Shown here piece by piece: positions 1 to 49,010 of a stretch of DNA of 49,010 nt. The notes beneath the pieces were generated by a model. The model searched no databases, was not told the DNA's origin, and was given only the letters and a program-made list of their open reading frames with translations. The translations under genes and the position numbers were made by a program. The DNA lies in contig NZ_JAODNW010000024.1 in assembly GCF_025398255.1 (NCBI RefSeq), positions 1 through 49,010 on the forward strand, given 5' to 3'. Position 1 is the first letter of the stretch; each line of letters begins with the position of its first letter. This DNA comes from Chelativorans intermedius (GTDB lineage: Bacteria; Pseudomonadota; Alphaproteobacteria; Rhizobiales; Rhizobiaceae).

Positions 1-77
1 CTCACGCCGCCGAATGATGGCACACAAAAGGAGAACAGGCTCGACTTACGAGTGGCCCTGAAAAAAGGGGCAGGTCA
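1..77. mobile_element. Probable terminus of an IS3-like insertion sequence at the contig edge
   Basis: CpaF homology stops abruptly at the Leu of the conserved GPLEPL motif (about position 76). What follows is unrelated DNA. Read on the minus strand, the foreign DNA begins TGACCTGCCCC (77 down to 67). A TGA-CTGCCCC type start is what I recall for terminal inverted repeats of IS3-family elements. No transposase is visible because the window ends about 70 bases in. The family assignment is from memory and needs a database match; an assembly artefact at a contig end is the alternative. Confidence 0.42.
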
Positions 78-510
78 GCGGCTCCAGCGGGCCGAGGCCC
101 AGAACGTCGTTGCAGATGTCCTCCAGCAGGTCCTCCTGCTCGGCGATGGACATCACGAAGTTCTTGATCGCGATGATGTCGTTGACGATGTCGCGGATTT
201 CCTCGCGCGCGCTGTCCACATCCATCTTGGCCAGCTGCGACAGGTCGATCGTGTCGATCAGCGCGGAGAAGACCTGGGCCTTCGTGTCGTAATAGCCGTC
301 GCTGCGCTCCCGCGGTGCTGTGGCCTGAGGTGCGGCCTGCGGTCGGGCCGGCGCGGCCTCCGGGCGCGGCGCGGCGGGCTGTGGCGGCTGCGGCCTGGGG
401 CGCTCGGGCGCAAGCAGCGTCTCGCCCTCGCCGGCAGGGCGGGGGCGGGCCGGCGCCGCAGGCTGCCGTGGTCCGCCGATCGTGCTGTTTGAGCTTCTCT
501 TGCCGAACAT
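46..510 (-). pseudogene. cpaF: Truncated CpaF/TadA pilus-assembly ATPase (N-terminal fragment)
   Basis: CpaF is the hexameric secretion ATPase that powers Flp/Tad pilus assembly at the inner membrane; intact rhizobial proteins are roughly 460-500 residues. Only about 145 native residues are present here. They comprise a Pro/Ala-rich leader (about 12-70) and the start of the helical N-terminal domain, ending at the GPLEPL motif. The normal continuation (LARDDIADIMVNG-like, then the Walker A and Walker B core) is absent. It is replaced by nine unrelated residues and a stop at 46. The start ATG at 508-510 lies 22 nt downstream of cpaE, matching the cpaE-cpaF order. The cause seems to be an IS3-like insertion. 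With no ATPase core the fragment cannot work as a motor. Whether the rest of cpaF survives beyond the window is unknown. Confidence 0.8.
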
Positions 511-532
511 GCGTTTCTCACCGCGGCTTGCT

Positions 533-1810
533 TCAGGTCGTCTTCAGGTTCAGACGGTCGAGCAGCAGGGCCAGGCCGGTCTTCCTCTTCGCCTTGATCT
601 CGCGCCGGCCTGTGAGCACGTGGGCCAGCTCGTTGAGCGTCTGCACGATGGGGTGATCGTGGTCCATCTCGCCCAGCATGCGACCGTTGTTGGCGGCGCT
701 GCCGAAGAGCTGCGGCTCGAAAGGGATGACGGCAAGCGGCGCGATGCCCAGCGGCTCGGCGAAGTCGTCGGCGCCGATTTCGGGCCGCTTCGGCATGTTT
801 GTCTGGTTGAGGATCAGCTTCGGCGGTCCGTCATTGGGGCGCAACTTGGCGAGCGTATCCACCAGGTTCTTGGTGTTGCGCAGATTGGCGAGTTCCGGGG
901 TAGCGGTGATGACCACCTCGTCGACCCGCGCCAGCGTCGTGCGCGTCCAGCCCGTCCACAGATGCGGCACGTCGAGCACCACCACCGGGGCGGTGCGCTG
1001 CGCCGTGTCGATGATCTGGGCAAAGGCTTCGGCCTCGAAATCGTAGGTGCGATCGAGGGTCGAGGGCGCAGCCAGCAGCGACAGGCGCTCCGCGCACTGC
1101 GCCAGCAGCCGGTCGAGATACACCTCGTCGATGCGCTCGGGCGAGAAGACTGCCTCGGCGATGCCTTGCGCCGGGTCCTGGTCGAAATTGATGTTGGCGG
1201 TGCCGAAGGGCAGGTCCATGTCGGCCACCACCACCTCGCTGTCGAACAGGGCCGACATCGTCCAGGCCAGGTTGTGGGCCAGCGTCGAGGAGCCGACACC
1301 CCCCTTGGCGCCGACAAAGGCGATGGAGCGGCCGAGCGGCGCGGCATCGGGATCGACGAAGATGCCGGCCACGACGCCCACGATGTCGGCCATGGAGATG
1401 GGGGCCACCACATATTCGGACACGCCGGCGCGGATCAGCTCGCGATAGAGCCAGACGTCGTTGTGATGGCCGATCACCACCACGCGGCTGCTGGCATCGC
1501 AGACCTCCGCGAGCTTCTGCAGCGAGGCCAGAAGTGCCTGCGGCTCCTCGCGCGATTCGACGATGATGAGATTGGGCGTGGCCGCCGTCTGATAGAATTC
1601 GAGGGCCGTGGCAAGTCCGCCCATGTGCACCTTGAGATGCGCCTTGGCCATGCGCCGGTCCTCCCCGGCGCGCTCGATGGGGCCGGCCACGGCATCGGTC
1701 TCGCAGAAGGCCTGGATGGAGATGCGCGGCACCGGGCGCAGCGACTGCAGCGTCGTGTCGGCTTGGCGGCTTTCCTCCAGATGGTTCGTTTCGTAGGCCA
1801 GACTGCTCAT
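533..1810 (-). CDS. cpaE: CpaE/TadZ pilus assembly localisation ATPase
   Basis: CpaE is a MinD/ParA-like protein that positions the Tad pilus machine, typically at a pole. The 425-residue protein has a receiver-like N-terminal half (about 28-150) and a deviant Walker A P-loop, GAKGGVGSST, at 167-176. A switch-like DMDLPFG follows at 198-204. The receiver half keeps the VVIGHHND and YVVAPI strands but lacks an obvious phospho-acceptor pocket, as expected for the atypical receiver of CpaE. It lies between cpaD (24 nt away) and the truncated cpaF in one minus-strand operon. Length and motifs fit the family, so the assignment is firm. It probably depends on a partner machine that is broken at this locus. 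Confidence 0.93.
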   Translation of the reverse strand: MSSLAYETNHLEESRQADTTLQSLRPVPRISIQAFCETDAVAGPIERAGEDRRMAKAHLKVHMGGLATALEFYQTAATPNLIIVESREEPQALLASLQKLAEVCDASSRVVVIGHHNDVWLYRELIRAGVSEYVVAPISMADIVGVVAGIFVDPDAAPLGRSIAFVGAKGGVGSSTLAHNLAWTMSALFDSEVVVADMDLPFGTANINFDQDPAQGIAEAVFSPERIDEVYLDRLLAQCAERLSLLAAPSTLDRTYDFEAEAFAQIIDTAQRTAPVVVLDVPHLWTGWTRTTLARVDEVVITATPELANLRNTKNLVDTLAKLRPNDGPPKLILNQTNMPKRPEIGADDFAEPLGIAPLAVIPFEPQLFGSAANNGRMLGEMDHDHPIVQTLNELAHVLTGRREIKAKRKTGLALLLDRLNLKTT

Positions 1811-1834
1811 GTCCTCATGCCTCTGCTTGGGAGC

Positions 1835-2536
1835 CTAGTAGAAGACTTCTCTGTTGGTCTTGAACTCGGCGGAAACCTTGCCGGCTTCGTAGTTGCCGTC
1901 CTTCCCCCTGTACTTGTCGATGACGCCCATGCGGTTCTCGGCGTCGATGGATGTCATCTTGCGCGGCCCCAGGAAATCCGCCGGATTGGCCACCTGGGCA
2001 GCCAGGTTGTTCTGGTAGGAACACCCGAAATTCGCGTAGTTGCGGTTCTCCGTGGTCTCGGCCAGGTCCTCCGGCCAGCGCCCGCACGGGCCGACGCTCG
2101 CCTTGACCACGGGATAGGAAAGACGGATCGGCGGCGCTTCGCCGGGGCCGGCCTGATAGGCAAGAACCTGCAGGCGCCCGCGGGGCACGCCGTTCCTGTG
2201 CAGAAGCGCGGCGAACTGGCGCGAGATGCTGGAGGCGGCGGCGCTGTTGGCCGCGCCCTCCGGCACCAGCATCGTCACCACCGCGCCGCCGCTGTCCTCG
2301 TAATGGTCGAGGAAGCCCTCGATGGCGGCGCGCTGCTGCCAGGTCATGTTGTGGGAGGCGGTGCCGACGGGCAGGTCCAGCGTCTGCGTCTTCTCCTCGA
2401 TCACGATGGGATGCCTGGTGCGGTAGTCGTCGGGAACGGCCCCCACCACCACGGAATCGCGCTGGGCGCAGCCGGCCAGGAGGCCGGCGGCGGCAACCAT
2501 TGGAAGAAGGCCCGTCTTGAAGCGGAAATCGAACAT
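1835..2536 (-). CDS. cpaD: CpaD pilus assembly lipoprotein
   Basis: CpaD is an outer-membrane-associated lipoprotein that helps the CpaC secretin of the Tad pilus. The 233-residue product starts with a signal sequence ending in the lipobox LLAGC, putting the acylated Cys at residue 23. The rest is a single periplasmic domain with the family's RHPIVIEE segment near residues 41-48 and the GC...NNLAAQVANPADFLGPR segment in the C-terminal third. It sits 16 nt downstream of cpaC and 24 nt upstream of cpaE, as in other rhizobial cpa operons. The lipobox, order and length agree, so I regard this as secure. Confidence 0.93.
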   Translation of the reverse strand: MFDFRFKTGLLPMVAAAGLLAGCAQRDSVVVGAVPDDYRTRHPIVIEEKTQTLDLPVGTASHNMTWQQRAAIEGFLDHYEDSGGAVVTMLVPEGAANSAAASSISRQFAALLHRNGVPRGRLQVLAYQAGPGEAPPIRLSYPVVKASVGPCGRWPEDLAETTENRNYANFGCSYQNNLAAQVANPADFLGPRKMTSIDAENRMGVIDKYRGKDGNYEAGKVSAEFKTNREVFY

Positions 2537-2552
2537 GGCAGCCGGCCTCCGA

Positions 2553-4127
2553 TCACTTGTAGATGTAGCCGACGACGCCGTGATAGCGCCCGTCAGGCAG
2601 GTTGGTCTTCATCGTTCCGTAGATGCGGTTGACGCGGCCGAGGAAGATGCCCGCGCCATCGCTGGGCGGGTTGAAATTGTCGTCGGGTCTGGCCAGCGCC
2701 GTGCGCGCCGTCGGACGCGACAGGTAGGGGGTGACGATGATGACCAGCTCGGTCTCGTTGCGCACGAAGTCGCGGCTGCGGAAGAGGGCGCCGAGCACCG
2801 GCACCTTGGACAGGCCGGGAACGCCGTTGAAGGCCTGGCGCACGTCGTCCTGCACGAGGCCGGCGATCATCATGGAGCCCCCGGAGGGCAGCTCCACCGT
2901 GGTGTCGGCCAGCCGCTTGCGGATCGACAGGATGTTCATGCCGGCGACATATTCGTCGCTCGACACCATGCCGCCGTTGAGCGACGAAGATCCCTGCGTG
3001 GTGGGCTCGGAGACCTGCGTGCGGATCTTGAGGCTGATGCGGCCCGCCGACAGCACGGTGGGCTGGAACTCCAGGCCGATGCCGTAGTCGATCTCCTTGG
3101 TCTGGTAGGAGATCTGCCCGGTTTCGCTGTCGACGCTGCGCTCGTTGACGAGGTTGAACGTGCCGCCGACGCGGAAAGTGGCCTTCTCGCCGGAGACGGC
3201 CGTCAGCGCCGGCTCGGCCAGCGTCTTCATCACGCCGGCCTGCTCCATCGCGTTGAGATAGGCATCGAGCATCGAGCCGCCGAGCGAGAACTGCGAATCG
3301 CTGATCGCCTTGCCGAGCGCCAGCGGATTGTCGCTGATGGCGCCCCAGCGGATGCCGTCAGCCGTGCCGCCGGCGATCATGTTGACGCCGAGCTGCTTCA
3401 TGACCGAGCGGCTGACCTCGGCGACCGTGACCTTGAGCGTCACCTGATCCTCGCCGATGATCTCCAGCATGTTGACGATCTGGCTGACCTGGCGCTTCGA
3501 GTCGGGATTGTCGATGGCCACCCCGCCGCCGTCGGAAGGTGCCGAAAGGCTCTGCGAATACTGGCCCGTGGTCGCCTCGCCGCCGGTTACGAAGATTTCC
3601 GCAAGCTGGGCGGCGCGCGCAGCATCAAGCGGCGTCTCCACCGTGCCGGTGAGCACCACATTGTCGTTGATGAGCTCGACCGTGATGTCGGAGTTGGGAA
3701 GGAAGCGTTTCAGATAGTCTTCGAGGCCGGCAACGTCGCGTTCCACGGCGATGTTCAGGTTGGCGATCTGCTCGCCATTGGCGCCGAAGACGAAGATGTT
3801 GGTTTCGCCCACCTGCTTGCCGAACAGATAGATGCGCCGCGACGTGCGGGTGACGGCGTCGGCGACGGCCGGATTGGCGACCAGTATGTCGTAGGCGTCG
3901 TGCGGCAGATCGACAACGAGCGCCTTGTTGAGGCCGAGCTTGACGCGCTGCGCGCCGCCTGTCTGGCTGGCGTTGACCGTTGTCTGCGCCGCCGCCGGGC
4001 CGGCAAATCCGGGCATCGCGGCGCACAGCAGGGCGCAGGCGAGCGCTGCAAGGGCGGCAGGCCGCCGGCCGCCGCGCCCGGCCGCCGGCCGCTTTGTGCT
4101 GATGGGCATGGTTTCGTTTCTGCTCAT
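2553..4127 (-). CDS. cpaC: CpaC/RcpA secretin of the Tad pilus
   Basis: CpaC forms the outer-membrane secretin pore through which the Flp pilus emerges. The 524-residue protein carries an N-terminal signal peptide cut near residue 48 (AAA-Q). A pilus/secretin N-terminal domain follows (about 55-130), then a short BON-like segment (about 130-180). The C-terminal secretin domain (about 265-490) has the hallmark strands TAVSGEKATF, TVELPSGGSMMIAG and the VPGLSKVPVLGALF signature. The start codon overlaps the end of cpaB by 4 nt (ATGA), implying translational coupling. A second in-frame ATG six codons downstream is an alternative start and would shorten the signal peptide. Confidence 0.95.
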   Translation of the reverse strand: MSRNETMPISTKRPAAGRGGRRPAALAALACALLCAAMPGFAGPAAAQTTVNASQTGGAQRVKLGLNKALVVDLPHDAYDILVANPAVADAVTRTSRRIYLFGKQVGETNIFVFGANGEQIANLNIAVERDVAGLEDYLKRFLPNSDITVELINDNVVLTGTVETPLDAARAAQLAEIFVTGGEATTGQYSQSLSAPSDGGGVAIDNPDSKRQVSQIVNMLEIIGEDQVTLKVTVAEVSRSVMKQLGVNMIAGGTADGIRWGAISDNPLALGKAISDSQFSLGGSMLDAYLNAMEQAGVMKTLAEPALTAVSGEKATFRVGGTFNLVNERSVDSETGQISYQTKEIDYGIGLEFQPTVLSAGRISLKIRTQVSEPTTQGSSSLNGGMVSSDEYVAGMNILSIRKRLADTTVELPSGGSMMIAGLVQDDVRQAFNGVPGLSKVPVLGALFRSRDFVRNETELVIIVTPYLSRPTARTALARPDDNFNPPSDGAGIFLGRVNRIYGTMKTNLPDGRYHGVVGYIYK

Positions 4128-4936
4128 TTGCGGGTCCCCACGACGGACACTTCGCCGGACTTGATGAGGCGCACGGCATTGCCGCGGCCGAGCCCGTTGA
4201 CGAGGTGCAGCCCGCTCGTTCCGGCCGTCTCGTCGGCATCGGCCACCGAGCGCAGCGCCAGGGTCAGGCGGTCGGCCATCTGCTGCGCCACGGTGATGAC
4301 CTCGGCCTGCTCGGGCGTAAGCTCCAGCGTCGCCGTCTCGCCCACCTTCACGCGACGGCCGTCCTCATCCTCCTGGATGGTCTGGTCGATCGCCAGAACG
4401 CGGATGTTTTCAAGGATCGTTTCGGTGATGAAACCGCCCGGAGACGTGTGGTCCTCGGAGCGGCGCGTCATGATGACATCGACACGGTCGTTGGGCAGAA
4501 TGAAGCCGCCGGCCGAGGTGTCCGCGGCAATCTGCGTGGCCACGGCGCGCTTGCCCGGCGGCAGGATGGCGGCCATGAAGCTCTGCCCTTCGCCGATCAG
4601 CCGGTTGCGCTTGACCGGCTCGCCGGCATAGAGGTTGAGCCGCGCCACCGCGTTGCGCAGCTCCTGCGCGGCTTCCGGCTCCCGCTCGCGCGTGATGAAG
4701 GTGTCGTTCACGGCCTCGGCAGGCCAGGGCTGCCAGCGCACGGAACCGCCCAGCATCTCGCCCATCGGCACATCCTGCGCGGCGACCAGCACCTCCGTCA
4801 GCTCGATCTGCGGCTGCGGCGCCGACTGCACCATGACCGGCTCCGCCGGGGTGGCCAGGTTCTTGGCCATATAGCCGGCGCCGATGGCGGCGACCACGGC
4901 CACACCGAGAATGACGATACGGGATTTGTTCATCAT
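4124..4936 (-). CDS. cpaB: CpaB/RcpC Flp pilus assembly protein
   Basis: CpaB is a membrane-anchored periplasmic factor of the Tad machine. The 270-residue protein begins with one transmembrane helix (about 6-24), followed by a SAF domain (about 46-110, starting VLVAAQDVPMGE) and the RcpC domain to the end (IAADTSAGGFILPNDRVDV region). It is the first gene of the operon here. cpaA (prepilin peptidase) and the Flp pilin gene, often directly upstream in rhizobia, are not present; the next gene upstream is rpsU. A GGGGGCGA motif precedes two consecutive ATG codons, and the second (4933) has the better spacing, so the protein may be one residue shorter. Confidence 0.93.
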   Translation of the reverse strand: MMNKSRIVILGVAVVAAIGAGYMAKNLATPAEPVMVQSAPQPQIELTEVLVAAQDVPMGEMLGGSVRWQPWPAEAVNDTFITREREPEAAQELRNAVARLNLYAGEPVKRNRLIGEGQSFMAAILPPGKRAVATQIAADTSAGGFILPNDRVDVIMTRRSEDHTSPGGFITETILENIRVLAIDQTIQEDEDGRRVKVGETATLELTPEQAEVITVAQQMADRLTLALRSVADADETAGTSGLHLVNGLGRGNAVRLIKSGEVSVVGTRK

Positions 4937-4993
4937 TCGCCCCCAATCCCCGCGGAGAATCCGCTACCCGGGCGAACAATGGCCGCTGAAACG

Positions 4994-5008
4994 TCAAATT
5001 AGGGTTAA
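4994..5008 (-). promoter_or_regulatory. CtrA-like site upstream of the cpa operon
   Basis: The minus strand reads TTAA-N7-TTGA, one mismatch from the CtrA consensus TTAA-N7-TTAA, about 60-70 nt upstream of cpaB. A GANTC (CcrM) site lies at 4957-4961 between it and the gene. Tad pilus genes are CtrA-controlled in Caulobacter, which makes the match plausible. A single near-match in a short AT-richer spacer could be chance. Confidence 0.4.
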
Positions 5009-5084
5009 CGGAACTGTTATAGACATCACTAATTAAAAGTTGATGCATCTGGCGCGCCGCGGCTCCGGCGTGCTCATGCGAATG

Positions 5085-5127
5085 AAAAAGGCCGCATGGG
5101 GATGCCGGTCTGCGTCCCCATGCGGCC
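5085..5127 (-). terminator. Rho-independent terminator of rpsU
   Basis: A perfect 13-bp inverted repeat (GGCCGCATGGGGA at 5090-5102 with TCCCCATGCGGCC at 5115-5127, 12-nt loop) is followed on the minus strand by five T residues (A-run 5085-5089 on plus). It lies about 95 nt downstream of the rpsU stop and just before the cpa promoter region, so it insulates cpaB from rpsU read-through. Confidence 0.85.
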
Positions 5128-5220
5128 CTTGCGTCAAAGCCGGCAAAACGCTCCCCACCTGCAAATGCAGGGACACAGCGTGCAGCTTACGGGCGGGAGG
5201 GCCGGCAGAGGAAAGTCTGG

Positions 5221-5451
5221 TCAGGCAGCGCGCTTCTTCTTGGAGGGCAGAAGGCCCTCGCGCTGTGCCTGCTTGCGCGCCAGCTTGCGGGCGCGGCGAA
5301 TGGCCTCCGCGCGCTGGCGTGCGCGCTTTTCGGAGGGCTTTTCATAGGCGCGGCGAGATTTCATCTCACGGAAAACGCCCTCGCGCTGCATCTTCTTCTT
5401 CAGCACCTTGAGGGCCTGGTCGACATTGTTGTCTCGAACGATAACCTGCAA
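5221..5451 (-). CDS. rpsU: 30S ribosomal protein S21
   Basis: S21 is a small basic protein of the 30S subunit involved in initiation. The 76-residue product has the family start [20 protein letters not shown], the [20 protein letters not shown] core and a long Arg/Lys-rich C-terminal tail. That tail is typical of alphaproteobacterial S21. A GGAAGAAC stretch just before the ATG serves as ribosome binding site. The gene is monocistronic here, with a -10 candidate about 115 nt upstream and a strong terminator downstream. Confidence 0.97.
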
Positions 5452-5566
5452 TGTTCTTCCTTCTTTCGTTGCTGTTGGCGTTTCAGGGCCGAATCCGGCC
5501 GGCGCCGGTCACGGCGCGCTGGGCGGCGACTGAAGCCGCCGGAACGGACGACTCGGAGAGGCGCGG

Positions 5567-5572
5567 ATTATA
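5567..5572 (-). promoter_or_regulatory. Candidate -10 element for rpsU
   Basis: The minus strand has a perfect TATAAT at 5572-5567, about 115 nt upstream of the rpsU start. No convincing -35 hexamer is seen at 16-18 nt spacing, so the call rests on the -10 match, the AT-rich island and the gene order only. Confidence 0.4.
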
Positions 5573-5644
5573 CCCATAATCGCGCCGGATGCACCCCTTG
5601 CCCTGAAATATAGTGTGTGGATGCCGGTTTTTGAGAGGCGGGCG

Positions 5645-6178
5645 CTATCCGGCGGCCCGCCGCCAGGCATATTTCGCGGTGCGCGGGGCGGCCGCGGCGG
5701 CCGGCTGGTAGTAGAGGGGGATGCCGCCCAGCCTTCCGGCTTCGAGGCGCTCGATGGCCGTCTTGTTGCGCACCTCGAAGCTTGAGAAGCCGCAGCGCAG
5801 CATGAAGGGAAGCTGGTCGATCAGCACGTCGCCGCTGGCGCGCAGCTCGCCCTTGTAGCCATGGCGCGTGCGCAGAAGCTGCGCCTTGGAGTAGCTGCGC
5901 CCGTCGTTGAAAGCCGGAAAGGCCAGCGCCACGAGCGGCAGGCGGTCGAGGAAGGGGACGAGAGGCTCTACGGCCTCACCCGGAAGCACCTCCACGCCAA
6001 GGCGGGGAAGGGCGGTCTCGCGCACCGCCGGATCGAGCGCCAGAAAGGTCTCGAGCGGCAGAATCACCTTCTCTGTGCCCGTCAGCGCCTCTTCCTCCGC
6101 GGCGCGCCGCCACTCGTCGGTGCGGAAGCCGGCCTGCGTCCAGAGCCTTGGTCTTTCGGTCGTTTCGCTTGCGTCCAT
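5645..6178 (-). CDS. DUF934 protein, sulfite-reductase accessory
   Basis: This is a 177-residue soluble protein of the DUF934 family, found beside the sulfite/nitrite reductase-like CysI of many proteobacteria and annotated elsewhere as a putative oxidoreductase partner. Recognisable family segments are VILPLETFLAL (about 38-48), VALAFPAFNDGRSYSKAQLLR (about 83-103), GDVLIDQLPFMLRCGFSSF (about 116-134) and the C-terminal YYQPAA. I see no cofactor motif, signal peptide or membrane span. The start at 6178 follows the cysH stop by 11 nt; the open frame extends further upstream but only as a shadow of cysH. It is the last gene of the cysG-DUF2849-cysI-cysH operon. The biochemical role is unknown; electron supply to, or assembly of, CysI is an inference from gene order. 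Confidence 0.88.
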   Translation of the reverse strand: MDASETTERPRLWTQAGFRTDEWRRAAEEEALTGTEKVILPLETFLALDPAVRETALPRLGVEVLPGEAVEPLVPFLDRLPLVALAFPAFNDGRSYSKAQLLRTRHGYKGELRASGDVLIDQLPFMLRCGFSSFEVRNKTAIERLEAGRLGGIPLYYQPAAAAAPRTAKYAWRRAAG

Positions 6179-6189
6179 GGTCGTGCTCC

Positions 6190-6942
6190 TCAGGCGGCGG
6201 AGGAGGCGAAGGCCTCGAACCCCGGCAGGTGGATGCCGCATTCGGTCTTGGCGCTGCCGGCCCAGCGGCCGCTGCGGCCGTCCTGGCCGGGCTTCACCGG
6301 CTCGGTGCAGGGGAAGCAGCCGATGGAGAGATAGCCATAGGCCACCAGCGGATTTTCGCGCAGGTTGTGGGCGCGCATGTAGCCGGCCTGGTCGGCCGTC
6401 GTCCAGCGCGCCAGCGGGTTGATGCGGATGCGCGGCCCCACGGCCTCGAACACCGGCATGTTGGTGCGGGTCTCGGCCTGATAGCGCTTGCGCCCGGTGA
6501 ACCAGGCCGCATAGGGCTCCACGGCGCGCGCCATGGGCTCCACCTTGCGGATCTCGCAGCACAGGTCCGCGTTCGCCTTGTGCAGGGTGCCGTCGGGGTC
6601 CCTGACGGTCAGCACCTCGGGCTTGGGGTGCACGATTTGCAGGTTCTTCAGCTTCAGGTCTTCGGCAAGCTGGTCGCGATATTCGAGCGTTTCGCCGAAA
6701 TGCTTGCCCGTGTCCAGAAACAGCACCGGCAGCGTGCTGTCCAGACGCGCGATCATGTGCAGAAGCGAGGCCGAGTCCGCGCCGAAGGAGGAAACGACGG
6801 CAATTCCGCCATCCTCGCGAAAGCGCTCCAGCGCGACCTCGATGATGGCTTCCGGGGCAAGATGGCCGTGGCGCGCTTCCAGCGCGGCGGCGACTTCCAG
6901 CGCATCCATTTCGCGCTCAAGCAGCCTTGGCTTCGCGGCCAT
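6190..6942 (-). CDS. cysH: Assimilatory adenylyl-sulfate (APS) reductase CysH
   Basis: CysH reduces adenylyl sulfate to sulfite and AMP with thioredoxin as electron donor, in the cytoplasm. The 250-residue protein has the PP-loop-like SSFGADSASLL (51-61) and FLDTGKHF. The two cysteine pairs, CC at 128-129 and C209/C212 (GCFPC), bind a [4Fe-4S] cluster and mark it as an APS rather than a PAPS reductase. The catalytic Cys is C235 in the ECGIH motif. The start at 6942 is chosen because AGGAGG sits 6 nt upstream; this makes a 26-nt overlap with the end of cysI. An ATG at 6909 is possible but lacks a good ribosome site. Confidence 0.94.
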   Translation of the reverse strand: MAAKPRLLEREMDALEVAAALEARHGHLAPEAIIEVALERFREDGGIAVVSSFGADSASLLHMIARLDSTLPVLFLDTGKHFGETLEYRDQLAEDLKLKNLQIVHPKPEVLTVRDPDGTLHKANADLCCEIRKVEPMARAVEPYAAWFTGRKRYQAETRTNMPVFEAVGPRIRINPLARWTTADQAGYMRAHNLRENPLVAYGYLSIGCFPCTEPVKPGQDGRSGRWAGSAKTECGIHLPGFEAFASSAA

Positions 6943-8587
6943 AGAGAGCCTCCTTGAAAGGTGCGGGGCCCAGCCGGCGGTAGGCGGCGAGAAAGGTCTC
7001 GTGCCTGTCCTGCCGGTTGGCCAGATAGGTTTCGATGATGGTTTCCACCGCGTCGACGATCTCGTCGGGGCCGAAACCGCGGCCGATGATCTCGCCGATC
7101 GCGGTGTTCTCGTCGCCCGAGCCGCCGAGCGTGACCTGATAGAGCTCCGCACCCTTCTTCTCGACGCCGAGAATGCCGATGTGGCCCACATGGTGATGGC
7201 CGCAGGCATTGATGCAACCGGAGATCTTGATCTTGAGATCGCCGATCTCCTCCTGCCGCGCCTGGCTTGCGAAGCGGCTGGAGATCTGCTGGGCCACCGG
7301 GATCGAGCGTGCATTGGCCAGCGCGCAGTAGTCGAGGCCGGGGCAGGCAATGATGTCGGTCACGAGGCCGGCATTGGATGTCGCAAGGCCGATCTCCCTG
7401 AGCCGGTCATAGACCGCCTTCAGGTCGGCGCGCGCCACATGCGGCAGGATCAGGTTCTGCTCGTGGCTGACGCGGATCTCGTCGAAGCCGTAACGCTCGG
7501 CCAGGTCGGCCACGGCCTCCATCTGGTCGGCCGAGGCATCGCCCGGCACCTCGCCGATGCCCTTCAGCGAGATGGTGACGGAGGCATAGTCGGGATTCCT
7601 GTGCGTGTGGAGATTGCGCCGCATCCAGTCGGCAAAGCTTCTGTCGGCTGCCGACGCGGCGGCTATTGCGGCGTCTCCTTCCGGCCGAGGCGGCAGGGCG
7701 GGCGGCGCGAAATAGGCCTGGATGGCCGCAATATCCGCCTCGGGAAGCTTGAGCTCGCCATCCTTCAGGGCCGCGAACTCGCGTTCCACCTGGGCGGCAA
7801 GCTCTTCCGTCCCGGTCTCGTGTACGAGGATCTTGATGCGTGCCTTGTACTTGTTGTCGCGGCGACCATGCAGATTGTACACGCGCAGGATCGCCGTCGT
7901 GTAGGAGAGCAGGTCCTCCTCCGGCAGGAAGTCGCGGATCTTTTTGGCCACCATCGGCGTGCGGCCGAGCCCGCCGCCCACATAGACGGCAAAGCCGAGC
8001 CGCCCGCCGGCGTCCTTCTTCAGATGCAGGCCGATGTCATGTACCTGGACCGCGGCGCGGTCGCGCTCCGCCCCCGTCACCGCGATCTTGAACTTGCGCG
8101 GAAGATAGGAGAACTCCGGGTGCAGCGACGACCACTGGCGCAGGATCTCCGCATAGGGGCGCGGGTCGGCCACCTCGTCCGCCGCCGCGCCTGCGAAATG
8201 ATCGGCGGTGACGTTGCGGATGCAGTTGCCCGAGGTCTGGATGGCATGCATCTCCACCTCGGCGAGCTTTTCCAGGATGTCCGGGATGTCCTTGAGTGCC
8301 GGCCAGTGGAACTGCAGGTTCTGCCGCGTGGTGAAGTGGCCGTATCCCTTGTCGTAGGTGCGCGCGATATGCGCCAGCATGCGCATCTGCCGGGGCGACA
8401 GCGTGCCGTAGGGAATGGCGATGCGCAGCATGTAGGCATGGAGCTGCAGATACACGCCGTTCATCAGCCTCAGCGGCTTGAACTGCTCCTCCGTCAGCTC
8501 GCCGGAAAGGCGCCGCTTCACCTGGTCGCGGAACTCGGCGACGCGGGCCTTCACGAAGGCGTGGTCGAACTCGTCGTAACGGTACAT
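6917..8587 (-). CDS. cysI: Sulfite reductase haemoprotein CysI (siroheme / 4Fe-4S)
   Basis: This enzyme reduces sulfite to sulfide in cysteine synthesis. The 556-residue protein has two ferredoxin-like half-domains and two siroheme/Fe-S domains. Visible motifs are HFTTRQNLQFHW and the TSGNCIRNV segment in the first half. CPGLDYC (about 414-420) and CINAC (about 457-461) supply the four Cys ligands of the siroheme-bridged cluster. No CysJ flavoprotein gene is present, so electrons must come from another donor such as ferredoxin or via the DUF934/DUF2849 proteins. It lies between DUF2849 and cysH. The start at 8587 matches the usual MYRYDEFD beginning; the longer open frame upstream belongs to the DUF2849 shadow. 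Confidence 0.93.
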   Translation of the reverse strand: MYRYDEFDHAFVKARVAEFRDQVKRRLSGELTEEQFKPLRLMNGVYLQLHAYMLRIAIPYGTLSPRQMRMLAHIARTYDKGYGHFTTRQNLQFHWPALKDIPDILEKLAEVEMHAIQTSGNCIRNVTADHFAGAAADEVADPRPYAEILRQWSSLHPEFSYLPRKFKIAVTGAERDRAAVQVHDIGLHLKKDAGGRLGFAVYVGGGLGRTPMVAKKIRDFLPEEDLLSYTTAILRVYNLHGRRDNKYKARIKILVHETGTEELAAQVEREFAALKDGELKLPEADIAAIQAYFAPPALPPRPEGDAAIAAASAADRSFADWMRRNLHTHRNPDYASVTISLKGIGEVPGDASADQMEAVADLAERYGFDEIRVSHEQNLILPHVARADLKAVYDRLREIGLATSNAGLVTDIIACPGLDYCALANARSIPVAQQISSRFASQARQEEIGDLKIKISGCINACGHHHVGHIGILGVEKKGAELYQVTLGGSGDENTAIGEIIGRGFGPDEIVDAVETIIETYLANRQDRHETFLAAYRRLGPAPFKEALYGREAKAA

Positions 8588-8606
8588 GGGTCTTCCCTGA
8601 CGTTCT

Positions 8607-8915
8607 TCAGACCGGTGCCAGCACGCCGCGGCGTGCCTGCTTGCCAAGATCGGGGTGAATGGAAGGCCCGGCGGCGCGGATACGCTCGCGCAGGCGGGTG
8701 GGGCGGATCCGGCCCTCGACGATCTCCACATCGATGAGATTGACGTCGACGACCTCGTTGCGTGCGGCGGCAGCACGCCCGGCTTCCTCCAGGCGCCCGG
8801 CCGCCTCGGCATCGCGGGCGATCTCGGCCTCGGCGATGTCCTCGGCCCAGCGGCCGTCCGCCGCCAGCCAGACGACCTCGCCGTCAACCAGTCGGTTTGC
8901 GGTGAGCAGCTTCAT
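8607..8915 (-). CDS. DUF2849 small protein of the sulfate-assimilation operon
   Basis: This is a 102-residue cytoplasmic protein of the DUF2849 family, encoded between cysG and cysI in many alphaproteobacteria. It starts MKLLTANRLVDGEVVWL, followed by DGRWAEDIAEAEIARDAEAA and a basic C-terminal third ending in the IHPDLGKQARRG segment. There are no Cys residues and no cofactor motif. The start overlaps the cysG stop by 4 nt (ATGA), implying coupled translation, and the gene ends 19 nt before cysI. Function is unknown. The fixed location suggests a role in sulfite reductase maturation, siroheme handover or electron transfer; this is inference only. Confidence 0.88.
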   Translation of the reverse strand: MKLLTANRLVDGEVVWLAADGRWAEDIAEAEIARDAEAAGRLEEAGRAAAARNEVVDVNLIDVEIVEGRIRPTRLRERIRAAGPSIHPDLGKQARRGVLAPV

Positions 8916-10363
8916 CCTTTGCTTTCCTCGTTCGCCGGGGCGGGGGCGGGGGCGGTGCGGCGCGCGGTGAGCGGCTGCGAGCGCGAGAAATCGGCACCCG
9001 CCACCGCGTCGCCGATGATGGTCAGCACCGGGCCTGAAAGGTCGGTGCGCGCGCCGAGCGCCGGCAGATCGGCCAGCGTGCCGTGAAACAGCCGGCGGCG
9101 CGCCAGGCTGGCGTTCTCCACCACGGCTACGGCCGTATCGGGCGACAGCCCGGCATCCCGCAGGCGCCCTGCCACCTCGGCGGCGTTGGAGCGGCCCATG
9201 TAGACGGCAACGGTGGCGCCCTCGATGGCGAGCTTCGCCCAGTCGGGCAGGCTCGTGCCCTTGAGATCGTGCCCGGTGGTGAAGACGAGGGAGGAGGCCA
9301 CACCGCGCAGTGTCAACGGCAGCTCGAAATCGGCCGCGGCGGCCAGCGCCGCCGTCACCCCCGGCACCACCTCATAGGCAATGCCGGCCTCGCGCAACGC
9401 CGCCATCTCCTCGCCTGCGCGGCCGAACACCAGCGGATCGCCCGCCTTGAGGCGCACCACGCGCTTGCCGGTGCGCGCGAGCTCCACCAGCAGCGCGTTG
9501 ATCTCGTCCTGGGTCTTGGAGTGGCAGCCCTTGCGCTTGCCCGCGGCGATGCGCTCGGCATCGCGCCGGCCCATGGCGACCACGGCTTCCGGCACCAGCG
9601 CATCGTGCATGATGACGTCGGCTTCCATGAGCAGGCGCTGCGCACGCAGGGTCAGCAGGTCTTCCGCGCCAGGGCCTGCGCCGACGAGCGCCACATGGCC
9701 GGGTTCGACCCCCTGGCTGTGCAACAGCCGCTCGACCGCCCGGGCGGCCGCATGGGCGTCGCCGGCTTCCACGGCGCGCGCCGGGCTACCGGTAAAGAAA
9801 GCCTTCCAGAAGCGGCGGCGGGCAACGCCCCTGGCGACACGGCGCTCCACCGCCGTGCGATACGAGGCGGCGAGGGTGGCCAGCCGGCCGAGCGAGGGCG
9901 AAAGCATGCGGTCGATGCGAGCCCGGATCATCTGCGCCAGCACGGGGCCCGCGCCCTCCGTACCCACGGCGACGGCCACCGGCGCGCGGTTGACCAGCGC
10001 CGGGGTGTAGAAGTCGCACAGCTCCGGGCGGTCCACGGCGTTGACGGGGATGGAGCGGGCGCGTGCATCGGCAACCACGGCGCGGTCGGCTTCCTCCTCG
10101 CCCGTGGCGGCGAAGACGAGAGCCGCCCCGTCGAGATGCCGCGCCGCGTAAGGCGCGCGCACCACCGTCACGCCGCGTTGTGCGGCCCATTGCGCAAGGG
10201 TGGCCTCGGCCGTCTCGGCCACGACGACGATCTCGGCGCTCGACTGCGCCATCAGCCGCGCCTTGGCCAGCGCCTCCTCGCCGCCGCCGACGATCACGAC
10301 GCGTCGCTGCTCGACGCGCATGAAGATCGGAAATGCGTTCAGCTTTGCCGTCTCGAAGGACAT
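8912..10363 (-). CDS. cysG: Siroheme synthase CysG (methyltransferase, dehydrogenase and ferrochelatase)
   Basis: CysG converts uroporphyrinogen III to siroheme, the cofactor of CysI. The 483-residue protein is a two-part fusion. The N-terminal precorrin-2 dehydrogenase/ferrochelatase has an NAD-binding VVIVGGGEEALAKA near residues 20-33. The C-terminal SAM uroporphyrinogen methyltransferase begins at VALVGAGPGAEDLLTLRA and contains RLKAGDPLVFGRAGEE and YMGRSNA. The start is placed at the second ATG (10363) because CAGGAG lies 9 nt upstream of it, whereas the ATG at 10381 has no ribosome site. It is the promoter-proximal gene of the five-gene operon, followed by DUF2849 with a 4-nt overlap. 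Confidence 0.94.
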   Translation of the reverse strand: MSFETAKLNAFPIFMRVEQRRVVIVGGGEEALAKARLMAQSSAEIVVVAETAEATLAQWAAQRGVTVVRAPYAARHLDGAALVFAATGEEEADRAVVADARARSIPVNAVDRPELCDFYTPALVNRAPVAVAVGTEGAGPVLAQMIRARIDRMLSPSLGRLATLAASYRTAVERRVARGVARRRFWKAFFTGSPARAVEAGDAHAAARAVERLLHSQGVEPGHVALVGAGPGAEDLLTLRAQRLLMEADVIMHDALVPEAVVAMGRRDAERIAAGKRKGCHSKTQDEINALLVELARTGKRVVRLKAGDPLVFGRAGEEMAALREAGIAYEVVPGVTAALAAAADFELPLTLRGVASSLVFTTGHDLKGTSLPDWAKLAIEGATVAVYMGRSNAAEVAGRLRDAGLSPDTAVAVVENASLARRRLFHGTLADLPALGARTDLSGPVLTIIGDAVAGADFSRSQPLTARRTAPAPAPANEESKG

Positions 10364-10527
10364 GGATGCACGCTCCTGCATGGTGAACCGGATTTTGCCC
10401 GCAGGCGGCCGTTTTCAGAAGAAACGCACTCGCGCCCGGGGATTGCCCCGGCAATCGCTTTTGCGTCTCGCACCGTTGCTGCGGAAAATTCATCCCACCG
10501 CGCGCCGTTGCAGGTGGGCAAAGGGCT

Positions 10528-10555
10528 CTTGCCTCACGCTCGGGGTGAGGCCAAG
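10528..10555 (+). promoter_or_regulatory. Leader hairpin ahead of the host-attachment gene
   Basis: CTTGCCTCAC (10528-10537) pairs with GTGAGGCCAAG (10545-10555) with one bulged C and a 7-nt loop, about 12 nt before the AAGGAGAGG ribosome site of the next gene. It has no T-run, so it is not a classic terminator. A translational or mRNA-stability element is possible. The same spacer holds a 7-2-7 dyad at 10441-10456 (GATTGCC/GGCAATC) that could serve either divergent gene. Confidence 0.4.
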
Positions 10556-10581
10556 CTTCGGCCATTCGAAGGAGAGGAAAG

Positions 10582-11031
10582 ATGGCGCAAATCCGGCTCG
10601 AACACAATATCTGGCTTCTGGTCGCCGACGGCGAGAAGGCGCTTTTCCTGCGCAACGAGGGAAATCCGTTCCAGCCGCGGCTGCAGGTGGTGCGGGCGAT
10701 CCACGAGGAAAATCCGCCCAATCGCCAGCAGAGCACGGACGCGCCGGGCCGCTATTTCGACGGCGCGAATGTGCACAAGAGCGGCTTCGAGGAGACCGAC
10801 TGGCACCGCATCGGCAAGGAGCGCTTCGCCGAGGAGATCGCAGACCGGCTGTATCGCCTGGCCCATCGGGGCCGGTTCGAGAAGATCGTGCTCGTGGCCC
10901 CGCCGCTGGTGCTGGGCGCGCTGCGCAAGGCACTGCACAAGGAAGTGAGCGATCGCGTGGCCGGCGAGGTGGCGAAGACGCTGACCGGCCACACCAGGGA
11001 AGACATCGAGCGGATCCTGGCGACCGCCTGA
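10582..11031 (+). CDS. Host attachment family protein
   Basis: This 149-residue soluble protein belongs to the host-attachment (AtsE-like) family, named after a plant-attachment locus of Agrobacterium. Its fold resembles the eRF1/pelota middle domain. Visible features are the ILLL-type first strand (IWLLVADGEKALFLRN), the RYFDGANVHKSGFEETDWHR segment and the C-terminal VAPPLVLGALRKAL...VAKTLTGHTREDIERIL. There is no signal peptide, so any role in attachment is probably indirect. AAGGAGAGGAAAG precedes the ATG. It is first of a plus-strand run that continues with two methyltransferases and lspA. Molecular function is unknown. Confidence 0.87.
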   Translation: MAQIRLEHNIWLLVADGEKALFLRNEGNPFQPRLQVVRAIHEENPPNRQQSTDAPGRYFDGANVHKSGFEETDWHRIGKERFAEEIADRLYRLAHRGRFEKIVLVAPPLVLGALRKALHKEVSDRVAGEVAKTLTGHTREDIERILATA

Positions 11032-11099
11032 GGGGCGTTGCGCCCTGCGAGAGGCTGTGGCAGAAGCGGCCGAGGCATGACCTCGAGCCGGAGCCCCCG

Positions 11100-12092
11100 T
11101 TGAAGCCCTTGCGAGACAGGAACCCTCGCCAAAGACAGCGCAGCGACGCGCCGGGCCGCCAGCCTGCCGCTGCGGCCGGCCGGCGCGCCGGGCCGCTTCC
11201 CGAAGAGCGCCTGCCGCTGATTCTCGAAGTGCTTCCCGACGAGGACTATGCGCTGCTCGATTCGGGTGGCGGGCGCAAGCTGGAGCGCTACGGCCCCTAT
11301 CGCATCGTGCGCCCGGAGGGCCAGGCCCTGTGGCAGCCGGCCTGGGAGGCGGCCGAGTGGGACAAGGCCGATGCCGTATTCACCGGCGATACGGACGAGG
11401 AGGGCATGGGCCGCTGGCGCTTCCCCGGAACGCCGCTCGGCGAGACCTGGCCGATGCGCCATGACGGCATTGCCTATCTGGGCCGTTTCACCTCCTTCCG
11501 CCATGTCGGTGTGTTTCCCGAGCAGGCCTCCCACTGGGCGCACATGGCGGGGCTGATCGAAGCGGCGCGCCGGCCGGTCAAGGTGCTCAATCTTTTCGGC
11601 TATACCGGCCTGGCCTCGCTCGTTGCCGCGCGCGCCGGCGCGCAGGTAACGCATATCGACGCCTCGAAGAAGGCGATTGCCTGGGCGCGGGAAAACCAGG
11701 AGGTGGCGGGGCTCGGCGACCGTCCCATCCGCTGGATCTGCGAAGATGCGGTAAAGTTCGCCGAGCGCGAGAAGCGGCGTGGCAACAGCTACGACATCAT
11801 CCTGCTGGACCCTCCCGCCTATGGCCGCGGGCCAAAGGGTGAGGTGTGGCAGCTCTTCGAGCATCTGCCGGGTCTGGTGGAAACCTGCCGCGACATCCTT
11901 TCGCCAAGGCCGCTGGCGCTGGTGCTGACGGCATACTCAATCCGCGCCTCCTTCTTCGCGGTGCATGCGCTGGTGCGCGACGCCTTTGCCGGTATGGGCG
12001 GGCGGGTGGAATCGGGCGAGCTCGTCATCCGCGAGCAGTCGGCCGGGCGCGCCCTGTCCACCTCGCTCTTTTCGCGCTGGGTGGCGCGGTGA
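11100..12092 (+). CDS. Class I SAM-dependent methyltransferase, RlmI/RlmK-like
   Basis: This is a predicted cytoplasmic RNA methyltransferase of about 330 residues. The SAM site is VLNLFGYTGLASLVAARAG, followed by the acidic THIDASKKAI strand and the catalytic DPPAYGRGPKGEVW motif. An N-terminal beta-rich region (EDYALLDSGGGRKLERYGPY) is typical of the 23S rRNA cytosine-C5 methyltransferase group, but the PUA domain of RlmI is not evident. The TTG at 11100 with GGAG 6 nt before it is chosen as start; the open frame extends far upstream as a shadow. The stop overlaps the next start by 1 nt, so translation is coupled. The exact RNA target cannot be told from the sequence. Confidence 0.85.
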   Translation: MKPLRDRNPRQRQRSDAPGRQPAAAAGRRAGPLPEERLPLILEVLPDEDYALLDSGGGRKLERYGPYRIVRPEGQALWQPAWEAAEWDKADAVFTGDTDEEGMGRWRFPGTPLGETWPMRHDGIAYLGRFTSFRHVGVFPEQASHWAHMAGLIEAARRPVKVLNLFGYTGLASLVAARAGAQVTHIDASKKAIAWARENQEVAGLGDRPIRWICEDAVKFAEREKRRGNSYDIILLDPPAYGRGPKGEVWQLFEHLPGLVETCRDILSPRPLALVLTAYSIRASFFAVHALVRDAFAGMGGRVESGELVIREQSAGRALSTSLFSRWVAR

Positions 12093-12943
12093 TGGAGCGG
12101 CAAAGGCGCACCCCCGGCCGGGTCAAGGAGGTGACGAGCCTCTCCAACCCGCTGGTCAAGGAGATCAAGGCCCTCGCCCTGAAGAAATATCGCGACCGCG
12201 CGCGCGCCTTCATGGCCGAGGGTCTGAAGCTGGTGCTCGACGCGCTCGATGCGGGCTGGACCATCCGCACCATGGTCTATGCCAAGGCCGGGCGGGGCAA
12301 TGCAGCCGTGGAGAAGGCCGCTGCGCGCACCGTTGCTGCCGGCGGGCTGGTGCTGGAGGTTTCCGAAAAGGTTCTTTGCGCCATCACCCGCCGCGACAAC
12401 CCGCAGATGGTGGTGGGTGTGTTCGAGCAGCGCTATTGCCCGCTCGCCGACCTGCGGCCCGTGCGGGGGGATGTCTGGGTGGCGCTCGATCGCGTGCGCG
12501 ACCCCGGCAATCTGGGCACCATCATGCGCACGGTGGATGCGGTGGGCGCCCGCGGCGTCATCCTGGTGGGCGAATGCACCGACCCCTTCTCACTGGAGAC
12601 CGTGCGGGCGACGATGGGATCGCTCTTTTGCGTGCCGCTTGCCCGTGCCGAGCAGCAGGCGTTTCTCGACTGGCGGCGGACCTTCCCCGGCCTGGTGGTC
12701 GGCACGCATCTGGAAGGGGCGGTGGACTATCGCAGCGTCGACTATACCGCCGGTCCCGTGCTGCTTGTCATGGGCAATGAGCAGCAGGGCCTTGCTGCGC
12801 CCCTGGCGCAGTCATGCGACAGGCTGGTGCGCATTCCCCAGGCGGGGCGCGCCGATTCGCTCAATCTCGCGGTTGCCACCGGCGTCATGCTTTACGAGAT
12901 CCGCCGTGCCGCGCTGCCGGTCGTGCCCGAGGCCGCCTCATGA
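12092..12943 (+). CDS. TrmH-family (SpoU) RNA 2'-O-methyltransferase
   Basis: This SPOUT-fold RNA ribose methyltransferase has 283 residues. The N-terminal substrate-binding domain starts TSLSNPLVKEIKALALKKYR. The C-terminal trefoil-knot domain holds motif 1 RDPGNLGTIMRTVDA, motif 2 MGNEQQGL and motif 3 IPQAGRADSLNLAVATGVMLYE. The best-known relatives are RlmB and TsnR-type 23S rRNA methyltransferases; which nucleotide is modified is not clear. Start and stop are coupled to both neighbours (1 nt overlap with the upstream gene, 4 nt overlap with lspA). That places it firmly in one transcription unit. Confidence 0.91.
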   Translation: MERQRRTPGRVKEVTSLSNPLVKEIKALALKKYRDRARAFMAEGLKLVLDALDAGWTIRTMVYAKAGRGNAAVEKAAARTVAAGGLVLEVSEKVLCAITRRDNPQMVVGVFEQRYCPLADLRPVRGDVWVALDRVRDPGNLGTIMRTVDAVGARGVILVGECTDPFSLETVRATMGSLFCVPLARAEQQAFLDWRRTFPGLVVGTHLEGAVDYRSVDYTAGPVLLVMGNEQQGLAAPLAQSCDRLVRIPQAGRADSLNLAVATGVMLYEIRRAALPVVPEAAS

Positions 12944-13428
12944 ACAGGCGGGCCATGCTTCTCTATGGCGGCACCATGCTTGTCGCCCTGCTTCTGGATC
13001 AGGCGGTGAAGGCGCTGGTGGAGGCGGGGCTGGCCCTGCATGAGAGGGTGGACGTGCTGCCCTTTCTGGCGCTTCTGCACTCGCGCAACACGGGCATTGC
13101 CTTTTCCCTGTTCTCTGGCGTGGACGGGGTCTGGCTGAGCCTCGCCGTGCTCGTCATCATCGTCTTCATCGCCACGATGGCCGTGCGCACCGGCCCCCAA
13201 CAGGTGTTCGCCCGCTTCGGCTTTGCGCTCATCATCGGGGGCGCGCTGGGAAATCTCATCGACAGGGCGGTGCGCGGCCATGTGGTGGACTATGTCTTTT
13301 TCCACACGCCCGTATGGTCCTTCGCCATCTTCAATCTGGCGGACGCCTTCATCACGATCGGCGCCGGCCTGGTCATTCTCGATGAATGGATTGCCTGGCG
13401 GCGCAGCCGTCGGGAGGGCAGGGGATAG
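12940..13428 (+). CDS. lspA: Lipoprotein signal peptidase (signal peptidase II)
   Basis: LspA is the inner-membrane aspartyl peptidase that removes signal peptides from prolipoproteins. The 162-residue protein has four predicted membrane helices, NTGIAFSLFSG (50-60), GNLIDR (104-109) and GHVVDYV (113-119). The catalytic Asp pair is D117 and D135 (FNLADAF). The ATG overlaps the upstream methyltransferase stop by 4 nt. Its stop lies only 2 nt from the stop of the opposite-strand S24 regulator, leaving no room for a separate terminator. CpaD in this window is one likely substrate. Confidence 0.95.
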   Translation: MNRRAMLLYGGTMLVALLLDQAVKALVEAGLALHERVDVLPFLALLHSRNTGIAFSLFSGVDGVWLSLAVLVIIVFIATMAVRTGPQQVFARFGFALIIGGALGNLIDRAVRGHVVDYVFFHTPVWSFAIFNLADAFITIGAGLVILDEWIAWRRSRREGRG

Positions 13429-13430
13429 CG

Positions 13431-14066
13431 CTACTGGCTCGCCCAGACGATGCGGGCGATCCATTCCACCTCGGCCTTGGCCAGCACGCGGTTGGGATGC
13501 TCGGCGTTGAGCGACAGAAGCTCGATCTGGCCCGCAGTCTGTCGCTCCAGCACCTTGGCCATCACCTCTCCCCCGACGGTCTTGACGACCACGCGGTCGC
13601 CGCGGCGCACGCGCGCGGCAGGATCGACCACGAGCACATCGCCGTTGCGGTAGAGCGGCAGCATGGAATCGCCCTGCACCTCCAGCGCATAGGCGCCCTC
13701 GCTGACGGGACCGGGCAGGTCGATATGCTCCCAGCCCTCGCCAACGGGAAAACCGGCATCGGTGAAGAAGCCGCCGGCACCGGCCTGGGCGAATCCGATC
13801 AGCGGCACGCTGGTGCGGCCCGCCCGCCGCTCGCCGTCTCCGGCCATCAATGTCATGAACTCTTCCAGCGAAGCGCCGGTCGCCTGCATGACCTTGGCCA
13901 GCGATTCGGTCGAGGGCCAGCGCGGGCGCCCGTCCGCCGAATAGCGCTTGGATCGGTTGAAGGCGGTGGAATCGAGCCCGGCCTTGCGCGCCAGCCCCGA
14001 GGGCGACAACGCATAACGCGCCGCAAGCGCGTCTATGGCCGACCAGACTTTATCGTGCGAAAGCAC
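13431..14066 (-). CDS. HTH transcriptional regulator with S24/LexA-like peptidase domain
   Basis: This is a LexA/CI-type repressor of 211 residues. The N-terminal helix-turn-helix spans about 8-70 (SGLARKAGLDSTAFNRSKRY). The C-terminal S24 domain has the nucleophile in GDSM (S134) and the general base Lys at 171 (VMAKVLER). The 37-residue spacing is the same as the S119/K156 pair of LexA. A possible self-cleavage site is the Ala-Gly in GFAQAGAGG (about 95-99). The start is a GTG at 14066 with AAGGAG 7 nt upstream. It is a chromosomal relative of phage repressors. No other phage gene is nearby, so prophage origin is not supported. Targets are unknown. Confidence 0.86.
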   Translation of the reverse strand: MLSHDKVWSAIDALAARYALSPSGLARKAGLDSTAFNRSKRYSADGRPRWPSTESLAKVMQATGASLEEFMTLMAGDGERRAGRTSVPLIGFAQAGAGGFFTDAGFPVGEGWEHIDLPGPVSEGAYALEVQGDSMLPLYRNGDVLVVDPAARVRRGDRVVVKTVGGEVMAKVLERQTAGQIELLSLNAEHPNRVLAKAEVEWIARIVWASQ

Positions 14067-14119
14067 GCGGTGGCTCCTTCGCGAACCCGCCGGAACAGGA
14101 AAAAATGCCTCCGTTCCTT

Positions 14120-14770
14120 CTAACCCTTCGAGGACGGCTTGTCCATAAAGGGCGCCGCGGAAAAGGCCGGGCGGCCGGTGGCCAGCGCCCGGTCGAGGTG
14201 TTCGATCCGGTCCTGGCCCCAGAAGGGCTCGCCGTTCAGGATATAGGCCGGCGCGCCCACCACGTCGGCGGCGATGGCCTCCTCGGTGTTGCGTGCGCGG
14301 ATGGCGGCCGTCTCGGGCCGCGCGGCGGCCGGCAGGACGGTTTCGGAATCGAAGCCGGCAGCGCGCAGGTGAGCGGCCAGCACGGCGCGGTCGGAAATGT
14401 CTTCCTCATCGACCCACAGCGCGGCAAAGATCCGCTGCATGTAGTCCAGCGGATCGTGGCCGGCCTCGATGAGAGCGATGATCGTGTGATCGGCCAAAGA
14501 CGGATCCACCGGCCAGTATCTGGGCTTGGGATTGATGGGCAGGCCGCGATAATCGGCAACGCGCTGCAGCTCGATGAAGCGATAGCGCTGGCGAACGGGT
14601 GGACGCCTGGCCGGCGGCACGGCGCCCGAATGCTCGAAGATGGCCGGCAGGTTCACGGGCTTCACGGCCAGCGATGCGCCGTGCTTTTCCGCCACCGCGC
14701 ACAGGGCCCGGTGCCCGAGATAGGAGAAGGGCGACAGCGCCGTCATGTAGTAGTCGATGGTCTTTGACAT
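14120..14770 (-). CDS. 2-hydroxychromene-2-carboxylate isomerase family protein (DsbA/GST-kappa fold)
   Basis: This 216-residue cytoplasmic protein is of the NahD/GST-kappa family. It starts IDYYMTALSPFSYLGHRAL, with the SPFSYLG active-site loop where DsbA would have CxxC. It continues through PVNLPAIFEHSG and the YWPVDPSLADHTIIALI helix, and ends with the VVGAPAYILNGEPFWGQDRIEHLD segment. NahD isomerises a naphthalene-degradation intermediate using glutathione. There is no aromatic degradation gene nearby, so the true substrate is unknown. GGGAGG lies 5 nt ahead of the ATG. It stands between the S24 regulator and the beta-oxidation operon and may be transcribed alone. Confidence 0.86.
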   Translation of the reverse strand: MSKTIDYYMTALSPFSYLGHRALCAVAEKHGASLAVKPVNLPAIFEHSGAVPPARRPPVRQRYRFIELQRVADYRGLPINPKPRYWPVDPSLADHTIIALIEAGHDPLDYMQRIFAALWVDEEDISDRAVLAAHLRAAGFDSETVLPAAARPETAAIRARNTEEAIAADVVGAPAYILNGEPFWGQDRIEHLDRALATGRPAFSAAPFMDKPSSKG

Positions 14771-14935
14771 GGAAGCCTCCCAAGGCGGTCGTAGTCGCCC
14801 GTTCGCGATTTGAACAGCGCCGGAAGATCAACATCGCGTGAGGACCGCGGGAAGCGGGCGATCTTTCTCCGGGCCGTATGCGCTGCGGGAGCGCGTGTCG
14901 GGGGAGCCGAACACCGGCGGTGCGAAGTCCCCGGC

Positions 14936-15481
14936 TCACGGGCCGCCCTTCGCCGCCGTTCTCAAAGCCCGATGCGAGGCCATGAAGGCGCGCTCCGCCG
15001 CGTCGGGCGGGCGCGGGGCATCGGCATGGCCGAGAATGGCCATCACCTCGCCCGCCTCCACGAACCGGCGGCCCTTGAAATCGTAGACACCGCCGGTCGT
15101 CAGGATGATGGCGGCCGTGCGCCCGTCCTCCAGCACGAAGCGGTGGCGGCCGATGATCTGGGTCTCCTCCCAGGTCTCGATCGAGGAGTGGATGTCGAAG
15201 CGCTGCCACAGCCGGATTTCGCGCACATAGCTGGCCTGCAGTCCGCCGAGCAGCGGCCCCCAGCCGCGGCGGCGGGCCGTCGAAAGCAGGCCGCTGCGGA
15301 AGAAGATGTCCATCCGCCCGACATCGGCCAGCATCATGTAGCGGGCGTTGTTGAGGTGCAGGTTCATGTCGATGTCGCTGGGCAGGCAGCGGAAGGAGAG
15401 CCGCCCTTCCTGGCCGACCGCAATGCGGCCGCGGCGCCGGTGCGTCGCCGCGATCCGCAGAAGGCGCATCCACACATACAT
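14936..15481 (-). CDS. Acyl-CoA thioesterase-like hot-dog protein
   Basis: This 181-residue protein resembles the thioesterase/THEM6-type hot-dog proteins. It starts with a short hydrophobic-basic segment (MYVWMRLLRIAATHRRRGRI). It then shows the diagnostic FRCLPSDIDMNLHLNNARYM (Asp and HLNN), DVGRMDIF and the ASYVREIRLWQRFDIHSSIETWEE strands. The family hydrolyses acyl thioesters. Being the last gene of the beta-oxidation operon, only 6 nt after the FadB/J-like gene, a role in releasing acyl-CoA is likely. The start codon is not well defined; another ATG four codons downstream is possible. Confidence 0.82.
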   Translation of the reverse strand: MYVWMRLLRIAATHRRRGRIAVGQEGRLSFRCLPSDIDMNLHLNNARYMMLADVGRMDIFFRSGLLSTARRRGWGPLLGGLQASYVREIRLWQRFDIHSSIETWEETQIIGRHRFVLEDGRTAAIILTTGGVYDFKGRRFVEAGEVMAILGHADAPRPPDAAERAFMASHRALRTAAKGGP

Positions 15482-15487
15482 GCCGGC

Positions 15488-17707
15488 TCAGGCTGCCTCT
15501 CTCACGCGGTCTGCGCCTTCGGGCGCAAAGCGGGTGTAGAAGGTCTCGCCCTTCTCGGCCATCTCCAGAAGAAGCCTGGGCGGCTTGAACTGCTTGCCAT
15601 ACTTCTTCTGCAGGCGCTTGGCGCGCGCCACGAACGCCGCCGCCCCGATGCCGTCGATATAGGAGAGCGCGCCGCCCGTATAGGGCGCGAAGCCGAAGGC
15701 AAGGATGGAGCCGACATCGGCCTCGCGCGGGTCGGTGACAATCCCCTCTTCCATCACGCGGGCTGCTTCCAGCGCAATGACATACAGGAAGCGGGCCTTC
15801 AGCTGCTCGACATTCAGGCTCTCCGGCGCCTTTTGCGGGTAGAGCTCCTTCAACCCCGGCCACAGGTGCTTCTTGGCCGGCTTTTCGGGATAGTCGTAGA
15901 AGCCTTTGCCGTTCTTGCGTCCGCGGCGGCCGTGCGTGTCCACCATCGTGTCGATGAGCGCCATGTGGCGCGGATCGACGGCCTTTTCGCCCAGATCGCG
16001 GATCGTCTGTCGCATGATCTTCTGGGCCAGGTCGATGGCCGTCTCGTCGGTGAGCGCCAAGGGCCCCACCGGCATCCCCGCCATCTTTGCCGCGTTCTCG
16101 ATCATCGGCGCCGGCACGCCTTCGATCAGCATGGAATAGGCTTCCTGCATGTAGCGCAGCACGCAGCGGTTGACGTAGAAGCCGCGCGTGTCGTTGACGA
16201 CGATCGGCGTCTTCCTGATGGCGCGCGCATAGTCCATGGCCACCGCAAGCGCCTTCTCGCCGGTCTTCTTGCCGAGAATGATCTCGACCAGCATCATCTT
16301 GTCCACGGGCGAGAAGAAGTGGATGCCGATGAAGTTCCTGGGCCGCTTGGAGTTCTTCGCCAGGCCGGTGATGGGGATGGTGGAGGTGTTGGAGGCGAAG
16401 ACGGCGGAGGACTTCAGGACCGCTTCCGCCTGCTCGATGGCCGTCCTCTTGATCTCGGAGTCCTCAAACACCGCCTCGATCACCAGATTGGCGCCTTCGA
16501 GCGCGCTGTAGTCCGCGGTTGCGGTGATGAGGGAGAGAAGCTTTTCCTTCTCGGCCTGGGTGGCGCGGCCCTTCTTGATGAGCTTGTCCATGAGGGCGGC
16601 CGAATGGGCCTTGCCCTTCTCCGCCGATTCCTGGTCCCGGTCGATCAGCACCACGGGAATGCCCGCCCTGGCGGTGACATAGGCGATGCCGGCGCCCATG
16701 AAGCCGGCACCCAGCACGCCCACCTTGCGCAGCTTCGTGGCCGGCACGTCCCGTGGCCGGCGGGCACCCTTGTTGAGCTCCTGCAGAGAGACGAACAGCG
16801 AGCGGATCATCGCCGCCGCCTCGCGCCTTTGCAGGATTTCGGTGAAATAGCGTTGCTCGATCCTGAGCGCCGTGTCGAAAGGCACCAGAAGCCCCTCATA
16901 GACGCATTTCAGGATGGCGGTCGCCGCCGGGTAGTTGCCATAGGTCTCGCGGCGCAGGATGGCGATGGCGGCCGGCCACAGATTGGCGCCGGCGGGGGAA
17001 TAGACGGGCCCTCCCGGCAGCTTGAAGCCCTTTTCGTCCCAGGGCTGGGTGGGCTTGAGGCCGTCGCGGATCATCTTCTTGGCCGCCTCGACCAGCCTGC
17101 GCGGCGGCACGACCTCGTGCACCAGGCCCATGGCCTTCGCCTTGCCGGGCGAGAGGGTCTGGCCGGTGGTCAGCATCTGCAGGGCTTCCTGCGTGTTCGC
17201 CAGCCGCGGCACGCGCTGCGTGCCCCCGGCGCCGGGGAAGATGCCGACCTTGACCTCCGGCAGCGCCATCTTCACCGCGTCGGTGTCGGCGGCCACGCGG
17301 CCGTGGCAGGCGAGCGACAGCTCGAAGGCTCCGCCCATGCAGGTGCCGTTGATGGCCGAGACCCAGGGCTTGCCGCTGGTCTCCAGCTTGCGCCACAGCC
17401 AGCTCATCCGGCCTGCGGCCTCGAAGAGACGCTTCACCGCCTTCTCCCGGTCCTGCGCCTTCTCCTTTTCGAAAAGGCCCAGCATCTTCTGCAGCATGGT
17501 CAGGTCCGCGCCGCCGGAGAAGGTCTCCTTGCCGGAGGTGATGACGGCGCCCTTGATGTCCGCATCGGCGGCGATGGCGTCGACGATCGCCTCAAGCTCG
17601 TCCATCACCTCCTCGGTGAAGACGTTCATGGAGCGGTCGGGCATATCCCATGTGACGAGCGCGATGCCGTCGGAGTCCGTTTCCACCGTGAAGTTCTTGT
17701 AGGTCAT
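15488..17707 (-). CDS. FadB/FadJ-like enoyl-CoA hydratase / 3-hydroxyacyl-CoA dehydrogenase
   Basis: This is the bifunctional alpha subunit of beta-oxidation, hydrating enoyl-CoA and oxidising the 3-hydroxyacyl-CoA. The 739-residue protein has an N-terminal crotonase domain (about 5-200; ITSGKETFSGGADL and NGTCMGGAFELSLACH form the oxyanion hole). The NAD-binding domain starts at VGVLGAGFMGAGIAY (about residue 330). The dehydrogenase C-terminal domains include FIGIHFFSPVDKMMLVEI and the VNRCVLRYMQEA helix. GAGGAG lies 6 nt upstream of the ATG. It is encoded with a thiolase and an acyl-CoA dehydrogenase, so one operon covers the whole cycle. Confidence 0.93.
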   Translation of the reverse strand: MTYKNFTVETDSDGIALVTWDMPDRSMNVFTEEVMDELEAIVDAIAADADIKGAVITSGKETFSGGADLTMLQKMLGLFEKEKAQDREKAVKRLFEAAGRMSWLWRKLETSGKPWVSAINGTCMGGAFELSLACHGRVAADTDAVKMALPEVKVGIFPGAGGTQRVPRLANTQEALQMLTTGQTLSPGKAKAMGLVHEVVPPRRLVEAAKKMIRDGLKPTQPWDEKGFKLPGGPVYSPAGANLWPAAIAILRRETYGNYPAATAILKCVYEGLLVPFDTALRIEQRYFTEILQRREAAAMIRSLFVSLQELNKGARRPRDVPATKLRKVGVLGAGFMGAGIAYVTARAGIPVVLIDRDQESAEKGKAHSAALMDKLIKKGRATQAEKEKLLSLITATADYSALEGANLVIEAVFEDSEIKRTAIEQAEAVLKSSAVFASNTSTIPITGLAKNSKRPRNFIGIHFFSPVDKMMLVEIILGKKTGEKALAVAMDYARAIRKTPIVVNDTRGFYVNRCVLRYMQEAYSMLIEGVPAPMIENAAKMAGMPVGPLALTDETAIDLAQKIMRQTIRDLGEKAVDPRHMALIDTMVDTHGRRGRKNGKGFYDYPEKPAKKHLWPGLKELYPQKAPESLNVEQLKARFLYVIALEAARVMEEGIVTDPREADVGSILAFGFAPYTGGALSYIDGIGAAAFVARAKRLQKKYGKQFKPPRLLLEMAEKGETFYTRFAPEGADRVREAA

Positions 17708-17717
17708 CCGCTGCTCC

Positions 17718-18302
17718 TCATGCTGCCGCGCTGGCGTTCAGCGCCGCCAGCACCGAATTCGTCGTCTCGATGGTGGCGAATTCGCCGTCGAGATTCGACA
17801 GTGTCATCGCATGGATCGCCTCGGCGGTTTCCCGCTGTCCGCCATGGCCGATCCGGTCGAAGGTGTAGCAGGCATCCTCGACGAGCCGCGTGTCGAAGCC
17901 CAGATTGCCTGCCATGCGCGCCGTGGTCTCGACGCAGTGGTTGGTGGTGATGCCCGCCAGCACCAACGTTCTGGCATCGTCGCGCCGCAGCCCTTCTTCC
18001 AGCCCCGTCCCGATGAACGCGGAATTGACGTTCTTGACGAAAACCGGCTCGCCGGCGCGTTCGCGCACCGCCTCGATGGGCTGGAAGCCCGGGCGTTCCG
18101 GGCGCAGGAGGGAATGCGCCTCCGTGGAGGCGTGGCGGACGTGGAAGACGGCGAGACCGCGCGCGCGGAATGCCTCCAGGAGCCGCACCATGTTGTCGAG
18201 CGCGCCGGGATTGTTGCGCCGTTCGCCCGCCCGCTCCCGCTCCACGAAGGCCGACTGAACATCGATCAGGATCAGGGCCGTTTTTTCGGGGCGCAGAGCC
18301 AT
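17718..18302 (-). CDS. Isochorismatase-family cysteine hydrolase
   Basis: This 194-residue cytoplasmic amidohydrolase-like protein carries the full isochorismatase-family triad: D14 (LIDVQ), K90 (VKNVNSAF) and C123 ([11 protein letters not shown]), the last with the cis-peptide loop before it. Members hydrolyse small amides, biuret, nicotinamide or isochorismate; the substrate cannot be read from sequence. Its place between the thiolase (6 nt) and the FadB/J-like gene (10 nt) in a beta-oxidation operon is unusual and suggests an amide or ureide substrate linked to acyl-CoA breakdown. That link is inference. Confidence 0.88.
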
Positions 18303-18308
18303 CGCCGA

Positions 18309-19517
18309 TCACACCCGCTCGATGATGGTCGCCGTGCCCATGCCGGCGCCGATGCACAGCGTCACCAGCGCGGTGTTCAGGTCGCGCCGCTCCAGCTCGT
18401 CCAGCACGGTGCCGAAGATCATCGCGCCGGTGGCCCCCAGCGGATGGCCCATGGCGATGGCGCCGCCATTGACGTTGATCTTTTCCCGGTCGATGTCGAA
18501 CGCCTGGATGTAGCGCAGCACGACGGAGGCGAAGGCCTCGTTGAGCTCGAACAGGTCGATGTCCGACAGCTTCATCTTCGCCTTCTTTAGAAGCTTCCTT
18601 GTCACGTCCACCGGGCCGGTGAGCATGATGGCCGGCTCGGAGCCGATGTTTGTGTAGGCACGGATGCGCGCGCGCGGCTTCAGCCCCAGCGCCTTGCCGG
18701 CCTTCCTGGAGCCGAGCAGCACGGCGGCCGCGCCGTCGACGATGCCGGAGGAATTGCCCGCGTGGTGAACATGGTTGACGCCTTCGATCTCGGGATAGCG
18801 CTGCACGGCCACGGCATCGAAGCCGCCCATCTCTCCCGCCATGGTGAAGGAGGGGTTGAGCGCGGCCAGCGCCTGCATGTCCGTGTCGGGGCGCATGTGC
18901 TCGTCATGGGCCAGGATGGTCATCCCGTTCTGGTCCTTGATGGGGATGACGGAATTCTTGAAGTAGCCGTTGTCCCAGGCCCGCTTAGCCCGCTTCTGGC
19001 TCTCCACCGCATAGGCGTCCACGTCGTCGCGGGAAAAGCCGTATTTGGTGGCGATGAGGTCGGCGGAGACGCCCTGCGGCATGAAATAGGCGGGCAGGCC
19101 CACGGAAGGATCCATGAACCAGGCGCCGCCCGAAATGCCCATGCCGACGCGCGACATGGACTCCACGCCACCGGCGATCACAATCTCGTCCGCCCCGCCG
19201 GCGATCTTCGCGGCGCCCAGATTGATGGCGTCCAGCCCGGAGGCGCAGAAGCGCGAAATCTGCATTCCCGGGGCCCTGTTGTCGTAACCGGCCTCGAAGG
19301 CGGCGGCGCGCGGGATCACCGAACCGGCCTCGCCCACGGGATCGACGCAACCGAAAATGATGTCGTCGACGAGCGCGGTGTCGAGCCCGTTCCTGTCGCG
19401 CACGGCCTCCAGCATCCTCGCGGCAAGCCGCACGGCCGGCACCTCGTGCAGCGCGCCGTCCTTCTTGCCACGGCCGCGCGGGCTACGCACGGCGTCATAG
19501 ACATAGGCGTGAGCCAT
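18309..19517 (-). CDS. Acetyl-CoA C-acyltransferase (thiolase), FadA-like
   Basis: Thiolase cleaves 3-ketoacyl-CoA to acetyl-CoA and a shortened acyl-CoA. The 402-residue protein has the acyl-accepting Cys91 in [12 protein letters not shown], the family [13 protein letters not shown] segment, the [15 protein letters not shown] His motif and the C-terminal [11 protein letters not shown] with the second catalytic Cys. Two consecutive ATG codons exist; the second (19517) is preferred because AGGAG is 6 nt before it. It is followed after 6 nt by the isochorismatase gene and preceded after about 35 nt by the acyl-CoA dehydrogenase. Confidence 0.93.
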
Positions 19518-19552
19518 CATCGTCTCCTTGCTTGTGTCGGTTTGGGGCTACC

Positions 19553-21349
19553 CTAGAACGCCTCTTCGCGAAGCGCCATCATCGTCTCGGCGCCCGCCGA
19601 GATGCGGGCCAGATGCGCCGCCGTCTCCGGCATGATCCGCTCCATGAAGAAGCGGCCGAGCACGAGCTTGCGCTCCATCATGCCGGCATCGCCGTCCGCT
19701 CCGCCGGCCAGCTTCTCCTGCGCCGTCCTGACCATGCGCCCCCACATATAGCCAAGCGCGACAAGGCCGAAGAGGTGCATGTAATCGTAGGATGCGGCGC
19801 CGGCATTGTCGGGCTTCTGGGGCGCGTTCTGCATCAGCCAGAGCGTGGCTGCCTGCAGGTCGTTGAGCCCCTTCTTGAGCGCCTTGGTATAGGCCGTCAT
19901 CTTCTCGTCGCCGCGATGGGCCTCGCAGAAGTCGCCGACCTCGCGGAAGAACGCCTGGGCGGCCCTCCCGCCATTGGCGGGCAGCTTGCGGCCGACGAGA
20001 TCGAGCGCCTGGATGCCGTTCGCACCTTCGTAGATCATGGCGATGCGGGCATCGCGCACGAACTGGCTCATGCCATGCTCCTCGATGTAGCCGTGGCCGC
20101 CGAAGACCTGCTGCGCCATCACCGCGTGCTCGAAGCCCTTGTCGGTGAGCACGCCCTTGATGACCGGCGTCATGAGCGCCAGGTGGTCCTGCGCCTTCGT
20201 CCGCTCCTGCTCGTCCTGGCCGCGATGGGCGATGTCGGCCTGCAGCGCGGTCCACAGGATGAGGGCGCGTCCGGCCTCATTGAAGGCGCGCATGGTCATC
20301 AGCTTGCGGCGGATGTCGGGGTGCACGATGATGGGGTCCGCCTTCCGCTCAGGCGCCTTGGGCCCGGACAGGGAGCGCCCCTGCAGGCGCTCGCGGGCAT
20401 AGGCCGCAGCGCTCTGGTAGGCGGCCTCGCCCACCGCGTGGCCCTGCAGGCCGACGCCGAGGCGCGCCTCGTTCATCATGGTGAACATGGCCTTGAGCCC
20501 GCCATTCTCTGCCCCCAGCAGATAGCCCTCCGCTTCGTCGTAGTTCATCACGCAGGTGGCATTGCCGTGAATGCCCATCTTTTCCTCCAGCGCGCCGCAC
20601 GACACGCCGTTGGGTGCTGCCGGATTGCCGGCCTCGTCCACCCTCAGTTTCGGAACGATGAAGAGCGAGATCCCCTTCGTGCCCTCCGGCGCGCCCTCGA
20701 TGCGCGCCAGCACCAGGTGCACGATGTTTTCCGAAAGGTCGTGCTCGCCGGCCGAGATGAAGATCTTCTGGCCCGAGATGCGGTAGCGGCCGTTGCCGTC
20801 GGGCACCGCCTTGGTGCGCAGCAGGCCGAGGTCGGTCCCGCAGTGCGGCTCCGTCAGGTTCATGGTGCCCGTCCATGTGCCTTCCACCATCCTTGGCAGC
20901 CATCGGCGTTTCTGTTCCTCGGTTCCGTGGGCGAGGATCGTGGCGATGGCGCCCTGGGTGAGGCCGGGATACATCATCAGCGCCATGTTGGCGGAGGACA
21001 GATATTCCCCGACAGCCGAGTGAACCACATAGGGCAGGCCCTGCCCGCCGAACTCTGCAGGCGCCGAAAGCCCCATCCAGCCGCCCTCGCAATACTGGCG
21101 ATAGGCTTCCCTGAAGCCCCTGGGCGTCGTCACCGTTCCGTCCGCGTTGCGGACGCACCCCTCGACGTCTCCGACCCGGTTGAGCGGCTGCATCACGTTT
21201 TCGGCCAGCTTCGCTCCCTCGGCCAGGATGGCCGCCAGCACATCGGGCGAAGCCTCGGCAAAGCCCGGCAGGTTATCGTGGCGTTGATAACCGAGCACAT
21301 CGCAAAGGATGAACATCGTCTCTTCGACAGGGGCCCTGTAGGTCGGCAT
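19553..21349 (-). CDS. Acyl-CoA dehydrogenase (long, C-terminally extended type)
   Basis: This flavoprotein carries out the first step of beta-oxidation. The 598-residue protein is longer than the 380-residue standard enzyme. It has an N-terminal cap (PTYRAPVEETMFILCDVLGY), the catalytic core (MNLTEPHCGTDLGLLRT, FIVPKL, QVFGGHGYIEEHGMSQFVRDARI) and a C-terminal extension ending in RISAGAETMM. This resembles the FadE2/DmdC-type group, but substrate chain length cannot be inferred. The ATG at 21349 has GGAGG 6 nt upstream; the longer open frame is not supported. It is the first gene of the operon. A TTTGACGT dyad lies 72-95 nt upstream. Confidence 0.93.
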   Translation of the reverse strand: MPTYRAPVEETMFILCDVLGYQRHDNLPGFAEASPDVLAAILAEGAKLAENVMQPLNRVGDVEGCVRNADGTVTTPRGFREAYRQYCEGGWMGLSAPAEFGGQGLPYVVHSAVGEYLSSANMALMMYPGLTQGAIATILAHGTEEQKRRWLPRMVEGTWTGTMNLTEPHCGTDLGLLRTKAVPDGNGRYRISGQKIFISAGEHDLSENIVHLVLARIEGAPEGTKGISLFIVPKLRVDEAGNPAAPNGVSCGALEEKMGIHGNATCVMNYDEAEGYLLGAENGGLKAMFTMMNEARLGVGLQGHAVGEAAYQSAAAYARERLQGRSLSGPKAPERKADPIIVHPDIRRKLMTMRAFNEAGRALILWTALQADIAHRGQDEQERTKAQDHLALMTPVIKGVLTDKGFEHAVMAQQVFGGHGYIEEHGMSQFVRDARIAMIYEGANGIQALDLVGRKLPANGGRAAQAFFREVGDFCEAHRGDEKMTAYTKALKKGLNDLQAATLWLMQNAPQKPDNAGAASYDYMHLFGLVALGYMWGRMVRTAQEKLAGGADGDAGMMERKLVLGRFFMERIMPETAAHLARISAGAETMMALREEAF

Positions 21350-21420
21350 GAGGTTCCTCCACGCATGGGGTCGGCACCGGCGGGGATCGCCGGCCGGAAT
21401 GGCAAGCGTGCATAACAAAT

Positions 21421-21444
21421 TTTGACGTGCGCGTAAACGTCAAA
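21421..21444. promoter_or_regulatory. Inverted-repeat operator upstream of the beta-oxidation operon
   Basis: A perfect 8-8-8 dyad: TTTGACGT at 21421-21428 and ACGTCAAA at 21437-21444. Read toward the operon, the far arm provides a TTGACG -35-like hexamer, and TTGTTA follows after about 19 nt. That is the long spacing typical of MerR-controlled promoters. From memory the half sites resemble those of LiuR-type MerR regulators of acyl-CoA catabolism. The regulator gene is not in the window. Confidence 0.55.
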
Positions 21445-21474
21445 TATCGGTCGTGCGCCTGCCGTCGGCGAAGG

Positions 21475-21489
21475 TTAACGGCTTGTTTA
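21475..21489 (+). promoter_or_regulatory. CtrA-like site upstream of the PodJ-like gene
   Basis: The plus strand reads TTAA-N7-TTTA, one mismatch from TTAA-N7-TTAA, about 195 nt upstream of the PodJ-like start. The 333-nt spacer 21350-21682 otherwise holds only the dyad at 21421-21444 and GC-rich sequence with no credible ORF. Polarity genes are often cell-cycle controlled, so a CtrA role is plausible but unproven. Confidence 0.35.
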
Positions 21490-21682
21490 CCACGATTAGC
21501 GAATGTCGGGTTGTCGGAACGCCGATGGCGCCTGCTTCGGGGCCGGCGATCGGGGTTCCGCGCAAAGGGGGCTGTTGCAGCCGGGCCTGCCGCCAGCGCG
21601 AGAGGGGCGCGGTCCGCAGGGCGCCCCGCAAGATGGATTTCATGCGCGGCGGGCGATGCGCCGCTCGAGAGGCGGGCTTTCG

Positions 21683-24600
21683 ATGAACACCAATCGGTCC
21701 TATCTGGATGGTCTGAACGCGGGGCGGCAGCGGCGGTCCGGCACCGCGCTCGAGGATATCTCGCGCACGCTGGAGCAGCTCGAAAGCCGCCTGGAGCGGG
21801 CGCTGGGAGAGCGCCGGCGCCCCGAAGCGGTCGACGGCGACATCGCCCGACGGATGCAGCGCCTTTCGCAGGTTGCCGCCACGCCGCGCCGCCCGGCGCC
21901 CGGCCTCGACCCGGCCCGCCGCGAGCAGGAGCAGCGTGCGGCGACGGACGCTCTGGCCGGCGAGATGAAGGCACTGCGCGAGGAAATGCGTGCCGTGATG
22001 GGCAGTGGGCTGAAGCGCGAGTTCGACGCCCTGCGCGAGGAACTGGCCCGCATCATGGAGCTCGTGCCGCAATCCTCTTGGACGGCGGAGCTCAACGCCG
22101 AATTCGAGCAGCTTTCCCGCGCCATCACCCTCCTGGCCGAGCGCAGCGACGACCGCAGCACCAAGGCGCTTCGCCTGGAGCTGGAGCAGGTCAAGGCGTC
22201 GCTCGACAAGCTGGCGCGCGAGGAGACGGTGCGTGCCCTCGACGAGCGGTGGGAAGCCCTGGAGAGCAGGCTCTCCGCGAGCCCCGACCCGGCCATCGAG
22301 GGACTGGGCGCGCGGCTGGAGGAGATCGGTGCGGCCATCGAAAGCCTGCCCGAATCGCTGTCGCTGGACACGCTGGAGGAGCGGCTGCGCGCTCTTGCCG
22401 TCGCCCTGGAGCAGTTCGTGAGCCGGCACCACGAGGGCGAGCCCGGGCTCTACGCAATGATCGAGGAGCGGCTGGACGAGATCTCGCGCGCCATCGTCGC
22501 ATCCACGGTCCGCGCCCAGGCGCCGGGCTTCGACCCGCAGGTGCTGGAGCGCATCGAGGCCCGCATCGCTTCCCTGGCGAATCAGATCAACGAGCTGGTG
22601 GAGGACAGCCCGGCCGCTGCGATCGTCGAGCGTCTCAACGCGCTGTCCGAGCGCGTCGACGAGATCGCCCTGCGCGTCGAGACGCCGGAGCCGACGGTGG
22701 AGCGGCTGGCCGCCACGATCGGCCAGATCTCGGACAAGCTCGACACGATCCGACGTCCCGACGAATCCGGCCTCATGGAAGCCATGGACAGCCGCTTCGC
22801 GGAGCTTGCCGCCCGCATCGAGGAGGCGCGCGAGGAGGGCAGCGTGCTGCGCACGCTGGAAACGCGGCTCGAAGACATCGCGGGGAGACTGTCCGATCGG
22901 ACCGCCGCGGTCGAAACCGTTGACCCGGAGGTGATCCGCAATCTGCAGGCGCAGATCGCCAGCCTGTCCGCCTATCTGGAGCGGCCCGGTCACGCCGCGC
23001 CCGACGTCGAGGGGCTGGCGCCGCGGCTGGAGCAGATCGAACGTTCGATCGGCGAGAGCCGGGCCGCCATGATGGACACGGCGCGCCAGGCGGCCGAGCA
23101 GGCCATCGAGGCGCTGGGTCTTGCCCGTGGCCAGGCCGACGAGCCCCTGCGCGAGGAGTTGCAGGCGCTGGAGGCTCTGGCCCGCAAGTCCGACGAGCGC
23201 AACGCCAGGACGTTCGAGGCCATTCACGACACGCTGCTCAAGATCGTCGAGCGGCTGGGCGCGCTGGAAGCCGGCGGCGCCGGCGAGAGGACCGCCATCG
23301 CCCACGCACCCTCCATCGACCCGGTGGACGGCTATGACGAGACCGCCCACGAGCCCGCGCCACGGGTGGGCCGCACGCCGGCCGAGGTGGCGGCGGCTGC
23401 CGCCGAGGCCGCGTTGCGCGAGGATGCCGAAGCTGCCCCGCGGCAGGAGGCGAAGCGCTCCATGCTTGGCGGACTGTCGCGCGCCATTGCCGGCCGGCGC
23501 AGCCGCGCCGACGAGCAGGAGCAGCGCGCCGAGCCCGTGCTTACCGGCGAGGAGCAGGCCGGTGAAGACCGCTCGCTCGACCCTGAGCGCATCAACGAGC
23601 CGCTGGAGCCCGGTTCCGGCGCGCCGGATCTCAACAGCATCATGCGCCGTGTCCGCGATGCCCAGCGCGTTCACGACGACGAATCGAGCGATGCGGCGCG
23701 CGCCGATTTTATCGCGGCGGCGCGCCGGGCGGCCCAGGCCGCCGCGGCGGAGGCGGAGATCCTGAAAGACAGCCGCAACGAGGCGGTCGCGAAGGGTGGC
23801 AAGCTCGGCCTCGGCAGGGTGCTGCGCGGTCGCCGCAACACATTGCTTCTGTCGCTCGGCGGGGTGGTTCTGCTTGCCGGCGGGCTTTATTACGGCGCGA
23901 CGGTCGTCATGGGCGGCAGCGGCGAGCCCGTGCGCATGGCGCAGATGCCCGAGGAGGCCACCGTGGTCTCCGCAGCTCCCGCTACGGATGCGGCGCCGGA
24001 AGCCGAGGCCGCCCCGGTGCGCATGGCCGAAGCGCAGGAGCCCCAGGCCGCGGCGCCGGCGGCGCAGGATACGCTGGAAGACGTCGCCGCCGACATGGGC
24101 GGGCAGGAGGCGGTCGAGCTCGCCGCGGCGCCGGCGCCTGCCGCCGCGGAGGCGCCGCGCCGGACCGACGATGCCCCGAAGGCTGCGCCCGCCCTGCCGG
24201 ACATTCCCGCCGGGATCGAGCCCGCCGCCTTGCGGCAGGCCGCTGCGGAGGGCGACCCCGTCGCCCTCTACGAGATCGGCAACCGCTATGCCGAGGGCGT
24301 GGACGTGGAGGCCGATCTGTCCCAGGCGGCCCTGTGGTACGAGGCGGCCGCCGAGCGCGGGCTCGCGCCGGCGCAATACCGCATCGGCCACTTCTACGAG
24401 AAGGGCACCGGCGTGGAGCGCGACATCGCCGCGGCGAAGAAGTGGTATCGGCGCGCCGCCGAGCAGGGCAACGCCAGCGCCATGCACAATCTCGGCGTGC
24501 TTTATGCCATGGGTGCCGATGGCACCACCGACAATGACGAGGCCGCGCGCTGGTTTCAGGAAGCCGCCGATCTCGGCGTCGTCGACAGCCAGTTCAACCT

Positions 24601-25060
24601 CGGCATCCTGGCGGCCAAGGGCGTCGGCATGAAGCGCGATCTGGGCGAAGCCTATAAATGGTTCGCCATCGTCGCCCGGACGGGCGACGAGGATGCCGCT
24701 GCCAAGCGCGACGAGATCGCCGAAGCCATGGCGCCGGCCGACCTAGCCAAGGCACAGGCCAAGGCGAAGCTCTGGCAGGCGCGCGAGCCCATCGCGGATG
24801 CCAACATCGTCGAGGTGCCCCAGGCATGGCGCACGGATGCGCAGGCCACCGGCAGCATCGACATGAAAAAGGCCATCGGCAACATCCAGGCCCTGCTCAA
24901 CAGGCGCGGCTTCGATGCCGGACCGGCCGACGGCGTGATGGGCGAGAAGACCCGCGCGGCCATCCGCGCCTTTCAGAAGGAGAACGGGCTGGAGGTGACG
25001 GGCAGCGTCAACGAGGCGCTGGTGCGCGCGCTCCTGGCGCAGGACGGTGCCGCGCACTGA
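21683..25060 (+). CDS. PodJ-like polarity scaffold: coiled coils, membrane helix, Sel1 repeats, peptidoglycan-binding domain
   Basis: This 1125-residue membrane protein is organised like PodJ of Caulobacter and Agrobacterium, a polar organising factor. A long charged, heptad-rich cytoplasmic region (about 20-560) has repeated LEERL/ARIEEA blocks. It is followed by an Ala/Glu-rich linker and one transmembrane helix (about 718-745, TLLLSLGGVVLLAGGLYYGA). The periplasmic part has an Ala/Pro-rich stretch, at least four Sel1 repeats (about 846-1020, e.g. ALYEIGNRYAEG, AQYRIGHFYEKG) and a C-terminal peptidoglycan-binding domain (about 1062-1120, LNRRGFDAGPADGVMGEKTRAAI). The start at 21683 follows a GAGGCGGGC stretch; the frame is open further upstream but without support. 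Its role is likely pole or division-site organisation. Confidence 0.85.
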   Translation: MNTNRSYLDGLNAGRQRRSGTALEDISRTLEQLESRLERALGERRRPEAVDGDIARRMQRLSQVAATPRRPAPGLDPARREQEQRAATDALAGEMKALREEMRAVMGSGLKREFDALREELARIMELVPQSSWTAELNAEFEQLSRAITLLAERSDDRSTKALRLELEQVKASLDKLAREETVRALDERWEALESRLSASPDPAIEGLGARLEEIGAAIESLPESLSLDTLEERLRALAVALEQFVSRHHEGEPGLYAMIEERLDEISRAIVASTVRAQAPGFDPQVLERIEARIASLANQINELVEDSPAAAIVERLNALSERVDEIALRVETPEPTVERLAATIGQISDKLDTIRRPDESGLMEAMDSRFAELAARIEEAREEGSVLRTLETRLEDIAGRLSDRTAAVETVDPEVIRNLQAQIASLSAYLERPGHAAPDVEGLAPRLEQIERSIGESRAAMMDTARQAAEQAIEALGLARGQADEPLREELQALEALARKSDERNARTFEAIHDTLLKIVERLGALEAGGAGERTAIAHAPSIDPVDGYDETAHEPAPRVGRTPAEVAAAAAEAALREDAEAAPRQEAKRSMLGGLSRAIAGRRSRADEQEQRAEPVLTGEEQAGEDRSLDPERINEPLEPGSGAPDLNSIMRRVRDAQRVHDDESSDAARADFIAAARRAAQAAAAEAEILKDSRNEAVAKGGKLGLGRVLRGRRNTLLLSLGGVVLLAGGLYYGATVVMGGSGEPVRMAQMPEEATVVSAAPATDAAPEAEAAPVRMAEAQEPQAAAPAAQDTLEDVAADMGGQEAVELAAAPAPAAAEAPRRTDDAPKAAPALPDIPAGIEPAALRQAAAEGDPVALYEIGNRYAEGVDVEADLSQAALWYEAAAERGLAPAQYRIGHFYEKGTGVERDIAAAKKWYRRAAEQGNASAMHNLGVLYAMGADGTTDNDEAARWFQEAADLGVVDSQFNLGILAAKGVGMKRDLGEAYKWFAIVARTGDEDAAAKRDEIAEAMAPADLAKAQAKAKLWQAREPIADANIVEVPQAWRTDAQATGSIDMKKAIGNIQALLNRRGFDAGPADGVMGEKTRAAIRAFQKENGLEVTGSVNEALVRALLAQDGAAH

Positions 25061-25213
25061 CGGCCCGGCATGATTTCCCGCCGGATTTCAAAGTTTTCCG
25101 TCCTGCGCGTTTGACTTCGCCGCATTGTGGGCGCAAGAACGGATAAAGAGGGTTGAGCCTTGCGCAGCGCGTCCCGCTGCGCATTTCGTGTATTTTTATC
25201 TCGGGTGTCGCGG

Positions 25214-26134
25214 GTGGGCATCTATCTCCCGATCGCGGAAATGTCCGTCAACATGGTGGTCCTGCTGGCCATGGGCGGCGCGGTCGGCTTCCTGTCGGGC
25301 ATGTTCGGGGTGGGCGGCGGCTTTCTCATCACGCCGCTCCTGATCTTCTACAACATTCCGCCGGCCATAGCGGTCGCCACCGGCGCCAACCAGGTGATCG
25401 CCTCCTCCTTTTCCGGCGCGCTTGCTCATTTCAAGCGTGGCTCGCTGGACATGAAGCTCGGCACGGTGCTGCTCGCCGGGGGCATCGTCGGCTCCTCCAT
25501 CGGCATCTATGTCTTTGCCTTCCTGCGCGATCTGGGCCAGCTCGACCTCATCGTCTCGCTGCTCTACGTGGCCTTTCTCGGCGCCGTCGGCAGCCTGATG
25601 CTGGTGGAGAGCGTGAGCGCCATCCGCCGCGCCCGAAGCGGCCAGCCCGCCACCCTGCGCCGCCCGGGCCAGCACAACTGGATTCACCGCCTGCCGCTGA
25701 AGATGCGCTTTCGCGCCTCGAAGATCTTCGTCAGCGTCATCCCCGTTCTGGGGCTCGGCGCCGTGATCGGCTTTCTCGCCTCCATCATGGGCGTCGGCGG
25801 CGGCTTCATCATGGTGCCGGCGCTCATCTACCTGCTCAAGGTGCCCACCAACGTGGTCATCGGCACGTCGCTGTTCCAGATCATCTTCGTCGCGGCCTTC
25901 ACCACCATCGTGCACTCCACCGCCAACCAGACCGTGGATGTGGTGCTGGCCTTCCTGCTCATGGTGGGCGGTGTGGCCGGCGCCCAATATGGCGCGCGGG
26001 TGGGGCAGAAGCTGCGCGGCGAGCAGCTTCGCGCGCTCTTGGCCATGCTGGTTCTGGCGGTGGCGCTCAGGCTCGCCTTCGATCTGTTCGTGCAGCCGGC
26101 AAGCGTCTACTCGCTTGCCGCGGGGAGCGTCTAG
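25214..26134 (+). CDS. TSUP-family (TauE/SafE) anion exporter
   Basis: This predicted inner-membrane transporter of the sulfite exporter TauE/SafE family has 306 residues and about eight helices in two repeats. Each repeat has the signature glycine-rich loop (GFLSGMFGVGGGFLITP near the start; GFLASIMGVGGGFIMVPAL in the middle) and is followed by an N-Q or T-S-L-F-Q helix. I prefer the GTG at 25214, giving the usual IYLPIAEMSV beginning. A TTG at 25160 with AGAGGG upstream would add 18 residues not typical of the family. The next gene, a TIGR02186 protein, starts 3 nt after the stop. The substrate (sulfite, sulfoacetate or another C2-sulfonate) is not determined. Confidence 0.88.
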   Translation: MGIYLPIAEMSVNMVVLLAMGGAVGFLSGMFGVGGGFLITPLLIFYNIPPAIAVATGANQVIASSFSGALAHFKRGSLDMKLGTVLLAGGIVGSSIGIYVFAFLRDLGQLDLIVSLLYVAFLGAVGSLMLVESVSAIRRARSGQPATLRRPGQHNWIHRLPLKMRFRASKIFVSVIPVLGLGAVIGFLASIMGVGGGFIMVPALIYLLKVPTNVVIGTSLFQIIFVAAFTTIVHSTANQTVDVVLAFLLMVGGVAGAQYGARVGQKLRGEQLRALLAMLVLAVALRLAFDLFVQPASVYSLAAGSV

Positions 26135-26137
26135 CCG

Positions 26138-26920
26138 ATGCTGCTGTCCCGCGCCCTGCTGATGCTCTTCGCGCTCATCCTGCCCTCCGCCACCCAGGCC
26201 CAGGAAAGTGCGGAAGAGGGCATCCAGATCGGTCTTTCGACCGATCGCGTCTTCATCACCGCCGATTTCAGCGGCGCCAATCTCACCATTTTCGGCGCGC
26301 TGGAAAGTGTGGACCCGCTTGTCAGCCGGCAGGGCGGATACGATGTCATCGTGGTTCTCGAAGGCCCGCCCCGCCCGGTGGTGGTGCGCAAGAAGACGCG
26401 CGTGCTCGGCATGTGGATCAACACGCAGTCGGTGGCCTTCCGCGATGTGCCGGCCTCCTATTCCGTCGCCATGACGCGCCAGCCGCAGGACATCACCACC
26501 GCCGAAAGCTACCGCCGGCTGGCGCTGCGGGCGGAAAACATCCACCTGCAGCCGTTGGACCCGGAAGGCGACCCGCGCACCTTGGAGGAGTTCACCGCCG
26601 CGCTGCGCGCCCGCAAGCAGGCAACGGGGCTCTATGTGGAGCTGCCGGGCGGCGTGCAGTTCCTGTCGCGCAACCTGTTTCGCGCCACCTTGCGCCTGGC
26701 GCCCAACGTGCCCGTGGGCACCCACCGCGCCCGCGCCTTCCTGTTCCGCAACGGCGTGTTCGTGGAGGAGACGTCGGCGGCGCTAACCATTCGCAAGGCG
26801 GGGCTGGAGCAGCGCATCTTCGAGTTCGCCCATCAAAGAAGCCTGCTCTACGGTCTTGTCGCCGTGCTCGTGGCGATTGCGACGGGCTGGCTCGGTGGTC
26901 TGGTGTTCCGCAAGGAGTAG
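26138..26920 (+). CDS. TIGR02186-family membrane-anchored periplasmic protein
   Basis: This 260-residue protein has a cleavable signal peptide (about 1-22, ending TQA-QE). It is followed by a beta-rich periplasmic domain (IQIGLSTDRVFITADFSGANLTIFGAL near the start, FRNGVFVEETSAALTI near the end) and one C-terminal transmembrane helix (about 236-256). The family is known mainly from alphaproteobacteria and is named only as a putative transmembrane protein. Its gene starts 3 nt after the TSUP transporter, a pairing I recall as conserved in rhizobia, so it is likely an extracytoplasmic partner of that exporter. No enzymatic motif is seen. Confidence 0.84.
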   Translation: MLLSRALLMLFALILPSATQAQESAEEGIQIGLSTDRVFITADFSGANLTIFGALESVDPLVSRQGGYDVIVVLEGPPRPVVVRKKTRVLGMWINTQSVAFRDVPASYSVAMTRQPQDITTAESYRRLALRAENIHLQPLDPEGDPRTLEEFTAALRARKQATGLYVELPGGVQFLSRNLFRATLRLAPNVPVGTHRARAFLFRNGVFVEETSAALTIRKAGLEQRIFEFAHQRSLLYGLVAVLVAIATGWLGGLVFRKE

Positions 26921-26952
26921 CCGACGCTGCTGCGCTCCGTTTCGCGAGAGGG

Positions 26953-27660
26953 TCAGCGAAGCAGGACCCCGGCGATGGGATAGACGCGCTCCGCCCCCAG
27001 CATGTAGGCGGTCAGGCGTTCCCGGCAGAAGAGCCCGGAGAAGGCGGGAGCCAGCAGGTTGAGCGTGCCGGTCAGGCTGCCGAAGGCCGGCATGACGAGG
27101 CGCGAGCCATCGCTGGCAAAGCATGCGCGCCGCACGGAGCGGCCGCGCCGCACGATGCGCGCGCCCGGGTGCAGGTGGCCGGCCACCTCGCCCTCCGCCG
27201 GCCCCGGCGTGGGCGCGTGCCGGAAGACGAGCCCGCCCAGCGCGAGCGTTTCCACCCACTGACCGGCAAGCCCCTCCGGCGGCGCGGGGTCGTGATTGCC
27301 GGCAATCCAGTACCATGCGCGCCCGGCCATCATTTCCGAAAGGCGCGCGCGGAAGGCTTCGGGCATCCGCCCGGCACCGCCTGTATCGTGAAAGCTGTCG
27401 CCGAGGCTCACCACGACCGCCGGCCGGTGCCGCCGGACAGCGTCGGCCAGCCGGTCGAGCGTCGCCGCCGTGTCGTAAGGCGGCAGCATCGAGCCGCGCC
27501 GCGCATAGGAAGAACCCTTCTCCAGATGCAGGTCGGAGACGACAAGCAGGCTCTCGGAGGGCAGGAACAGCGCCCCGGAGGGGTCGCACACCGCGCGCAG
27601 GCCGGCGAGGCTGATCTCCACGCCCGCCCGGGCCTCCGTTCCCCTCTCCATCACCTTCAT
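26953..27660 (-). CDS. pdeM: Ligase-associated DNA repair phosphoesterase PdeM
   Basis: This is a calcineurin-like metallophosphoesterase of the ligase-associated DNA damage response. The 235-residue protein shows the metal-binding series DLHLEKG, LGDSFHD, GNHDPAPP and GHLHPGAR in order. The SYARRGSMLPPYD segment after the first motif is typical of PdeM. Its ATG overlaps the end of the helicase gene by 4 nt, so the two are translated together from the SOS-boxed spacer. It presumably acts as a nuclease or end-processing enzyme beside the helicase; the biochemical role is not settled. Confidence 0.93.
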   Translation of the reverse strand: MKVMERGTEARAGVEISLAGLRAVCDPSGALFLPSESLLVVSDLHLEKGSSYARRGSMLPPYDTAATLDRLADAVRRHRPAVVVSLGDSFHDTGGAGRMPEAFRARLSEMMAGRAWYWIAGNHDPAPPEGLAGQWVETLALGGLVFRHAPTPGPAEGEVAGHLHPGARIVRRGRSVRRACFASDGSRLVMPAFGSLTGTLNLLAPAFSGLFCRERLTAYMLGAERVYPIAGVLLR

Positions 27661-30170
27661 GCGCTGCCCATGGCCTCCTCGATGAGGGTTTCCGCCGCCT
27701 CGCGAAGCAGGCTTTCGCTTGCCGCGCCCGGCACCGGCTCCTTGCCGATCTCCAGCATCACCGGCACGGCCAGCGGCGAAATGCGTTCGAGATGCTTATG
27801 CACGATTCGGCCGCGGATGCGCGACAGCATTTCCCCCAGCCGGCCGATGTCGAGCAGGCCCGTGGCCGCGTCGTTCCACGTCGCCTGCAGCAGGATGTGG
27901 TCGGGCTCGTGGGCGCGCAGCACGTCATAGATGAGGTCCGCGGACACCGTCACCTGCCGTCCCGTCTTCTCCTGCCCCGGATGGCGTTTCTCCACCAGGC
28001 CTGAGATGACGGCGCAGTTGCGGAAGGTGCGTTTGAGCAGCCAGCTGTCGGCCAGCCACGCTTCCAGGTCGTCGCCCAGCATGTCCTCGTCGAACAGCCG
28101 GTCGAGCGACAGCGCCCCGCCGCCGATCATGTTGCCCATGTCCTCCAGCGCCCACACCGCCAGCGCGTAGTCGGTGGCCACGAAGCCGAGCGGACGGGCA
28201 CCCGCGCGCTCCAGCCGGCGCGTCAGCAACATGCCCAGCGTCTGGTGCGCCAGCCGTCCCTCGAAGGGATAGGCCACCAGATAGTGGCGGCTGGCGCGCG
28301 GAAAGGTCTCCACCAGCAGGTCCTGCCGGCCCGGCAGAACGGATTTGTTCTTCTGGATGCCGAGCCATTCGGCCACCGGCTCCGGCAGCGCCTTCCAGCG
28401 CGCCGGATCGGCCAGCATGGCGCGCACCTCGCCGGCCAGATAGGTGGACAGGGGGAACTTGCCCCCCGCATAGGAGGGAACCATGGCATCCTGTCCGGCA
28501 GCGGACGTGACGTAGCATTCGTTCTCGCGGATGCCCTCGAAGCGCAGGGTCCGACCGGAAAACAGGAAGGTGTCCCCCGGCGCCAGCGTCTCCAGGAAGT
28601 ATTCCTCCACCTTGCCCAGCACCATGCCGCCGCGAAAGGTGCCGCCGCGGCGGCGCACCAGCCGCACGCTCAGCATCGGCGCCTCGACGATGGTGCCGAT
28701 ATTGAGCCGGTATTGCTGTGCAAAGCGCGGGTGCGAGATGCGCCACCGCCCGTCCTTCATGCGGCGAATGCGGGCATAGCGCTCGTAGGTCTTGAGCGCG
28801 TAGCCGCCCGTGGCCACAAACTCCACGACGCGCGAGAAGGTGGCGGCATCGAGCCCGGCATAGGGCGCAGCACTCCTCACCTCCTCGAAGAAGGCCGCCT
28901 CGTCGAAGGGCCCCGCGCAGGCCCGGCCGAGCACATGCTGCGCCAGCACGTCGAGCGCGCCCTTCCCGAGGGGCGGCGTGTCCTGCGCACCCAGATAGTT
29001 GGCCTCCAGCGCCGCGCGGCATTCCATGACCTCGAAGCGGTTGGCCGGCACCAGGATCGCCCGGCTCGGCTCGTCCATGCGATGGTTGGCGCGGCCGATG
29101 CGCTGGGCAAGCCGGCTCGCCCCCTTGGGCGCGCCCACATGCACCACCAGGTCCACATCGCCCCAGTCGATGCCCAGATCCAGCGTCGAGGTGGCGACGA
29201 TGGCCTTCAGGCTGTTGGTCTGCATCGCCTTTTCCACCTTTCGCCGCTGCCCCGCGTCAAGCGAGCCGTGATGCAGCGCAATGGGCAGGTTGTCCTCGTT
29301 GATGTGCCAGAGATCGCGGAAGAGAAGCTCCGCCTGGCTGCGCGTGTTGACGAAGATCAGCGTCGTTCCGTGTTCTCGGATCGCTTCGTAGATGGCGGGA
29401 ATGGCATAGCGCGCCGAATGGCCGGACCAGGGCACGCGCTCCTCGGTCTCCAGAATCGTGATCTGGGGTTTTGCGCCGCCTTCGACGGTCACGATGTCGG
29501 CCATGGCGCCCGGCGGATTCTGATCCACCAGCCAGCGGCGAAGGGCCTCCGGCTCGGCCACCGTCGCCGACAGGCCGATGCTGATGAGGCCAGGCGCCAG
29601 CCGGCGCAGCCGCGCGAGCCCCAGCGCGAGAAGATGCCCGCGCTTCGAGGTGACGAGGGCGTGCAGCTCGTCCAGCACCACATATCTGAGACGCGAAAGG
29701 AAGCGCTCGGCATCGGGCGAGGCGATCAGAAGCGCAAGCTGCTCCGGCGTCGTCAGCAGGATGTCGGGCGGGTCGAGCTTCTGGCGCTGGCGCTTGTGGG
29801 CCGGCGTGTCGCCGGTGCGCGTCTCCAGCCGGATGGGAAGCCCCATCTCTTCGACCGGCCGGGCAAGATTGCGTTCGATGTCCACGGCCAACGCCTTGAG
29901 CGGCGAGATGTAGAGCGTGTGGGGTCCGTGCGGTCTTGCGGGGCCTGCCGTCCCCTTTGCCGCCAGGTCGGTGAGCGAGGGCAGAAAGCCGGCGAGCGTC
30001 TTGCCCGCCCCGGTCGGCGCGATGAGAAGCACCGAACGGCCCGCCCGCGTGCGCGCCAGCAGCTCCAGCTGGTGGGCGCGCGGCGTCCATCCGCGCGCGG
30101 CAAACCATTCCCCGAACGGCGCGGGCAGAAGGGTGGCGCTGTCGCCGGCGATGAGGTCGATCTGTTTCAA
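27657..30170 (-). CDS. Ligase-associated DEXH-box helicase (Lhr-like)
   Basis: This superfamily 2 DNA helicase has 837 residues. It has the Q-like HQLELLA, Walker A APTGAGKT (51-58), DELH (167-170), SLSATVAEPEALRRWL, and the second RecA domain with LIFVNTRSQAELLFR, ATSTLDLGIDWGDVD and QRIGRANHR (motif VI). A long C-terminal winged-helix/beta-barrel region typical of Lhr-core proteins follows. The only available start is a TTG at 30170. No Shine-Dalgarno precedes it, and an SOS box begins 9 nt upstream. It heads the minus-strand pair with pdeM, divergent from the exonuclease-ligase pair. Confidence 0.94.
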   Translation of the reverse strand: MKQIDLIAGDSATLLPAPFGEWFAARGWTPRAHQLELLARTRAGRSVLLIAPTGAGKTLAGFLPSLTDLAAKGTAGPARPHGPHTLYISPLKALAVDIERNLARPVEEMGLPIRLETRTGDTPAHKRQRQKLDPPDILLTTPEQLALLIASPDAERFLSRLRYVVLDELHALVTSKRGHLLALGLARLRRLAPGLISIGLSATVAEPEALRRWLVDQNPPGAMADIVTVEGGAKPQITILETEERVPWSGHSARYAIPAIYEAIREHGTTLIFVNTRSQAELLFRDLWHINEDNLPIALHHGSLDAGQRRKVEKAMQTNSLKAIVATSTLDLGIDWGDVDLVVHVGAPKGASRLAQRIGRANHRMDEPSRAILVPANRFEVMECRAALEANYLGAQDTPPLGKGALDVLAQHVLGRACAGPFDEAAFFEEVRSAAPYAGLDAATFSRVVEFVATGGYALKTYERYARIRRMKDGRWRISHPRFAQQYRLNIGTIVEAPMLSVRLVRRRGGTFRGGMVLGKVEEYFLETLAPGDTFLFSGRTLRFEGIRENECYVTSAAGQDAMVPSYAGGKFPLSTYLAGEVRAMLADPARWKALPEPVAEWLGIQKNKSVLPGRQDLLVETFPRASRHYLVAYPFEGRLAHQTLGMLLTRRLERAGARPLGFVATDYALAVWALEDMGNMIGGGALSLDRLFDEDMLGDDLEAWLADSWLLKRTFRNCAVISGLVEKRHPGQEKTGRQVTVSADLIYDVLRAHEPDHILLQATWNDAATGLLDIGRLGEMLSRIRGRIVHKHLERISPLAVPVMLEIGKEPVPGAASESLLREAAETLIEEAMGSA

Positions 30171-30178
30171 GGAAACTA

Positions 30179-30193
30179 GAACTAAAGCAGAAC
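30179..30193. promoter_or_regulatory. SOS (LexA) box between the divergent repair gene pairs
   Basis: GAACTAAAGCAGAAC is a perfect GAAC-N7-GAAC direct repeat, the LexA-binding consensus of alphaproteobacteria (GTTC-N7-GTTC on the other strand). It lies 8 nt upstream of the helicase start codon and 54 nt upstream of the exonuclease start, in the 77-nt spacer, so it could control both pairs. The consensus is established knowledge; binding here is inferred. Confidence 0.85.
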
Positions 30194-30247
30194 GCAGGCG
30201 CCGCCAAGAGGCTTCCTCTCGCGGCGAAAAGGCTTAATCTGTGCCTG

Positions 30248-31261
30248 ATGATGGATGCACGCGACCTCCTGCGTTCCCGGCCGGAAGGGCTTTACTGCCC
30301 GCGCGGCGACTTTTTCATCGACCCCGTTCGTCCCGTGGAGCGCGCGCTCGTCACCCATGGCCATGCCGATCATGCGCGCGCCGGCCATGGCGCGGTGCTG
30401 GCGACGCGTGAGACGCTCGACATCATGGCCCTGCGCTATGGCGCGGGCTTTGCCGGCGCCACGCAGGAGGCCCGGCCTGGCGAGGAGATCGCGCTCGCAG
30501 GGGTGCGTGTCCGCTTTCACCCGGCGGGTCATGTTCTGGGCTCGGCCCAGATCGCGGTGGAGGCCGAGGGGATGCGCATCGTCGTCTCCGGCGACTACAA
30601 GCGCAGCCGCGATCCCACCTGCGCCGCCTTCGAGCCGATCCCCTGCGACATCTTCATCACCGAGGCGACCTTTGCGCTGCCGGTCTTCGTGCATCCGCCG
30701 GCGGACAGGGAGATCGGCCATCTTCTGGCCTCCGTGCGCCGTTTTCCCGAGCGCACCCACATCGTCGGCGCCTATGCGCTGGGCAAGGCGCAGCGCCTCA
30801 TCGCGCTTCTGCGCGAGGCAGGCTATGAAGAGCCGGTCTACATCCACGGCGCGCTGGCCAGGCTGTGCGCCTACTACGAAAGCGCCGGCGTGGCGCTGGG
30901 CCCGTTGCTGCCGGCGACGGTGGAAGGGAGCGACGGCGCACCGCCGCCGGGTTCCATCGTTGTCGCCCCGCCGTCGGCTCTCGGCGAGCGCTGGTCGCGC
31001 CGCTTCGCAGACCCGCTCCTGGGCTTTGCCTCGGGCTGGATGCGCATCCGCCAGCGGGCGCGCCAGCGCGGCGTGGAGCTGCCGCTCATCGTCTCCGACC
31101 ACGCCGACTGGGGCGAGCTGACCGCCACCATCGGCGAGACCGGGGCAGCCGAGGTGTGGATCACCCATGGCCGGGAGGAGGCGCTGGCACGCTGGTGCGA
31201 GCTTGCCGGCATCGCCGCACGGCCGCTGCATCTGGCGGGCTACGAGGACGAGGCGGAGTAG
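30248..31261 (+). CDS. Ligase-associated DNA damage response exonuclease (MBL fold)
   Basis: This metallo-beta-lactamase/beta-CASP nuclease of the SNM1/CPSF-like group has 337 residues. The zinc motif THGHADH gives H37, H39, D41 and H42. Further motifs are HPAGHVLGSAQI, VVSGDYKR and the beta-CASP HIVGAYALGKAQRLI, ending with DHADWGEL and WITHGREEAL. Relatives are predicted to process DNA ends for the partner ligase. Two ATG codons in tandem (30248, 30251) follow with little ribosome-site signal. The TAG stop overlaps the GTG start of the ligase by 1 nt. Confidence 0.93.
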   Translation: MMDARDLLRSRPEGLYCPRGDFFIDPVRPVERALVTHGHADHARAGHGAVLATRETLDIMALRYGAGFAGATQEARPGEEIALAGVRVRFHPAGHVLGSAQIAVEAEGMRIVVSGDYKRSRDPTCAAFEPIPCDIFITEATFALPVFVHPPADREIGHLLASVRRFPERTHIVGAYALGKAQRLIALLREAGYEEPVYIHGALARLCAYYESAGVALGPLLPATVEGSDGAPPPGSIVVAPPSALGERWSRRFADPLLGFASGWMRIRQRARQRGVELPLIVSDHADWGELTATIGETGAAEVWITHGREEALARWCELAGIAARPLHLAGYEDEAE

Positions 31262-32859
31262 TGGAACGGTTCGCGGAACTTCTCGACCGGCTGGTCCTGA
31301 CGCCTGCGCGCAATGGCAAGCTCAGGCTTCTCGTGGACCATTTCTCGACCGTGCCGGACCCCGACCGTGGCTTTTGCCTGGCTGCGCTTACCGGCGGGCT
31401 GGATTTTCCCGCCGTCAAGCCGGCCATGCTGCGCGCGCTCGTCACGCAGCGGGTGGACCCGGTGCTCTTTGCCTATTCCTACGACTATGTGGGAGACCTG
31501 GCCGAGACGGTTTCGCTCGTCTGGCCGGCCAGTGGCGGGGAGGCGCGCGCGCCAGCCCTTTCGGAGGTGGTGGCGCGGCTGGCCACGGCCAGCCGGTCCG
31601 ACGCGCCGGCGGTGATGGCCGGGCTTCTCGACCAGCTTTCGCCTTCCGGCCGTTTCGCGGCAATCAAGCTCGCCACCGGCGGCCTGCGTGTCGGCGTTTC
31701 CGCCCGGCTTGCCAAGCAGGCGCTGGCGGTTTTCGGCGGGGTGGCGGTGCAGGAGATCGAAGAGCTGTGGCATGGGTTGGAGCCGCCCTATACGGGGCTG
31801 TTCGCATGGCTGGAGGGCCGGGCCGCGAAGCCCGAGAACGCCATGGCAGCACCCTTCCGCCCGGTTATGCTCGCCCACCCCGTGGCCGAGGCCGAGCTTT
31901 CGCAGCTCGACGCGAGCGCCTATGCCGCCGAATGGAAATGGGATGGCATCCGCGTGCAGGCAGTGGCGCAAGGGGGGATACGGCGGCTCTATTCGCGCAG
32001 CGGCGACGACATCTCCGCCGCCTTTCCCGACCTTGTCGGAGCGATGGAGTTTGCCGGAGCGCTGGACGGCGAATTGCTCGTCGGTGATCCAAAGGAGGGA
32101 ACCGGCACCTTCTCCGATCTGCAGCAGCGGCTGAACCGCAAGACGGTCTCGCGCGCCATGCTGGCGCGCTATCCCGTCTTCATGCGCTGCTATGACCTGC
32201 TCGTGGCGGAGGGGCGCGATGCGCGAACCCTGCCCTATGCCGAGCGCCGGGCGCTGCTTTCGGATTTCGTGGCCGCGCTGCCGGCGGCGCGCTTCGACCT
32301 TTCGCCGGAGGTGCCGTTCGCATGCTGGCGGGAGCTCGACGAGAAGCGCCGAAATCCGCCCCATCCCGTCATCGAGGGGGTGATGCTCAAGCGCCGCGAT
32401 TCGCCCTATCTCGCGGGCCGCCCCAAGGGGCCGTGGTTCAAGTGGAAGCGCGACCCCTACACGGTGGATGCGGTCCTGATGTACGCCCAGCGCGGCCATG
32501 GCAAGCGCTCCAGCTTCTACTCCGATTATACGTTCGGCGTGTGGTCGGGGCCCGCCGAGGCGCCGGTCCTCGTGCCGGTCGGCAAGGCCTATTTCGGTTT
32601 CACAGATGCGGAGCTGAAGGAAATCGACAAGTATGTGCGCGACAACACGGTGGAGCGGTTTGGCCCCGTGCGTGCCGTGCGCGCAGAGCCAGGGCGCGGA
32701 CTGGTTCTCGAGGTGGCCTTCGAGGGCCTCAACCGCTCGACGCGCCACAAGTCCGGCCTTGCCATGCGCTTTCCGCGCATCGCGCGGCTGCGGTGGGACA
32801 AGCCGCCTGGCGAGGCCGATCGCATCGAGGCGTTGAGAGCCCTGCTGCCGCCGGGCTGA
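31261..32859 (+). CDS. ATP-dependent DNA ligase of the ligase-associated repair system
   Basis: This 532-residue ligase has an N-terminal DNA-binding domain (about 1-200). The nucleotidyltransferase domain has active-site K226 in EWKWDGIR, with RLYSRSGDD, DGELLV, VFMRCYDLL, IEGVMLKRRDSPY and the FKWKRDP motif V. It ends with an OB-fold domain (GLVLEVAFEGL, RFPRIARLRWDK). It lacks Ku-associated LigD nuclease or polymerase domains. The GTG start at 31261 shares one base with the exonuclease stop, so the pair is coupled. The housekeeping NAD-dependent ligase would be elsewhere; this one fits a damage-specific role supported by the SOS box. Confidence 0.94.
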   Translation: MERFAELLDRLVLTPARNGKLRLLVDHFSTVPDPDRGFCLAALTGGLDFPAVKPAMLRALVTQRVDPVLFAYSYDYVGDLAETVSLVWPASGGEARAPALSEVVARLATASRSDAPAVMAGLLDQLSPSGRFAAIKLATGGLRVGVSARLAKQALAVFGGVAVQEIEELWHGLEPPYTGLFAWLEGRAAKPENAMAAPFRPVMLAHPVAEAELSQLDASAYAAEWKWDGIRVQAVAQGGIRRLYSRSGDDISAAFPDLVGAMEFAGALDGELLVGDPKEGTGTFSDLQQRLNRKTVSRAMLARYPVFMRCYDLLVAEGRDARTLPYAERRALLSDFVAALPAARFDLSPEVPFACWRELDEKRRNPPHPVIEGVMLKRRDSPYLAGRPKGPWFKWKRDPYTVDAVLMYAQRGHGKRSSFYSDYTFGVWSGPAEAPVLVPVGKAYFGFTDAELKEIDKYVRDNTVERFGPVRAVRAEPGRGLVLEVAFEGLNRSTRHKSGLAMRFPRIARLRWDKPPGEADRIEALRALLPPG

Positions 32860-32868
32860 GGGGGAGGG

Positions 32869-33885
32869 CTATTCGGCCACCGCCACGCGCAAGGAAAGGA
32901 TCTCCAGCGCGCGTCCCCGTCCTTCCACGTCGGGCACGACGCTGATCGTGCCGCCGGAGGTGGGTCTGCGGTCGGGCAACTCGGCCTCCAGCAGATATTC
33001 CTCCGGCGAGGAGCCCACCACATAGCGCGAGCGGCCGCAGCCCCCCAGCGCGCCGAGATTGCAGAACATGGAAATCTGCGTCTCCTCGCCCTCCAGCGCG
33101 CGCGCGGTGAGGCTGAAGATGACGCGCCGCCCCGCCAGGTGCTCCAGAACACCCTGGCCGACGTCGAAGGAGACAGCCGTGTCCGGCTCGCCCGCGATCT
33201 GAAGGAAGGATTCCTCTCCATCGTTCACCGCTTCGGCCCGCATGCCGGCGGGCGCGCGCACCGTCGTCGGATCGTCGGGGGTGAAGATGGTAATCCACTC
33301 GCCCGTCGCCTGGATGGTGCCGCGCGGCCGCGTGCCCTGTTGTGCCTCCTCGGGGTCGAAGCTCTCCTCCTGCGCAAGGGGTGGCGAGGCGCTGCCGCCG
33401 CCATCCGGCTGCGGCTGCAGGATGCCGCTTTGCAGTGCCCACCATGCAGCCATGCCGACGGCCGCGACAAGCGTGGCAAGCACGAAAACGAGGGCGAAGG
33501 GCCGCCGCCTTCCCGCCGCGGCGCCCGGCGCGTCCGGCTCCTCCGCATCCTCTGCCGCCGCGTAGGCGGGGGACAGGCGGTCGTCGCGCTCCACATGCGG
33601 CACAAAATCGCCGCCTGCGGCCTCGGGAGCCGGTGCTTCTTCGCGCGGCGGTGCGGGCTTCTCGACCGGCACCACGGCGGGCAGGAACTCCTTCTCGATC
33701 TCGGCGATGACGCTCTTGACGCGCTCGCGCCGCTCCCGCACCTCCTCCGCGGACAGTCCGGGCCGCGCCTCGAGGGAGCGCTCGAGCGCCGCAAAGGCTT
33801 GCCGATAGACCTTTTCCCGGAAGGCCCTGTCCTGCGCGTCGCCCTTCTCCAACGCGCTCCTGATTGCCCGTTTGACCGCCTCCAA
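32869..33885 (-). CDS. Hypothetical bitopic membrane protein with periplasmic beta-rich domain
   Basis: This 338-residue protein is of no function I recognise, with the look of a Rhizobiales-conserved family. An N-terminal helical cytoplasmic part (1-65, AIRSALEKGDAQDRAFREKVYRQAF) is followed by a Pro/Ala/Glu-rich linker (70-128). One transmembrane helix follows (about 129-151). The periplasmic domain (about 180-338) is predicted beta-rich, with VSFDVGQGVLEHLAGRRVIFSL and a GRGRALEILSLRVAV end that resembles a carbohydrate-binding-like sandwich. It is tail-to-tail with the ligase gene (9 nt apart). Likely role: envelope protein; nothing ties it to DNA repair except adjacency. Confidence 0.7.
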   Translation of the reverse strand: MEAVKRAIRSALEKGDAQDRAFREKVYRQAFAALERSLEARPGLSAEEVRERRERVKSVIAEIEKEFLPAVVPVEKPAPPREEAPAPEAAGGDFVPHVERDDRLSPAYAAAEDAEEPDAPGAAAGRRRPFALVFVLATLVAAVGMAAWWALQSGILQPQPDGGGSASPPLAQEESFDPEEAQQGTRPRGTIQATGEWITIFTPDDPTTVRAPAGMRAEAVNDGEESFLQIAGEPDTAVSFDVGQGVLEHLAGRRVIFSLTARALEGEETQISMFCNLGALGGCGRSRYVVGSSPEEYLLEAELPDRRPTSGGTISVVPDVEGRGRALEILSLRVAVAE

Positions 33886-34053
33886 ACGCGTTCCCCTTTC
33901 GCTTCATGGCCATGGTTACCCGGCTGTGCGGGTGCAATCAACGCTCTTTTTCGGCATTGCGTCGGCAGGAAGGGCATGATTCTTCCGGCTTTTCTTGACA
34001 GCCGCGCACACTGCCGTCAGCTATCGCAAACCGATTGCGCAAGGAGCAAACCC

Positions 34054-35046
34054 ATGCTGAAGACGCCCTACCTGCTTTTTCTCGGCGATGCGCCGGACCA
34101 ACTGGCGGCCAAGGTGGCGCAGGGCATCAAGGACTGGCGCCCGCAATTCTGCCTCGGCCAGCTGCGGCTCGAAGGCTGCCGGGCCGATCTCGGCCTGCCC
34201 GAGATGAGCGTCGAGCAGGCAAGGGCTGCCGGCGCGCAGACCCTGGTGGTGGGTGCGGCGAATCGTGGCGGCGTCATCTCCCCCGCCTGGCTGGACACGC
34301 TGGTCGCGGCCGCTCGCGCCGGCATGGACATCGCGTCGGGCCTTCACAACCGGCTGTCCCACCTGCCCGCGCTGGTGGAGGCGGCGGAGAAGGCAGGGAC
34401 GAAGCTGTTCGACGTGCGCGTGCCGCAGAACGACTTTCCCATCGCCGATGGCAAGCGGCGCACGGGCAAGCGCTGCCTTGCCGTGGGCACGGACTGTTCC
34501 ATCGGCAAGATGTACACCGCGCTGGCGATGGAGCGCGAGATGCTGGCCCGCGGCATGAAGGCCACCTTCCGCGCAACGGGCCAGACCGGCATCCTGATCA
34601 CCGGGTCGGGCATACCGCTCGACGCCGTCGTGGCCGACTTCATGGCCGGCGCGGTGGAATGGCTGACGCCCGACAACGACCCCGACCACTGGGACGTGAT
34701 CGAGGGTCAGGGCAGCCTCTTCCATCCTTCCTTTTCCGGCGTCACCCTGGCGCTCATCCACGGCGGACAGCCCGACGCGCTGGTCCTCTGCCACGAACCG
34801 ACACGCACACACATGCGCGGCCTGCCGCACTATGCCTTGCCCTCGCTGGAGGCGCTGCGCGACCTGGCGCTCGCCACCGCCCGCATCGTCAACCCCGAGG
34901 TGAGGGTCACGGGCATCTCCGTCAACACCGCTGCCCTCTCGCAGGAGGAGGCACGCAGATATCTGGAGGAGATCGAGGCGCGTATGGGCCTTCCCGCCGT
35001 CGACCCCTTCCGCGACGGCGCCGGACGGCTGGTGGACGCTCTCTAG
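34054..35046 (+). CDS. dgcN: DgcN, D-glutamate N-acetyltransferase-like protein (DUF1611)
   Basis: This DUF1611-family protein has 330 residues, recently assigned to D-amino acid catabolism as DgcN, the D-glutamate N-acetyltransferase acting with DgcA. The N-terminal Rossmann-like part (LLFLGDAPDQLAAKVAQGI, TLVVGAANRGG) is followed by a P-loop-like VGTDCSIGKMYTALAMERE at about 145-160. A C-terminal domain follows with EGQGSLFHPSFSGVTLALIHG and HEPTRTHMRGLPHY. AAGGAG is 7 nt before the ATG; the open frame upstream is a shadow of the opposite-strand gene. The usual partner dgcA is not adjacent: the next gene is on the other strand. A TTGACA at 33995-34000 may be its -35. Confidence 0.86.
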   Translation: MLKTPYLLFLGDAPDQLAAKVAQGIKDWRPQFCLGQLRLEGCRADLGLPEMSVEQARAAGAQTLVVGAANRGGVISPAWLDTLVAAARAGMDIASGLHNRLSHLPALVEAAEKAGTKLFDVRVPQNDFPIADGKRRTGKRCLAVGTDCSIGKMYTALAMEREMLARGMKATFRATGQTGILITGSGIPLDAVVADFMAGAVEWLTPDNDPDHWDVIEGQGSLFHPSFSGVTLALIHGGQPDALVLCHEPTRTHMRGLPHYALPSLEALRDLALATARIVNPEVRVTGISVNTAALSQEEARRYLEEIEARMGLPAVDPFRDGAGRLVDAL

Positions 35047-35047
35047 A

Positions 35048-35145
35048 CCGGTTCATCGTTTCAATGAAACGCTGATCCGGTCCATCCATTTGTTTTGCCG
35101 CATTTGTGCGACGCCAGATGATTCCATCTGGCTGCAAATGCTGTA
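35048..35145. repeat. Rhizobiales-type palindromic intergenic repeat (single copy here)
   Basis: The 98-nt non-coding block is built of nested palindromes. GTTTCA-A-TGAAAC occurs at 35058-35070. The outer arms GCATTTG (35100-35106) and CAAATGC (35135-35141) enclose a hairpin with CCAGATG (35114-35120) and CATCTGG (35125-35131). The overall pattern (a GTTTCAxTGAAAC box, then TTTGTTTTGCCGCA, then a large hairpin) matches my memory of a dispersed repeat common between genes in Mesorhizobium and Brucella relatives. No second copy was noticed in this window. Confidence 0.55.
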
Positions 35146-35161
35146 GACATGGAAGCCGCGG

Positions 35162-35188
35162 GCCGAAAGCCGGGTTCCGGCTTTCGGC
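35162..35188. terminator. Strong hairpin between convergent dgcN and olsB
   Basis: GCCGAAAGCCGG (35162-35173) pairs perfectly with CCGGCTTTCGGC (35177-35188) over a 3-nt loop. It lies between two convergent genes, so a shared transcription stop is likely even though no T-run follows on either strand. Confidence 0.5.
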
Positions 35189-35207
35189 AGGCCGTTTGCA
35201 GGGCCGA

Positions 35208-36098
35208 TCAGACGGCGAAGCGCTCCGCCTCCTGGCCGTAATAGGCGATATAGCGCTCGGAGATCGCCTCCACCGGCAGGATGACGAGCACATCCGTGGT
35301 GGAGAAATCGGGATCGACCACGCAGCCGTCGCCGAACCGCGCGCCGAGGCGCAGATAGCCCTTGATGAGCGGCGGCATGGCGGCGAGAGCCGTCTTGGCA
35401 TTGATCGCTTCGCGGGGCATCAGGTCCATGGCCGCGTAGCGCGCCTGCCGGGCGCGCACATACCACGGCCCCTCCGCCTGGCAGAAATGGGCGAGGAAGG
35501 AGAGCGGCTCGGCATGGGCGGCCGGCACGGTGCCGGGAAAGGAGGCGCAGCCGGTCATGACGTCGATGTTCCTTTGCCGGCAATAGGCCCAGATGCCCTG
35601 CCAAAGGAGCTCGATGGTGCGCTTCGAGCGATAGGCCGGCAGCACGCAGGAGCGGCCAAGCTCCAGAAAGCGGCGTTGCGGATGGCGCGCCACCAGCGCC
35701 TCAAGCTCGAACTCGTCCTGAGAGTAGAAGCCGCCTGCCGCCGCGGCATTCTCCTGGGTGAGAAGCCTGTAGGTCCCGACGATGCGCTCGCGCTCGCTGC
35801 CGGCAAGCGATGTGTCGATCACAAGCAGGTGATCGCACACGGCGTCGAAACGGTCGGCGTCACGTTCTTCCAGCGCTTCGAGCGATGCCGGGCGGGCGCC
35901 CATCTCCTGATAGAAGACGCGGAATCGGATGGACTGGGCGGCGGCGACCTCGTCGGCACCGCGCGCCAGCCGAACCTCCAGCGGCCCGATTCGCCCGAGA
36001 ACCGGCACCTCTGCAAGGCGGGCGGAAAGGTCTTCGATAAGCGTCATCTTCCCAGCGCGTTCGGGGATGGCTGTCGGTTTCAATGTCAAACCTTGCAC
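35208..36098 (-). CDS. olsB: OlsB-type ornithine N-acyltransferase
   Basis: OlsB makes lyso-ornithine lipid from ornithine and 3-hydroxyacyl-ACP at the inner membrane. The 296-residue protein is a GNAT-like/hemolysin-family acyltransferase. It shows IRFRVFYQEMGARP, VCDHLLVID, IVGTYRLL, ELGRSCVLPAYRSKRTIELLW and the MTGCASFPGT motif, then PLIKGYLRLGARFGDGCVVDPDF. The GTG at 36098 is chosen because GGAGGAG lies 7 nt upstream; other candidates are an internal ATG at 36047 and a farther GTG at 36200. The acyl-completing OlsA is not adjacent. Its upstream neighbour on the same strand is a hybrid histidine kinase. Confidence 0.9.
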   Translation of the reverse strand: MQGLTLKPTAIPERAGKMTLIEDLSARLAEVPVLGRIGPLEVRLARGADEVAAAQSIRFRVFYQEMGARPASLEALEERDADRFDAVCDHLLVIDTSLAGSERERIVGTYRLLTQENAAAAGGFYSQDEFELEALVARHPQRRFLELGRSCVLPAYRSKRTIELLWQGIWAYCRQRNIDVMTGCASFPGTVPAAHAEPLSFLAHFCQAEGPWYVRARQARYAAMDLMPREAINAKTALAAMPPLIKGYLRLGARFGDGCVVDPDFSTTDVLVILPVEAISERYIAYYGQEAERFAV

Positions 36099-36196
36099 CG
36101 TGATTCTCCTCCACGTCGCATCGAAGCGGACATAGAGGCCGGCTGCGACAGGAGCATGACAAGAAAATGGCCGGCTTACAATCTCCGCCGACGCGA

Positions 36197-38416
36197 TCAC
36201 ACCGCCGCGTGCATCTCCAGCGCCGACAACAGCTTGTCCGGATCGAGCGGCTTGGTGACGAAGCCGCTGGCGCCATGCGCCAGCGCGCTGTGGCGCGTCT
36301 TTTCCTGCCCGTCGGCAGACAGCACCAGAATGGGAACCGGGCGAAGGCCCGTTTCCTCCTCGTAGCGGCGAATGCTGGCGATGGCGTCGAGACCGTCGAG
36401 CACCGGCATGTGGAGATCCATGAGCACGATGTCGAAGGCGCGGGCAGGATGGGTCAGCTCGTCGACGGCCACGCGCCCATTGGGCACCAGCGTCACCTTG
36501 TGGCCGGCGCGCGCCAGCGTCGCGCGCGCCAGCATGGCATTGATCTCGTTGTCTTCGGCCACCAGCACGTTGAGCGCATTCCCCTGCGTCACCACCTTTG
36601 CGCCGGGCTGGGCCGCGGGCGCGCCGCCGCCTTCCGGCTGTTCGTTGAGCAGCAGGCGCAGAAGCGTGCGCCCGCGCACCGGACGGGCGAGAAACGCCGC
36701 ATAGCCGTTGGCGCGAAAGGCGGTCAGGCGGCCGCGGTCGGTCGGCGCGATGAGGGTGAGCGCCCGCCTGGCGGACAGCCCGCGCCGCCGCAACCGCGCA
36801 AGGCGGTCCACCTTCCGGCTTTCCAGGGACGCATCGACAAGCACGGCGTCGAAGACGGCCTTACGCTTGCCGAGCAGGGCGAGCGCGCTCTTTTCGCCGT
36901 CGAAGACGCGCGCCCTGCCCCCGTGGGCGCGTACGGCCATGGCCAGCGCCTCGCCCTCCACCGCATGGGGCGTGAGAATGGCGACGTTCCAGCCCTTGAG
37001 CGCCATCGCCTCGTCGGCCGGCTCTGCCTCGTCGCGCGCAATGGGCAGGGTGACGGTGAAGGCCGCCCCTTCGCCCGGCGCGCTGTCGACGCCGATGCTG
37101 CCCTTCATGGCTTCCACGAGCCGACGGGTGATGGCAAGGCCCAGCCCGGCGCCGCCGTGGCGGCGTGTGGAGCCGCTGTCGCCCTGCTCGAACTCCTGAA
37201 AGATGCGCGCCCGCGTCGCCTCGTCGAGACCGGGGCCGGTGTCCTCGACCTTGAAGGCAAGGGCCGGTCCGTTCTCGTGGGTGACGGCCCTCACGGTGAC
37301 CAGCACGCCCCCTTCCTCCGTGAACTTGATGGCATTGCCGAGCAGGTTGAGCAGGATCTGGCGCAGGCGGCCGGGATCGGCCGTCACCGTCTCCGGCACG
37401 TCCGGGGCGATGTGGCAGCCCAGCCCGATATTCTTGGCAAAGGCGCGCGAGGCCATCAGCTCGACGATGTTTTCCACCAGCTCGCGCACATTCATGCTCT
37501 GCGGTTCGAGCTCCAGCCGGCCAGCCTCGATCTTGGAATAGTCGAGCAGATCCTCGATCAGCGCCAGAAGCGCGCTGGCGGAGGTGGAGATGGCGCCGAG
37601 ATAGGTGCGCTGCTCCGGCGACAGCCGGGTATCGGCCAGAAGGCGCGCCATGCCCATAATGCCGTTCATGGGCGTGCGGATCTCGTGGCTGACGGTTGCG
37701 AGAAAGCGCGACTTGGCAAAGCTTGCCTGTTCGGCGCGCTCGCGGGCGTTGACGAGCGCGCTCTCGGCGCGCTTGCGGGCAGTGATGTCGCGGGCGATCG
37801 CCCAGTGCGAGACGGTATCGCTTTCCGGGTCGTGCAGCGACAGCTCGGTCCACGAAAACCAGCGCAACCCGCCCCGGGCATGGATGGGAACATCGGTCGC
37901 ACTCAGGCTTTCGCCACGCTGCGAGGCGGCCTCGGGCGCAAGCCCCACATCGACGCCCAGCTCGGGCAGCGTCTTGCCCCGCAGCGCGGCGGGCGTGCTC
38001 TCCATGAGGTCGGCAAACACCTTGTTGGCATAGAGGATGCGGCCCTCGCTGTCGCGATGGACCACAAGATCGCCGAGCGCCTCCAGAAGTCCGTGGAGGC
38101 GCTGCTCGCTTTTTTTCATCGCGGAAACCCGGTCGGCAAGCGCTGCCAGCTCGGCCGTCTCCCGCGGCGCTTCCGCGGCCTGCGGGTCGGGGCGCGGTCG
38201 CACTGCCAGAACACAGCCGGCAAGGCCGAGGAGAACAAGCGCCAGCACCAGAAGCGGATGGGCATCCGACAGATGGGCGAGAAGGCTGGCAAGCAGCGTG
38301 GTAAATCCGAACCACAGCAGGGCACCGTCAGCGGCCAATGCGCCGCCGCCCTCCCGCAGTCGTGCCCATATCCACCGGATTTGCGCCGTCATCATGGGCG
38401 GCACGATAACGGGCAC
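36197..38416 (-). CDS. Hybrid sensor histidine kinase with PAS, kinase, pseudo-receiver and receiver domains
   Basis: This is a membrane-bound hybrid kinase of 739 residues. Two transmembrane helices (about 33-47 and 54-72) are followed by a coiled stretch and a PAS domain (about 104-215, LLEALGDLVVHRDSEGRILYANKVF). The HisKA domain has H244 in TVSHEIRTPMNG. The HATPase region has LLNLLGNAIKFTEEGGV, VEDTGPGLD and GAGLGLAITRRLV. A degenerate receiver (about 500-610) follows, and a canonical receiver (about 618-739) has phospho-acceptor D667 (LMDLHMPVLDG) and K in VTKPLD. The start is the first ATG of the frame; an ATG pair seven codons downstream is equally possible, with no clear ribosome site. 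Signal and partner regulator are unknown. Confidence 0.9.
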   Translation of the reverse strand: MPVIVPPMMTAQIRWIWARLREGGGALAADGALLWFGFTTLLASLLAHLSDAHPLLVLALVLLGLAGCVLAVRPRPDPQAAEAPRETAELAALADRVSAMKKSEQRLHGLLEALGDLVVHRDSEGRILYANKVFADLMESTPAALRGKTLPELGVDVGLAPEAASQRGESLSATDVPIHARGGLRWFSWTELSLHDPESDTVSHWAIARDITARKRAESALVNARERAEQASFAKSRFLATVSHEIRTPMNGIMGMARLLADTRLSPEQRTYLGAISTSASALLALIEDLLDYSKIEAGRLELEPQSMNVRELVENIVELMASRAFAKNIGLGCHIAPDVPETVTADPGRLRQILLNLLGNAIKFTEEGGVLVTVRAVTHENGPALAFKVEDTGPGLDEATRARIFQEFEQGDSGSTRRHGGAGLGLAITRRLVEAMKGSIGVDSAPGEGAAFTVTLPIARDEAEPADEAMALKGWNVAILTPHAVEGEALAMAVRAHGGRARVFDGEKSALALLGKRKAVFDAVLVDASLESRKVDRLARLRRRGLSARRALTLIAPTDRGRLTAFRANGYAAFLARPVRGRTLLRLLLNEQPEGGGAPAAQPGAKVVTQGNALNVLVAEDNEINAMLARATLARAGHKVTLVPNGRVAVDELTHPARAFDIVLMDLHMPVLDGLDAIASIRRYEEETGLRPVPILVLSADGQEKTRHSALAHGASGFVTKPLDPDKLLSALEMHAAV

Positions 38417-38474
38417 GGATTACGGAAGGTTTTGTCCGGTCGCTCAAGTGCGACCGACTGCAGCAGGATTTTCT

Positions 38475-39464
38475 TTACATCTCCACCACCAGCCGGCCGC
38501 GCACCCGGCCGGCGACGATGTCCTCCGCCGCCTCGATGACCTTTCCGAAGGGGATGGTGCCGGTAATGGTGGCGAGCTTATCATGATCGAGCTCGGCGGC
38601 GATGCGGCGCCAGGCTTCCAGGCGCAGCGCCTTCGGCGCCATCACCGAGTCGATGCCGAGCAGCGAGATGCCGCGCAGGATGAAGGGGGCGACGCTGGCC
38701 GGCAGGTCGAGCCCCTGCGCCAGACCGCAGGCGGCGACGGCGCCGCCATAGGACGTCATGGACAATACATTGGCCAGCGTGTGGCTTCCCACCGCATCCA
38801 CGCCGCCAGCCCAGCGCTCCTTGCCGAGCGGCTTGGCAGGGCCGGAAAGCACCTCGCGGGGGATGATCTCGCTGGCGCCGAGGCTCTTCAGATAGGATTC
38901 CTCGGCGGTGCGGCCTGTCGCGGCGATCACCTCGTAGCCGCGCGCCGACAGAAGCGCCACGGCGATGGAACCGACGCCACCCGCCGCCCCGGTGACGACG
39001 AGCGGTCCGCGATCGGGAGCAATTCCGTGGCGTTCCAACGCCATCACGCACAGCATGGCCGTATATCCGGCGGTGCCCACGGCCATGGCCTGGTGCACAC
39101 TCAAACCCTCGGGCAGCGGCACCAGCCAGTCGCCGCTGACGCGGGCACGGCCGGCATAGGCGCCGTAATGCGTCTCGCCCACGCCCCAGCCGTTGAGGAT
39201 CACCTTGTCGCCCTCCTTCCACTCGGGATGGCTGGAGCGGATGACGGTGCCGGCGAAGTCGATGCCGGGGATCATGGGAAAGCGGCGCACCACCGGGGCC
39301 TTGCCGGTGATGGCGAGCCCATCCTTGTAATTGACCGTGGTGGCCTCGACAGCCACGGTGACGTCGCCTTCCATCAACGCGTCTTCGCCGATCTCGACAA
39401 AGGAGACCGATTGCTTCTTCTCCTCGTCGCGGGTGATGAGAACGGCATTGAAACGATCGGCCAT
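38475..39464 (-). CDS. acuI: Acrylyl-CoA reductase / MDR oxidoreductase, AcuI-YhdH type
   Basis: This NADPH-dependent zinc-independent medium-chain reductase has 329 residues. It starts [21 protein letters not shown], shows [29 protein letters not shown] and the nucleotide motif [23 protein letters not shown], and ends [29 protein letters not shown]. AcuI reduces toxic acrylyl-CoA to propionyl-CoA, as in 3-hydroxypropionate or DMSP breakdown. No DMSP gene is recognised here, so a general detoxification role is the safer reading. AGGAGCGCC precedes the ATG. Confidence 0.88.
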
Positions 39465-39541
39465 GGCGCTCCTCCGGTGTGGCTGGACGTGGCTCGACTC
39501 TGCGGCTGGCCAGGCGGCAGGTCAATGCCGCCCTTCGACGA

Positions 39542-41203
39542 CTATGCCCCCAGCTCGCCCGCCAGGGCCTTGTCGATCAGGGCCCGCGTCTCGGCGATGC
39601 CGTAAAGGGCGACGAACGATCCGAAGCGCGGCCCGCGCTCCTGGCCGAGCAGCACCTGATAGAGCATCTGGAAGAACGCGCCGGAAACGCCGGGTCCGCC
39701 GGTTGGGCTCGTGCGCTTGTGATCCTGATAGCGCTCGATGCCGCGGGCGACATCGAGCGCGGCGTTCTGGATCTCCTCGCCATCGGCTTCTGCCGAAAGG
39801 CCCGACAGCTTCTCGCCAAGGGCCGCAAGCGCCTGCCGCTCCACCTCGTCGGGGGCGCGGAAGCGCTTTGCCGGTTTCACGAAATCCTCGAAATAGCGGA
39901 TGGCGTAGTCCGTCAGGCGGTCGAGCTCGGGATGGGTCTCGGCCGTCACCCCCGGCGCATAGCGCGAGATGAAGCCCCACAGCACGCCCTTGTCGTGAGC
40001 GTTGGAGGCGCTGACGAGATTGAGCAGCAGCGCGAAGGGCACCGGCAGGTCGATGGCCGGCGGGCGGCCGTCATGGACGTGCCAGACCGGATTGCCGAGC
40101 CGGTTCTGCCAGTCCTGCCGGGGATAGGCGGACAGGAAGGCGTAATATTCGTCCACCGCCCGGGGAATCACGTCGAAATAAAGCTTCTTGGCCGTCTTCG
40201 GCTTCTGGTACATGTAGAGCGACAGGCTCTCCGTCGGGGCGTAGGTCAGCCATTCCTCGATCGTCAGCCCGTTGCCCTTGGACTTGGAGATCTTCTGTCC
40301 CTTCTCGTCCAGAAAGAGCTCGTAGTTGAAGCCTTCCGGCGGGCGGGCGCCCAGCACGCTGCAGATGCGCGCCGCCAGCTTCACGCTGTCGATCAGGTCC
40401 TTGCCCGACATCTCGTAGTCGACGGAAAGGGCTGCCCAGCGCATGGCCCAGTCGGGTTTCCACTGCAGCTTGGCATGCCCGCCTGTGACCGGCGTCTCGA
40501 AACGTTCGCCCGTCTCGGGGTCGCGCCAGACGATGGTGCCGGCATCGAGCTTGCGCTCCTCGACCGGGACCTGGCAGACGACGCCGGTCCTGGGATGAAT
40601 GGGCAGGAAGGGCGAATAGGTCTTCGCCCGTTCTTCGCGCAGCGAGGGCAGCATGATGGCCATCACCTCGTCATAGCGCTCCAGAAGCGTCAGAAGCGTG
40701 GCGTCGAAGCGGCCGGAAGTATAGTATTCGGTGGAGGAAGCGAACTCGTAATCGAAGCCGAACTGGTCGAGAAACGCCCTGAGCCGCGCATTGTTGGCGG
40801 CGCCGAACGAGCCGTGCTCGCTGCCGAAGGGGTCCGGCACGCGGGTCAGCGGCTTGCCCAGATGCGCCTTGAGCATCTCCCGATTGGGCACGTTGTCGGG
40901 CACCTTCCGCAGGCCGTCCATATCGTCGGAGAAGCAGATGATCTTGGTCTTCACGCGGTCCTCGGTGAGGACGCGGAAGGCGTGTCGTACCATGGAGGTG
41001 CGTGCCACCTCGCCGAAGGTTCCGATATGGGGCAGGCCGGAAGGCCCGTAGCCGGTCTCGAACAGCACCGTGCCGGGAAAGGGCTTCCCCTCGTAGCGTT
41101 CGATGATCCGCCGCGCCTCCTCGAAGGGCCAGGCCTTGCTCTCGGCCGCCGCCGCCAGCATCTCCGGGGCAAGTTCGAGCGCATTGTGCGTGGTCATCGT
41201 CAT
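39542..41203 (-). CDS. lysS: Lysyl-tRNA synthetase, class I
   Basis: This is the class I form of lysine-tRNA ligase, found in archaea and in alphaproteobacteria. The 553-residue protein has the Rossmann HIGH motif as [10 protein letters not shown] (about 57-66), the KMSKS motif as KISKSKG (about 306-312) and [11 protein letters not shown] near residue 93. The C-terminal anticodon-binding helical domain runs from about 400. The start with tandem MTMTTHNA has no strong ribosome site; ATG at 41203 and 41197 are both possible. It is encoded divergently from the TerB-like gene across 144 nt. Confidence 0.96.
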
Positions 41204-41347
41204 TTCGGTCGTCCGTGGTCAGGAGGGTCTCGCCGCTGGTCTCTAAGCCCGGCCCGGCGGTGCGTCAATCAAGACACGGTTTTTTCGTTGCGGGCGGCAG
41301 CGGGGGTGCATAGGCTCTGGCCGCTGAACGTTGAAAGGGAATGCCGA

Positions 41348-41764
41348 ATGAGCCTGCAGCCGAGCCCCCAGGAAGCGCTGATCTATCTGATGGTCATCAT
41401 GTCGGCGGCCGATCGCGACATGACCGATGCCGAGCTTGGCAGCATCGGCAGCGTCGTGCGCCGGTTGCCGGTCTTCAGGGACTTCGACGACAACCGCATC
41501 ATCGACGTCGCCCGCCAATGCCAGCAGATCCTGCAGGAAGAGGACGGGATGGAGCGGGTTCTGACCACCGTGCGCGACGTGGTGCCCGAGCGGTTGCATG
41601 ACACGGCCTATGCGCTGGCCGTCGAGGTGGCCGCTGCCGATCTGCATGTGGAGCCGGAGGAAAAGCGCATGCTGCAGATCGTGCGCCGCCATCTCAAGGT
41701 GGAGCCGCTGGTGGCCGCCGCCATCGAGCGGGCGGCCCGCGCGCGCCATCGCACCTTGTTCTGA
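41348..41764 (+). CDS. TerB-family protein
   Basis: This is a 138-residue all-helical cytoplasmic protein of the TerB/DjlA-like family. The internal duplication shows as ALIYLMVIMSAADRDMTDAELGSI (about 10-33) and AYALAVEVAAADLHVEPEEKRMLQIV (about 87-112), each with an acidic D/E metal-binding-type loop. Some relatives are linked to tellurite resistance, but isolated TerB proteins in rhizobia have no proven role, and no ter operon is present. AAAGGGA lies before the ATG at 41348; the open frame extends upstream only as a lysS shadow. Confidence 0.87.
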   Translation: MSLQPSPQEALIYLMVIMSAADRDMTDAELGSIGSVVRRLPVFRDFDDNRIIDVARQCQQILQEEDGMERVLTTVRDVVPERLHDTAYALAVEVAAADLHVEPEEKRMLQIVRRHLKVEPLVAAAIERAARARHRTLF

Positions 41765-41822
41765 CGGTGCGCTCAAGCGCATGTGACTGGCGGCAGCGCC
41801 ACGGGCGGGCCATAAGGGCGCC

Positions 41823-42647
41823 ATGGAAACCATGATCTTCTCGGAAGCTGCGATCCGGTTTGCCGCCTTCCTGGCCATTTTTGTGGCCATGGCGGCCTAC
41901 GAGCTGTGGTCGCCGCGGTTGGAGCGCGAAGAGATGGCTGGCGCCTGGAAGGCACGGCGCTGGGCGACCAATCTGTCGCTGCTGCTCATTTCCTCCGCCA
42001 TGCTGCGCGTCGTCTTTCCCGCCGCCGCCGTGGGCACCGCCCTCTGGGCGGAGGCACGGGGCTGGGGCCTCTTCCGCCACCTCGGGCTCGGCCCGCTGGC
42101 TGCCGGCGTGCTCTCCTTCATCGTTCTCGACTTCGCGGTCTGGCTGGAGCACGTGGCCAGCCACAAGATTCCGTTGCTCTGGCGCATCCATCGCATGCAC
42201 CATGCCGACAACGGCTTCGACGTGACCACGGGGCTGCGCTTCCATCCCTTCGAGATCCTCATCTCGATGTTGTGGAAGGCGGCGATCGTCATCGCGCTCG
42301 GCGCGCCGGTGCTTGCGGTTCTCGTCTTCGAGATCGTGCTCAACGGCACCTCGATGTTCAACCACTCCAACATCGCCATTCCTCGCCCGGTCGACCGGCT
42401 TCTCCGGCTCGTTCTGGTCACCCCGGACATGCACCGCGTGCATCATTCGAGCATCCGCCGCGAGACGGACTCGAATTACGGCTTCAACTTTCCCTTCTGG
42501 GACCGGCTCTTCGGCACCTATGTGGCGCAGCCGAAGCGCGGCCACCTCGGGATGGAAATCGGCCTGCGCGAATATCGCGGCGCCGCCACGGCACGGCTGT
42601 TGTGGGCGCTGGTGCTGCCCTTCCGGTCAAACCGGCGCGGTCAGTAG
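41823..42647 (+). CDS. Sterol desaturase / fatty-acid hydroxylase family protein
   Basis: This is a membrane di-iron hydroxylase of 274 residues. Hydrophobic helices occupy the first 105 residues. The histidine motifs are EHVASHKIPLLWRIHRMHHAD (about 112-132), HSNI (about 182-185) and HRVHHSSIRRETDSNYG (about 204-220), the full set needed for an iron site. Bacterial members act on lipids, carotenoids or hopanoid-like molecules; the substrate is unknown. Proximity to OlsB (about 6 kb away) is not enough to claim an ornithine-lipid hydroxylase. Its 3' end overlaps the convergent solute-binding protein gene by 7 nt. Confidence 0.88.
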   Translation: METMIFSEAAIRFAAFLAIFVAMAAYELWSPRLEREEMAGAWKARRWATNLSLLLISSAMLRVVFPAAAVGTALWAEARGWGLFRHLGLGPLAAGVLSFIVLDFAVWLEHVASHKIPLLWRIHRMHHADNGFDVTTGLRFHPFEILISMLWKAAIVIALGAPVLAVLVFEIVLNGTSMFNHSNIAIPRPVDRLLRLVLVTPDMHRVHHSSIRRETDSNYGFNFPFWDRLFGTYVAQPKRGHLGMEIGLREYRGAATARLLWALVLPFRSNRRGQ

Positions 42648-43480
42648 AAGCCGACCGGAAAGTAACGCAGATAGAGCTCCTCGAAGGTTCCGCGTTCCTC
42701 GATCTCGCGCAGCGCATAGTCCAGCGCCTCCGCGAGTGCCGTCTGCTCCTGCCTGACGGCGATCGCCAGCCCCTGGCCCAGATATTCCGGCGCCAGATAG
42801 GGGCCGCCCGAAAAGGCGCAGCAGTCCTTGCCCTGCGCGCCCGCCAGCCAGAAGCTCAGCCGCATGCCGTCGCCGAAAACGGCATCCAGGCTGCCGGCCT
42901 CGAGGTCGCCGAGCAGCGCATCCCGATCGGAGTAGGCGATGGGCAATGCCTTGCCGAAAAGGTCGGCCAGCATCCGCTCGTGCGCCGTGCCCGCCATGAC
43001 GCCAACGCGCCGGCCGGCGATCTTCTCGTGCAGGGGCTCGTCCAGGACGCCTTGCCGGCGCGTGACGAAGCGGGCCGGGAACTGAAGATAGGAACGGGAG
43101 AAAAGATAGGTCTCCCTGCTGTCCCGCGTGATCGCCAGCCCCGCGATCAGCGCTTCGCCGCGCGCCTCCCGCAGCGCCGCTTCCAGCTCCTCGAAGGGCA
43201 GCGCCTGGATCTGGCAGCGCTCCGTCAGCCCCAGAACATCACAGATGGCGCGTGCCAGATCGACATGAAAACCGACAAGCCTGCCCTGCGGGTCGAGGAA
43301 GTTGAAGGGGAAGAAATCGGTGGTCGTCAGAAAGCGCAGGCGCTGGATCGGCAGCGTGTCCGGTTTCTGCATGTGCTGGCGGCTGTCCCAGATGTGGGGA
43401 ACCGGCGTCTGCGCCCCGCTGGGCATGGCGGCGGCCAGAACCAAGGCCATGCCCAGAAACGCGGCTGCGATCATGCCCAC
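42641..43480 (-). CDS. Orphan family 3 extracellular solute-binding protein
   Basis: This periplasmic-binding-fold protein of 279 residues has an N-terminal signal peptide (IAAAFLGMALVLAAAMPSGAQ). Type II binding-protein features follow: LRFLTTTDFFPFNFLDPQGRLVGFHVDLARAI and ALIAGLAITRDSRETYLFSRSYLQFPARFV, then the GRRVGVMAGTAHERML hinge. The GTG at 43480 is chosen because AAGGGAG lies 7 nt upstream. No ABC permease or ATPase is adjacent, so it is either an orphan transporter component or a sensor-like binding protein. Ligands for this fold are typically amino acids. Confidence 0.85.
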   Translation of the reverse strand: MGMIAAAFLGMALVLAAAMPSGAQTPVPHIWDSRQHMQKPDTLPIQRLRFLTTTDFFPFNFLDPQGRLVGFHVDLARAICDVLGLTERCQIQALPFEELEAALREARGEALIAGLAITRDSRETYLFSRSYLQFPARFVTRRQGVLDEPLHEKIAGRRVGVMAGTAHERMLADLFGKALPIAYSDRDALLGDLEAGSLDAVFGDGMRLSFWLAGAQGKDCCAFSGGPYLAPEYLGQGLAIAVRQEQTALAEALDYALREIEERGTFEELYLRYFPVGFY

Positions 43481-43585
43481 GAGGTCGCTCCCTTCTCGCT
43501 TCACGCAAGCTATAGCCCAAAAGACGAGGCGCCGGAACGTCCGGGCATGCACAACTGCACTTCCCGGAACCTCAATCTGTGCGTG

Positions 43586-43617
43586 TTGACGGGCGCATCA
43601 ATATGACACAGTATAAT
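43586..43617 (+). promoter_or_regulatory. Candidate promoter of the GspE-N/GT2 fusion gene
   Basis: TTGACG at 43586-43591 and a perfect TATAAT at 43612-43617, 20 nt apart, which is long for a sigma-70 promoter. It implies a leader of about 260 nt before the gene at 43880. A hairpin (GGAGCC-gca-GGCTCC at 43636-43650, with flanking GCAAC/GTTGC arms) lies just downstream. The region 43481-43879 has no credible ORF. Confidence 0.45.
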
Positions 43618-43743
43618 TCCACCGCAACTTCAGTTGGAGCCGCAGGCTCCGGGTTGCACGCGGGGGCGAACATGCGATCGGCACCTTCCCTGGGCCGGCG
43701 GCAGGCACATCATACCGTTGCCAGAAATGGATTGTTTCATGCA

Positions 43744-43782
43744 GAATCCGACGCATACGCGCCGTGTCCCGATTCTGGACTC
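43744..43782. promoter_or_regulatory. Cluster of three GANTC (CcrM) sites in the leader of the GT2 gene
   Basis: GAATC (43744-43748), GATTC (43771-43775) and GACTC (43778-43782) occur within 39 nt, and the first two also form the AGAATC/GATTCT arms of an inverted repeat. GANTC is the CcrM methylation site in alphaproteobacteria, and clusters near promoters are associated with GcrA control. Density is far above chance for this GC content, but function is inferred. Confidence 0.45.
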
Positions 43783-43879
43783 TCCTTGAAATAAACGCCA
43801 TGCCATCAGGCGCTCGTGCCTGTCCGCACGGTATGCTTCGTCTTCCCGCGCCGTCGCGCGCCTAGCGGTTGGACAACCC

Positions 43880-45868
43880 ATGTTTGCATCCTTCGCAACA
43901 AGGACCGGCGGCCAGGAAGCGGCAAACCCCACCAGCGGGGCGCCTGCGCCGTCGGGACTTGCCGAGTGGTGGCCGGTCCTCGAAGGCCTCGGCCTGTCGC
44001 ACAACGATCTGGCGACGGTCGAAAGGCAGGCCCGTCTCGCCGGCGTCTGTTTCCAGAGAGAGCTTGTGGCCTCCGGTGTGATCGGCGAGGCGGACCTCTT
44101 CTATGTGCTGGCGCGGCATCTGGGGCTCGACTTCGTGGACGAGGTGCGCCCGGAAAGCCTGCTGGTGCGCGAGCCTCAATGCCTGAACATCCTGCGCCGC
44201 CCCTCCGGCACGGCGCGGGTGCCGGCGCTCGATCTCTCGACGGGCCAGCCCGTCTTTCTGATCGCCCCGCAGGCCGTCAGCATCCCGGCCATGCGCCGTC
44301 TTCTGGCGCGTCATCCGCGCATCGCGCGCATGATGCGCGTCGTGCCGCCTTCGGTTCTCCGGGGCGCCCTGATGGCGCGCGCCGAGGGACATCTGTCGCA
44401 GGGCGCCGTCAACGGCCTCTTCGAGAAATGGTCGCATTTGTCCGCCCGTCTGGTGATGACCGGCTGGCAGGGAGCCGTGCTCGGCGCGCTGGTCGCGGTC
44501 CTGGGGATGAGCCTCCTGCTTTGGACGGGCCCCGCCCTGCTGGGCCTTCACATCGTGCTTTCCCTGTCCTTTCTCTCCTGCGTGACGCTGCGGTTGCTGG
44601 CGGCCGCCAGGGCGCGCTCCGCGCAGCCCGGGCGCGAGCTGAAGGCCGTCAGAACGGAAGATATGCCGGTCTACACGGTCATCGTCGCGCTCTACAAGGA
44701 AGCCGAGATCGTGCCCGATCTCCTGATGGCGCTGGGCCGTATCGTCTGGCCGCGCAGCAAGCTGGAGATCAAGCTCGTCTGCGAACGCGACGACCACGAG
44801 ACGCTGCGGGCGATCGCCGCCCACGGTCTGCGCCCCTGCATCGAGGTGATCGAGGTGCCGGGCGCTGGCCCGCGCACCAAGCCGAAGGCCCTGTCCTATG
44901 CCCTGCCGATGACCAGCGGCGAGTTTCTCGTCCTCTTCGACGCGGAGGACCGGCCGCACCCTTTTCAGCTCATCGAAGCCTGGCAGCGCTTCCGTGAGGG
45001 CGGCGAGGACCTGGCATGCCTGCAGGCCCCTCTCGTCATCTCGAACCGCCACGAAAGCTGGCTGTCACGCATGTTCGCCTTCGAGTATGCGGCGCTGTTT
45101 CACGGCATCCTGCCCTGGCTTGCCGGCCGCGGTCTCGTGCTGCCGCTCGGCGGCACCTCGAACCATTTCCGCCGTTCGGTGCTCGAGCGGGTGGGCGGCT
45201 GGGACCCCTACAACGTCACCGAGGATGCCGATCTGGGCCTGCGGCTCAGGCGCTTCGGCTACCGGGTGGACACCATCGCCTCGCCCACCTATGAGGATGC
45301 GCCCACCACGCTGCCGGTATGGCTGCCGCAGCGCACCCGCTGGTTCAAGGGCTGGTTCCAGACCTGGCTTGTGCACATGCGCGATGCGCCGCGGCTCGCC
45401 CGCGAACTGGGGCTACGCTCCTTTCTGGCAACCCAGGTCCTGTTTCCCGGCATGTTGCTGTGCGCGCTGGGCAATCTCCTTTTCCTGCTGGCGATCCTGG
45501 CGTTTTGCGCCTTTTTTCTTATCCGCGGGTCGCTGCCCCATGCCTATGGCGCCATGCTTCTGGTGGATCTCTTCAACATCGTCTGCGGCTATGGCGCCTT
45601 TCTGGCGCTTGGCTGGTGGACGTTGCCGCCGCCGGCCCGCCGCAGCCTCTGGAAACACGCTGCCCTCACCCCGGCCTACTGGATGCTTCTTTCCCTGGCT
45701 GCCTGGCGGGCCCTCTGGCAGCTCTATACCTGTCCGCATCACTGGGAGAAGACGCCGCACCGTCCGCACCGGCCGACGCCCGCACGCCCTCAGCGCAGGA
45801 AGCCGGGCCCCGAGCCGACGACGGCCCCATCCTCCTCGCCGATCGCTTCCATGTCGCGGCCGGGATAG
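43880..45868 (+). CDS. GspE-N (MshEN-like) domain fused to a family 2 glycosyltransferase
   Basis: This is a membrane glycosyltransferase of 662 residues. The N-terminal part (about 33-170) resembles the N-terminal domain of type II secretion ATPase GspE ([27 protein letters not shown]), a domain that in MshE binds c-di-GMP. Two membrane helices follow (about 197-240). The GT2 catalytic domain (about 262-500) has DAED (354-357), TED (447-449) and QRTRW (484-488), the cellulose-synthase-like processive signature. The C-terminal membrane region is followed by a Pro/Arg-rich tail. The last 79 nt lie antisense to ppk2. The polymer made is unknown. Regulation by c-di-GMP is an inference from the N-terminal domain. 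Confidence 0.87.
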
Positions 45869-46689
45869 GGCAGGGCGGTCAGGATGTGGCGGATGACCGC
45901 CAGCCGTGCCCTGCGCTTGTCGTTGGCAAGCACCACGGTCCACGGCGCGTGTTCGGTATGGGTGCGTTCGATCATCAGATCGCGCATGCGCGTGATCTCG
46001 TCCCACTTCTCCATCGCCGCCATGTCGATGGCCGAGAACTTCCAGTGCTTCAGGGGGCTGTGACGACGGGCGTGAAAGCGCTTGAGCTGCGTTTCGCGCC
46101 CGATGTTCAGCCAGAACTTGAACAGGTGGATGCCGTCGTTGACGATCATGCGCTCGAACTGCGGTGCCTCGGCGAGAAAGCGCTCGTGCTCCTCGGGCGT
46201 GCAGAAGCCCATGACGGGCTCCACCACGCCCCTGTTGTACCAGGAACGGTCGAAGGTGACGAATTCCCCGGCTGTGGGAAGCTGCGCCGCGTAGCGCTGG
46301 AAGTACCATTGCCCGCGCTCCGTCTCCGTGGGCTTGGGCAGCGCCACGTTGCGCGCCGTGCGCGGGCTCATGTAGTCGCGCACCCGCTTGATGCTGCCGC
46401 CCTTGCCGGCCGCGTCACGCCCCTCGAACACCGCCACCACACGCCCGCCGTCCGCCCTCAGCCAGCCTTGCAGCTTCACAAGCTCGATCTGCAGCGCCCT
46501 GAGCTGGGCCTTGTAGACCTTCTTCTCGAGTTTCCGCCCGTAGGGGTAGCCGCCGCAGGTCAGCGCCCGCTCCTCCACCCAGCCCGGCAGCGCGGGGTCG
46601 TCGATGTCGAAAGTGCGCTGCACCCCATTGATATTGAATGTCATCGGCTTGCGGTCTTGCGTGGCGGTGTTATCCAGAGGCTTGGTCAT
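45790..46689 (-). CDS. ppk2: Polyphosphate kinase 2
   Basis: PPK2 transfers phosphate between polyphosphate and nucleotides, mainly making NTP from NDP in class I enzymes. The 299-residue protein has the P-loop GRDAAGKGG at 90-98, the [28 protein letters not shown] lid region and the Walker B DRSWYNR at 147-153. The C-terminal half has [19 protein letters not shown] and [15 protein letters not shown]. The ATG at 46689 follows GAGGG at 10 nt; an upstream ATG at 46794 would overlap the phoR start and is less likely. It sits between a glycosyltransferase and the Pho genes, a fitting place for phosphate metabolism. Confidence 0.93.
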
Positions 46690-46774
46690 AAAAGTCGATC
46701 CCTCGCAGCGATAGGAGGGTGATGCTATTGGCGCCGGCCCGCAAGGTCCAGCGCCGTTTCCCGGGGTGTCGGGC

Positions 46775-48046
46775 ATGGAAGGCGAGGAAGACAATACGCC
46801 GCGTGAGCGCCTGAAGGCCGTGCAGCGGCGCCTGCGCCGCGCCTGGCCGGTGCTGGCCGCGGCGGTGGCTGCACTTCTGTTTCTTGATCTTCATCGCGGC
46901 GGCAGCGGGCTGGCGGCGCTGCTGGGCGCTTTCTGGGTTCTGGCCTTTGCCGCGCTGCTGCCGGTTCGCGAAGCCCGGCCCACGGCAGGGAGGGCAAGCA
47001 GCCGCAGCACCGCCGGCTCCATCGAATCGCTGCCCGCGGTTCATCTGGCCGCCGCCGTTCAGGATCCTCTCTACATCGTCGAGCGCGGCGGCGGCATCGT
47101 GCACGCGAATGCCGCCGCCGTGGGTGCCTTCGGTCCCATTGCGCCCGGCGTGTCCCTGCAGCTGAAGTTCCGCGCCCCGGAGATGCACGATTTCATCACC
47201 CGCGTTCTGGAGAACGGGACGGAGCCGATGTCGGCGGATTATGCAGAGCGCGTCCCCATAGAGCGCGTCTACCGCGTCTCCGCCATGCCGATCGGCGAAG
47301 GAACGGGCCTCTTCGTGTTCCTGTTCAAGGATCAGAGCGAGGCGCGCCGGATCGACCGCATGCGGGCCGATTTCATCGCCAATGCCAGCCACGAGCTGCG
47401 CACGCCGCTCGCCTCCATCGCCGGTTTCATCGAAACCCTCCGCGGCCCGGCGCGCGACGATGCGCAGGCGCGGGAGAACTTTCTGCAGATCATGCAGAAC
47501 CAGACCGCCCGCATGGCGCGGCTGATCGACGACCTTCTGTCCCTGTCGCGGCTGGAGGTCAAACCATATTCCGCCCCCACCGAAAAGGTCGATCTGTGCT
47601 CGCTTCTGCAGGGGGTGGGGGATTCGCTTGCGCATCTGGCGCGCGAATCCGGCGTGAAGATCACCTTCGATCTGCCGCCGGGCCCGCTGGAGGTGGCGGG
47701 CAACCGGGACGAGCTGGTGCAGGTGTTCGAGAACCTGCTGGAGAATGCGTGCAAATATGGAAGCTCCGGCGGCCGCGTGGTCGTCTCGGCCGAAGACGCA
47801 GGCCCCGAGGCGGAGAAGACCGTGACCGTGACCGATTTCGGCCCCGGCATTCCCGAGGAGCACATCCCGCGCATCACCGAGCGCTTCTACCGTGTCGATG
47901 TGGACACGAGCCGCGCCCAGAAGGGAACCGGCCTCGGCCTGTCCATCGTCAAGCACATTCTCACCCGCCATGGCGCGCGCCTTTCGATCCGCTCGCGCGT
48001 GGGCGAGGGGTCCTCGTTCACGGTCCATTTCCCCCCGCCCGCGTGA
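46775..48046 (+). CDS. phoR: Phosphate regulon sensor histidine kinase PhoR
   Basis: PhoR senses phosphate status and phosphorylates PhoB. The 423-residue protein has two N-terminal hydrophobic helices (about 24-60) and a PAS domain (about 87-190). The HisKA domain has H206 in [20 protein letters not shown], and the HATPase region has [34 protein letters not shown] and [13 protein letters not shown]. The TRHGARL and [12 protein letters not shown] segments match rhizobial PhoR. GGGTG precedes the ATG at 46775; a GTG at 46766 is an alternative. phoU follows after 98 nt with no pst genes between. The phoB regulator is not in the window. Confidence 0.92.
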
Positions 48047-48144
48047 GGCGCGTCAATCCTGCTAGAGGCTGTTTCTTTTTTCCGTCATCCGTTTAGCCTA
48101 CCACGGAGGGAATCTGATTTGCGCCAGCAGAACGGGAACGCGCC

Positions 48145-48873
48145 ATGCACAGCCAGCACATCATGCATTCATTCGATGAAGAGCTGCGCTTTCTGACCAA
48201 TCAGATCGGCAGCATGGGAGGATATGCCGAGCGCATGGTGGAGCAGGCGGTGGCCGCCCTGGTGAGCGGCGATACCGGCCTGGCCAGGAAGGTTGTGGAG
48301 GACGATGCCTTTCTCGACCGGAAGGAGCGGGAGATCGGCGAGAAGGCCGTGGTCATCATCGCCAAGCGCCAGCCCATGGCGGGGGACCTGCGCGAGATCG
48401 TCGGCGCCATCCGCATTTCCGGCGATCTGGAGCGCATCGGCGACCTGGGCAAGAACATCGCCAAGCGCGTTGCCCCGGTGAAGGAAGCGCGCCAGCCGGC
48501 GCGCCTGTTCCGCGGTCTTTCTGCATTGTCCGACCTGGCCCTCACCCAGCTCAAGGAGGTGCTGGATGCCTACGCTTCCCGCTCGGCGGCCAAGATCAGC
48601 TTCGTGCGGGACCGCGACGAGGAGATCGACGCCATGTATACCTCGCTCTTCCGCGAGCTGTTGACCTATATGATGGAAGATCCGCGCAACATCACCGCCT
48701 GCACGCACCTCATCTTCTGCGCCAAGAACATCGAGCGCATCGGCGACCATGCCACGAACATCGCCGAGACCGTCTACCACATCATCACCGGCACGGTGCT
48801 GCCGCCGGAGCGTCCGAAAGAGGACGAGAGCCACAAGGTGGTTGCGCCCCCGCAGACGGATGGGCTGCGGTAG
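48145..48873 (+). CDS. phoU: Phosphate signalling protein PhoU
   Basis: PhoU is the negative regulator linking phosphate transport to PhoR. The 242-residue protein is a helical bundle of two PhoU repeats, each with the metal-binding E/D-xxx-D pattern: REIVGAIRISGDLERIGDLGKNIAKR (about 83-108) and THLIFCAKNIERIGDHATNIAE (about 187-208). AGAACGGGAACGC precedes the ATG. In most rhizobia phoU ends a phoR-pstSCAB-phoU-phoB run; here it follows phoR directly. The gene is complete and followed by terminator-like hairpins. Confidence 0.95.
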   Translation: MHSQHIMHSFDEELRFLTNQIGSMGGYAERMVEQAVAALVSGDTGLARKVVEDDAFLDRKEREIGEKAVVIIAKRQPMAGDLREIVGAIRISGDLERIGDLGKNIAKRVAPVKEARQPARLFRGLSALSDLALTQLKEVLDAYASRSAAKISFVRDRDEEIDAMYTSLFRELLTYMMEDPRNITACTHLIFCAKNIERIGDHATNIAETVYHIITGTVLPPERPKEDESHKVVAPPQTDGLR

Positions 48874-48905
48874 GCAAACAGGTCCCTCGGGTTGTCCTAT
48901 GCCCG

Positions 48906-48932
48906 AAAAAAAGGGGCGACCGAGGTCGCCCC
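48906..48932 (-). terminator. Hairpin with T-run in the minus-strand direction
   Basis: GGGGCGAC-CGAG-GTCGCCCC (48913-48932) is preceded on plus by seven A residues, so on the minus strand it is a strong Rho-independent terminator. It would stop a gene entering from beyond the right edge, or back up the phoU terminator. Confidence 0.6.
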
Positions 48933-48945
48933 ACAGACCGCTGAC

Positions 48946-48977
48946 AAACCCCGTCATTTTCGGCGGGGTTTTGTTTT
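48946..48977 (+). terminator. Probable phoU terminator
   Basis: AAACCCCG (48946-48953) pairs with CGGGGTTT (48964-48971) over a 10-nt loop and is followed by a T-rich tract (TGTTTTAT). It lies about 73 nt after the phoU stop. The remaining bases to 49010 are GT-rich with no ORF; they may belong to a repeat at the contig edge. Confidence 0.6.
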
Positions 48978-49010
48978 ATGGGTTTGTTGGGGTTTGGGAT
49001 TTCGTTGTCA

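Follow-up and report, generated by a model that had tools for sequence, protein, structure and literature searches.

The direct repeat GTTC-N7-GTTC that precedes the ligase-associated helicase gene of Chelativorans intermedius is, in our reading, a predicted LexA operator of the helicase-pdeM operon, to which we give a probability of about 0.82. It was found in a stretch of 49,010 nucleotides that was analysed as a whole (hereafter called the window), and the reading rests mainly on the recurrence of the box upstream of the same gene in related genomes. A conserved, yet movable LexA-type box would provide a regulatory link for a gene set that is named for DNA damage, and its location tells which half of this set might be expected in the SOS response.

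The window encodes the two divergent gene pairs helicase-pdeM and exonuclease-ligase (Table 1). The earlier note on this DNA had listed all four ligase-associated genes as present, and this holds: each of the four proteins scores above its curated NCBIfam cut-off (TIGR04120-TIGR04123) and belongs to the ligase-associated repair gene set. If the helicase starts at the TTG at 30170, a spacer of 77 nt (30171-30247) separates both pairs. The first 4 nt of pdeM are shared with the end of the helicase gene, and in 65 of 75 relative loci the helicase is followed by a pdeM match. The function of the set had also been called poorly defined biochemically, which understates present knowledge. PMC7437997 describes the Lhr helicase core as an ssDNA translocase of 3'-5' polarity and the adjacent MPE as a manganese-dependent nuclease, and both activities fit a processing role.

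Table 1. Genes, LexA-type box and putative promoter elements of the ligase-associated locus (positions refer to the window).
Feature	Position	Strand	Basis
Ligase-associated DEXH helicase (Lhr-Core type)	27657..30170	-	TIGR04121, 1120 bits (cut-off 850); TTG start
pdeM, ligase-associated phosphoesterase/endonuclease	26953..27660	-	TIGR04123, 226.5 bits (cut-off 150)
Ligase-associated exonuclease	30248..31261	+	TIGR04122, 474 bits (cut-off 325)
ATP-dependent DNA ligase	31249..32859	+	TIGR04120, 807 bits (cut-off 400); GTG 31249 is the chosen start
Predicted LexA-type operator GTTC-TGCTTTA-GTTC (read towards the helicase)	30179..30193	-	Exact match; conserved in relatives; N7 spacing enriched
Putative -35-like CTTGGC, helicase promoter	30203..30208	-	Comparison with relatives
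Putative -10-like TAGTTC, helicase promoter	30179..30184	-	18 nt from CTTGGC; overlaps the second half-site
Putative exonuclease promoter core	30211..30239	+	GCTTCC 30211-30216, 17 nt, TTAATC 30234-30239

The sequence GAACTAAAGCAGAAC at 30179-30193 is the sole exact GAAC-N7-GAAC in the window and agrees with the GTTC-N7-GTTC direct repeat in 8 of 8 bases; the claim of a repeat without mismatch inside the 77-nt spacer was thus correct. Taken alone, such a 'perfect' match is weak evidence, since the whole genome contains 114 exact sites compared to 61 for the reversed control pattern, and since shuffled windows held 0.68 exact matches on average, with at least one match in 52 of 100 shuffles. 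By the same figures, an exact match was ruled out as proof of an operator. Matches with one mismatch are as frequent in the window (27) as expected by chance (27.0). An exact box somewhere in the window is consequently unremarkable; for one given 77-nt spacer, its chance is about 0.001 by simple proportion. What makes the box credible as a LexA site is its conservation in relatives.

At the level of the genus, 16 Chelativorans genomes were compared, the window's and those of 15 congeners; the helicases of seven of these 15 were identical to database records, six from Chelativorans and one from Nitratireductor aestuarii. The exact box is found in 15 of the 16 genomes, the window's included, and the sixteenth (L355) carries one half-site mismatch. 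The family sample comprised one genome per genus plus one second congener. A strong helicase match was obtained in 91 of its 101 genomes, and 85 upstream sequences (84 and the window's) were examined, with G001, G026, G034, G077, G080 and, without an N-terminal match, G087 (L041) left out and locus L099 discarded from the helicase set. All upstream sequences were scored with a 19-column matrix built from 59 family sites upstream of lexA (30) and recA (29 of 30, the incomplete locus L221 being excluded). A score of at least 6 is reached by 37 of the 85, compared to dinucleotide shuffles that gave 4.2 on average over 10 rounds and 3.45 (largest 8) over 40 rounds, a comparison which, like all shuffle comparisons given here, overstates independence because the upstream sequences are related. 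For a score of at least 12, the numbers are 20 of 85 and a shuffle mean of 0.30 (largest 3).

Beyond the family, 92 of 121 genomes of the order-level sample exceeded the cut-off, and 67 extra-family upstream sequences were examined after exclusion of three own or same-family loci. Eleven of the 67 score at least 6 (shuffle mean 2.35, largest 6), which is an excess, with most sequences lacking a box; the named loci of Bradyrhizobium (4), Rhodobacterales and Sphingomonadales showed no convincing box at the helicase. Within the alignment of boxes that stand at the window's place (class A, see below), the perfect half-site columns are circular, as rows were picked for holding GTTC-N7-GTTC. Because column conservation is thus partly circular, spacing tests independent of the matrix were made, in which 152 helicase upstream sequences (85 from the family, 67 from the order) were searched for same-strand GTTC pairs with N2 up to N20 between them. 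Pairs at N7 occur in 19 of the 152, compared to a shuffle mean of 0.95 and a maximum of 3 among 60 shuffles. The next-highest spacing is N20 with six of 152, above its neighbouring spacings, as is CTTC-N11-GTTC with seven of 152. Conservation in related genomes was one of the tests that the earlier note had named for its box, and presence in 15 of 16 genus genomes, enrichment of N7 and family upstream sequences above shuffles all speak for it. The box lies in the putative promoter of its target gene and is conserved in the orthologous promoters.

From the shared spacer it had further been proposed that one box places the whole module in the SOS response. While the box is indeed LexA-type and conserved at helicase-pdeM, this wider claim is not supported, as the box stays at the helicase with or without an adjoining exonuclease. 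A single shared LexA box that represses both divergent pairs, and thereby renders all four genes SOS-induced (helicase-pdeM control included), appears unlikely to us. The layout itself invites the idea: the spacer measures only 77 nt, the box lies 54 nt from the exonuclease ATG, and exonuclease and helicase adjoin in 7 of 16 genus genomes, the window's among them. However, in 8 of 16 a methyltransferase gene on the helicase strand lies between exonuclease and helicase, which puts more than 1 kb between box and exonuclease, and the box remains at the helicase; one further genome has no exonuclease in the examined stretch. The short spacer common to both pairs in the window is due to the absence of this intervening gene of many relatives. 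Within the genus the methyltransferase comes and goes, being present in L345, L348-L352, L356 and L035 and absent between helicase and exonuclease in L346, L347, L353, L354, L357, L358 and the window. Its label as a TPR-methyltransferase is based on TPR repeats recognised by eye, and the methyltransferase matches of the L034 homologue are below cut-offs.

The upstream sequences of the exonuclease point in the same direction. Only 10 of 81 score at least 6 (shuffle mean 2.05, largest 5), in contrast to 37 of 85 for the helicase, five of these ten are spacers common with the helicase (L068, L054, L108, L089, L031), and GTTC pairs at N7 occur in 4 of 81. A box conserved at the exonuclease in its own right is thus not a general trait in this sample, and a box common to the exonuclease as a conserved trait was ruled out by the methyltransferase-separated genomes together with the weak exonuclease excess. 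On the other hand, five unshared exonuclease upstream sequences from other genera (L041, L043, L104, L106, L087) score at least 8, while shuffles of all 81 gave a mean of 0.88 and a maximum of 3 at this threshold, and the boxes of L041, L043 and L106 lie within 30 nt of the anchor near the exonuclease start. Because they exceed the shuffles, a separate box may be present at some of the exonuclease promoters of other genera, which speaks partly against a split of the module into a controlled and an uncontrolled pair. In the window, the putative exonuclease promoter core begins 17 nt past the end of the box, so that the box lies outside of it, and direct control of exonuclease-ligase by this box seems doubtful.

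Since an E. coli-type sigma-70 scan of 30120-30300 gave no promoter match, the promoter elements of Table 1 were deduced by comparison. Of 11 aligned class A upstream sequences, 9 contain TTGGC, and CTTGGC or TTTGGC occurs within 120 nt in 41 of the 85 family sequences. At a distance of 17-20 nt from TTGGC, the hexamer seen most often in the family is TAGTTC (10 upstream sequences), and TACCTC, TAGGTC or TAGTTT takes this -10 position in other genera. In the window, the TTG start of the helicase lies 8 nt from TAGTTC. In many helicase genes of the family, as judged by eye, the start codon (GTG, TTG or ATG) likewise follows a -10-like hexamer at a distance of 6-8 nt, which suggests leaderless helicase transcripts in many family members. 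Plus-strand upstream sequences of the exonuclease display, again by eye, a TATCTT-like -10 before the ATG, to which TTAATC corresponds in the window.

Because the second half-site coincides with the -10-like TAGTTC, part of the box conservation may be promoter conservation. In its strongest form, this argument would turn the repeat into a promoter feature only, with the second GTTC as the -10 element, the first GTTC retained by descent and LexA never binding, which we consider quite improbable. It would account for the distance of 18 nt between TAGTTC and CTTGGC, for the alternative hexamers that replace TAGTTC in other genera and for the low matrix score of the window's box (see below). However, GTTC pairs stand out at N7 only.

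The arrangement of boxes in relatives also argues against a mere promoter feature. Exact boxes on either strand were detected in 15 of the 85 family upstream sequences. Eleven of them occupy the same position as in the window, between -63 and -75 relative to an anchor codon (class A), and span 10 genera; L140 has its box displaced to -173, and those of L078, L070 and L108 are on the other strand. A second type, GATC-N7-GTTC (class B), is present in 14 of the 85, 13 times at -103 to -122 and once, in L157, at -60, and it precedes the -35-like CTTGGC where this hexamer is present. Its spacing peaks at N7 as well (15 of 152 upstream sequences, no other spacing above 3), and it never accompanies an exact box: 15 family sequences contain the exact form, 14 the variant, none both and 56 neither. 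By analogy to GTAC-N7-GTTC, a likewise weakened half-site that is common at recA, class B may bind LexA. All 10 Caulobacter loci carry GTTC-N7-GTTT (class C, one mismatch) on the opposite strand, immediately ahead of the start, with scores of 14.8-19.7. Differently placed boxes of class B and high-scoring ones on the opposite strand in Caulobacter are both hard to reconcile with a repeat that is nothing but a -10 element. The same holds for class A boxes at the same place in three genomes of one genus from another family of the order (L278, L283, L286). Class A was also seen in two near-identical metagenome loci (L390, L396) of doubtful label.

The matrix scores put the window's box into perspective. 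Exact GTTC-N7-GTTC was found in 30 of 30 family lexA upstream sequences and in 10 of 30 for recA. While family lexA upstream sequences score 19.3-31.1, the window's box reaches only 6.6 and is the fifth best in the window, outscored by four other positions. One cause is the A just before the second half-site, which is a feature of class A boxes, whereas T is found there in 94% of the lexA/recA sites. The top match of the window, CTGTTCTCCTTTTGTGTGC at 20-38 with a score of 9.1, lies where the contig begins. LexA itself is encoded in the genome (G000:C1:471410-472120, over cut-off) and its gene is preceded by an exact-type box. Among about 60 of the genome's 114 exact sites that were scored with the matrix, those of lexA (30.0), dinB (25.4), an imuA-like gene (24.7, protein match below the curated cut-off) and ssb (19.9) score much higher than the box of the window.

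Other sites of the genome deserve mention in their own right. Two different ImuA-like genes (L113 and L112, both matches below the family cut-off) have LexA-type boxes scoring 24.7 and 19.8, and the one in L113 is divergent from a UvrD/PcrA-like helicase gene. Some high-scoring boxes have no obvious repair gene next to them, for example L116 (22.6) and L023 (19.8). In L020, the box GTTCTTGATTTGTTC at position 1501 (G000:C2:71095-71109; score 15.2) stands before a radical SAM-like gene, whose partial sequence falls slightly short of the cut-off for the PA0069 radical SAM family and which is a possible further SOS target. A repeated contig-end element (L018, L191, L193, L195, L200, L202, L208) carries GTTCTCTTAAYGTTC with scores of 10.9-16.0, in L018 upstream of a reading frame that starts with MRKSRFTEEQIVGILQEYAAG. 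This frame presumably resembles an IS3-family transposase, in which case a LexA-like box precedes a transposase gene.

A chance match without function is very improbable: shuffles allow for about one exact site per window, but they do not predict a box at the same place in 15 of 16 genus genomes and 10 genera in all.

On the helicase tree (FastTree; 130 of 132 rows, some of them identical, many weak forks, class cut-off 5), classes A and B are interspersed among near relatives (L126 with A, for example, stands beside L125 with B), and at least 8 changes are required to account for the presence and absence of a box. One might propose that LexA operators were gained or moved repeatedly at the helicase-pdeM promoter, in at least three geometries (in the window's family, in at least one other family of the order and in Caulobacter), with exonuclease-ligase mostly outside the SOS response. 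We hold this tentatively, at slightly less than even odds. If true, the module would consist of a DNA-processing half that is inducible by damage and a sealing half that is mostly constitutive, and it would offer a case of operator turnover that is approachable in alphaproteobacteria such as Caulobacter.

For the window, a LexA operator of helicase-pdeM would work as follows. LexA bound to the box would cover the -10 region of the helicase and keep RNA polymerase off its promoter. Upon DNA damage, active RecA would provoke self-cleavage of LexA, and helicase and PdeM would be made together, as their genes overlap by 4 nt. Since the start codon follows the -10 element after 8 nt, helicase transcription probably begins at or beside it and would yield a nearly leaderless mRNA. 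Exonuclease-ligase would use its own promoter facing the opposite way and probably escapes direct repression by the box. With no more than 2 nt between the putative -35 elements, activity at one promoter may disturb the other, and polymerase competition might even lower exonuclease transcription upon damage.

The repeat GTTC-N7-GTTC is described as the LexA site of Caulobacter and also of related bacteria in PMC12907096 and PMC9578287, and the same consensus is given in PMC4211646. Among the matches listed for open-licence papers, no title or abstract opening pointed to LexA control of the ligase-associated set in alphaproteobacteria, and the papers covered gave no account of what switches the set on. 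On this basis, it seems a fair claim that helicase-pdeM is a candidate new target of the known regulator LexA, priority relative to published regulon tables left aside. The table of PMC1839093 lists lhr of Caulobacter as CC2040, which is perhaps the helicase gene of the Caulobacter loci.

Compared to the ligase-associated set TIGR04120-TIGR04123 of many relatives, the window shows the same divergent helicase-pdeM and exonuclease-ligase pairs, but it lacks the methyltransferase gene between them and has a short common spacer instead. Compared to the alphaproteobacterial LexA regulon (lexA, recA, imuA, dinB, ssb), the box is likewise a direct repeat with 7-bp spacing within a promoter, and the same genome has LexA-type boxes before lexA, dinB, the imuA-like gene and ssb as this regulon does. 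It differs from those sites in its lower score, in the A before the second half-site and in the overlap of this half-site with a -10-like hexamer. Its target differs as well, as the ligase-associated helicase-pdeM pair was not met as a named LexA target in the portions of the literature covered. A further parallel is the mycobacterial Lhr-Nei2 operon, in which, according to PMC11323726, an Lhr-type repair helicase and its operon neighbour are induced by DNA-damaging agents; here, too, an Lhr-type helicase is encoded together with a predicted operon neighbour, albeit with another partner and in another organism.
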